A DNA stretch of 38,286 nt, from the NCBI GenBank assembly GCA_018053845.1, contig JAGPKU010000019.1:1-38286 (forward strand), written 5' to 3'. Positions 1-38,286 of this stretch are shown here, piece by piece. Position numbers and translations under genes: made by a program. Source of the DNA: Syntrophobacterales bacterium (GTDB lineage Bacteria > Desulfobacterota > Syntrophia > Syntrophales > UBA2192). The notes below the pieces were generated by a model, which was given only the letters and a program-made list of their open reading frames with translations, did not search any database and had not been told where the DNA came from. Positions within the stretch are counted from its first letter, which is position 1. Each line of letters starts with the position of its first letter.

Positions 1-133
1 TGTCCTCGATGATCCACTCCACCACCTCGCCGCGCTCGAACTCCATGGCCTGCGCCACGGCCGAAGGGAAGTTGATGTACCACTGTTCGCTGTCCTTGCG
101 CTTGATCAGCTGCACCTTGGTGGGATAGCCCAT
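1..133 (-). CDS. SpoVT/AbrB-like small protein, cut by window edge
   Basis: The N-terminal 44 residues of a protein run off the left edge. Translation begins MGYPTKVQLIKRKDSEQWY and continues through FPSAVAQAM to GEVVEWIIED. The start is well supported by GGGGAGGT about 6 nt upstream of the ATG at 131-133. The GEVVEW pattern after an IP/FP-like turn resembles the swapped-hairpin AbrB/SpoVT fold. I recall similar small proteins lying directly ahead of transposase genes in deltaproteobacteria, so an insertion sequence may continue leftwards; that is inference, since no transposase is inside the window. An 18-bp perfect palindrome lies immediately upstream and could be its operator or part of an element end. 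Confidence 0.6.
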   Translation of the reverse strand, partial: MGYPTKVQLIKRKDSEQWYINFPSAVAQAMEFERGEVVEWIIED

Positions 134-152
134 GGCAGCACCTCCCCAATAA

Positions 153-170
153 TCTAGTCATATGACTAGA
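153..170. promoter_or_regulatory. 18-bp perfect palindrome upstream of the AbrB-like gene
   Basis: TCTAGTCATATGACTAGA reads identically on both strands and lies 20 bp upstream of the start codon at 133. Part of it (ACTAGAC, 165-171) recurs inverted as GTCTAGT at 221-227. The position suits an autoregulatory operator, or sequence near the end of an insertion element. Neither role is proven by sequence alone. Confidence 0.45.
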
Positions 171-183
171 CTACAGAACCGAG

Positions 184-211
184 AAAAAGTCAAGGGATTT
201 TCTCCCTTGAC
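184..211 (-). terminator. Intrinsic terminator, minus strand
   Basis: The 9-bp perfect stem GTCAAGGGA/TCCCTTGAC (189-197 with 203-211) has a 5-nt loop and, on the minus strand, is followed by a run of five U. It lies between the sigma-54 regulator and the edge gene and would stop leftward transcription. Confidence 0.6.
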
Positions 212-241
212 CCTCTCAATGTCTAGTTAATGGCCAAACAC

Positions 242-271
242 AAGAGCCCGGGCCGCTCGGCCCGGGCTCTT
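242..271 (-). terminator. Strong hairpin terminator after the sigma-54 regulator
   Basis: A perfect 13-bp GC-rich stem (242-254 with 259-271, loop GCTC) sits 36 bp after the regulator's stop codon. The U-run on the minus strand is poor (UUGUGUUU), but the hairpin is very stable and is backed by the second terminator at 184-211. Confidence 0.6.
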
Positions 272-307
272 TGCGCTTGCGCTTCCTGGCTGACCGGGGG
301 AAGCGGC

Positions 308-1837
<1,530 letters not shown>

Positions 1838-1958
1838 ATGGAACAAAATTGAAACGTTTTTTTTGGTTTCGTAAATTAGTACATTTTAGTCGTAAAAACA
1901 ATGGAAAATGAGATCGATTCTGATATGATTCAGTCAGTTCATCATCGCAGAGGTTGCC

Positions 1959-4550
1959 ATGAAATCATTTCCCAGCGTCAGCACCGGCATCAAGGGGCTC
2001 GATAAGGTCCTCGGGCACCTGCAGACAGGGGACAATGTGGTCCTGCAGGTCGATTCCATCGAGGATTACCAGAGCTTCGTCACTCCCTTCGTCAGAGAGG
2101 CGCTCGCGAACAACGAGCGTGTCGTCTACATTCGATTCGCCCACCACGCGCCGCTTCTCGAGGAAACCCGGAAGATCGCCGTCTACAAGCTCAACCCCGA
2201 CGCGGGGTTCGAGTCCTTCTCCACCCAGGTCCACAACATCATCCGCCAGGAGGGGCGCGACGTGTTCTACGTCTTCGACTCCCTGTCGGATTTGCTGCTC
2301 GCCTGGGCGACGGACCTGATGATAGGCAACTTCTTCGTCATCACCTGCCCGTACCTCTTCGAGCTCAACACGGTGGCCTACTTCGCGATCATTCGGGGCC
2401 GCCACTCCTTCAAGACCGTCGCCCGGATCCGCGAGACTACCCAGGTCCTGCTGGACGTGTACGGCTTCGAGGGCAAGACCTGCGTCCATCCCCTGAAGTG
2501 CTGGCAGCGGTACTCCCCCACCATGTTCCTGCCCCACGTCCGGGAAGGAGAGGCCTTCGTCCCGATCATGAACAGCGTGGAAGCCACGCGGCTCTTCGCC
2601 GCCCTGGCCGACCGGAGCGCCGTGGATGCGGAGCGGCACCTCGACTACTGGGACCGGGCCTTTCTGAAGGCCCGCGATCTTGCAGGGGATGAAGCGGCCG
2701 TCGAGGAGAGAAAGGATCTCGTCGATCAGCTTTCGCGGGTCCTGATCGGCCGGGAAAAGCGCATGCTGTCCCTGGTGCGGGAGTACTTCACTCTCGAGGA
2801 CCTCCTGGCGATCAAGGACCGCTTGATCGGCACGGGTTTCATCGGCGGCAAGTCCGTCGGCATGCTCCTGGCGCGCAACATCCTGCGCAAGGACCGGGAC
2901 TTCGACTGGCAGAAGCACCTGGAGATGCACGACTCCTACTTCGTCGGTTCCGACGTGTTCTATTCCTACATCGTCCAGAACGGCTGGTGGAAGACCCTCA
3001 TGGCCCACAAGACGCGGGAGGGCTACTTCGAGAGCGCCCGGGAGCTCAAGTCCAAGATGCTCGGCGGGGCCTTCCCGCAGGAGGTGAAGGAGCAGTTCCA
3101 GCTCATGCTGGAGTACTTCGGGCAGTCGCCGATCATCGTGCGCTCCAGCAGCCTCCTGGAGGACGCCTTCGGCAACGCCTTCGCGGGCAAGTACGAGAGC
3201 TACTTCTGCGTCAACCAGGGCACGCCGGAGCGGCGCTACGAGATCTTCGAGGAGGCGGTGCGGCGCGTCTTCGCGAGCGCCATGAACGAGGACGCCCTAA
3301 CCTACCGGCTTCAGCGCGGCCTGGACCGGCAGGACGAGCAGATGGCCCTGCTCGTCCAGCGCGTCTCCGGCACGTACCGGAAGCACTACTTCTTCCCGGA
3401 GGTGGCGGGTGTGGGCCTCTCGTACAACCCCTTCGTCTGGAAGCAGGGGATGGATCCCCGGGCCGGTATGCTGCGGATCGTGCTCGGACTCGGCACGCGC
3501 GCCGTCAACCGGGTGGAAAACGACTATCCCCGCATCGTCGCCCTCGACGCGCCCCTGGTGAAACCGCACGCGGGGATCGCCGACGCCCGGCGGTTCTCGC
3601 AGCACGACGTGGACCTGCTGAACCTCGGGGACAACCGGTTCCACTCCGTCTCGCTCATGCAGGTCGTCAACGAGGGGGTCGACACCCGCCTTGACCTCAT
3701 CGGCGTTCGGGACGAGGAAACCACGGAGAGGATGCGGGCGTCGGGCCGTTTCGGGAACGACGTCTGGATCCTGACGTTCGACGAGCTGCTGTCCCGGACG
3801 GACTTCACGGCGGTCATCTCCCGGATGCTCAAGGAGCTCGAAAAGGTGTACCGGTACCCCGTCGACATCGAGTTCACGGCGAACTTCAACGCCGAGGGGC
3901 GCCTCCAGTTCAACCTCCTGCAGTGCCGACCGTTCCAGACGAAAGGGCAGAAGGCCAAGGTCGAAATCCCGGAGAATATCCCCAGGAAGAGGATTCTCAT
4001 CCGGCAGGAAGGCAACTTTATGGGGGGCAGCGTCTCGCAGACCCTGGCACGCGTCATCCATATCGACCCGAAGGGGTACACGAAACTCACCCTCTCGGAG
4101 AAGTATGACGTGGCCCGCATCGTGGGCCGCCTCAACAGGCTCATCGACCGACGGGAGGACATGCCGACGGCGGTTTTCGGCCCCGGCCGCTGGGGGACGA
4201 CCACCCCGGCCATGGGGGTTCCCGTGACGTTCTCGGAGATCAACAAGATCGCGGTGATCGCGGAAATCGCCTACCGCGACGGCAGCCTCATCCCGGACCT
4301 CTCCTTCGGGACGCACTTCTTCCAGGACCTGGTCGAGACGGATATCTTCTACATGGCCATCTACCCGGAGAAGGATGGGGTCGTCTTCAACGACGGCTGG
4401 CTCGAGAGCCTGCCGAACCGCCTCCTCGACCTGCTACCAAACGAGGGCCGCTACAAGGAGGTGGTCCGGGTCTACGATGTGAGGGAGAAGGACCTGAGGC
4501 TGGTGTCGGACGTGGTCAACCAGAAGCTGATCTGCTACGCCGCCTCGTGA
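1959..4550 (+). CDS. Degenerate KaiC/RecA-like domain fused to PEP/pyruvate-binding (PPDK-N) domain
   Basis: An 863-residue protein. Residues 1-240 resemble a KaiC/RadA-type domain (TGIKGLDKVLG, then hydrophobic strands including VFYVFDSLSDLL), but the expected P-loop GxxGxGKT is replaced by LQTGDNVVLQVDS, so this half probably does not hydrolyse ATP. Residues about 285-660 match the ATP-grasp PEP/pyruvate-binding domain of PEP synthase and pyruvate phosphate dikinase: GGKSVGMLLARN near 297 and SPIIVRSSSLLEDAFGNAFA near 390. I find no swivelling phosphohistidine motif (TxGGxxxH) and no C-terminal PEP barrel, so it is not a complete PEP synthase or dikinase. The start is ATG with AGAGG 6 nt upstream. 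Function is unknown; a nucleotide- or phosphotransfer-linked signalling role is inferred from the flanking GAF regulators. Confidence 0.8.
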   Translation: MKSFPSVSTGIKGLDKVLGHLQTGDNVVLQVDSIEDYQSFVTPFVREALANNERVVYIRFAHHAPLLEETRKIAVYKLNPDAGFESFSTQVHNIIRQEGRDVFYVFDSLSDLLLAWATDLMIGNFFVITCPYLFELNTVAYFAIIRGRHSFKTVARIRETTQVLLDVYGFEGKTCVHPLKCWQRYSPTMFLPHVREGEAFVPIMNSVEATRLFAALADRSAVDAERHLDYWDRAFLKARDLAGDEAAVEERKDLVDQLSRVLIGREKRMLSLVREYFTLEDLLAIKDRLIGTGFIGGKSVGMLLARNILRKDRDFDWQKHLEMHDSYFVGSDVFYSYIVQNGWWKTLMAHKTREGYFESARELKSKMLGGAFPQEVKEQFQLMLEYFGQSPIIVRSSSLLEDAFGNAFAGKYESYFCVNQGTPERRYEIFEEAVRRVFASAMNEDALTYRLQRGLDRQDEQMALLVQRVSGTYRKHYFFPEVAGVGLSYNPFVWKQGMDPRAGMLRIVLGLGTRAVNRVENDYPRIVALDAPLVKPHAGIADARRFSQHDVDLLNLGDNRFHSVSLMQVVNEGVDTRLDLIGVRDEETTERMRASGRFGNDVWILTFDELLSRTDFTAVISRMLKELEKVYRYPVDIEFTANFNAEGRLQFNLLQCRPFQTKGQKAKVEIPENIPRKRILIRQEGNFMGGSVSQTLARVIHIDPKGYTKLTLSEKYDVARIVGRLNRLIDRREDMPTAVFGPGRWGTTTPAMGVPVTFSEINKIAVIAEIAYRDGSLIPDLSFGTHFFQDLVETDIFYMAIYPEKDGVVFNDGWLESLPNRLLDLLPNEGRYKEVVRVYDVREKDLRLVSDVVNQKLICYAAS

Positions 4551-4593
4551 CGGTACGGTCCCGCCCGAAAAGGGCCGCGGCGGTGGGTCCGCT

Positions 4594-5343
4594 TCACGAA
4601 CCCGCGTCGACCCCCCGGGAGATGATGATCGCCTCTGCGATCTGGCGCATAGGGCGGCGCATGTTCATGCTCATCTGCCGGATCTTCCGGTAGGCTTCCT
4701 CGCCCCCCGTCCCGTTTTCGGCCGCCAGGATGTCCTTGGCCCGCTCGATGAGCTTGCGCGACTCGAGCTCCTCCTCGATCACCCGGCTCCGAACGAGCAG
4801 TTCCGTGTTCTCGATGGCGACGGCGGCCTGGTTGGCGATCGTGGTGAGGACGGTGACCTCGGCCTCCGTGAAGTCGTGGGGCCGCGACGTGTAGCAGTTG
4901 ATCACGCCGATGACGCGGCCCTTGACGGCCAAGGGGACGGAAAGAAGCGAGACGAGACCCTCCTTGCGCGCCATGTCGCGGTAGAGGTATTCCGGCTCTT
5001 CCCTCACGTCCCGCACGATGGCCGGGCGGTTTTCCGAGGCGACCTTTCCCACGATCCCCTTGCCGAGTTCCACGAGCCGCTTCTTGTTGTACTCCTTGCT
5101 CATGCTCTGGGTCGCCTTGACGTGGAGCTTGCCGTCGTCGTCGATGAGCATGAGCGAGCAGATCTTGGACTCCATGACCTCGGCGGTCACGGTGACGATC
5201 AGGCGCAGGATGTCCTCCAGGTATTTCTCGGACGTGATGGCCCGGCTGACCGCCAGCAGGGCGCCGATCACGCCCTCCGCCGAGCTTCCCATGCCCGGGT
5301 GGGCCTGTTCTTTGTCTTTCTTCGTCTCTTTCCTGGGACTCAA
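4594..5343 (-). CDS. GAF-ANTAR domain putative transcription antiterminator
   Basis: A 249-residue soluble regulator. A GAF domain at about residues 28-175 (SKICSLMLIDDDGKLHV, GKGIVGKVA, SVPLAVKGRVIGVINCY) is followed by a helical ANTAR domain at about 185-245 (SRKLIERAKDILA, then AYRKIRQMSMNMRRPMRQIAEAII). ANTAR proteins bind paired hexaloop hairpins in leader RNA and block termination; the GAF part would sense a small ligand or redox state. The start is taken as TTG at 5343, with GAGGGG about 10 nt upstream; an ATG 17 codons further in lacks a ribosome site. It converges with the PPDK-N fusion gene, leaving 43 bp between stop codons. Target RNAs cannot be assigned from the sequence. Confidence 0.85.
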   Translation of the reverse strand: MSPRKETKKDKEQAHPGMGSSAEGVIGALLAVSRAITSEKYLEDILRLIVTVTAEVMESKICSLMLIDDDGKLHVKATQSMSKEYNKKRLVELGKGIVGKVASENRPAIVRDVREEPEYLYRDMARKEGLVSLLSVPLAVKGRVIGVINCYTSRPHDFTEAEVTVLTTIANQAAVAIENTELLVRSRVIEEELESRKLIERAKDILAAENGTGGEEAYRKIRQMSMNMRRPMRQIAEAIIISRGVDAGS

Positions 5344-5515
5344 GGACCGTCAACCCCTCGCCGGCACGGTCATCACTGCCCGGCCTGTACTCGTTTGCTT
5401 TTTCCTACCGCACTCGGGTCTTGAAATGCAACGTTAAAGTGTCGTCCTGCATGCTTCGACGGTCGGGCCTGAAGGTTCGCGGACGCGAAGGTCAGAAGGC
5501 AATTGAGAAGACCTC

Positions 5516-5725
5516 TCAGCCCCTTGACCTCTCCGGGCTCTTGCCCCTCGGCTCGAGGAGCAGGCAATGCACGTAGGAGCTGCGCAGCACGACGGAGCAG
5601 GGGAGCTCCCGGGACTTGAAGCCCATGGCCCGACAGCCGTAGGGAAGAGCCGGCTCGTGGGTGATGAAGAAGTGCCGGCAGCCGAAGCAGTTGACGGGTT
5701 GGCGTTCCCTTTTTTTGTCGCTCAC
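5516..5725 (-). CDS. Small Cys-rich conserved protein, function unknown
   Basis: A 69-residue protein starting at GTG with GAGGA 4-5 nt upstream. It has CFGCRHF near the N-terminus, YGCRAMGFKSRELPC in the middle and a further Cys (YVHCLL), a spacing that suggests a metal- or Fe-S-binding site. I recall near-identical short proteins in deltaproteobacteria, sometimes mislabelled uracil-DNA glycosylase; that enzyme's motifs are absent. It stands alone between the GAF-ANTAR gene (same strand, 172 bp downstream) and rfbB (divergent). The role is unknown. Confidence 0.6.
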   Translation of the reverse strand: MSDKKRERQPVNCFGCRHFFITHEPALPYGCRAMGFKSRELPCSVVLRSSYVHCLLLEPRGKSPERSRG

Positions 5726-5973
5726 GACTTCCTCGCCGGACGCCCCGATTCAAGGTTGAGAAATTCAAGCATTCATGGTAGACGGCGACACGAATTCCCG
5801 GATTTCGCCGAGAGGAACCGCAAATTCCGTGCCGGATACTCTTTCAAAGACTGACGTTAGGAAATGAAGAAGAGCAGAAGAGCGGAGATGGATTGCTTCT
5901 TTTTCCGCTCCTCACGGGCTCGAAGCCGCGGCAAGAACACAAGGGCAAGACAAGAATGGATAGAGGAACAACC

Positions 5974-7041
5974 ATGGCCTTCCGTAATCTGCTCGTCACC
6001 GGCGGATGCGGCTTCATCGGCAGCAACTTCATCCGCTACCTGCTCGAGAAGGCCGGCTTCGCCGGCCGGATCGTGAATGTCGACAAGCTGACCTACGCCG
6101 GCAACCCCGAAAACCTCCGGGACCTCGGCGAGCGCTTCCCCGGGCGCTATGTCTTTCTGCGGGAGGACATCTGCAACCTCGAGCGGATGGACGCGGTCTT
6201 CACCGAACACGGCATCGACGCGGTCTGCCACTTCGCCGCCGAGAGCCACGTGGACCGCTCCATCAAGCGGCCCGCCGAGTTCATCTTCACCAACATCGTG
6301 GGCACCTTCAACCTCCTGGAGGCGGCGCGCAACCACGCGGAGAGCTTCCGCCTCTTCCACCACGTCAGCACCGACGAGGTCTACGGCAGCCTCGGCAGGG
6401 AGGGCTTCTTCACCGAGACCACCCCCTACCGGCCCAACAGCCCTTACAGCGCCTCGAAGGCCTCCTCGGACCACCTCGTGCGGGCCTACTTCAAGACCTA
6501 CGGCCTTCCCGTGACGATCTCCAACTGCTCGAACAACTACGGCCCATGGCAGTTCCCGGAGAAGCTCATCCCCCTCATCACCCTCAACGCCCTGGAGGGC
6601 AAGCCCCTGCCCGTCTACGGCGACGGCCGCAACGTCCGCGACTGGCTCTACGTGGAGGACCACTGCGAGGCCATCTGGACGATCATGAACAGGGGCCGGC
6701 GCGGCGAGACGTACAACATCGGGGGCAACTCCGAGGAGGAGAACATCGCCGTCGTCCACGGCATCTGCGACATCCTCGACGAGATCCGCCCCCGGGCCGA
6801 AGGCGGCCCCCGGCGGGGCCTGATCACCTTCGTCAAGGACCGGCCCGGGCACGACTGGCGCTACGCCATCGACGCAAGCAAGCTGCAGTCGGAGCTCGGC
6901 TGGGCCCCCCGCGAATCCTTCCGCACGGGCCTGCGCAAGACGATCCTCTGGTACCTGGAGAACGGGGAGTGGGTCCGGCGCGTCCGCAGCGGGGAGTACC
7001 TCCGGTGGATCGACGAGCACTACGGGGCGGCGGAGAAATGA
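5974..7041 (+). CDS. rfbB: dTDP-glucose 4,6-dehydratase
   Basis: Converts dTDP-D-glucose to dTDP-4-keto-6-deoxy-D-glucose, the committed step to dTDP-rhamnose and other deoxysugars of surface glycans. The 355-residue length is normal for this short-chain dehydrogenase family. The NAD site [10 protein letters not shown] is at residues 9-18, the catalytic Thr-Asp-Glu lies in STDEVYG (about 132-134), and Tyr158/Lys162 lie in [20 protein letters not shown] and the [12 protein letters not shown] block are family signatures. The ATG at 5974 has AGAGGA 6 nt upstream; upstream in-frame starts lack this and would add non-conserved residues. No other rml genes are in the window, so the downstream sugar is unknown. 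Confidence 0.95.
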
Positions 7042-7155
7042 GGACCCCCTCTTTTTCCCATCCTTCCCGTTGAATTGTCCCGGGAATTGTTGTAATAGTA
7101 TCGCCTGCCGACCCATCGGAATCGGTTTTTGATCTGGACAAAAGGGGGAGATGCC

Positions 7156-8274
7156 TTGGGGAAGGTCCGCATTGCAATCGCCGGCGTCGGGAATTGCGCC
7201 TCTTCGCTGATCCAGGGAATCGAGTACTACCGCAGGAAATCACCGAAGGACAACATCGGTCTGATGCACTGGGACCTCGGGGGCTACCGGCCCTCGGACA
7301 TCGAGGTGGTCTGCGCCTTCGACATCGACCGCCGCAAGGTCGGCAGGGACGTCGCCGAGGCCATCTTCCAGCCCCCCAACTGCACCGCCGTCTTCCAGCC
7401 CAAGATCCCGAAGACGGGGGCCCGGGTCGCGATGGGAAAGATGCTCGACAGCGTCGCCCCCCACATGAGCCAGTACGACCCGCGGTTCGCCTTCGTCCCG
7501 GCCGCGCAGAAGGAGGCGACGAAGAAGGACGTGGTCGGCGCCCTGAAGGAGTCGGGGGCCGAAATCCTGCTCAACTACCTGCCGGCGGGCTCCGAGGAGG
7601 CCACGCGCTTTTACGCCGGGTGCGCCCTCGAGGCGGGGGTGGCCTTCATCAACAACATCCCCGTCTTCATCGCCAGCGACCCCGAGTGGGCGCGGCGCTT
7701 CGAGAGGAGAGGCCTCCCCATCATCGGCGACGACGTCAAGAGCCAGCTCGGGGCCACGATCATCCACCGGGTGCTCACGCACCTCTTCAACCTCCGCGGG
7801 GTGAAGCTCGAGCGGACCTACCAGCTCAACACGGGCGGCAACACGGACTTTCTCAACATGCTCGACCGCAGCCGCCTGAAGTCCAAGCGCATCTCCAAGA
7901 CCGAGGCCGTGCAGTCCCAGGCGGGAAAGCGCCTCACCCCGGAAAACATCCACATCGGCCCCAGCGACTGGGTGGCCTGGCAGAAGGACAACAAGGTCTG
8001 CTTCCTGCGGATGGAGGGAAAGATCTTCGGGGACGTGCCCATGAACCTCGAGATGCGCCTGTCCGTAGAGGACTCCCCCAACTCGGGCGGGGTGGTGATC
8101 GACGCCATCCGCTGCTGCAAGATCGCCCTCGACAGGGGGATCGGCGGCATCCTCCACGGCCCCTCGGCCTACTTCATGAAACACCCGCCCCGGCAGTTCA
8201 CCGACGAGGAGGCCTGCGAGATGACGGAGGCGTTTATCAACGGAACAGGCTCAAGGCATAAGGCAAAGGGCTAA
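7156..8274 (+). CDS. ino1: myo-Inositol-1-phosphate synthase
   Basis: NAD-dependent isomerisation of glucose-6-phosphate to L-myo-inositol-1-phosphate. The 372-residue length and sequence match the compact archaeal/bacterial type: N-terminal Rossmann motif IAGVGNCASSLIQG, GLMHWDLGGY, NYLPAGSEEA, GDDVKSQLGATIIHR, TYQLNTGGNTDF, and EDSPNSGGVVIDAIR near the C-terminus. The start is TTG at 7156 with GGGGGAG 5 nt upstream. Its stop overlaps the stop of the inverted suhB-like gene by 4 bp (CTAA), and its last codons lie inside a five-unit heptamer repeat. With the neighbouring monophosphatase it completes a two-step route from glucose-6-phosphate to free inositol, used for inositol lipids or compatible solutes. 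Confidence 0.92.
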   Translation: MGKVRIAIAGVGNCASSLIQGIEYYRRKSPKDNIGLMHWDLGGYRPSDIEVVCAFDIDRRKVGRDVAEAIFQPPNCTAVFQPKIPKTGARVAMGKMLDSVAPHMSQYDPRFAFVPAAQKEATKKDVVGALKESGAEILLNYLPAGSEEATRFYAGCALEAGVAFINNIPVFIASDPEWARRFERRGLPIIGDDVKSQLGATIIHRVLTHLFNLRGVKLERTYQLNTGGNTDFLNMLDRSRLKSKRISKTEAVQSQAGKRLTPENIHIGPSDWVAWQKDNKVCFLRMEGKIFGDVPMNLEMRLSVEDSPNSGGVVIDAIRCCKIALDRGIGGILHGPSAYFMKHPPRQFTDEEACEMTEAFINGTGSRHKAKG

Positions 8275-8281
8275 AGGGTCT
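8247..8281 (+). repeat. Five-unit heptamer array AGGCNNN across the ino1 stop
   Basis: Five consecutive 7-bp units read AGGCTCA, AGGCATA, AGGCAAA, GGGCTAA, AGGGTCT. The ino1 stop TAA is inside unit four and the convergent suhB stop shares it. Similar arrays follow the stops of the PEBP gene (20257) and rng (30026). Confidence 0.7.
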
Positions 8282-9122
8282 TCCTCTCAATCCGTCCTTT
8301 TTCCTTTATCCTCGCCCCTGTCAATCGTGCGTCCATTGGATCCGTCGAGCGAAGAATCTCGGACATGGCCTCGTGAATCCTGCCGTTGGTCGCCAGCACA
8401 TGCGGCGAGTACAGATCGAAAGGCCCGCCGAAGAGGTCCGTCACCTTCCCTCCCGCCTCGGTCACCATCAGGCATCCCGCCGCCGTGTCCCAGGGGTGCA
8501 GCTTCAGCTCCCAGAATCCGTCGAACCGGCCCGCCGCGACGTAGGCCAGATCCAGGGCGGCGGCGCCCGCGCGGCGGATGGCCTGCGCCTGCACGGCCAG
8601 GGCACTGAAGTAGTTGAGGTTGTTGTCGGGGTTGACGCGGATGTCGTAGGGAAAGCCCGTGGACAACAGGCTGCGCGTGAGCTCGGCCGTACTGGAGACG
8701 GCGAGGCGCTGCCCGTTCAGGAAGGCCCCCGTACCCTTTCCCGCGAGGAAGAGCTCCTCCAGCATGGGGTTGCAGATCGCGCCGGCGATCACCTCGCCGC
8801 GTTTCTGCAGGGCGATGGAGACACAGAAGACGGGATAGTGGTGGGCGTAGTTCGTGGTGCCGTCCAGGGGGTCGATGATCCAGAGGAACTCCCTGTCCAG
8901 GGCCGCCCCACGGGTCTCCTCGGCCAGGATCCCGTGGTCCGGGAAGGCCTTCTCGATGCGGTCGATCAGCAGCGCCTCGCACCCCCGGTCGGCCTCCGTG
9001 ACGAGGTCGATCTCCCCCTTGTAGGTGATGTCGTGCGCCGTGTTGAATTTCCCCTTGAGGAAACGCCCCGCCTCCAGCGCCAGCTCCGCGGCGAATTCCC
9101 TGTACGATCCCATGGCCACCAT
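8271..9122 (-). CDS. suhB: Inositol monophosphatase family protein
   Basis: Mg2+-dependent dephosphorylation of inositol-1-phosphate to inositol. Family motifs are present: the metal-binding EAD of DLVTEADRGCE, the ILAEETRG glutamate loop, IDPLDGTTNYAHHYP (the DPLDGTTN active-site signature), and the C-terminal WELKLHPWDTAAGCLMVTEAGG. The length of 283 residues is typical. The start is ATG at 9122 with GGGGA 8 nt upstream; a second in-frame ATG at 9113 is possible. It is transcribed toward ino1 and shares a 4-bp stop overlap with it, so the two consecutive pathway enzymes are encoded tail to tail and could pair as antisense transcripts. SuhB homologues can also act in rRNA antitermination; the context favours the inositol role. 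Confidence 0.92.
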   Translation of the reverse strand: MVAMGSYREFAAELALEAGRFLKGKFNTAHDITYKGEIDLVTEADRGCEALLIDRIEKAFPDHGILAEETRGAALDREFLWIIDPLDGTTNYAHHYPVFCVSIALQKRGEVIAGAICNPMLEELFLAGKGTGAFLNGQRLAVSSTAELTRSLLSTGFPYDIRVNPDNNLNYFSALAVQAQAIRRAGAAALDLAYVAAGRFDGFWELKLHPWDTAAGCLMVTEAGGKVTDLFGGPFDLYSPHVLATNGRIHEAMSEILRSTDPMDARLTGARIKEKGRIERKTL

Positions 9123-9312
9123 CCGTTTTTCCCCGGGCGGCCCACCATAGCGCAACAGGCTCTTTCTGTGAAGAAAAAAACGCCGTTGCCGAACCGGCCG
9201 GCAGTGCCGCCGGGGCCCCGTGCGGCGGGACATTTTCTGTTGCGCGGCCCCTCTATTGATGGTAAACCTAGCCGAAACTCGCGGACCCTGAAGGGCTGAG
9301 GGGTAATCAACC

Positions 9313-10260
9313 GTGGAGAAGACGGACCCGGAAAACCGGTTTTTCGAGGAGCTGAAACGCACCCGCGAATCCAAAGGCCTGAGGCTGGAGGACATCGCAC
9401 GGCGCTACCGGATCCGGCTTTCCTTCCTCGAATCCATCGAGAGCGGACGCTTCGAGGATCTGCCCGAACCCGTCTACACGAAAACCTTCATCAAGACCTA
9501 CGCCGGCCTCCTGGGTGTGGATGCCGGAACCATCTTGGCAATGTACGCCAAGCACATCGAGCAGACCCTGCCGCCCGCCCCGCCCGAGGAGAAGGCGGCG
9601 GGACTGAAGGGGCCCGATGCGGGACGGACCGCCCTGAACCTGCTCGGGATGCTGGGAAGCCGGGTGGGCTGGACCTTCCTGGCCCTGGCCGTGGTGATCG
9701 CCCTGGGCATCTACGCCTTCCAGGACAGGCCCGAGAAGCCGGTCCCGGCAAAGACGACGGTGCGCGAAGAGACCAGGCTGCCCGAAAAACCCGCCGAAGC
9801 GAAGCCGCCCGAGGCTCCGCCCGCGCAGCAGCCCGAAGCGGCCCCGCCCCCGGCGCAAGAGCAGGCCGCCGCGCCGGAGCCGAAAAAACCGCAGGCGCCG
9901 CCCCCGGCGGAAAAGACGGAGCCCCCGCCCGCAGCGCCGCCGGCGGCTGGCCCCCTCAGCCTCACGATCGAGGCCACCGAGGCGGCCTGGGTCCAGGTGA
10001 AGGGCGACAAGTCCTCGGCCGTCCAGAGGCTCCTGCAGGCCGGCGAGAAGGTGAGCGTGGAGGCGAAGGAAAAGATCACCGTCGACCTCGGCAACGCCGG
10101 CGGCGTCCAGATCATCTTCCAGGGCCGGTCCCTCGGCAGCCCCGGAAAGCGCGGGGAGGTGGTCCACCTGGTCTATCCCGAGGGAAGGCGCGTCGAGAAG
10201 AAAAAACCGGAAGAGCCCAAACCCGCTGCGGAGAACGAAACGAGACCGGCCGCGCAATGA
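9313..10260 (+). CDS. rodZ: RodZ-like membrane-anchored helix-turn-helix protein
   Basis: A 315-residue bitopic protein. Residues 9-75 form a Cro/RodZ-type helix-turn-helix (LRLEDIARRYRIRLSFLESIE, VYTKTFIKTYAGLLGVD); residues 118-136 are one transmembrane helix; about 137-212 are a Pro/Ala/Glu-rich linker; and about 215-290 form the periplasmic DUF4115 domain (LSLTIEATEAAWVQV to HLVYPEGRRVE). In RodZ the cytoplasmic domain binds MreB in the cell-elongation complex. No mreB is nearby. The start is GTG at 9313 with GAGGGG 9 nt upstream. tatA follows 60 bp downstream on the same strand. Confidence 0.85.
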   Translation: MEKTDPENRFFEELKRTRESKGLRLEDIARRYRIRLSFLESIESGRFEDLPEPVYTKTFIKTYAGLLGVDAGTILAMYAKHIEQTLPPAPPEEKAAGLKGPDAGRTALNLLGMLGSRVGWTFLALAVVIALGIYAFQDRPEKPVPAKTTVREETRLPEKPAEAKPPEAPPAQQPEAAPPPAQEQAAAPEPKKPQAPPPAEKTEPPPAAPPAAGPLSLTIEATEAAWVQVKGDKSSAVQRLLQAGEKVSVEAKEKITVDLGNAGGVQIIFQGRSLGSPGKRGEVVHLVYPEGRRVEKKKPEEPKPAAENETRPAAQ

Positions 10261-10320
10261 CAGGCGGCGGCAACCGGGCATCGGACGCCGGGGAGATTCA
10301 ACAGCAAGGAGACTGAAACC

Positions 10321-10500
10321 ATGTTTGGATTGGGAATGCCGGAACTGATCGTGATCCTCGTCATCATCCTCATCATCTTCGGGGCGGGAAAGCTCCCCGA
10401 GATCGGGGGGGCCATCGGCAAGGGGATCCGGAACTTCAAGAAGGCCTCCAAGGAAGGTGAAGAGGAGACCGAGGCAAAGAAACTCGAGGATAAGAAATAG
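10321..10500 (+). CDS. tatA: Sec-independent translocase subunit TatA/E
   Basis: A 59-residue protein with the TatA plan: MFGLGMPEL start, one membrane helix (about 8-22, [11 protein letters not shown]), the [23 protein letters not shown] hinge and amphipathic helix, then a charged tail ending KKLEDKK. TatA oligomers form the pore through which folded twin-arginine substrates pass. AAGGAG lies 9 nt before the ATG. It is 60 bp after rodZ and probably co-transcribed. tatB and tatC are not in the window, so it is an orphan here; deltaproteobacteria often carry several scattered tatA copies. Confidence 0.93.
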
Positions 10501-10580
10501 GCCCGATCCTGCCTAGCACGGGGAGGGCATCGAACCCGCGGCCTGCGGGTACCCGAATACGGATCCCTTCCGCGGCGCAA

Positions 10581-10615
10581 AAAAAAAGAAAGCCCGGTCA
10601 CGCAACCGGGCTTTC
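10581..10615 (-). terminator. Intrinsic terminator of ssb
   Basis: A perfect 11-bp stem GAAAGCCCGGT/ACCGGGCTTTC (10588-10598 with 10605-10615) is followed on the minus strand by a long U-run (complement of the A-tract at 10579-10587). It lies 25 bp after the ssb stop. The same hairpin may also slow plus-strand transcription after tatA. Confidence 0.85.
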
Positions 10616-10639
10616 CTGCCTTTCGCCGGTCGCTTTCTC

Positions 10640-11056
10640 TTAAAACGGCACGTCCTCGTCAGGGGCCTGATCGCCCCCCCCGTAGGCCGGCATGGGGCTG
10701 TCGGCGCCGGCGACCTCGCGGCCGCCGCTCCCCTTCGACTCGAGCATCTGCATGTTGGAGGCGACGATCTCCGTCATGTAGCGCTTCTGGCCCTCCTTGT
10801 CTTCCCAGGACCGGGTCTGCAGTTTCCCCTCGATGAAGACCAGGCGGCCCTTGGACAGGTAGCTCCCGCAGATCTCCGCGAGTTTCCGAAACGTCACGAC
10901 CCGGTGCCATTCGGTTTTCTGGACCTTCTCCCCGCTCTTGTCCTTCCACGACTCGTCCGTGGCGATGCGAAGGGTCGTGACCATCGTCCCGTCCTGCGTG
11001 TAACGCACTTCGGGGTCCGCCCCGAGCCTGCCGATGAGGATTACCTTGTTGACCAT
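10640..11056 (-). CDS. ssb: Single-stranded DNA-binding protein
   Basis: A 138-residue OB-fold SSB that coats single-stranded DNA in replication and repair. It starts [20 protein letters not shown], has the conserved [23 protein letters not shown] segment, a short Gly-rich linker ([10 protein letters not shown]) and the acidic tip DEDVPF that recruits partner proteins. AAGGGGGGA lies 4-5 nt upstream of the ATG. It is a single gene with its own promoter candidate and terminator. Confidence 0.96.
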
Positions 11057-11251
11057 CCGTTCCCCCCTTCCTGCCGTTCAAGCGCGGCCTCCCGGGCCTG
11101 TCCGGCCGCGGGTTACGCGGGCACGGATTCCATGGACAGACGAAGTTGGGAAGCAACGTCTTCGCTTCGCGTGCTTCCGCCGGAAAGCGCGCCGTGACAC
11201 GGCGGGTATTGTATTGGCTCTTGACGCTGGTTCGAGGCCAGGAGCGGTGTC

Positions 11252-11280
11252 ATCATATAGAAGAGCGGCCCTCTTCGCAA
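11252..11280 (-). promoter_or_regulatory. Sigma-70-type promoter candidate for ssb
   Basis: On the minus strand, TTGCGA (11275-11280), 17-bp spacer, TATGAT (11252-11257). It points toward ssb, whose start is about 190 bp downstream, giving a long leader if used. Confidence 0.4.
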
Positions 11281-11342
11281 TCAAATAATCCGGAGCGCGG
11301 CCCGGGACGGCCGCGCCCGGCCGCCAAGCGCCAGATTCCCTG

Positions 11343-11371
11343 TTGACTTCGACCGGCAGATCAAGTAGAAA
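11343..11371 (+). promoter_or_regulatory. Sigma-70-type promoter candidate for plsC-uppP-ftsK-rimO
   Basis: TTGACT (11343-11348), 17-bp spacer, TAGAAA (11366-11371). It lies 45 bp before the plsC start and heads a run of four abutting genes. The palindrome GTTAAATTTAAC at 11378-11389 would overlap the start of the transcript. Confidence 0.5.
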
Positions 11372-11416
11372 TGTGTGGTTAAATTTAACAAATCATTACA
11401 TTTTTCAGGAAACCCT

Positions 11417-12160
11417 ATGTTCCGGTCGGCCATCCTGGTCCTCCTGGGGATATCGATCACGGCATTCATCTCCCTCTTCGTCGTCGTATCGTACCGCCTG
11501 TTTCCCCGCGGGGAATACACGACGCACCGTGTCTCCGTGCTCTGGGCGAAGATCCTGCTGCGCATCTCGAGCGTCAGCGTGACCGTGGAGGGCCGGGAAA
11601 ACATCCTGCGGGACAGGCCCCAGGTCTTCATGGCCAACCACCAGAGCGGCTTCGACATCCTGATCGTGCTGGCGAGCATCGACACCTACTTCGCCTGGAT
11701 CGCCAAGAAGGAGCTGTTCGCCATCCCCGTGTTCGGCCGCGCCCTCGCAAAGACGGGTTCCATCCCGATCGACCGGAAGAATTTCGTGCGCGCCATGCGC
11801 AGCATCCACGACGCGGCGCGCCGGATCCGGGAGGGCAAGTCGGTCATGACGTTCCCCGAGGGGACGAGAAGCATGGACGGGAAGATCCACCCCTTCAAGA
11901 AAGGGGTGTTTCACCTCGCCCTGAAGGCCGGGGTTCCCGTCGTGCCCGTCACGATCGTCGGCAGCGGAGAGATCATGCCCAAGAAGTCGCTCCGGGTCCA
12001 CCCGGGGCACGTCACCCTGGTCATCGACAGGCCCATCGACGTGACGGCATACTCGGAAGAGACCCTCGACGAGCTGCTCAACCGGGTCTACGACGTCGTC
12101 GCATCGCACTACTACCTCCGGAGGCCGGAGCTGGCCATCGGAAAGGACAAAGCCGCGTGA
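11417..12160 (+). CDS. plsC: 1-Acyl-sn-glycerol-3-phosphate acyltransferase
   Basis: Acylates lysophosphatidic acid to phosphatidic acid at the inner membrane. The 247-residue protein has an N-terminal hydrophobic helix (about 5-27), the catalytic NHQSGFD (His75, Asp80), the IPIDRKN block and the substrate-binding FPEGTRS (146-152), followed by VPVVPVTIVGSGEI. The ATG at 11417 has AGGA 6 nt upstream; an in-frame GTG 14 codons earlier lacks a ribosome site. Its stop overlaps the uppP start by 4 bp, so the two are translationally coupled. Confidence 0.93.
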   Translation: MFRSAILVLLGISITAFISLFVVVSYRLFPRGEYTTHRVSVLWAKILLRISSVSVTVEGRENILRDRPQVFMANHQSGFDILIVLASIDTYFAWIAKKELFAIPVFGRALAKTGSIPIDRKNFVRAMRSIHDAARRIREGKSVMTFPEGTRSMDGKIHPFKKGVFHLALKAGVPVVPVTIVGSGEIMPKKSLRVHPGHVTLVIDRPIDVTAYSEETLDELLNRVYDVVASHYYLRRPELAIGKDKAA

Positions 12161-12996
12161 GTCTGCTGGAAGGGGTCCTCCTCGGCATCGTGCAGGGGTT
12201 GACGGAGCTGCTGCCCGTGAGCAGCTCGGCCCACCTCGTCTTCGCCCAGAGCCTGATCGAGGGGTTCCGGCAGCCCGGGGTCCTCTTCGACGTCATGCTC
12301 CACGTCGGGACCACCCTGGCCGTCGCCCTGTTCTTCCGCCGGGAGATCGGGGAGATCCTCGTGGCGCTGCTGCCGAAGGGGTATCGCCGGTCGCTCTCGG
12401 GCCGCCTCGACACGGCCCTCAACGACGGCTGGGTCGGCACGCGCAGGCGATTGCTGCTGTACCTCGTCGTCGCCACGGCCATCACGGGCGCCATCGGGTT
12501 TTCCTTCAAGGACATCATCCATGAGCTGTTCGAGTCGGTGGAACTGGCCGCGGCGATGCTGCTCGTGACGGGGATCCTTCTGTTTCTCTCCGACCGCGTG
12601 AAGAACCCGGCGCGGACCGAGGCCCAGATGAACCTGCTCGACGGCATCGTGATCGGCGTGATCCAGGGGATCGCCGTCCTTCCCGGCATCTCCCGGTCGG
12701 GCTCGACGATCTCCTTCGGCCTCTTCCGGGGGCTCGAGGGCGAGACGGCGGCCCGGTTCTCCTTCCTGCTGTCGATCCCGGCCATCGCGGGCGCGGCGGT
12801 CCTCGAGGCGAGGCACGCCGAGGCCGTCCCGCCGGGCGAGATGACGGTGTATGCCGCCGGGGCGCTGGCCGCGGCGGTGGTGGCCTATCTGACCCTGAAA
12901 TTTCTCTTTTTCGTGGTGCGGAAGCGAAACCTCCGCTTCTTCGCCTACTACTGCTGGATCGTGGGGGCGACGGTCCTCGCCCTGCATCTGCGATGA
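12157..12996 (+). CDS. uppP: Undecaprenyl-diphosphate phosphatase (BacA type)
   Basis: Recycles undecaprenyl pyrophosphate to the monophosphate carrier lipid for peptidoglycan and surface polysaccharides; also confers bacitracin tolerance. The 279-residue multi-spanning membrane protein shows both family motifs: QGLTELLPVSSSAHL (13-27, including the (E/Q)xxxE pair) and PGISRSGST (176-184). The GTG start at 12157 overlaps the plsC stop (GTGA), and its own TGA overlaps the ftsK ATG (ATGA), a tightly coupled envelope operon. Confidence 0.95.
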   Translation: MSLLEGVLLGIVQGLTELLPVSSSAHLVFAQSLIEGFRQPGVLFDVMLHVGTTLAVALFFRREIGEILVALLPKGYRRSLSGRLDTALNDGWVGTRRRLLLYLVVATAITGAIGFSFKDIIHELFESVELAAAMLLVTGILLFLSDRVKNPARTEAQMNLLDGIVIGVIQGIAVLPGISRSGSTISFGLFRGLEGETAARFSFLLSIPAIAGAAVLEARHAEAVPPGEMTVYAAGALAAAVVAYLTLKFLFFVVRKRNLRFFAYYCWIVGATVLALHLR

Positions 12997-15260
12997 AACG
13001 GCGGGAGCCCATGGCCGAACGAAAACCGATACAGGGCCGGGCGCGGGAGATCGCGGGCGTGGTCCTCTTCGCCCTGGCGGTCTTCCTGTTCCTGTCGGTG
13101 ATCTCCTACTCCCCGGCGGACCCGTCGCTGTCGAACTACGAGACGTCGCGGGCAAAGATCTCCAACGTCGGCGGGATCATCGGCTCCTATGTCGCCGACC
13201 TGCTGATCCGGTTCCTCGGGCTCTCCGCCTACTGGCTGCCCCTGTTTCTGCTCATCACCTCGGTGAAGCTCTTCCTCGACGCGGGCTTCCTCTTCCGGCC
13301 CGGCTGGATCGGGGGCTTCGTCGGGCTCGTCGTGACCACCTCGGGGCTCTTCGCCCACGCCTACAAGCTCATCCCACTGGTCGACACGCCCTTCGCGGCC
13401 GGCGGGTTTGCGGGCACGCTGCTGTCGGAATACCTCAATGCCCTGTTCAACCCCGGCGGGACCTTCATCTTGCTGTTTGTGGGCCTCGTCATCTCGCTGA
13501 TCGTCACGGTGGATCTCTCCGTCGTCACGGCGCTGCGCAAGGCCTACGGGGTGGCCCGCAGCACGGGCCGCGGGGTCCGCTCCTACGTGGAGATCGGCCG
13601 CGAGAAGGTGACGGACTACCTGAGGGAGGACGAGGCCGAGGAGCGCGAGGCGCCGAGAAAGGCCGAGAGGCGGCCGCCCCCCGTGATCCGCGAGGAGAGG
13701 GCCCCGGCGAAGGAGCGAACGCGGAAGAAGAAAGTCGAGCAGACGGTCTTCGAGTTCGCCAGGCCCAAGGGGGCCTACATCCTGCCGCCGCTCACCCTGC
13801 TGGACGACGTGCCCCGGCGCGACACGAAACAGCGCCGCGAGAACCTCATGGCCAACGCGAGGCTCCTGGAGAAGAAGCTGGCCGACTTCGGCGTCGAGGG
13901 CAGGGTGTCGGAGGTCAAGCCCGGGCCCGTCATCACGATGTACGAGCTCGAGCCCGCGCCGGGCGTCAAGATCAACAGGATCGCCAACCTCTCCGACGAC
14001 CTCGCCCTGGCCCTGAAGGCCCAGAGCGTGCGCATCGTCGCGCCCATCCCCGGCAAGGCCGCCATCGGGATCGAGATCCCCAACGCCGAGCGCGACGCCG
14101 TCACCCTCCGGGACGCCGTGGACAACGAGGCCTTCGCCCAGGCCAAGCACCGGCTGCCCATCGCGCTGGGCGAGGACATCACGGGGACGCCCGTGATCGC
14201 CGACCTCACCCGGATGCCCCACCTGCTCATCGCGGGCACGACGGGCTCGGGCAAGAGCGTCTTCCTCAACGCACTGATCTGCAGCCTGCTCTTCAAGGCG
14301 CCCCCCGACGAGGTGAAGTTCCTCATGATCGACCCCAAGCGACTGGAGCTGGCGGCCTACGAGGGGCTGCCGCATCTGCTGCACCCCGTCGTGGTGGACC
14401 CCAAGGAAGCGGCCTCGGTGCTCCGCTGGGCCGTGGAGGAGATGGAGAACCGCTACCGCATCATCGGCGAGACGGGCGAGAAGAGCATCGACAAGTTCAA
14501 CCGCTTCGTGGAGAAAAAGCAGCAGGGGCGCGAGCGGATCCTCGAGGAGGCCCAGGCGAGGCTGCCCATGGGCGAGGCGGAAGAACCGGAACCGAAGCCC
14601 CTGCCGGAGAAGCTGCCCTACCTCGTCATCGTCATCGACGAGCTGGCGGACCTCATGATGGTGGCCCAGCGCAACGTCGAGGAGTCCCTCACGAGGCTCG
14701 CCCAGATGGCGCGCGCCTCGGGCATCCACATCATCCTCGCGACCCAGCGGCCCTCGGTGGACGTCATCACGGGGATCATCAAGGCGAACTTCCCCACGCG
14801 GATCTCCTTCCAGGTCTCCTCGAAGGTGGACTCGCGAACGATCCTGGACCAGCTCGGCGCGGAGCACCTCCTCGGCCAGGGCGACATGCTCTTCATGCCC
14901 CCGGGCACCTCGAAGCTCCAGCGTATCCACGGCGCCTTCGTCTCCGACCGGGAGATCTCGCGCATCGTGAGCTTCATCCGAAAGCAGGAGGCGCCCGTCT
15001 ACGACGAGTCGATCCAGAAATTCAAGGTCGAGGCCCAGGAGGGGGAGAAGGCCGAGGGCGACATCGACGAGAAGTACGACGAGGCCGTGGAGCTCGTGAC
15101 CGAACTGGGCCAGGCCTCGGTGTCGCTCGTGCAGCGCTACCTCAAGGTGGGGTACAACCGCGCCGCCCGGATGATCGAGCGGATGGAGAAGGAGGGCGTC
15201 GTGGGCCCCTCCGACGGCGTGAAGCCGCGAAAGGTCCTCGCCAGAAAGCTGCCGAGGTAA
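12993..15260 (+). CDS. ftsK: DNA translocase FtsK
   Basis: A septal ATPase that pumps chromosome ends and supports XerCD resolution during division. The 755-residue protein has four N-terminal membrane helices (about residues 20-175), a short charged linker (210-255), then the motor: Walker A GTTGSGKS near 415 and Walker B VIVIDELADLMM near 549, with ATQRPSVDVITG. The C-terminal winged-helix gamma domain (about 695-755, ELGQASVSLVQRYLKVGYNRAARMI) reads KOPS-type polarity signals. The linker is far shorter than in E. coli FtsK, as in SpoIIIE-like forms. The ATG at 12993 overlaps uppP; an internal ATG at 13011 preceded by GGGAG is the alternative start. Confidence 0.96.
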   Translation: MKRREPMAERKPIQGRAREIAGVVLFALAVFLFLSVISYSPADPSLSNYETSRAKISNVGGIIGSYVADLLIRFLGLSAYWLPLFLLITSVKLFLDAGFLFRPGWIGGFVGLVVTTSGLFAHAYKLIPLVDTPFAAGGFAGTLLSEYLNALFNPGGTFILLFVGLVISLIVTVDLSVVTALRKAYGVARSTGRGVRSYVEIGREKVTDYLREDEAEEREAPRKAERRPPPVIREERAPAKERTRKKKVEQTVFEFARPKGAYILPPLTLLDDVPRRDTKQRRENLMANARLLEKKLADFGVEGRVSEVKPGPVITMYELEPAPGVKINRIANLSDDLALALKAQSVRIVAPIPGKAAIGIEIPNAERDAVTLRDAVDNEAFAQAKHRLPIALGEDITGTPVIADLTRMPHLLIAGTTGSGKSVFLNALICSLLFKAPPDEVKFLMIDPKRLELAAYEGLPHLLHPVVVDPKEAASVLRWAVEEMENRYRIIGETGEKSIDKFNRFVEKKQQGRERILEEAQARLPMGEAEEPEPKPLPEKLPYLVIVIDELADLMMVAQRNVEESLTRLAQMARASGIHIILATQRPSVDVITGIIKANFPTRISFQVSSKVDSRTILDQLGAEHLLGQGDMLFMPPGTSKLQRIHGAFVSDREISRIVSFIRKQEAPVYDESIQKFKVEAQEGEKAEGDIDEKYDEAVELVTELGQASVSLVQRYLKVGYNRAARMIERMEKEGVVGPSDGVKPRKVLARKLPR

Positions 15261-15261
15261 A

Positions 15262-16605
15262 GTGAGCGGGAAAAGCGTCTACATCCTGAGCCTCGGCTGC
15301 CCGAAGAACCTCGTGGACAGCGAGGTCATCTCCGCCCTGCTGGCGCGCGCGGGCTGGACCGTCACCGACCGGCCCGACCGGGCCGACACCATCGTCGTCA
15401 ACACCTGCGCCTTCATCCTCCCCGCAAAGGAGGAGTCCATCGAGGAGATCCTCCGGATGGCGGCCTGGAAGAAGAGGGGCCGCTGCCGTCGCCTCGTCGT
15501 CACGGGCTGCCTGCCGCAGCGCTACGGCGCCGAGCTGGCCCGGGAGCTCCCCGAGGTGGACCTCTTCCTGGGCACGGGGGACTTCCCCGGGATCCCCTCG
15601 CACCTCGAGCGCCTGGGCGACGGCCCGCGGCGAACCCCCGCCGTGCAGGTGGGCAGGCCCCTGTATCTCATGGACGCCTCGGTGCCGCGCAGGGTCTCCA
15701 CGGCCTCATACGGCTATCTCAAGATCGCCGAGGGGTGCTCGAACCGCTGTGCCTACTGCGTCATCCCCTCGATCCGGGGGCCCTTCCGGAGCCGCCCCAT
15801 GGACGACATCGTCTCGGAGGCCGTGCGGCTCGCGGCCGACGGGACGCGCGAGATCATCCTCGTCGCCCAGGACACGACGGCCTGGGGACGGGACCTCAGG
15901 GGCCGCCCCACGCTCAACGGCCTTCTCAAGCGGCTCTGCACGATCGAGGGGCCGCGCCGGATCCGGATCCTCTACGCCTACCCGAAGAACGTCACGGCCG
16001 AGCTTCTCGCCACGATGGCCGCGGAGGAGAAGGTTTGCCGGTACCTCGACGTCCCGGTGCAGCACATCGACGACCGGGTCCTCAAGGCGATGAACCGCAG
16101 GGGCTCCGCCTCCTTCATCCGCAAGAAGATCGAGGAGATCCGGCGGGCCGTCCCGGGCATCGCCCTGCGGACCTCGCTCATCGTCGGGTATCCCGGCGAG
16201 ACGGAGGACGCCTTCGAGCGGCTGCTGCGGTTCGTGGAGGAGGCCCGCTTCGAGAGCCTGGGGGTGTTCCCCTATTCCCCGGAAGAGGGGACGGCGGCCG
16301 AGCGGCTGCCGGGGCAGGTGCCGGAGGAGGAGAAGCGGCGTCGCCAGGCCCTCGTCATGGAGGCCCAGGCGGCGGTCGCCGACGAGATCGGCCTGGCCCG
16401 CATCGGGGCGCTGGAGGAGGTGCTCATCGAGGGCCGGACGGACCGCGAGGATTTCCCCTGGTGGGGCCGGACGCGCTTCCAGGCCCCCGAGATCGACGGG
16501 ATCACCTTCGTGCGCGCGGCGGCGCTCAGCCCGGGCGAGATCGTCCGCTGCCGTGTCACGGCGGCGGAGCTCTACGACCTCTACGCGGAACAGGCGGGCG
16601 ACTGA
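15262..16605 (+). CDS. rimO: Ribosomal protein S12 methylthiotransferase
   Basis: A radical SAM enzyme that adds a methylthio group to the conserved Asp of ribosomal protein S12. The N-terminal UPF0004 domain has three cluster cysteines (SLGCPKN Cys13, VNTCAF Cys49, TGCLPQR Cys83). The radical SAM CxxxCxxC is CSNRCAYC at Cys159, 163 and 166; a TRAM domain follows after residue 375. The SLGCPKNLVDSE start and lack of a long C-terminal extension favour RimO over MiaB. GTG start with GAGGT close upstream; the gene begins 1 bp after ftsK. Confidence 0.94.
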   Translation: MSGKSVYILSLGCPKNLVDSEVISALLARAGWTVTDRPDRADTIVVNTCAFILPAKEESIEEILRMAAWKKRGRCRRLVVTGCLPQRYGAELARELPEVDLFLGTGDFPGIPSHLERLGDGPRRTPAVQVGRPLYLMDASVPRRVSTASYGYLKIAEGCSNRCAYCVIPSIRGPFRSRPMDDIVSEAVRLAADGTREIILVAQDTTAWGRDLRGRPTLNGLLKRLCTIEGPRRIRILYAYPKNVTAELLATMAAEEKVCRYLDVPVQHIDDRVLKAMNRRGSASFIRKKIEEIRRAVPGIALRTSLIVGYPGETEDAFERLLRFVEEARFESLGVFPYSPEEGTAAERLPGQVPEEEKRRRQALVMEAQAAVADEIGLARIGALEEVLIEGRTDREDFPWWGRTRFQAPEIDGITFVRAAALSPGEIVRCRVTAAELYDLYAEQAGD

Positions 16606-16626
16606 ATATCGATCGCCCGCCTGTTC
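16588..16626 (+). terminator. Hairpin terminator overlapping the rimO stop
   Basis: A perfect 14-bp stem (16588-16601 with 16613-16626, 11-nt loop) includes the last five rimO codons and the stop codon within its left arm and loop. The downstream U-run is weak (TCCCTTTCTT). It ends the plsC-uppP-ftsK-rimO run just before the convergent SEC-C gene. Confidence 0.6.
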
Positions 16627-16654
16627 GGAATCCCTTTCTTCAGCCTCCTCCCCC

Positions 16655-16816
16655 TCACATCAGTCCCATTTGCTTCCTTCTCTTCTTTTCGTCGCTGTCG
16701 AGACAGCATCGCTTGTACTTCTTGCCGCTCCCGCAGGGGCATGCGTCGTTGCGTCCCGTCTCCGGCTTCTTCGCGGGGCTTTTCTCCGGGCTGAACAGCT
16801 TTTCCAGGAATTTCAT
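16655..16816 (-). CDS. SEC-C motif small protein
   Basis: A 53-residue protein, [13 protein letters not shown] at the start, then the SEC-C zinc-binding motif [16 protein letters not shown] at residues 25-40 and a basic tail [10 protein letters not shown]. In SecA this motif binds SecB and ribosomes; stand-alone copies are common and poorly understood. AAGGA lies 6 nt upstream of the ATG. It sits 48 bp downstream of the slyD-like gene on the same strand and is probably co-transcribed, both being plausible nascent-protein or metal-handling factors. Confidence 0.85.
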
Positions 16817-16864
16817 CGTCGTCCTTCCGCCGTTTGTTCATCGGGCCTTCGCCCGGGGATTCCG

Positions 16865-17314
16865 TCAGGCCGGATCCTGCTCCGGGCCCGTCGATACGAT
16901 CTCGATGTCGAAGACCAGGGTCTTGCCGGCCAGGAAGTGGTTCAGGTCCATCTTGACCACCTCGTCGAGGATCTCGAAGACCTCGGCCGGGATCCGGTTG
17001 CCCTGCGGGTCGACCAGCTCGATCATCATCCCCTTCTCCAGGTCCATGCCCTCGGGAACCGTGTTTCTCGGGATGTCGACGATCAGCTCCAGCTGCCGGG
17101 GTCCGTAGGCCATCTCCGGCGCGATCGTCACGGTTTTCCTGTCCCCCACGGCCATGCCGAGAACCGCCTCGTCGAAGCCCCGGATGATCTGCCCGGTGCC
17201 GACGGTGAAGGTCATGGGCCGCCGGCCCGAGGAGGAATCGAACACCTCACCGCTCTCGAGTTTTCCCGTGTAATGCACGCTGACCGTATCGCCCGACTGG
17301 ATGGCTCTTCTCAT
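16865..17314 (-). CDS. slyD: FKBP-type peptidyl-prolyl isomerase, SlyD-like
   Basis: A 149-residue prolyl isomerase and chaperone. The FKBP half begins AIQSGDTVSVHYTGKLESGEVFDSS with GTGQIIRGFDEAVLGMAVGD; residues about 70-125 form the insert-in-flap domain typical of SlyD, ending NHFLAGKTLVFDIEIV. It lacks the His/Cys-rich metal tail of E. coli SlyD. The ATG at 17314 has a perfect AGGAGG 7 nt upstream. A longer in-frame reading from GTG at 17398 crosses a terminator-like hairpin and has no ribosome site, so it is rejected. It is followed by the SEC-C gene. Confidence 0.92.
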   Translation of the reverse strand: MRRAIQSGDTVSVHYTGKLESGEVFDSSSGRRPMTFTVGTGQIIRGFDEAVLGMAVGDRKTVTIAPEMAYGPRQLELIVDIPRNTVPEGMDLEKGMMIELVDPQGNRIPAEVFEILDEVVKMDLNHFLAGKTLVFDIEIVSTGPEQDPA

Positions 17315-17349
17315 CGCTTCGCCTCCTGCTTGCTCCGTTTGTGCGTCAT

Positions 17350-17384
17350 AAAAAAAACCACCGGACTCTGCGGAGCCCGGTGGT
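17350..17384 (-). terminator. Terminator-like hairpin in the slyD leader
   Basis: On the minus strand, the stem ACCACCGG/CCGGTGGT (17357-17364 with 17377-17384), extended by 3 bp after one mismatch, is followed by a run of eight U and lies only 36 bp before the slyD start. No minus-strand gene lies upstream for it to end. It may terminate a short RNA or act as an attenuator of slyD. A second stem-loop (CCTCAA/TTGAGG, 17425-17430 with 17438-17443) lies upstream. Confidence 0.6.
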
Positions 17385-17437
17385 GATCCCTGCGCCACAA
17401 AAATCGTGATCTCTCAGGCCCGGACCTCAAAATGCCC

Positions 17438-17468
17438 TTGAGGTTCCGTTGCCCGAGTTGTATATAAT
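17438..17468 (+). promoter_or_regulatory. Promoter candidate for the HlyIII gene
   Basis: TTGAGG (17438-17443) followed after 19 bp by the perfect -10 TATAAT (17463-17468), or after 17 bp by TATATA. It is 78 bp upstream of the gene start. The spacing is slightly long for the better -10. Confidence 0.4.
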
Positions 17469-17545
17469 GCGGCGCAAGAAAAGTAAAGCCCCTCTTTTCG
17501 GGCCGGTGTTTGCGCCCGAAATCCCCCGGGGCCCAGGGACGACAC

Positions 17546-18193
17546 ATGAATCCGCAGCGAATGCAGATCGAAGAGCTGGTCAACAGCCTCACACACGGGA
17601 CGGGCGCCCTCCTGAGCGCCGCGGGGCTCGGCGTGCTGGTCGTGCTGGCCTGCCTGCACGGCACGGCGCTGCACATCCTGAGCTGCGGCATCTACGGGGC
17701 GACGCTGGTGCTGCTCTACACGGCCTCGACCCTCTACCACGCCGTCCGCTCCCCGAGGCTCAAGCACGCCTTCAAGATCGTCGACCACTCGTGCATCTAC
17801 CTGCTGATCGCCGGCACCTACACGCCCTTCACCCTCGTCACGCTGCAGGGAAGCTGGGGCTGGACGCTGTTCGGCCTGATCTGGGTGCTGGCCGCCGCGG
17901 GGATCGTCTTCCAGGTCTTCTTCGTCTACCGGTTCAAGATCCTGGCCACGATCGCCTACGTCCTGATGGGGTGGCTCGCCGTCTTCGCCGTCAGGCCCCT
18001 CCTGGACGCCCTGCCCGCCGGCGGGTTCGCCTGGCTGCTGGCCGGGGGCATCGTCTACACCGTGGGGGCCCTGTTCTATCTTCTCAAAAGGCTCCCCTAC
18101 AACCACGCCATCTGGCACTTCTTCGTGCTCGGCGGCAGCGCGTGCCACTACGTCGCCGTCCTGCTCTACGTCGTCCCCGCAGCAACCGTTTGA
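17546..18193 (+). CDS. Hemolysin III / YqfA (PAQR) family membrane protein
   Basis: A 215-residue seven-helix membrane protein. Diagnostic PAQR/HlyIII motifs: NSLTHGTGALLS near the start, STLYHAV, KIVDHSCIYLLIAGTYTPF, and the C-terminal NHAIWHFFVLGGSACHYVAV; the conserved His and Asp residues form the intramembrane zinc site seen in PAQR proteins. The natural role is unsettled; the hemolysin label is historical. The ATG at 17546 has AGGGA about 8 nt upstream. It is a single gene convergent with cheR. Confidence 0.9.
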   Translation: MNPQRMQIEELVNSLTHGTGALLSAAGLGVLVVLACLHGTALHILSCGIYGATLVLLYTASTLYHAVRSPRLKHAFKIVDHSCIYLLIAGTYTPFTLVTLQGSWGWTLFGLIWVLAAAGIVFQVFFVYRFKILATIAYVLMGWLAVFAVRPLLDALPAGGFAWLLAGGIVYTVGALFYLLKRLPYNHAIWHFFVLGGSACHYVAVLLYVVPAATV

Positions 18194-18301
18194 CCGGAGC
18201 CCCGCCCGCTTCCGAGGCTCAATGGGAGCCCGGCTCCACCCTCGGCCGCCGCGCCTTGCCGAACGGGCCGTCCGCGACCTCGATGCATCCCCCGGGGACC
18301 G

Positions 18302-19114
18302 TCAGCCGGAAACGGACGTGCCCTGCTTTCGGTACAGGAACGGCACGGCCGGGTGAGGGTGGACGCCTTTCAGGGAATCGGGCAGGCGCTCCTTCCGCCC
18401 GATGACGAGCATTCCGCCCGGTGCGAGGCGGTCCGCAACGGCCGGCAAGGCCTCCCGGACGATTTCTTCCCGATAGTAGGTCAGCAGGCTGTTCCGGAGG
18501 AAGACGAGATGGAAGTCCCTTGCCGGCGGGGGGTCGGCCGCAAGGTCGTGGACCTGCCAGCGGATGCCCCGCCGCAGCGTGTCGGCGACACGAAAACTCC
18601 CCTTCCCGGCGGGCCGGAAGAAACGCTCCCGCGCCTCCGCGGGAACGGCCGCCAGGGCCCTCGCGGGATAGACGCCCTCGATCGCCCGGGCCAGGTAGGC
18701 CGGGTTGACGTCGGTGCCCCAGAGCCGCAGATCAGGCGCGGCTGACCGTTCAGCCCGGGCGGCCCACAGGATTGCAAAGCTGTAGACCTCCTGCCCCAGG
18801 GCGCAGCCCGCGGACCAGACCTGCAGCCCCGCGGGGTACGCCGCAATGAGCGCGGGCAGGATTTCCCCTTCCAGCGCCCGCCACAGCACCCCGTCGCGGA
18901 AGAAGCGGCTGATGGAGACATCCATCAGCCGCCGGGCCTCCGCCTCGGCCTTCCGGTCGGAGTCGAGCCGCCCCAGGTAGTCCCTCATCGACGGGCAGCC
19001 GAGCTGCCGCATGTGCCGGACGATGCGCTTCTGCACGCCCCTTCGCACCTTCCGGTATCCCTCGGCACAGAGGGCAAAGCGGTCCAGAAGCAGGGCAAAA
19101 TCCCTCGGGTCCAT
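18302..19114 (-). CDS. CheR-type protein glutamate methyltransferase with divergent motifs
   Basis: A 270-residue SAM-dependent methyltransferase of the CheR fold: N-terminal helical domain (1-60), SISRFFRD (67-74, matching the family's SxFFRD), SAM-binding VWSAGCALGQEVYSFAI (99-115), GTDVNPAYL (133-141), and FLRNSLLTYY (205-214). Two consensus positions differ: the usual SAGC-TGEEPYS reads SAGCALGQEVYS and CRNVLIYF reads LRNSLLTYY. No receptors or other che genes are in the window, so the substrate may not be a chemoreceptor. AGGTG lies 5 nt upstream of the ATG. It follows the THEP1 gene after 10 bp, forming a two-gene unit. Confidence 0.85.
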   Translation of the reverse strand: MDPRDFALLLDRFALCAEGYRKVRRGVQKRIVRHMRQLGCPSMRDYLGRLDSDRKAEAEARRLMDVSISRFFRDGVLWRALEGEILPALIAAYPAGLQVWSAGCALGQEVYSFAILWAARAERSAAPDLRLWGTDVNPAYLARAIEGVYPARALAAVPAEARERFFRPAGKGSFRVADTLRRGIRWQVHDLAADPPPARDFHLVFLRNSLLTYYREEIVREALPAVADRLAPGGMLVIGRKERLPDSLKGVHPHPAVPFLYRKQGTSVSG

Positions 19115-19124
19115 GACGCACCTG

Positions 19125-19655
19125 TCAGCGCAGAAGCTCCCGCAGCGCCCGGGCGATCTCGCCGGGCAGCGCGTCGCGGTTTTTCACGGTCACCTCGTGG
19201 AGGGCCACGTCGTCGCGGGCCTTCACCTCCGCGATGAAGCCCCCGCCCCGGAGGGCGACCGTCCCCAGGACCGGGGCCTCCGAATCGAGAAGGGCCGAGA
19301 CCATCCGGCGGAAGGCCGGCGAGAGGCACTCCATCTTCCCGATCTCGTCGATCACGTAGAGCCCCGCCCTGCCCGGCTCGAGGAGCGGAAGGACCAGCCC
19401 CTCGAACCCCGCCACGTCGACGCCGTAACGGCCGACGCGCGCGCCGCCCCCGATCCGCACGTGGGCCAGGGGGGCCCTCCGCCCGTCGAGGGCGTTCACG
19501 GTGAACCCGACCCGCCCGCCCGCTTCGCGGATCTCGGCGGTGAAGAACCCGGACACCAAGGCACCCGGCGGGAGCCGTTCGAGGGCCCTCCGGATCAGCG
19601 TCGTCTTCCCCGTCCCGGGCAGCCCGGTGACGAACAGGTTTTTTTTGGGTGCCAC
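19125..19655 (-). CDS. THEP1-type nucleoside-triphosphatase
   Basis: A 176-residue P-loop NTPase. Walker A GLPGTGKT is at residues 11-18 and Walker B LYVIDEIGKME in the middle; the SGFFTAEIREAGGRVGF and GRYGVDVAGFE segments are typical of the THEP1/UPF0273 family (archaeal and human cancer-related NTPase), which hydrolyses NTPs with unknown physiological role. The GTG at 19655 is preferred (AAGGAGG about 11 nt upstream); an in-frame GTG at 19664 sits too close to the same site. It lies directly upstream of the CheR-like gene. Confidence 0.85.
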   Translation of the reverse strand: MAPKKNLFVTGLPGTGKTTLIRRALERLPPGALVSGFFTAEIREAGGRVGFTVNALDGRRAPLAHVRIGGGARVGRYGVDVAGFEGLVLPLLEPGRAGLYVIDEIGKMECLSPAFRRMVSALLDSEAPVLGTVALRGGGFIAEVKARDDVALHEVTVKNRDALPGEIARALRELLR

Positions 19656-19680
19656 GGCTCTCACGCCCTCCTTTACGTGC

Positions 19681-19716
19681 CCCTCACCCCTGACCTCTCC
19701 CGCGGGGGGAGAGTGA
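19681..19716 (-). repeat. REP-like palindromic repeat, copy 1
   Basis: CCCTCACCCCTGACCTCTCCC followed by CGCGGGGGGAGAG is the reverse orientation of the REP-like element seen at 36350 and 37953 (TCTCCC-loop-GGGAGAGG, then GTGAGGG). It lies between THEP1 and the PEBP gene. Confidence 0.6.
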
Positions 19717-19741
19717 GTCCATGGCGATGCGCAAAAGAGGG

Positions 19742-19771
19742 TTTTCATTTTTCCGAAAGGGGTTATATTAT
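19742..19771 (+). promoter_or_regulatory. Promoter candidate for the PEBP gene
   Basis: TTTTCA (19742-19747), 18-bp spacer, TATTAT (19766-19771), 34 bp upstream of the start codon, in an AT-rich island. Confidence 0.4.
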
Positions 19772-19805
19772 ACCAGTGACACGCTGCAAAAAGGAGGGGA
19801 ACGCC

Positions 19806-20258
19806 ATGGAGCTCAAGAGCAGCGCCTTCGGCGGCGGGGAGATGATCCCGGTGAAGTACACCTGCGACGGGGCCGATTTCTCGCCGCCCCTGGAGTGGAC
19901 GGCGGGTCCCGCGGGCACGAAAAGCTTTGCCCTGATCTGCGACGACCCCGACGCCCCCATGGGGACCTGGGTGCACTGGGTGGTCTACGACATCCCGGCG
20001 ACGACGACGATGCTCGCCGAGGGGATCACGCGGGAAAAGGAGCTGCCCGGGGGCGGCACGCAGGGGATCAACGACTTCCGCAGGATCGGCTACGGGGGTC
20101 CCTGCCCGCCCGGCGGGACGCACCGGTACTTCTTCAAGCTCTACGCCCTGGACACCGTGCTGGGACTCAAGCCGGCGATCACGAAGGACCAGCTCCTGAA
20201 GGCCATGAAGGGCCACGTCCTGGCCGAGGCGCACCTGATGGGGACGTACAAAAGATAG
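19806..20258 (+). CDS. YbhB/YbcL-type PEBP (Raf kinase inhibitor-like) protein
   Basis: A 150-residue phosphatidylethanolamine-binding-protein fold. Family landmarks: GGEMIPVKYTCDGADFSPPL, the DDPDAP motif with GTWVHWVVYDIP, and GYGGPCPPGGTHRYFFKLYALD. No signal peptide, so cytoplasmic. Bacterial members bind small anions or lipid head groups and their function is unclear. Strong AAGGAGGGG lies before the ATG at 19806. Its stop TAG is fused to the first AGGC heptamer of a repeat array. Confidence 0.92.
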   Translation: MELKSSAFGGGEMIPVKYTCDGADFSPPLEWTAGPAGTKSFALICDDPDAPMGTWVHWVVYDIPATTTMLAEGITREKELPGGGTQGINDFRRIGYGGPCPPGGTHRYFFKLYALDTVLGLKPAITKDQLLKAMKGHVLAEAHLMGTYKR

Positions 20259-20349
20259 GCCTCAGGCATTGGGCATTAGGCGTCAGGAAAGACCCCGCCT
20301 GAGAATTTCCCGTCGCCTGTTGCCTGAAGCCTGTCGCCTGGAGCCTGTT
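20257..20349. repeat. Inverted pair of heptamer arrays between the PEBP and PflX genes
   Basis: The left arm (20257-20291) reads AGGCCTC, AGGCATT, GGGCATT, AGGCGTC, AGGAAAG. The right arm (20315-20349) reads GCCTGTT, GCCTGAA, GCCTGTC, GCCTGGA, GCCTGTT, the same CAGGC-type unit on the opposite strand. The arms face each other across 23 bp and could form an imperfect hairpin. The left arm begins at the PEBP stop codon and the right arm ends exactly at the TTG start chosen for the next gene. Confidence 0.75.
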
Positions 20350-21282
20350 TTGCCTGAGCCGTCTTATCTGAAACTGCATCGCCAAGGGGTGCTCAAGGAG
20401 CGCGCGCGCCGGGCCGTGGAGCGCCTGCGGGAGTGCCGGCTCTGCCCCCGGCAGTGCGGGGTGAACCGCCTGGAGGACGAGGAGGGCTTCTGCCAGACCG
20501 GCCGGAGGGCCATGGTCTCCAGCGCAGGCCCTCACTTCGGCGAGGAGTCGCCGCTGGTGGGATCGCACGGGTCCGGTACCGTCTTCTTCAGCTCCTGCAA
20601 TCTCCTTTGCTCTTTTTGCCAGAACTATGATATCAGCCACCTGCGGGAAGGCACGGAGGTCGATGCGGCAAGGCTGGCCGAGGCCATGCTTCAGCTGGCC
20701 CGCGGCGGGTGCCACAACATCAACCTCGTCACCCCGAGCCACGTGGTGCCGCAGATCCTCGAGGCGCTGGTCCCGGCCGTCGAGGGCGGGCTGAACGTGC
20801 CGCTGGTCTACAACACCGGCGGGTACGATGCCGTCGAGACGCTCGAGCTCCTCGACGGGGTTGTCGACATCTACATGCCCGATTTCAAGTTCTGGGACAA
20901 CGCGTGGGCCGAGCGCCTCTGCTGGGCCGGCGACTACCGGGAGCGGGCCATGGGGGCCCTGCGGGAGATGCACCGGCAGGTGGGGGATCTCGAGATCGAC
21001 GAATCCGGCATCGCCGTCCGGGGCCTCCTCGTGCGGCACCTCGTCATGCCCGGCGGCGTGGCGGGAACGGAGGGGGTCATGCGGTTTTTGGCCGAGGAGA
21101 TCTCGCGCAACACCTACGTCAACGTCATGGACCAGTACCGGCCCTGCTGGGAAGCGCAGAAGACACCGGCGATCAACCGCCGGATCACCCGCGAGGAATA
21201 CGAGCAGGCCCTCGAGGCGGCCAGGCAGGCGGGGCTGCACAGGCTGGACGACCGGGTGCGGGCGAGATTGGCCAGGTTCTAG
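20350..21282 (+). CDS. Radical SAM protein, PflX-type (COG1313-like)
   Basis: A 310-residue radical SAM protein related to pyruvate formate-lyase activating enzymes. An N-terminal Cys pair region (CRLCPRQCGVNR, GFCQTGR) precedes the cluster motif CNLLCSFCQNY, then GGCHNINLVTPSHV, YNTGGYD and DIYMPDFKFWD. The physiological substrate of this subgroup is unknown. The start is taken as TTG at 20350, with GGAG 6 nt upstream, supplied by the GCCTGGA repeat unit; the protein then begins MPEPSYLKL, as homologues usually do. A longer reading from 20269 would be made of repeat sequence. A role with the downstream FmdB gene is not indicated. Confidence 0.88.
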   Translation: MPEPSYLKLHRQGVLKERARRAVERLRECRLCPRQCGVNRLEDEEGFCQTGRRAMVSSAGPHFGEESPLVGSHGSGTVFFSSCNLLCSFCQNYDISHLREGTEVDAARLAEAMLQLARGGCHNINLVTPSHVVPQILEALVPAVEGGLNVPLVYNTGGYDAVETLELLDGVVDIYMPDFKFWDNAWAERLCWAGDYRERAMGALREMHRQVGDLEIDESGIAVRGLLVRHLVMPGGVAGTEGVMRFLAEEISRNTYVNVMDQYRPCWEAQKTPAINRRITREEYEQALEAARQAGLHRLDDRVRARLARF

Positions 21283-21325
21283 CGGACCTTTGACCGGGTG
21301 CGCATCCGGAGCGAAACGGACAATA

Positions 21326-21428
21326 GAAGGTATGAAGGTGAGAGGTTGAGAAGGTTGGATAAGCCGGAGACGTGGGTCATGCGCATCGTTTCTCCGACCT
21401 TCTTCCCTTCAAACCCTCTTACCCTCTG
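21326..21428. repeat. Facing GAAGGT/ACCTTC short-repeat arms after PflX
   Basis: The left arm 21326-21355 consists of GAAGGTA, TGAAGGT, GAGAGGT and TGAGAAGGT. The right arm 21397-21428 carries ACCTTCTTCCCTTC and ACCCTCTTACCCTCT, the same unit inverted. The arrangement resembles the arrays at 22114-22231 and 20257-20349, with different unit sequences. No gene is seen in this 211-bp gap. Confidence 0.6.
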
Positions 21429-21493
21429 CACACAGGGGCCGTGCAAACAGGGAATCCCCGCAGCCGGACATGAAACAAGGATGGTGAGACCAC

Positions 21494-21703
21494 ATGCCGA
21501 TTTTCGAGTATCGCTGCGAGAAGTGCAAAAAGACGTTTGAGACCCTCGTCTTCGGGAACCAGGAGGTGTCCTGCCCGACGTGCAAGGGCAAGAAGGTGAA
21601 GAAGCTCATGTCGGCCTTCAGCCACGCGAGCGACGGCAAGTTCACGAGCTCCGCGGGCCCGGGCTGCGGGTCCTGCAGCGCCACCAGCTGCGGCCCTTCC
21701 TGA
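21494..21703 (+). CDS. FmdB-family zinc ribbon protein
   Basis: A 69-residue protein beginning MPIFEYRCEKCKKTFETL, with a second CxxC in SCPTCKGKKVKKLMS, together forming a zinc ribbon; the tail is Gly/Ser/Cys-rich (GCGSCSATSCGPS). The FmdB family is named from a regulatory gene of formylmethanofuran dehydrogenase/amidase operons; most members have no established function. GGTGAG lies about 5 nt upstream of the ATG. It stands alone between two repeat-bearing gaps. Confidence 0.9.
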   Translation: MPIFEYRCEKCKKTFETLVFGNQEVSCPTCKGKKVKKLMSAFSHASDGKFTSSAGPGCGSCSATSCGPS

Positions 21704-21845
21704 GGGGGCTGATGTGACGGCCGACGGGTTCGGCCGACGAAACAACACCCGGGGGGCGGCGCGGGCAACGGTCTGAGCCGCGAGCGGAGCAGAGGCAAGG
21801 ATTCACGGCTGCCGGGGCCGATCGCCAGGCAGCGGAGGGGATGCG

Positions 21846-22058
21846 ATGGAAGAGAAAAACGTTCTGCACACCTTCAAGCGCTCCCGGACGGACCGCTGGC
21901 TGGGCGGCATCTGCGGGGCCCTGGGCGCCGTGACCCCCCTGCCCTCGTGGGTCTGGCGGCTGATCTTCACGCTCAGCGTCATCCTCTACGGCACCGGGGT
22001 CCTGATCTACGTCCTGCTCTGGATCTTCGTGCCGCAGGAATCTGAAACGCCGGCTTGA
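21846..22058 (+). CDS. PspC-domain membrane protein
   Basis: A 70-residue single PspC domain: FKRSRTDRWLGGICGALG, then a membrane helix region (about 33-62, WVWRLIFTLSVILYGTGVLIYVLLWIFVP). In E. coli PspC is part of the phage-shock envelope stress system with PspA and PspB; none is nearby, so this is a stand-alone PspC-like protein, probably inner-membrane. GGAGGGG lies 5 nt upstream of the ATG. Confidence 0.9.
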   Translation: MEEKNVLHTFKRSRTDRWLGGICGALGAVTPLPSWVWRLIFTLSVILYGTGVLIYVLLWIFVPQESETPA

Positions 22059-22113
22059 CGATGATGTCCGGCACCGAGATGCCCTCGGCCGGTGCCCGGC
22101 TGTCACAGAAGTC

Positions 22114-22231
22114 GAGAAGGTGAGAAGGTGTGAGGGTGAGAAAAGAAGGGGGCAACGTCTCCCGCTTCTTACTTCTTACTTCTTACTTCTTACTTCTTAC
22201 ATTCGTACCTTCTCACCCTCTTACCTTCTTC
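22114..22231. repeat. Short tandem repeats incl. five exact CTTCTTA copies between pspC-like and kinase genes
   Basis: The left arm has GAGAAGGT twice exactly (22114-22129) then GTGAGGGT. Centrally, five perfect head-to-tail CTTCTTA units occupy 22165-22199. The right arm is CCTTCTCACCCTCTTACCTTCTTC (22208-22231), inverted relative to the left arm. The array ends 2 bp before the kinase stop codon, between convergent genes. Confidence 0.8.
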
Positions 22232-22233
22232 TT

Positions 22234-23877
<1,644 letters not shown>

Positions 23878-23881
23878 CGGC

Positions 23882-25267
23882 TCACTCCTCCCGTCCGTGC
23901 TTGCTGTCCCGGGCCGCCTGCTCCCGGATCCTGCGCCACTTCGCCAGGCGCTCCCGGATGACCTTCTCGTAGCCGCGGTCCGTCGGCTCGTAGTAGACCT
24001 GTCCCTGCAGGCTCTCCGGGAGATGGTCCTGGGGCACGAAGGCCTCCTCGTAGTCGTGGGCGTACTTGTAGCCCTTCGCGTAGCCGAGATCGCGCATGAG
24101 CCGCGTGGGCGCGTTGCGGATGTGCAGGGGCACCGGCAGGGTCCCCGTCCGGCCGATGACGGCCTTCACCTTCCCGTAGGCGCGGTAGACGGCGTTGCTC
24201 TTGGGTGCCGTGGCGAGATAGACCGCCGCCTGCGCGAGCGACAGTTCGCCCTCGGGCAGCCCGATGAAGTGGAAGGCCTGCATGGCCGCTATGGCCACCG
24301 TGAGGGCCATGGGGTCGGCGTTGCCGATGTCCTCGGAGGCGAAGCGGATCATGCGCCGCGCGATGTACAGGGGGTCCTCGCCCGCCTCGAGCATCCGCGC
24401 CAGCCAGTAGAGGGCCGCATCGGGGTCGCTGCCCCGCAGGCTCTTGTGCAGGGCCGAGATGAGGTTGTAGTGCTCCTCGCCGGCCTTGTCGTACTGCAGG
24501 GCCTTGCGCTGGAGGGCCGTCTCGGCCATGGCCAGGCTGACCCGCCGGTCCCCCTCGCCCCGGCCGGCCGTCAGCGAGGCCGCCGCCTCGAGGTTGTTCA
24601 GGGCCGATCGCGCATCCCCGTCGGCTGCGCGGATCATGTGATCGAGCGCCTCGGGCTCGATCTCGAGGGAGAGCCCGCCCAGGCCCCGCACGGGGTCCGC
24701 AAGCGCCCGCCGCAGGATCTCGGCCAGCTCCTCCTCGGTGAAGGGCCGCAGGACCATCACGCGCGTGCGGGACAGCAGCGGCGAGATTACCTCGAAGGAG
24801 GGGTTTTCGGTCGTTGCGCCGATCAGGGTGATTAGGCCGCTCTCCACGTGGGGCAGAAAGGCGTCCTGCTGGGCCTTGTTGAACCGGTGGATCTCGTCGA
24901 CGAAGAGGATCGTCCGGCGGCCCGTCTTCTCGAGCTCCGCCCGGGCCTCGTCGATGACGGCCCGGATCTCCTTGACGCCGGAGAGAACCGCAGAAAAGGT
25001 GGTGAAGTGGGATTTCGTCTCGCCCGCGATGAGGCGGGCCAGGGTGGTCTTCCCGGAACCGGGCGGCCCCCAGAAGATCATGGAGAAGAGGCGGTCCTCC
25101 TCGATGGCCTTGCGCAGCAGCCCCCCCCGGTCCAGGATGTGGGACTGGCCCACGTATTCCTCCAGGGTCTCCGGCCGCATGCGGTCCGCCAGGGGGCGGG
25201 CGTTTCGCATGCGCTCGTCGAGGGAGTCCGCGCGTTCCAGGGGAATCTTTTGTCCGCCCTTGCTCAC
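23882..25267 (-). CDS. rarA: Replication-associated recombination protein RarA (MgsA)
   Basis: A clamp-loader-like AAA+ ATPase acting at stalled forks. The 461-residue protein has RMRPETLEEYVGQSHIL, Walker A GPPGSGKTTL near residue 67, Walker B ILFVDEIHRFNKAQQDAFLP, sensor GATTENPSFEV, and the C-terminal tetramerisation region (YWLARMLEAGEDPLYIARRMIRFASEDIG, YAHDYEEAFVPQ). The GTG at 25267 with GGAAGAG 5 nt upstream is chosen; upstream in-frame sequence is not protein-like. It sits directly before the hybrid kinase gene. Confidence 0.94.
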   Translation of the reverse strand: MSKGGQKIPLERADSLDERMRNARPLADRMRPETLEEYVGQSHILDRGGLLRKAIEEDRLFSMIFWGPPGSGKTTLARLIAGETKSHFTTFSAVLSGVKEIRAVIDEARAELEKTGRRTILFVDEIHRFNKAQQDAFLPHVESGLITLIGATTENPSFEVISPLLSRTRVMVLRPFTEEELAEILRRALADPVRGLGGLSLEIEPEALDHMIRAADGDARSALNNLEAAASLTAGRGEGDRRVSLAMAETALQRKALQYDKAGEEHYNLISALHKSLRGSDPDAALYWLARMLEAGEDPLYIARRMIRFASEDIGNADPMALTVAIAAMQAFHFIGLPEGELSLAQAAVYLATAPKSNAVYRAYGKVKAVIGRTGTLPVPLHIRNAPTRLMRDLGYAKGYKYAHDYEEAFVPQDHLPESLQGQVYYEPTDRGYEKVIRERLAKWRRIREQAARDSKHGREE

Positions 25268-25378
25268 TTCCGCTCTTCCGCTCTTCGCAGGATCAGGCCT
25301 CGCGGCCGTCCGTCGGCATGCGGGCATGATGAACGGCCGCCCGCGGGCGCCGCCCGGGAAGGCCCCGCGGGCGGCGCA

Positions 25379-25407
25379 ACAATAGCACGTCTTGCAACGA
25401 AACACAA
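25379..25407 (-). promoter_or_regulatory. Promoter candidate for rarA
   Basis: On the minus strand, TTGTGT (25402-25407), 17-bp spacer, TATTGT (25379-25384), about 110 bp upstream of the rarA start. A strong stem-loop follows within the leader. Confidence 0.35.
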
Positions 25408-25519
25408 TCGCACCGGGTTCACGCGGCCGAATCGGCGACAAAAGAAATCCCCTTGCCCTCCCCAAGTGCAGAGACAGAAAAATCCCCCTCTTTGCCCCTG
25501 CAAAAACCTTTTCCGCAAT

Positions 25520-25618
25520 CTTTCTCTCCCCTGTGCGGGAGAGAACAGCGGTGAGGGGGAATGTTCCCCCTTCTCCACTTCCTCCTCCCACCCGGGGAGG
25601 AGGACAGCGGAGAGGATT
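25520..25618 (+). repeat. Composite double-palindrome repeat 3' of trpB2
   Basis: Two palindromes in tandem: TTCTCTCCC/GGGAGAGAA (25522-25530 with 25537-25545) followed by CAGCGGTGAGGGGG, then a GGGGGAA/TTCCCCC hairpin, then CCTCCTCCC/GGGAGGAGG (25581-25589 with 25595-25603) followed by ACAGCGGAGAGG. A related composite in inverted orientation lies on the other side of trpB2 (27100-27211). Confidence 0.7.
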
Positions 25619-25656
25619 TTCATGGGGAGGATGAAAGGGGGACTTTCGCCTTTTGC

Positions 25657-27027
25657 CTATCTTTCAATACACTTCGGGTGGCTCTCGATCGCCTTGAGGG
25701 CCCGCTGGATCTCCTCGTCGGGCAGCTCGTAGGCCGAGAGCTTCCCTGAGAAGTAGGCTTCGTAGGAGGCGAGGTCGACGAGTCCGTGGCCGCTGTAGTT
25801 GAAGAGGATGATCTTCTCCTTGCCCTCTTCCTTGGCCCGCTTCGCCTCGTCCACCACGGCGGCGATGGCGTGCGTCGTCTCCGGGGCGGGGATGAACCCC
25901 TCGGTCCGGGCCCAGAGAACGCCCGCGTCGAAGGTGTCGAGCTGGTGGTAGGCACGGGCCTCGATGAGGTTCTCTTTCAGCATGTGGCTCACGATGGGGG
26001 CCATCCCGTGGTAGCGCAGCCCGCCCGCATGGATGGGTGCCGGGATGAAGTCGTGCCCCAGGGTGTGCATGGCCAGCAGGGGGGTCGTCTTGGCCACGTC
26101 GCCGAAGTCGTAGGCGAAGGGCCCTTTGGTCAGCGTGGGGCAGGACGTCGGCTCCGAGGCGATGACATGGACCTTCCTGCCGTGGATCTTGTCCTGGACG
26201 AAGGGAAGGCTCACCCCCGCGAAATTGCTCCCGCCGCCGGCGCAGCCGATGACCACGTCGGGGTACTTGCCGATCTTCTCGAACTGCCTCTTGGCCTCGA
26301 GGCCGATGATCGTCTGGTGCATGAGAACGTGATTGAGCACGCTCCCGAGGGAGTAGCGGGAGTCCTTGCCCGTGACGGCGTCCTCGATGGCCTCGCTGAT
26401 GGCGATGCCGAGGCTGCCGGGGCAATCGGGGTCCTGGGCGAGGATGTTGCGCCCCGCCTGGGTGCGGTCGCTGGGGCTGGGGATGCACTCCGCACCCCAG
26501 GTCTGCATCATCATCCGCCGGTAGGGCTTCTGGTCATAGCTGACCCGCACCATGTAGACGCGGCACTCCAGGTCGAACATCCGGCAGGCCATGGACAGCG
26601 CGCTGCCCCACTGGCCGGCGCCCGTCTCCGTCGCGAGCCGCTTGATGCCGTAGGCCTTGTTGTAGTAGGCCTGGGCCACGGCCGTGTTGGGCTTGTGGGA
26701 GCCGGGGGGGCTGACGCTTTCGTCCTTGTAGTAGATCTGGACGGGGCACCCGAGGGCCTTCTCGAAATTGAGGGCGCGCCTCAGGGGCGTCGGCCTCCAG
26801 AGCAGGTACTTGTCCAGGACCTCCTCGGGGATCTTGATCCAGCGCTCCGGGCTCATCTCCTGCTCGACGAGGTTCATGGGGAAGATGACCTGCATGTCCT
26901 CGGGCCGGATCGGCTGGCCCGTGCCGGGGTGCAGCGGGGGATTCATCGGCCCGGGCAGATCCGCCAGGACGTTGTACCACTGCCGGGGGATCTCCGCGTC
27001 GTTGAGCATGATCTTCCGTTCTTCCAT
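25657..27027 (-). CDS. trpB2: TrpB2-type tryptophan synthase beta-like PLP enzyme
   Basis: A 456-residue fold-type II PLP enzyme of the TrpB2 class, longer at the N-terminus than the classical beta subunit (about 400). The PLP lysine is Lys112 in [30 protein letters not shown] (phosphate-binding Gly loop), HAGGLRYHG and the C-terminal NYSGHG match the family. TrpB2 joins indole and serine (or a serine phosphate ester in some archaea) to make tryptophan and does not form the classical alpha-beta complex; no trpA is nearby. AAGGAGG lies about 8 nt upstream of the ATG. Upstream on the same strand is an apparent trp attenuator with a WWW leader peptide, supporting a real role in tryptophan supply. 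Confidence 0.92.
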
Positions 27028-27099
27028 TTCTCCGTCCTCCTTCCGTGCGCTATGTCATTCGATCGTTCTTTTCCTGTGAAGACCCTTTCCCTGAGCTTC

Positions 27100-27211
27100 C
27101 TCTGCCCATGAAGACCTTTTCCTCTGTTCTCCTCCCCGGCGGGAGGAGGAAGCGGAGGAGGGGGAAACCCCCTTTCCTCTTCCGGGAGAGGGTCAGGGTG
27201 AGGGGGGATGA
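27100..27211 (-). repeat. Composite double-palindrome repeat 5' of trpB2 (inverted copy)
   Basis: Palindrome CTCCTCCC/GGGAGGAG (27129-27136 with 27141-27148), then GGGGGAAACCCCC, then CCTCTTCCGGGAGAGG followed by GTCAGGGTGAGGGG. Read on the minus strand, one half closely matches the 25578-25618 half of the copy beyond trpB2, including CTTCCTCCTCCC and the trailing TTCATGGG. It lies in the transcribed leader, between attenuator and start codon. Confidence 0.7.
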
Positions 27212-27221
27212 TCCTCATTCC

Positions 27222-27256
27222 AAACAAAAAAGCCATGGGAGCCGTCCCATGGCTTT
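27222..27256 (-). terminator. Attenuator terminator in the trpB2 leader
   Basis: A perfect 12-bp stem AAAGCCATGGGA/TCCCATGGCTTT (27229-27240 with 27245-27256, 4-nt loop) is followed on the minus strand by UUUUUUGUUU. It lies 195 bp upstream of the trpB2 ATG and 51 bp downstream of the leader-peptide stop, so it would end transcription before the gene. Confidence 0.85.
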
Positions 27257-27322
27257 CTCGTATCCGGTCGGCCATGGGTGATTCTCCTCACCCACGGCCC
27301 CTTATGTCAATAAGAGGGCCCC
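27229..27322 (-). promoter_or_regulatory. Tryptophan attenuator: competing hairpins after a WWW leader peptide
   Basis: Minus-strand RNA segments in order: 0 (27320-27311), 1 (27299-27288), 2 (27281-27270), 3 (27256-27245), 4 (27240-27229). 1:2 forms a 12-bp stem with one G-U pair and loop GGAGAA; 3:4 is the terminator. Segment 2 can instead pair with 3 (CCCATGGC with GCCATGGG, 27271-27278 with 27246-27253), an antiterminator. Segment 0 can pair with 27304-27296 (nine pairs, one bulge), competing with 1:2, with the leader stop codon in the loop. This is the layout expected of ribosome-mediated attenuation; which states form was reasoned by eye, not computed. Confidence 0.75.
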
Positions 27323-27387
27323 GCGGGCAGGGTCCTGTCGCCCCGCCACCACCAGCCGAAGGTGTTGATTGCAAATGAGGTATGCAT
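27307..27387 (-). CDS. trpL: Trp leader peptide with three consecutive Trp codons
   Basis: A 26-codon ORF: ATG at 27387, TGA at 27307-27309. It begins MHTSFAIN, has FGWWWRG with TGG-TGG-TGG at 27346-27354, and ends AGPSY. Tryptophan is rare, so three in a row in a 26-residue peptide 13 codons before a stop that is itself followed by competing hairpins and a terminator is the hallmark of a trp leader. A weak ribosome site (ACAGG) lies about 8-9 nt upstream. Stalling at the Trp codons when charged tRNA-Trp is scarce would alter folding of the downstream RNA and let transcription reach trpB2. The 10-bp palindrome GTATGCATAC (27380-27389) spans the start codon. Confidence 0.82.
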   Translation of the reverse strand: MHTSFAINTFGWWWRGDRTLPAGPSY

Positions 27388-27404
27388 ACGCGAAACCTGT
27401 CTGC

Positions 27405-27433
27405 CCCTTATCACAGGCCTTTTGCGCTGTCAA
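27405..27433 (-). promoter_or_regulatory. Promoter candidate for the trpL-trpB2 transcript
   Basis: A perfect -35 TTGACA on the minus strand (27428-27433), then after 17 bp TAAGGG (27405-27410), or after 15 bp GATAAG (27407-27412). The -10 is weak. The transcript would begin about 10 nt before the leader-peptide ATG. Confidence 0.5.
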
Positions 27434-27553
27434 GCCATTAACGCGGGGGCGCCCCGTTCCGTGAAACCGCCCCGGGGAGTCGCTTCCGGGGGATGCGCGG
27501 GGCGCAGCGACGGGCCGCCGGGGGCGGCGGAGCGCCAGAATGTGCTTATTTTA

Positions 27554-27582
27554 TTGAAAAAACGGTGGTTTTCTGATAAGAA
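27554..27582 (+). promoter_or_regulatory. Promoter candidate for yrdC/sua5
   Basis: TTGAAA (27554-27559), 17-bp spacer, TAAGAA (27577-27582), 33 bp upstream of the gene start in an AT-rich stretch. Confidence 0.35.
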
Positions 27583-27614
27583 CGATTCCTGTCAACGAGA
27601 GATGGCCCAAATCT

Positions 27615-28223
27615 ATGCTCCTGTCCATCAACGAGAAAAACCCGCAGATCCGTCTGATCCGAAAGGCCGTGGAGGTGCTGCGAAACGGGGGGATCATCAT
27701 CTACCCCACCGACACGGTCTACGGGATCGGCTGCGACCTCTACAACAAGCGGGCGATCGAGAAGATCCACGAGATCAAGCGACGCAGCCAGAAACAGCCT
27801 TTCAGCTTCATCTGCGCAGATCTCAGGGACATCAGCCAGTACGCCATCGTCTCCAATTACGCCTACAAGACCATGAAGAGGCTGTTGCCGGGGCCCTACA
27901 CGTTCATCCTCCCCGCGTCGCGTCTCGTCCCGAAGATTCTCATGACGAAACGGCAGACGACGGGGATCCGGGTCCCCGCGAACGAAATCTGTCTGTCGCT
28001 CGTGCGCGAGCTGGGCCACCCCATCATCAGCACCAGCGCCTCGACGGACAAGGACGAAATCCTGAGCGACCCGGAGGAGATCCGGAAGCGCTACGGGCAT
28101 GCCGTGGAACTCATCCTCGACGGGGGGATTCTCGCATCGGAGAAGTCCAGCGTCATCAGCCTCGTGGACGACGTCCCCGAGGTGATCCGCGCCGGAAAGG
28201 GTGATGTGAGCGAGTTTGCGTGA
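27615..28223 (+). CDS. L-threonylcarbamoyladenylate synthase family (YrdC/Sua5/YciO)
   Basis: A 202-residue YrdC-fold protein. Motifs: GGIIIYPTDTVYGIGCDLYNKRA, RRSQKQPFSFICAD, LLPGPYTFILPAS, TTGIRVPAN and STSAS. YrdC/Sua5 makes threonylcarbamoyl-AMP from threonine, bicarbonate and ATP for t6A37 of ANN-decoding tRNAs. The KRRSQKQPFSF variant of the KxR...KxNP motif is more like the YciO branch, whose role is less certain, so activity is probable rather than proven. The ATG at 27615 has only a weak, distant GAGAG. rng follows after 40 bp. Confidence 0.88.
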   Translation: MLLSINEKNPQIRLIRKAVEVLRNGGIIIYPTDTVYGIGCDLYNKRAIEKIHEIKRRSQKQPFSFICADLRDISQYAIVSNYAYKTMKRLLPGPYTFILPASRLVPKILMTKRQTTGIRVPANEICLSLVRELGHPIISTSASTDKDEILSDPEEIRKRYGHAVELILDGGILASEKSSVISLVDDVPEVIRAGKGDVSEFA

Positions 28224-28263
28224 TGCCCGGTCAACCCGGTGGGGGACAGCGAGGAACGCATTC

Positions 28264-30027
28264 ATGAAGAAGATCATGCTCATCAACGCCGTGGACGAGG
28301 AGCTGAGCCGGATGGCCGTCCTCGAGAGCGGCAAGCTCGTGGAGTACAACATCCAGATGTCGGCCCGCGAGCCCATCACGGGGAACATCTACAAGGGAGT
28401 CGTGCTCAAGGTGGAGCGGGGCCTCCAGGCGGCCTTCGTGGACTACGGGGCCAAGAAGCACGGATTTCTGCCCCTGCACGACGTGAGCCCCGAGTACTTC
28501 CGCTCCGAGGACGAGGGCGGGGAGGAGGGTCACCGGCACCGCCGGCCGCTCCTCCGGAACGGCCAGGAGCTTCTCGTCCAGGTGGTCCGCGAGGAGAAGG
28601 ACCACAAGGGCGCGATGCTGACGACCTACATTTCCCTGCCCGGCCGCTACATCGTCCTGATGCCGAACCGGCAGAGCACGGGCATCTCCCGCAAGATCGA
28701 CGACGACGAGTCGCGCAAGAACCTCATGGCGCTCATGGAGCAGATCGCGGCCGAGGACCGCGTGGGCTTCATCGTCCGCACGGCGGGCATGAACCGCACC
28801 AAGCAGGAGCTCTCGCGGGACTACTACGTCCTGCTCAAGATCTGGCGGGACATCGAGAAGAAGGCCCGGGAGGTCCACGCCCCCGCGCTCATCCACCAGG
28901 AGGGCGACTTCGGGGTGCGCTCGCTCAGGGACTACTTCACGTCGGAGATCCAGGAGATCCTCGTCGACGACCTGGAGACCTTCCGGAAGATGCGGGCCTA
29001 CATCAACACGGTGGCGCCCCGCAACGTGAAGATGATCAAGCTCTACCAGGACAAGACGCCGCTGTTCGACCGCTACCATCTCGAACCCCAGATCGACGCC
29101 ATCTACAAGGAGCGGGTCGAGCTCAAGAGCGGCGGCTACCTGATCATCAACCCCACGGAGGCGATGATCACGATCGACGTCAACTCGGGGAGGGCCTCGG
29201 ACCGCCGCGACGTCGAGGAGACGGCCTATCGCGCCAACCTGGAGGCCGCCGAGGAGATCGCCCGGCAGCTGCGTCTGCGCGACCTCGGGGGGCTCATCGT
29301 CATCGACTTCATCGACATGAAGGACCGCAAGCACATCGCCGAGATCGAGAAGGCCTTCAAGAAGGCCCTGAGCCTCGACCGGGCCCGGACCCAGATCTCG
29401 CGGATCTCCAAGTTCGGGATGATGGAGCTGTCCCGCCAGCGCAAGAAGTCCAACATCCAGGAGATCAGCCATGTGACCTGCCCGCACTGCAAGGGCGCCG
29501 GCATGCGGCCCTCCCTGGAGTACGCGGCCCTGAGCACCTTCCGCAAGATCCGCCTCAACGTCCTGAAGGGGACCTACGCGTCCGTGCGGATCACGCTGCC
29601 CCACGAGATCGCCAACTACCTGCTCAACCAGAAGCGCAGCGACATCGTGGAGCTGGAGAACCAGCACAACGTCTCGATTCTCATCTCCGGCAACCCCGAC
29701 ATGCTCTGGGAGGAGGCGAAGTTCGAGTTCGTCGAGCGCGAGCCGATCCCGCTGGCGCCGCCCGAGGCGGAGGAAGCCGGGGCCGAGGAGCCCAGGGCCG
29801 AAGGCGCAGCCGGGGAGGCCGGCCGGGGGACGCGCAAGAAACGGTCGCGGCGCGGGCGCCGCCGGTCCGGCGAGCGCAAGGAGGAAACGGCGCAGGAGGG
29901 AGGGCCGGCCCCCGCGGAGCCGCAGCCGGCCCCCGGGCCCGAGGAGCCCGCGCGGCAGGAGCCCCCCGAGGAGAAGAAACCCGGCGGCGGGATCATCACG
30001 AGGATCTACGATATCTTCAAGTTTTAG
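28264..30027 (+). CDS. rng: Ribonuclease E/G family endoribonuclease
   Basis: A 587-residue single-strand endoribonuclease for rRNA maturation and mRNA decay. S1 domain at about residues 37-130 (GNIYKGVVLKVERGLQAAFVDYG, KHGFLPLHDV), 5'-sensor/RNase H region, catalytic Asp305 (MITIDVNSG) and Asp348 (IVIDFIDM), which match the E. coli RNase E Asp303/Asp346 spacing, and the Zn-link CPHC at Cys406/Cys409. After about residue 495 comes a low-complexity tail, basic (RKKRSRRGRRR) then Pro/Glu-rich, shorter than the RNase E scaffold but longer than RNase G, ending in conserved-looking GGGIITRIYDIFKF. The ATG at 28264 has GAGGAA 7 nt upstream. The TAG stop is fused to an AGGC repeat array. Confidence 0.94.
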   Translation: MKKIMLINAVDEELSRMAVLESGKLVEYNIQMSAREPITGNIYKGVVLKVERGLQAAFVDYGAKKHGFLPLHDVSPEYFRSEDEGGEEGHRHRRPLLRNGQELLVQVVREEKDHKGAMLTTYISLPGRYIVLMPNRQSTGISRKIDDDESRKNLMALMEQIAAEDRVGFIVRTAGMNRTKQELSRDYYVLLKIWRDIEKKAREVHAPALIHQEGDFGVRSLRDYFTSEIQEILVDDLETFRKMRAYINTVAPRNVKMIKLYQDKTPLFDRYHLEPQIDAIYKERVELKSGGYLIINPTEAMITIDVNSGRASDRRDVEETAYRANLEAAEEIARQLRLRDLGGLIVIDFIDMKDRKHIAEIEKAFKKALSLDRARTQISRISKFGMMELSRQRKKSNIQEISHVTCPHCKGAGMRPSLEYAALSTFRKIRLNVLKGTYASVRITLPHEIANYLLNQKRSDIVELENQHNVSILISGNPDMLWEEAKFEFVEREPIPLAPPEAEEAGAEEPRAEGAAGEAGRGTRKKRSRRGRRRSGERKEETAQEGGPAPAEPQPAPGPEEPARQEPPEEKKPGGGIITRIYDIFKF

Positions 30028-30053
30028 GCAAAAGGCCTGAGGCCAGAGGCAAA
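30026..30053 (+). repeat. Four-unit AGGCNNN heptamer array at the rng stop
   Basis: AGGCAAA, AGGCCTG, AGGCCAG, AGGCAAA in exact 7-bp register, starting at the second base of the rng TAG stop and ending 14 bp before the convergent proC stop. Confidence 0.7.
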
Positions 30054-30067
30054 AAATCCCCCGGACC

Positions 30068-30883
30068 TCATTTTCCCTTCCCCAGCTCCCTGGAGCGCAG
30101 GGTCGCCGCCTCGACGGCCGAGATGAGGGCCGAGCGAAGCCCGCCCGCCTCCAGGGCCTGGATGCCGGCGATCGTCGTCCCGCCGGGCGAGGTCACCATG
30201 TCCCGCAGCTCTCCGGGGTGCTTGCCGCTGTCGAGAACCAGCCTGGCCGCCCCCAGGAGCGTCTGGGCCGCCAGCTTGACGGCCACGTCGCGGGGCAGCC
30301 CCATGAGCACGCCCCCGTCGGAGAGCGCGTCGATGACGATGAACCCGTAGGCCGGGCCGCTGCCGGAGAGCCCCGTCACGGTGTCCATGAGGTCTTCCTT
30401 GACGACGACCGTCACGCCCAGGGCGTCGAAGATCTCGCGGGCCGCGGCCAGGTCGGCCCCCGAGGCCGATTCGCCGGCCGCCAGAGCCGCCGCCCCCTCG
30501 CCGACGAGGGCCGGCGTGTTGGGCATGACCCGGACGATGGGAACGCCCTTCCTGAGGTGCTCGGCGATGAAACGGATGGGGATCCCGGCGGCGATCGAAA
30601 TCACGAGCTTTTTGCGGTCGATGACGGGGGACAGCTCCTTGAGCACATCGCCCATCCCCTGGGGCTTGACGGCCAGGATGACGATGTCGGCTTCCCGGGC
30701 GGCCTTGCGGTTGTCCTCCGTCACGGCGACGGCGTACTTGCCCTTCAGGTAGGCCAGCCGGTCGGGAACGATGTCGGTCACGGTCACGCCTGCGGGCTGG
30801 GCCAGGCCGGCCTTCAGGATGCCGCCGGCGATGACCTCCCCCATCTTCCCCCCGCCGATGACGACAATCTTCTTTGCCTTCAT
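30068..30883 (-). CDS. proC: Pyrroline-5-carboxylate reductase
   Basis: The last step of proline synthesis: NAD(P)H reduction of pyrroline-5-carboxylate. The 271-residue protein has the N-terminal dinucleotide fold VVIGGGKMGEVIAGGIL, VILAVKPQ, RVMPNTPALVGEGA, and the C-terminal signature GLSGSGPAYGFIVIDALSDGG with QTLLGAARLVLDSG and VTSPGGTTIAGI. GGAGGGAG lies upstream of the ATG. It is divergent from yggT across 248 bp; proC-yggT adjacency is common across bacteria, although usually on one strand. Confidence 0.96.
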   Translation of the reverse strand: MKAKKIVVIGGGKMGEVIAGGILKAGLAQPAGVTVTDIVPDRLAYLKGKYAVAVTEDNRKAAREADIVILAVKPQGMGDVLKELSPVIDRKKLVISIAAGIPIRFIAEHLRKGVPIVRVMPNTPALVGEGAAALAAGESASGADLAAAREIFDALGVTVVVKEDLMDTVTGLSGSGPAYGFIVIDALSDGGVLMGLPRDVAVKLAAQTLLGAARLVLDSGKHPGELRDMVTSPGGTTIAGIQALEAGGLRSALISAVEAATLRSRELGKGK

Positions 30884-31072
30884 GATGTTGGCTCCCTCCT
30901 GTTTTTATCCGCCCGGCGGGGCCGAAGGTCCCCCGTCTGGCATGAATCTTGTTATTACCTCGTCATGGCACCGGACTGCCCGCCCGGGTGCAGGCGGGGG
31001 CCGGGATGGCCCCGCGGAGGCCACCTCCGGGAAACCCCGCACCGGGTGCGGGTTTCCGCCAGAATATAAGCC

Positions 31073-31101
31073 TTGACATTTACGAACTCAACTTTTATTT
31101 T
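31073..31101 (+). promoter_or_regulatory. Sigma-70-type promoter candidate for yggT-divIVA
   Basis: A perfect -35 TTGACA (31073-31078), 17-bp spacer, TATTTT (31096-31101), 31 bp upstream of the yggT start. A stem-loop (GGAAACCcCGCA/TGCGGGTTTCC, 31030-31057) lies just upstream in the divergent region. Confidence 0.55.
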
Positions 31102-31131
31102 CGAACTCCTGCTTTTTTCGAAGGGTACGCG

Positions 31132-31434
31132 ATGTTCCTTGTAGCCAATTTGCTGGAGGCCTTTGCCAGGATCCTTGACGTGGCGCTGGGCCTCTATACC
31201 TGGGTGATCATCATCCGCGCCCTTCTGTCCTGGGTAAACCCCGACCCCTACAACCCCATCGTCCAGTTCCTGTACCGGGCGACGGAGCCGGTCCTGCGGC
31301 CGGTGAGGCGGTGGCTGCCCCTGAGAAACCTCGGCATCGACCTTTCGCCCGTCATCGTCATCGCGGCGATTCTGTTCCTGCAATATTTCCTGGTCCCGAG
31401 CCTGATCCAGACGGCGTTCAAGCTCCGGTCCTGA
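31132..31434 (+). CDS. yggT: YggT/YlmG family membrane protein
   Basis: A 100-residue protein of one YggT repeat: two hydrophobic segments (about 2-35 and 68-92) around a conserved WVNPDPYNPIVQFLYRATEPVLRPVRRWLP region. Gram-positive and chloroplast YlmG homologues lie near division genes and influence nucleoid or septum organisation; the molecular function is unresolved. The ATG at 31132 has AAGGG 6 nt upstream and a good promoter candidate. The DivIVA-domain gene follows after 3 bp. Confidence 0.93.
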   Translation: MFLVANLLEAFARILDVALGLYTWVIIIRALLSWVNPDPYNPIVQFLYRATEPVLRPVRRWLPLRNLGIDLSPVIVIAAILFLQYFLVPSLIQTAFKLRS

Positions 31435-31437
31435 CGG

Positions 31438-33927
31438 ATGGCGTTTGTGAAGATTTCCCCGAAAGACGTCCGGCAGCGGCAGTTCAAGAAAGGCTTCACG
31501 GGATACGACCCCGAGGAAGTCGGCGCGTACATGAAGGCCGTGGCCGCCGAGCTGGAGCGCCAGATCGAGCAGAACGCCCGCCTCTCCGAGCTCATCGCCG
31601 ATCTGGAGAAGAAGCTCACCGTCCTGAAGGTCAAGAAGATCTTCGGCGGCAAGGAGAAGGGCGAAGACCTCCCGCCCGAGGTCAAGAAGGACGTCGAGCA
31701 GATCCTCGCCGACGCGAAGGCCAAGGCCGAGGGAATGCTCAGCGCGGCGAAGGCCGAGTCCGATGCGCTGCGGGCCAAGATCAAGGAAGACACCGCCAAG
31801 GAGTTCGAGAAGCAGTACGGGCAGATGCTCGAGGAGGCCCGCGCCCACCAGCTCAAGACCCAGCTGCTGCAGCTCCAGGCCGAGGAGAACTACAACAACA
31901 CCGTCGCCCAGGCGAAGGCCAAGGCCGAGGAACTCGTCCGGGAAGCCACCGCGAGACGTGACGAGCTCGCGGCGCGCATCCGCGAGGAGTACCGCGCCGA
32001 GGCCGAGAGGCTCATGGCCGAGACGAGGGGCCGGGCGGAGAAGATGCTCGAAGAGGCCCGCAGCGAGGAGGCCGCGCTCGGGCAGGCGCTGGACCTCGAA
32101 GGGGCCCGGCAGCAGGCAAACGACGTCATTGAGGAGGCCCGGGCCCGCGCGAAGGAGATCGTCGGCGCGGCGCGCCGGGAGGCGGAAACGCTCGCCGTCC
32201 GTCAGGTGGAAGCCGCCGGGCAGGAAATCGAGCGCGCGAAGGCCGAGGCCGAGGCGATCCTGAAAAAGGCCCGCGAGGAGGCCGCCGCCCTCAGGGAAAA
32301 GCAGCAGGCGGAGCTGGCCAAGGAGCTCGAGCCGAAGGCAAAGGAAATCCTCTCCGAGGCGCAGGCGCGGGCCGAGAAGATCGTCCGGGAGGCCGAGGCC
32401 AAGGCCAGAGAGCTCGAACCGAAGGCGGACGAGCTGCTCTCCGGCGCCCGGGCCCGGGCCGACAAGATCGTCAAGGACGCCGAGACGGCGGCATCGGAGC
32501 TGAAGAGACGGCAGGAAGAGGTCCTGGTCAAGGAACTCAAGGCGAAACGCCAGGAGATGGTCGGCGAGGCCCAGGCCGAGGCCGAGGCGATCCTGAAAAA
32601 GGCCCGCGAGGAGGCCGCCGAGCTGAAAAGCCGGCAGCAGGAGCCGTCGCGGGAGGCCGATCCGAGGGCGAAGGAACTCATCGCGGACGCGCGGGAGCGT
32701 GCCGCGCGGATCCTCAAGGAGGCCGAGGCCCAGGCGGCCGAGCTCATGGCCCGGCAGCAGGAGATCGTGGAGAAGACCTTCGAGGAGAAGCGCAAGGAGC
32801 TCTTCGATCAGGCCAGGGCCGATGCCGAGCGGGCCGTCGTCGAGGCCCGCAAGGAAGCCGAGACGATCCGGGCGAAGATGAAAGCGGAGGCCGTCGACGC
32901 CGCGCACAAGGAGTACAAGGCGATCCTGGAGAAGGCGGGGGCCGACGCCGAGGCCCTCCTCAAGGAGGCCGGGGGTCTCCTGGCGGCGCAGGACAAGGCC
33001 CGGGAAGCGGAAAAGAAATCGGCCGAGCTTCTCGAAGAGGCGAAGAAAAAGGCCGACGACATCATCAACCGCGCCATGATCGAGGCCGAGGACCACCGGG
33101 CGAAGCTGCAGGAGGATCTGGCGAAGGAAGCCGAAAGGAAAACGAAGGAAATGCTCTCGCAGGCGCAGGCGCAGACCGATCAGCTCCTTGCCGCCGCCAA
33201 GGCCGAGGCGGAGAAGCAGACCCGCAAGTGGAAGGAAGAGGCCCTGAAGGACGCCGAGAAGCAGGGCCAGGGCCTCATCGCCGAGGCGAAGGTCCAGGCC
33301 GAGAAGATCCTCAAGGAGGCCGCCGCGCAGGCATCGGTCCAGAGGGAAAAGCTCGAGGAGGAAAACCGGAAGGCCCACGAGACGCTGCTCGCGGACGCGA
33401 AGGCCCGGGCCGAGAAGATTCTCAAGGAAGCCGAGGGCCAGGCGGCCGCCCTGAAGGCCAGGCTCGCCGAGGAGGGCCGAAAGGAGCAGGAGAAGATCCT
33501 GGCCGAGGCGAAGGCCCAGGCCGAGGCGTACCTGAAGAAAGCCCAGGCGGAGACCGACCAGGACAAGGCCAGGAACGCCGCCGAGGGTCAGGTTGCGGGG
33601 CAGAACCTCCAGGCCCTGCGCAACGAGGTCGAGATCCTCACCGAGGAGATCGAGAAGCTCAAGAACCTCAAGGCCTGGCACGAGAAGGACTTCTTCTCGT
33701 TTCTCACCTTCAACCTCGAGCTGCTCGAGACCTGGAAGAAAGGCCTCGACATCCCCATCCCCGTGAATACCGGCCGCTCCGAGGCGGACCACCTCCGCGG
33801 CGAGATCAAGAAGCTCTCCAACATCAAGAACCAGCTCGAGAAGTACTTCGAGTCCTTCATGGATTTCAACCAGAAGCTGCTCGAGGCGATGAAGAAGGGG
33901 AGCGCCGACTGGGACGGCATCCAGTAA
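31438..33927 (+). CDS. Giant DivIVA-domain coiled-coil protein
   Basis: An 829-residue protein. Residues 4-60 match the DivIVA N-terminal lipid-binding domain (SPKDVRQRQFKKGFTGYDPEEVGAYMKAV). Residues about 85-715 are almost pure Ala/Glu/Lys/Arg coiled coil, with recurring AKARAEKILKEAE-like units and a near-exact 47-bp DNA repeat (32241-32287 and 32574-32620, 111 codons apart), showing internal duplication. The last ~110 residues are less repetitive (KAWHEKDFFSFLTFNLELLETWKKG, NQLEKYFESFMDFNQKLLEAMKKG). DivIVA proteins are usually 150-350 residues and mark curved membrane at poles and septa. Its start is 3 bp after yggT with no clear ribosome site, implying coupling. The function is inferred from the N-terminal domain only. 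Confidence 0.82.
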   Translation: MAFVKISPKDVRQRQFKKGFTGYDPEEVGAYMKAVAAELERQIEQNARLSELIADLEKKLTVLKVKKIFGGKEKGEDLPPEVKKDVEQILADAKAKAEGMLSAAKAESDALRAKIKEDTAKEFEKQYGQMLEEARAHQLKTQLLQLQAEENYNNTVAQAKAKAEELVREATARRDELAARIREEYRAEAERLMAETRGRAEKMLEEARSEEAALGQALDLEGARQQANDVIEEARARAKEIVGAARREAETLAVRQVEAAGQEIERAKAEAEAILKKAREEAAALREKQQAELAKELEPKAKEILSEAQARAEKIVREAEAKARELEPKADELLSGARARADKIVKDAETAASELKRRQEEVLVKELKAKRQEMVGEAQAEAEAILKKAREEAAELKSRQQEPSREADPRAKELIADARERAARILKEAEAQAAELMARQQEIVEKTFEEKRKELFDQARADAERAVVEARKEAETIRAKMKAEAVDAAHKEYKAILEKAGADAEALLKEAGGLLAAQDKAREAEKKSAELLEEAKKKADDIINRAMIEAEDHRAKLQEDLAKEAERKTKEMLSQAQAQTDQLLAAAKAEAEKQTRKWKEEALKDAEKQGQGLIAEAKVQAEKILKEAAAQASVQREKLEEENRKAHETLLADAKARAEKILKEAEGQAAALKARLAEEGRKEQEKILAEAKAQAEAYLKKAQAETDQDKARNAAEGQVAGQNLQALRNEVEILTEEIEKLKNLKAWHEKDFFSFLTFNLELLETWKKGLDIPIPVNTGRSEADHLRGEIKKLSNIKNQLEKYFESFMDFNQKLLEAMKKGSADWDGIQ

Positions 33928-34002
33928 GCCCGAGGCACCAATCCCTCACGCCCCCCCTTTTGCAAAGACGCCGCGTCGCAATATTGAAAAACGCCGAAAT
34001 CA

Positions 34003-34083
34003 TGTCATTCCCGCGGAAGCGGGAATCCAGAACTCATCGAAAAGACCGGATTCCGCATCGCGCTGCGCTTGTGCGGAATGACA
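34003..34083. repeat. 81-bp MITE-like element with 9-bp terminal inverted repeats
   Basis: Bounded by TGTCATTCC (34003-34011) and GGAATGACA (34075-34083). Inside are ATTCCC-8nt-GGGAAT (34007-34026), the pattern of neisserial dRS3 repeats, and a second stem ATTCCGCA/TGCGGAAT (34050-34057 with 34072-34079). No coding capacity. It fills much of the 238-bp gap after divIVA; a further small hairpin (TCCCGAAGCGGGA) follows. Confidence 0.7.
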
Positions 34084-34165
34084 ACATCGGCATTGCGACA
34101 CCGTCCCGAAGCGGGATGGAAGGGGGATTTCGTTCCAACCCGTATCCCTCGCCAGAACACGGACC

Positions 34166-34465
34166 ATGCTGACCCTCAAGGAAACCCCGACCGGCGTGCA
34201 GTTCGCCGTCCGCGTGGTCCCCGGGGCCTCGAAGAACGAGGTGTCGGGCATCCAGGACGATGCCCTGAAGATCCGGCTGACGGCGCCGGCCGTCGAGGGG
34301 AAGGCGAACCGGGCCTGCGTCGATTTCCTGGCCGGCCTGCTCGGGGTTCGCCGCTCGGCTCTGGCCATCGCCTCGGGAGAGAAATCACGAAGGAAGACCG
34401 TCACGGTCGGGGGGATCGGCCGCGCGGTGCTGGAGGCCCGCCTGAAAGGTCTCCTGGGGCCCTGA
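34166..34465 (+). CDS. yggU: DUF167 / YggU family protein
   Basis: A 99-residue protein with the DUF167 core: VVPGASKNEVSGIQDDALKIRLTAPAVEGKANRACVDFLAGLLGV, then SGEKSRRKTVTVGG. Structures of the family show a small alpha/beta fold; the function is unknown. yggU commonly neighbours yggT and proC, as here with divIVA and a repeat element inserted between. The ATG at 34166 has only a weak GGA upstream. murJ follows. Confidence 0.93.
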   Translation: MLTLKETPTGVQFAVRVVPGASKNEVSGIQDDALKIRLTAPAVEGKANRACVDFLAGLLGVRRSALAIASGEKSRRKTVTVGGIGRAVLEARLKGLLGP

Positions 34466-34652
34466 GGCAAAGACCGGAGAAAAGGACCGGGACCCTCATC
34501 CGGGCTTGACGCGGTTGAGGGTCCTTCTGTATGAGTGTGAAGCTCCCGTTTTCAGGACGGCCCGCACCCGGTACGCTCATGTGCGCGAGGCCCGCCCCTT
34601 CCTCCTCTCTAAAGGGGCATGGAGGGGGATTTCCCGGAGCAACCGATTCCCG

Positions 34653-36251
34653 ATGACGTTGGATACGCATCCGTCCCCGCAGGAAACCGAGAACCGCCGC
34701 GTCGCGAAGGCTGCGGGCGTGGTGGGCCTCGCCACGATGCTCTCGCGCGTCTTCGGCTTCATCCGCGACGTCGTCGTGGCCCGCTACTTCGGCGCGGGGC
34801 TCGCCACGGACGCCTTCTTCGTCGCCTTCCGGATTCCGAACCTGCTGCGGCGCCTCTTCGCCGAGGGCTCGCTCACCATCGCCTTCGTGCCCGTCTTCAC
34901 GGAGTACCTCAAGACAAAATCGCGGCAGGATGCCTTCGAGCTGGCCCGGGTGGCCTTCACGCTCCTGTCGGTCATCCTGGCCGTCGTCTCGATCGCGGGC
35001 GTCCTGCTGTCGCCCGCCATCGTCACGCTCATGGCCCCGGGCTTCCGGGCCGCGCCGGACAAGTACGCCCTCACGGTGCTGCTGACTCGCATCATGTTCC
35101 CCTACATCTTCTTCATCGCCCTGGTGGCCCTGTGCATGGGGATCCTGAATTCGCTGCGCCACTTCGCCACCCCGGCGCTGTCGCCCGTCATCCTGAACCT
35201 CTGCATGATCGCCGCGGCGCTCACCCTGCAGGACTGCTTCGCCGAGCCCGTCGTGGCCCTGGCCGTGGGCGTCATGATCGGGGGGTTCCTGCAGCTCGCG
35301 GTGCAGCTGCCCGTGCTCTTCCGGCTGGGCGTTTCGCTCAGGCCCGATTTCCGCTTCGGCCACGAAGGCGTGCGCCGCATCGGCCTTCTGATGCTGCCCG
35401 CGGCCTTCGGCGCCGCCGTCTACCAGATCAACATCTTCATCGGCACCCTGCTGGCCTCGTTCCTGCCCGAGGGAAGCGTCTCCTTTCTCTACTACGCCGA
35501 CCGCATCGTCGAGCTGCCCCTGGGGATCTTCGGCATCGCCATCGGCACGGCGGCCCTGCCGAGCTTCTCCGACCAGGTGGCCCGCGGGCAGTACGACGAG
35601 ATGAAGCGGACGATCTCCTTCTCGCTGCGGCTCATGCTCTTCATCACGATTCCCGCCATGGTCGGGATCATCGCCCTGCAGGAGCCCATCATCTCGGTGC
35701 TCTTCCAGCGCGGCGAGTTCGACCCGCGCTCGGCGGTGCTCACGGCGCAGGCCCTCTTCTGGTATGCCGTGGGCCTCTGGGCCTTCTCCACCATCCGCGT
35801 GGTCGTGGCCGCCTTCTACGCCCTGCAGGACACGAAGACCCCCGTCCGGATCGCCGTCGCGGCCCTCATCGTCAACACCGCGTGCAGCGTGGCCCTCATG
35901 TTCCCCCTGAAGCACAGCGGGCTGGCCCTTGCCACCTCCATCGCCTCGGCCGTCAACGTCCTCACGCTGGGCTGGCTGCTGAGAAAGCGGATCGGGCGGT
36001 TTCTCGACGCCTCGTTCTGGGGATCCCTGGCCCGCGTCACCGCCGCAGCCGCCGTCATGGGAGTTGCCGTGTCCCTGACAATTCACGTTTTGGGCTGGGA
36101 CGTGACGGCGCCCTTCCGGCATCGCGTAACGGTCCTCGGCGCGGGACTCGCCGCGGGGATCGCCGTTTTTTCGATCTGTGCCGCTGCCCTCCGCTGCCCG
36201 GAAATGACGACGCTCGCCGGCATGGTCCGCCGCAGGCTCGGCCGCCGCTAG
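34653..36251 (+). CDS. murJ: Lipid II flippase MurJ (MviN)
   Basis: Flips lipid II across the inner membrane for peptidoglycan synthesis. The 532-residue polytopic protein of the MOP superfamily has about 14 helices; AAGVVGLATMLSRVFGFIRDVVVARYFGAG, DAFFVAFRIPNLLRRLFAEGSLTIAFVPVF and the mid-protein YYADRIVELPLGIFGIAIGTAALPSFS with LFQRGEF are diagnostic. The ATG at 34653 gives a normal-length protein; the region upstream in frame (to 34506) is not conserved-looking. The ribosome site is poor (GGAG about 14 nt away), so the start is less certain than the identity. Confidence 0.95.
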   Translation: MTLDTHPSPQETENRRVAKAAGVVGLATMLSRVFGFIRDVVVARYFGAGLATDAFFVAFRIPNLLRRLFAEGSLTIAFVPVFTEYLKTKSRQDAFELARVAFTLLSVILAVVSIAGVLLSPAIVTLMAPGFRAAPDKYALTVLLTRIMFPYIFFIALVALCMGILNSLRHFATPALSPVILNLCMIAAALTLQDCFAEPVVALAVGVMIGGFLQLAVQLPVLFRLGVSLRPDFRFGHEGVRRIGLLMLPAAFGAAVYQINIFIGTLLASFLPEGSVSFLYYADRIVELPLGIFGIAIGTAALPSFSDQVARGQYDEMKRTISFSLRLMLFITIPAMVGIIALQEPIISVLFQRGEFDPRSAVLTAQALFWYAVGLWAFSTIRVVVAAFYALQDTKTPVRIAVAALIVNTACSVALMFPLKHSGLALATSIASAVNVLTLGWLLRKRIGRFLDASFWGSLARVTAAAAVMGVAVSLTIHVLGWDVTAPFRHRVTVLGAGLAAGIAVFSICAAALRCPEMTTLAGMVRRRLGRR

Positions 36252-36349
36252 CCCCAGCACGGCCTGCATTCCGGGATAAAATGGTTGACCTTAACCCGTC
36301 GGAGTGATAAGGGAAATTGACTTCTGAGATGCCTCAACCGCCGCCCGGT

Positions 36350-36392
36350 CTTCCTCTGCCTCGACGGGAGAGGACCGGGGTGAGGGTGACAT
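36350..36392 (+). repeat. REP-like palindromic repeat between murJ and serS
   Basis: TCTTCCTCTGCCTCGACGGG then AGAGGACCGGGGTGAGGGTGA: an imperfect hairpin followed by the GTGAGGGTGA tail shared with the copy at 37953. The rest of this 234-bp gap shows no gene. Confidence 0.65.
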
Positions 36393-36485
36393 TCCCCTGC
36401 CCCGACAGCGTCGGGGAACCGGCCGAGGGCGGGTCTTCTTGAACATTTCACCGGCCTCTCTATGAGAGCAAGGGGGATACAGGAT

Positions 36486-37766
36486 ATGCTGGACATCAAG
36501 TTCCTTCGCGAGAACACCGAGCTCGTCCGCCGCAAGATGCTCGAGCGGGGGCAGGAGATCGACTTTGCCCCGTTTGTCAACGCCGAGAAGCGCCGCCGGG
36601 ACATCCTCCAGGAGGTGGAGGCCCTGCGGGGCGAGCGCAACAAGGCCTCCAAGGAAATCGGGGCCCTCAAAAAGGAGAAGAAGGACGCCTCGGAGCTCGT
36701 CGCGAAGATGGCGGGCATCTCCGAGCGGATCAAGGCCCTCGATGCGGAGCTGGCCCAGGTGGAGGCCGACATCCAGAACTTCGTCATGGTCGTCCCCAAC
36801 GTCCAGCACGAATCCGTCGAGTACGGCACGAGCTCGGAGGACAACCCCGTCATCCGCCACTGGGGGGAAAAGCCCGTCTTCGACTTCGAGCCCAAGCCCC
36901 ACTGGGACATCGGCGAGAACCTGAAAATCCTCGACTTCGCCTGCGGGGCGAAGATCACGGGCGCCCGCTTCACCCTCTACCGGGGCTGGGGCGCCAAGCT
37001 CGAGCGGGCCCTCTTCAACTACATGCTCGACCTGCACACCTCTCGGCACACCTACACGGAGGTCCTCACGCCCTTCATGGTCAACAAGGAGAGCATGACC
37101 GGCACGGGGCAGCTGCCGAAGTTCGAGCAGGACCTCTTCAAGATCCAGGGGATGGACTACTACCTCATCCCCACGGCCGAAGTGCCCGTGACCAACATCC
37201 ACCGCGACGAGATCCTCGCCGAGAAGGACCTGCCTATCTACTACGTGGCCTACTCGCCCTGCTTCCGCAGCGAGGCGGGCTCCTACGGCAAGGACACCCG
37301 CGGCCTCATCCGCCAGCACCAGTTCAACAAGGTGGAACTCGTGAAGTTCACGACTCCCGAGACCTCCTACGACGAGCTCGAGAAGCTGACCCTCGACGCA
37401 GAGGACATCCTAAAGACCCTGGGCCTGCACTTCCGCACGGTGAGCCTCTGCACGGCCGACCTGGGCTTCTCCTCGGCCAAGACCTACGACCTCGAGGTGT
37501 GGCTGCCCGGCCAGAACGTCTACCGCGAGATCTCCTCGTGCAGCAACTTCGAGGATTTCCAGGCCCGACGGGCCTCGATCCGCTTCCGCCGCGAGGGCTC
37601 CGGCAAGGTGGAGTTCGTCCACACTCTCAACGGCTCGGGCCTCGCCGTGGGGCGCACGGTGGTGGCCATCCTCGAGAACTACCAGCAGAGAGACGGCAGC
37701 GTCGTCATTCCCGAGCCCCTGCGGCCCTACATGAAAGGCATTGACAGAATACCCGCCGGCGGGTAA
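36486..37766 (+). CDS. serS: Seryl-tRNA synthetase
   Basis: Charges tRNA-Ser with serine. The 426-residue class II synthetase starts [18 protein letters not shown]; the N-terminal antiparallel coiled-coil arm (about 25-105) grips the long variable arm of tRNA-Ser. The catalytic core shows TAEVPVTN, motif 2 [36 protein letters not shown] and motif 3 [16 protein letters not shown]. The start at 36486 is preferred over 36462 on family length. Two tRNA-Ser genes follow immediately downstream on the same strand. Confidence 0.97.
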
Positions 37767-37833
37767 TATGCCGTTTTCCAAAACGGGTGTCCTGCCGGCC
37801 GGGCCCGGCCGGTGCCGTGTAACGGGCAAAGCC

Positions 37834-37919
37834 GGAGGGATGGCCGAGTGGTCTAAGGCGGCGGTCTTGAAAACCGTTAACCGAAAGGTTCGCGGGTTCG
37901 AATCCTGCTCCCTCCGCCA
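37834..37919 (+). tRNA. tRNA-Ser(UGA)
   Basis: A cloverleaf with acceptor GGAGGGA/TCCCTCC, class II long variable arm, T-loop GGTTCGAATCC and anticodon TGA at 37868-37870. CCA is encoded (37917-37919). It decodes UCN, mainly UCA. Confidence 0.95.
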
Positions 37920-37952
37920 GAATAGAATATACACCCTGCCCCTTCAGGCAGT

Positions 37953-37995
37953 TGCTCTTCTCCCTCGACGGGAGAGGCCGGGTGAGGGTGAAAAT
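37953..37995 (+). repeat. REP-like palindromic repeat between the tRNA-Ser genes
   Basis: TCTCCC/GGGAGA (37959-37964 with 37970-37975, loop TCGAC), then GGCCGGGTGAGGGTGAAAAT. The same core and tail occur at 36350. It lies in the spacer between tRNA-Ser(UGA) and tRNA-Ser(GCU). Confidence 0.7.
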
Positions 37996-38015
37996 ACGAA
38001 AGGCCGATCGAGCGC

Positions 38016-38110
<95 letters not shown>

Positions 38111-38129
38111 TTTTAAAAACGAATCAAGC

Positions 38130-38206
38130 GCGCCCTTAGCTCAGTTGGATAGAGCGTTGGACTACGAATCCAAAGGTCCTAGGTTCGAGCCCTAGAGGGC
38201 GCGCCA
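38130..38206 (+). tRNA. tRNA-Arg(ACG)
   Basis: A 77-nt class I tRNA with acceptor GCGCCCT/AGGGCGC, D-loop AGCTCAGTTGGATAGAGC, T-loop GGTTCGAGCCC, anticodon ACG at 38164-38166 and encoded CCA. A34 would be edited to inosine to read CGU/CGC/CGA. Confidence 0.96.
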
Positions 38207-38214
38207 ATAAAAAG

Positions 38215-38254
38215 AAGGGGTTGCGAGATTTTCATTGCCCGCAGCCCCTTTTTT
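38215..38254 (+). terminator. Intrinsic terminator after the tRNA cluster
   Basis: An 11-bp stem with one T-G pair (AAGGGGTTGCG 38215-38225 with CGCAGCCCCTT 38240-38250) is followed by a run of six T (38249-38254). It ends the tRNA-Ser/tRNA-Ser/tRNA-Arg transcript. Confidence 0.85.
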
Positions 38255-38286
38255 ATGTATTTTTCCTTCGAATATAGCCACTTATA

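Follow-up and report, generated by a model that had tools for sequence, protein, structure and literature searches.

A giant DivIVA-domain protein with a hendecad-type rod and a doubled tail at the divIVA locus of a Syntrophales family

The divIVA locus and its giant gene

The window, by which we mean the whole stretch of 38,286 nucleotides analyzed here, is a single contig (JAGPKU010000019.1) of a Syntrophobacterales genome (GCA_018053845.1; 2.65 Mb in 162 contigs). It carries a very long divIVA gene together with conserved neighbors, and the features discussed below, with the evidence for each, are as follows.

30068..30883, minus strand: proC, divergent conserved neighbor (domain profile, locus comparison)
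31132..31434, plus strand: yggT, conserved neighbor 3 nt upstream of the giant gene (domain profile, locus comparison)
31438..33927, plus strand: giant divIVA gene, 829 aa (open reading frame listing, PF05103/TIGR03544, orthologues, codon-position pattern)
31438..31635, plus strand: DivIVA-like head, residues 1-66, comprising a short helix, a GYD-motif loop, and a dimerizing helix (profiles, weak AF2 model)
31636..31677, plus strand: linker, residues 67-80, of the KIFGGKEKGEDLPP type, conserved in the genus (orthologue alignment)
31678..33576, plus strand: rod, residues 81-713, of amplified A..IL..A hendecad-type units with a period of 3.69 (motif counts, periodicity, repeats)
32240..32287, plus strand: first copy of a 48-bp exact repeat, in the unit at residue 271 (repeat search, orthologue alignment)
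32573..32620, plus strand: second copy of the 48-bp exact repeat, in the unit at residue 382 (repeat search, orthologue alignment)
33637..33744, plus strand: DivIVA tail copy 1, residues 734-769 (copy alignment, short-tail profile)
33745..33792, plus strand: proline-bearing linker between the tails, residues 770-785 (orthologue alignment; non-helical gap in both AF2 models)
33793..33900, plus strand: DivIVA tail copy 2, residues 786-821 (copy alignment, short-tail profile)
34166..34465, plus strand: yggU (DUF167), conserved neighbor (domain profiles, locus comparison)
34506..36251, plus strand: murJ, conserved neighbor, given as the open reading frame was listed; its true start is probably further in (domain profile, locus comparison)

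The giant gene runs for 829 codons from an ATG located 3 nt past the stop codon of yggT. Its differences from four orthologues fall mostly at the third codon position (e.g., 55, 50, and 139 differences at positions 1, 2, and 3 for the orthologue of genome G004), and this excess, together with antisense stops in three of the four orthologues, indicates that the plus frame is the coding one. An antisense open reading frame at 30955-33792 (945 aa) was rejected as a gene, being less conserved, interrupted by these stops, and opposed by the codon-position pattern. No match to phage families was found.

Comparison of the surrounding genes placed the giant in a familiar setting. In all six short-DivIVA loci compared within the order (L004-L008 and L010; DivIVA of ~150 aa), yggT and yggU adjoin the gene and murJ lies beyond, and a divergent proC is present in four, the other two loci being short. 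Among the giant loci of other genus members (n = 5), the proC/yggT start was found in five, yggU in four, and murJ in three, with the contig ending in the fifth locus, which has no yggU. Ten further loci from the phylum contained yggT in ten cases and yggU in eight. Because the giants occupy the conserved proC / yggT-divIVA-yggU-murJ locus of the short DivIVAs, divIVA appears to have been enlarged in place; as judged from gene order and sequence, the giant represents the cognate DivIVA of its Syntrophales family, residing at the ancestral divIVA locus. The short DivIVAs used for comparison were collected with a regular expression that found 16 of 18 loci (missing L010 and L052) and whose cuts shortened the N-termini in L005, L058, and L059 and overran in L043.

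Head, rod, and doubled tail

The earlier note on this DNA had described a convincing DivIVA N-terminal domain, and profile searches agreed with it. Pfam PF05103 matched residues 6-121 (E 3.9e-13; 49.9 bits against a curated cut-off of 28), and NCBIfam TIGR03544 (DivIVA domain) matched residues 6-39 (35.8 bits against a cut-off of 22). A profile built from the window protein and six related N-termini matched Bacillus subtilis DivIVA (2wuj; E 4.8e-7), Wag31 (6lfa), and GpsB chains in the PDB. F20 of the giant aligns with F17 of 2wuj, and T21 occupies the position of R18; F17 and R18 form the membrane-contacting pair of B. subtilis DivIVA. Head helices were placed at residues 8-19 and 25-68 by the full-length AF2 model with weak confidence. 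A single PF05103 stretch was found in the giant, where PolyDIV proteins have at least two DivIVA-like heads per chain, and the Wag31 model (NF050102) gave 100.6 bits against an equivalog cut-off of 260.

The consensus head motif RGYDxxEVD reads TGYDPEEVG in the giant, with G, Y, D, E, and V retained and with R and the last D replaced. This second D is described as bonding across the dimer in solved structures (PMC9858780); with its loss, the giant heads may pack differently from those of short DivIVAs. The survey in PMC9858780 relied on a search pattern, GY[DN]xx[QE]V[DN], that GYDPEEVG does not fit, and it would therefore have passed over the giant. Across the genus, the motif (31501-31524; residues 22-29) ends in EVG, and in the sister genus it ends in EVA; in short relatives the second D is mostly kept, as EVD or EVE/EVG-type variants.

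The coiled coil of some 630 residues that had been noticed behind the head was recovered as a rod of ~633 residues. Its unit motif consists of Ala, two residues, an aliphatic pair, two further residues, and Ala or Gly. The window protein contains 18 such units, the giants 13-20 each (n = 6), and 16 short DivIVAs 0-2 each; shuffled versions of the window protein averaged 1.4 and had at most 6. Common spacings between units in the rod are 11, 37, 41, and 82. With the broad hydrophobic set ILVMFA, the period peaked at 3.69-3.74 in all six giants (3.69 in the window rod), above all 200 shuffles of each, and almost no power was seen at the heptad value of 3.5; with a narrower residue set lacking Ala, the peak in G003 merely equaled that of the best shuffle. 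On these counts and periods, the rod is hendecad-type and not heptad, its period reflecting hendecads mixed with longer repeats, and the single hendecad-type unit of the short DivIVAs is multiplied to 13-20 copies in the giants. A hendecad-type period is described as giving a nearly straight or slightly right-handed coil with an Ala-rich core (PMC9858780). The full-length AF2 model (single chain; mean pLDDT, 60.8) showed breaks in the rod at residues 216-220, 399-408, 513-519, and 639-642. At a coil rise of 0.148 nm per residue, the 633 residues correspond to an estimated length of ~94 nm.

Within the rod, two copies of an exact repeat lie 333 nt, or 111 codons, apart. The earlier note had reported this spacing correctly with an identity of 47 bp, which our repeat search corrected to 48 bp. 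None of 500 synonymous resamplings of the gene reached 48 bp (maximum, 41), placing the identity beyond codon bias. The recent duplication that had been read from this identity was not supported, since in the five genus orthologues both units occupy matching alignment positions (271 and 382 in G002, G004, and G006; 271 and 411 or 433 in G005 and G003). The units are thus older than the genus, and since they are co-located in orthologues whose own copies differ, the 48-bp identity is best read, at the sequence level, as homogenization of old units, in which only the identity is recent. A genuine recent tandem copy of 123 nt (41 aa) is present in G004, and relative to the window, G005 gained 29 residues and G006 lost 77, which shows that the rod is still changing.

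The distinct C-terminal region mentioned in the earlier note turned out to consist of two canonical DivIVA tails, at residues 734-769 and 786-821. The two copies are identical at 20 of 36 residues, with an ungapped score of 86 compared with a shuffle mean of -25.8 and maximum of 48 (20000 shuffles), and the best match of each copy within the protein is the other. A profile built from the tails of 7 of the 16 short order-level DivIVAs matched both copies in five of the six giants (22.9-37.1 bits; best of 240 shuffles, 4.2 bits), the exception being G002, in which a frame break cuts off copy 2. Both copies are also present in the sister genus. Copy 2 is nearer than copy 1 to the short DivIVA form, and the window protein shares 86-96% identity with four orthologues across its last 121 residues. 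By these alignments, the C-terminal region corresponds to an ordinary DivIVA tail present twice. Modeled by AF2 as a single chain, the last 121 residues formed two helices with a break between them (mean pLDDT, 69.1). A search with the C-terminal alignment against solved structures returned designed TIM barrels (E 3e-7, with no single stretch passing by itself) and other odd matches, all of which were judged to be compositional chance.

The closest comparison is with the short DivIVAs of Desulfobacterota and Syntrophales (e.g., L006 and L008), which have the locus, head family, unit, and tail sequence in common with the giant. They differ in their size of ~150 aa, their one unit and one tail, and their EVD motif, in contrast to the EVG of the giant head.

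Distribution and host

The order survey covered 155 genomes with matches taken at E 0.001, and 39 of them had any DivIVA match. Giants (752-887 aa, with a DivIVA head) were found in six of the seven genomes of the genus, with lengths of 829 aa in the window genome (G000), 795 aa in G002 (broken tail), 887 aa in G003 (an unresolved N gap inside the gene), 870 aa in G004, 865 aa in G005, and 752 aa in G006; the seventh, G001 (77% complete), showed only a paralogue. In the sister genus (G007) the giant is split, with its first 505 residues at one contig end and its last 157 on another contig beside yggU. No giants outside the genus and its sister genus were seen among the 155 genomes of the order. 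Eleven other order genomes with a near-complete N-terminal match had frames of 151-256 aa, and in the phylum samples (394 and 395 genomes) the longest non-family frame among the matches listed was 383 aa, so that the description of the protein as very long was upheld by the comparison of orthologues. Order-survey frames of 1002, 522, and 409 aa were sub-cut-off, matched only at internal coil positions, and were not counted as DivIVA. Named carriers, corresponding to five loci among 98 pattern-matching stretches, are the metagenome-assembled genomes (MAGs) Syntrophales bacterium Prado119, Syntrophaceae bacterium UBA2192, UBA5744, and two 'Deltaproteobacteria' MAGs.

No DivIVA match was obtained in 116 of the 155 Syntrophales genomes, and most genomes of the window's genus have two or three DivIVA-domain proteins. 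Each of the seven genus genomes has a paralogue frame, 325-337 aa long, with 434 aa open in G001. The window genome holds two copies of its 327-aa paralogue (C21, L002:1492-2475; C60, L003:685-1668), which are 99.3% identical in DNA and share a neighbor gene, the longest matching stretch with flanks being 94% alike; the pair is explained either by duplication or by a mixing of strains in the assembly. G003 encodes a third protein with a DivIVA domain (C35, L041:3203-5107; 634 aa; PF05103, E 2.3e-18). It carries a long hendecad-like rod of its own and, toward its end, one tail-like stretch, and may be a second, independent instance of rod growth within the genus.

The Gram-negative host that had been proposed from the sequence accords with the presence of LptD in all eight genomes searched, including that of the window; since LptD is present there and in relatives, the host is diderm. 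MreB was present in all 41 genomes. MinC was found in 1 of 41 genomes overall and in none of the eight family genomes, which makes a MinC-type (MinCD) role unlikely. Chromosome segregation or wall growth are candidate roles of the giant DivIVA.

Possible function and related systems

Our data rather favor a cognate DivIVA, enlarged in place, that acts as a membrane-anchored polar or septal scaffold with a ~94 nm rod and a doubled tail. Its head, locus, rod type, and doubled tail can be read from the sequence itself, and for its localization and partners we infer the following. Two chains would pair as a parallel dimer whose heads would, by analogy with known DivIVA, bind where the inner membrane is strongly curved, at poles and septa, by inserting their conserved Phe (F20). 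The dimer would bear a near-straight or slightly right-handed rod of ~94 nm ending in the doubled tail. Because each chain carries two loop-joined tails, one dimer would bring four tail helices, by which tail-to-tail joining could be strengthened or closed within one dimer. The C-terminal coil is reported to oligomerize DivIVA dimers in several phyla (PMC12585849), and the doubled tail may be likened in mechanism to the head duplication of PolyDIV, which has been argued to turn a dimer into a monomer (PMC9858780). Such a protein would serve as a long-reach scaffold at poles or septa, holding partners far from the membrane, or would build a pole mesh, and the giant may work like DivIVA and actinobacterial Scy/FilP in one chain. 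In Bdellovibrio, a diderm, DivIVA is reported to be polar and septal (PMC7186360, PMC11025332), and its deletion had no visible phenotype in one study (PMC11025332). We also put forward, tentatively, an independently built, Gram-negative single-chain polarisome, in which a DivIVA head, a hendecad rod similar to that of Scy and ~94 nm long, and a double tail that pairs with itself would be combined and in which length would be tuned by phase-keeping gain and loss of units to give a ruler or mesh at the pole of MinC-less cells.

The giant could instead be an intermediate-filament-like cytoskeletal protein, its rods assembling laterally and end to end to stiffen the cell and its head serving as the assembly end in a FilP-like manner, which we consider unlikely. 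Such a role would suit an Ala-rich hendecad rod (23% Ala); FilP rods of 37 nm are reported to bundle with a 60-nm repeat via head and tail contacts (PMC6599971), and the NCBIfam Scy model (NF041483) matches the rod at E 1.3e-10. That match, however, amounts to just 39.6 bits against an equivalog cut-off of 1040, and because models of ATP synthase b, V-ATPase E, and FliH match the rod too, it reflects coil type and not relatedness. The canonical divIVA locus and tail favor DivIVA function.

It is similarly doubtful that rod length is neutral or nearly so, a product of unit slippage in a GC-rich repetitive gene whose function is the same as that of a 150-aa DivIVA. The variation among giants from 752 to 887 aa, with in-frame gains and losses of units in G004, G005, and G006, is what slippage would leave, and conservation is highest in the head, the next 100 residues, and the tail and lower in the rod. 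Yet no giant has fewer than 557 rod residues under the cut applied in the periodicity analysis, the period is coherent along the whole rod in all six, and residues 1-160, which include a stretch of rod, are nearly invariant across the genus. The three large indels amount to 11.11, 7.86, and 20.87 turns of 3.69, near whole turns, although these are three cases only and two small indels, one of 1 residue and one of 6, do not keep the helical phase.

A membrane-to-nucleoid tether or ruler, holding a C-terminal partner site (ParA/ParB or ProC/YggS-type) ~90 nm from the pole, seems improbable to us. It would fit the unlikelihood of a MinCD role in the MinC-less family genomes and the presence of ParB in 9 of 11 genomes searched, including that of the window, and it has a precedent in the reported link of Bdellovibrio DivIVA to ParA through a ProC homologue (PMC7186360), proC being an adjoining gene here. 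ParB was, however, not found in G002 and G005, and proC is divergently transcribed. That the giant gene is an assembly artefact of repetitive metagenomic DNA is scarcely credible: the carriers are mostly MAGs, with the N gap in G003, the broken tail in G002, and the two contigs of G007, but six assemblies, including the 5-contig G004, agree on the architecture.

For the lengthened cognate DivIVA that we favor, FilP/Scy is the nearest architectural parallel, separately evolved and convergent. The two have in common a DivIVA-like head, a long Ala-rich hendecad rod behind it, and growth by unit expansion (PMC9858780), a likeness and not a kinship. Scy is described as lacking the N-terminal helix, which the giant keeps, and as reported in PMC9858780, Scy and FilP come only from Actinobacteria and from other loci, whereas the giant retains the divIVA locus and a doubled DivIVA tail. 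PolyDIV resembles the giant in intragenic amplification within a DivIVA-like protein but multiplies the head (PMC9858780), where the giant multiplies rod unit and tail. Bdellovibrio DivIVA shares the diderm host, and ProC and YggS homologues are reported as its operon products; the parts of PMC7186360 and PMC11025332 used here report no extended rod for it, in contrast to the giant.

Literature searches on DivIVA in Desulfobacterota, Syntrophales, or Syntrophus returned no paper, and thus none on a giant DivIVA. Rod growth by hendecad expansion has been described for FilP/Scy as an actinobacterial event (PMC9858780). The giants would add a second case of rod growth, in a diderm phylum and in the ancestral divIVA gene itself, with orthologues differing in rod length. 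With rods of 1 to 20 units available under one type of head and tail, the role of rod length in DivIVA would become directly testable. Collectively, the giant DivIVA illustrates how a short scaffold may become a long one without the gain of a new domain.
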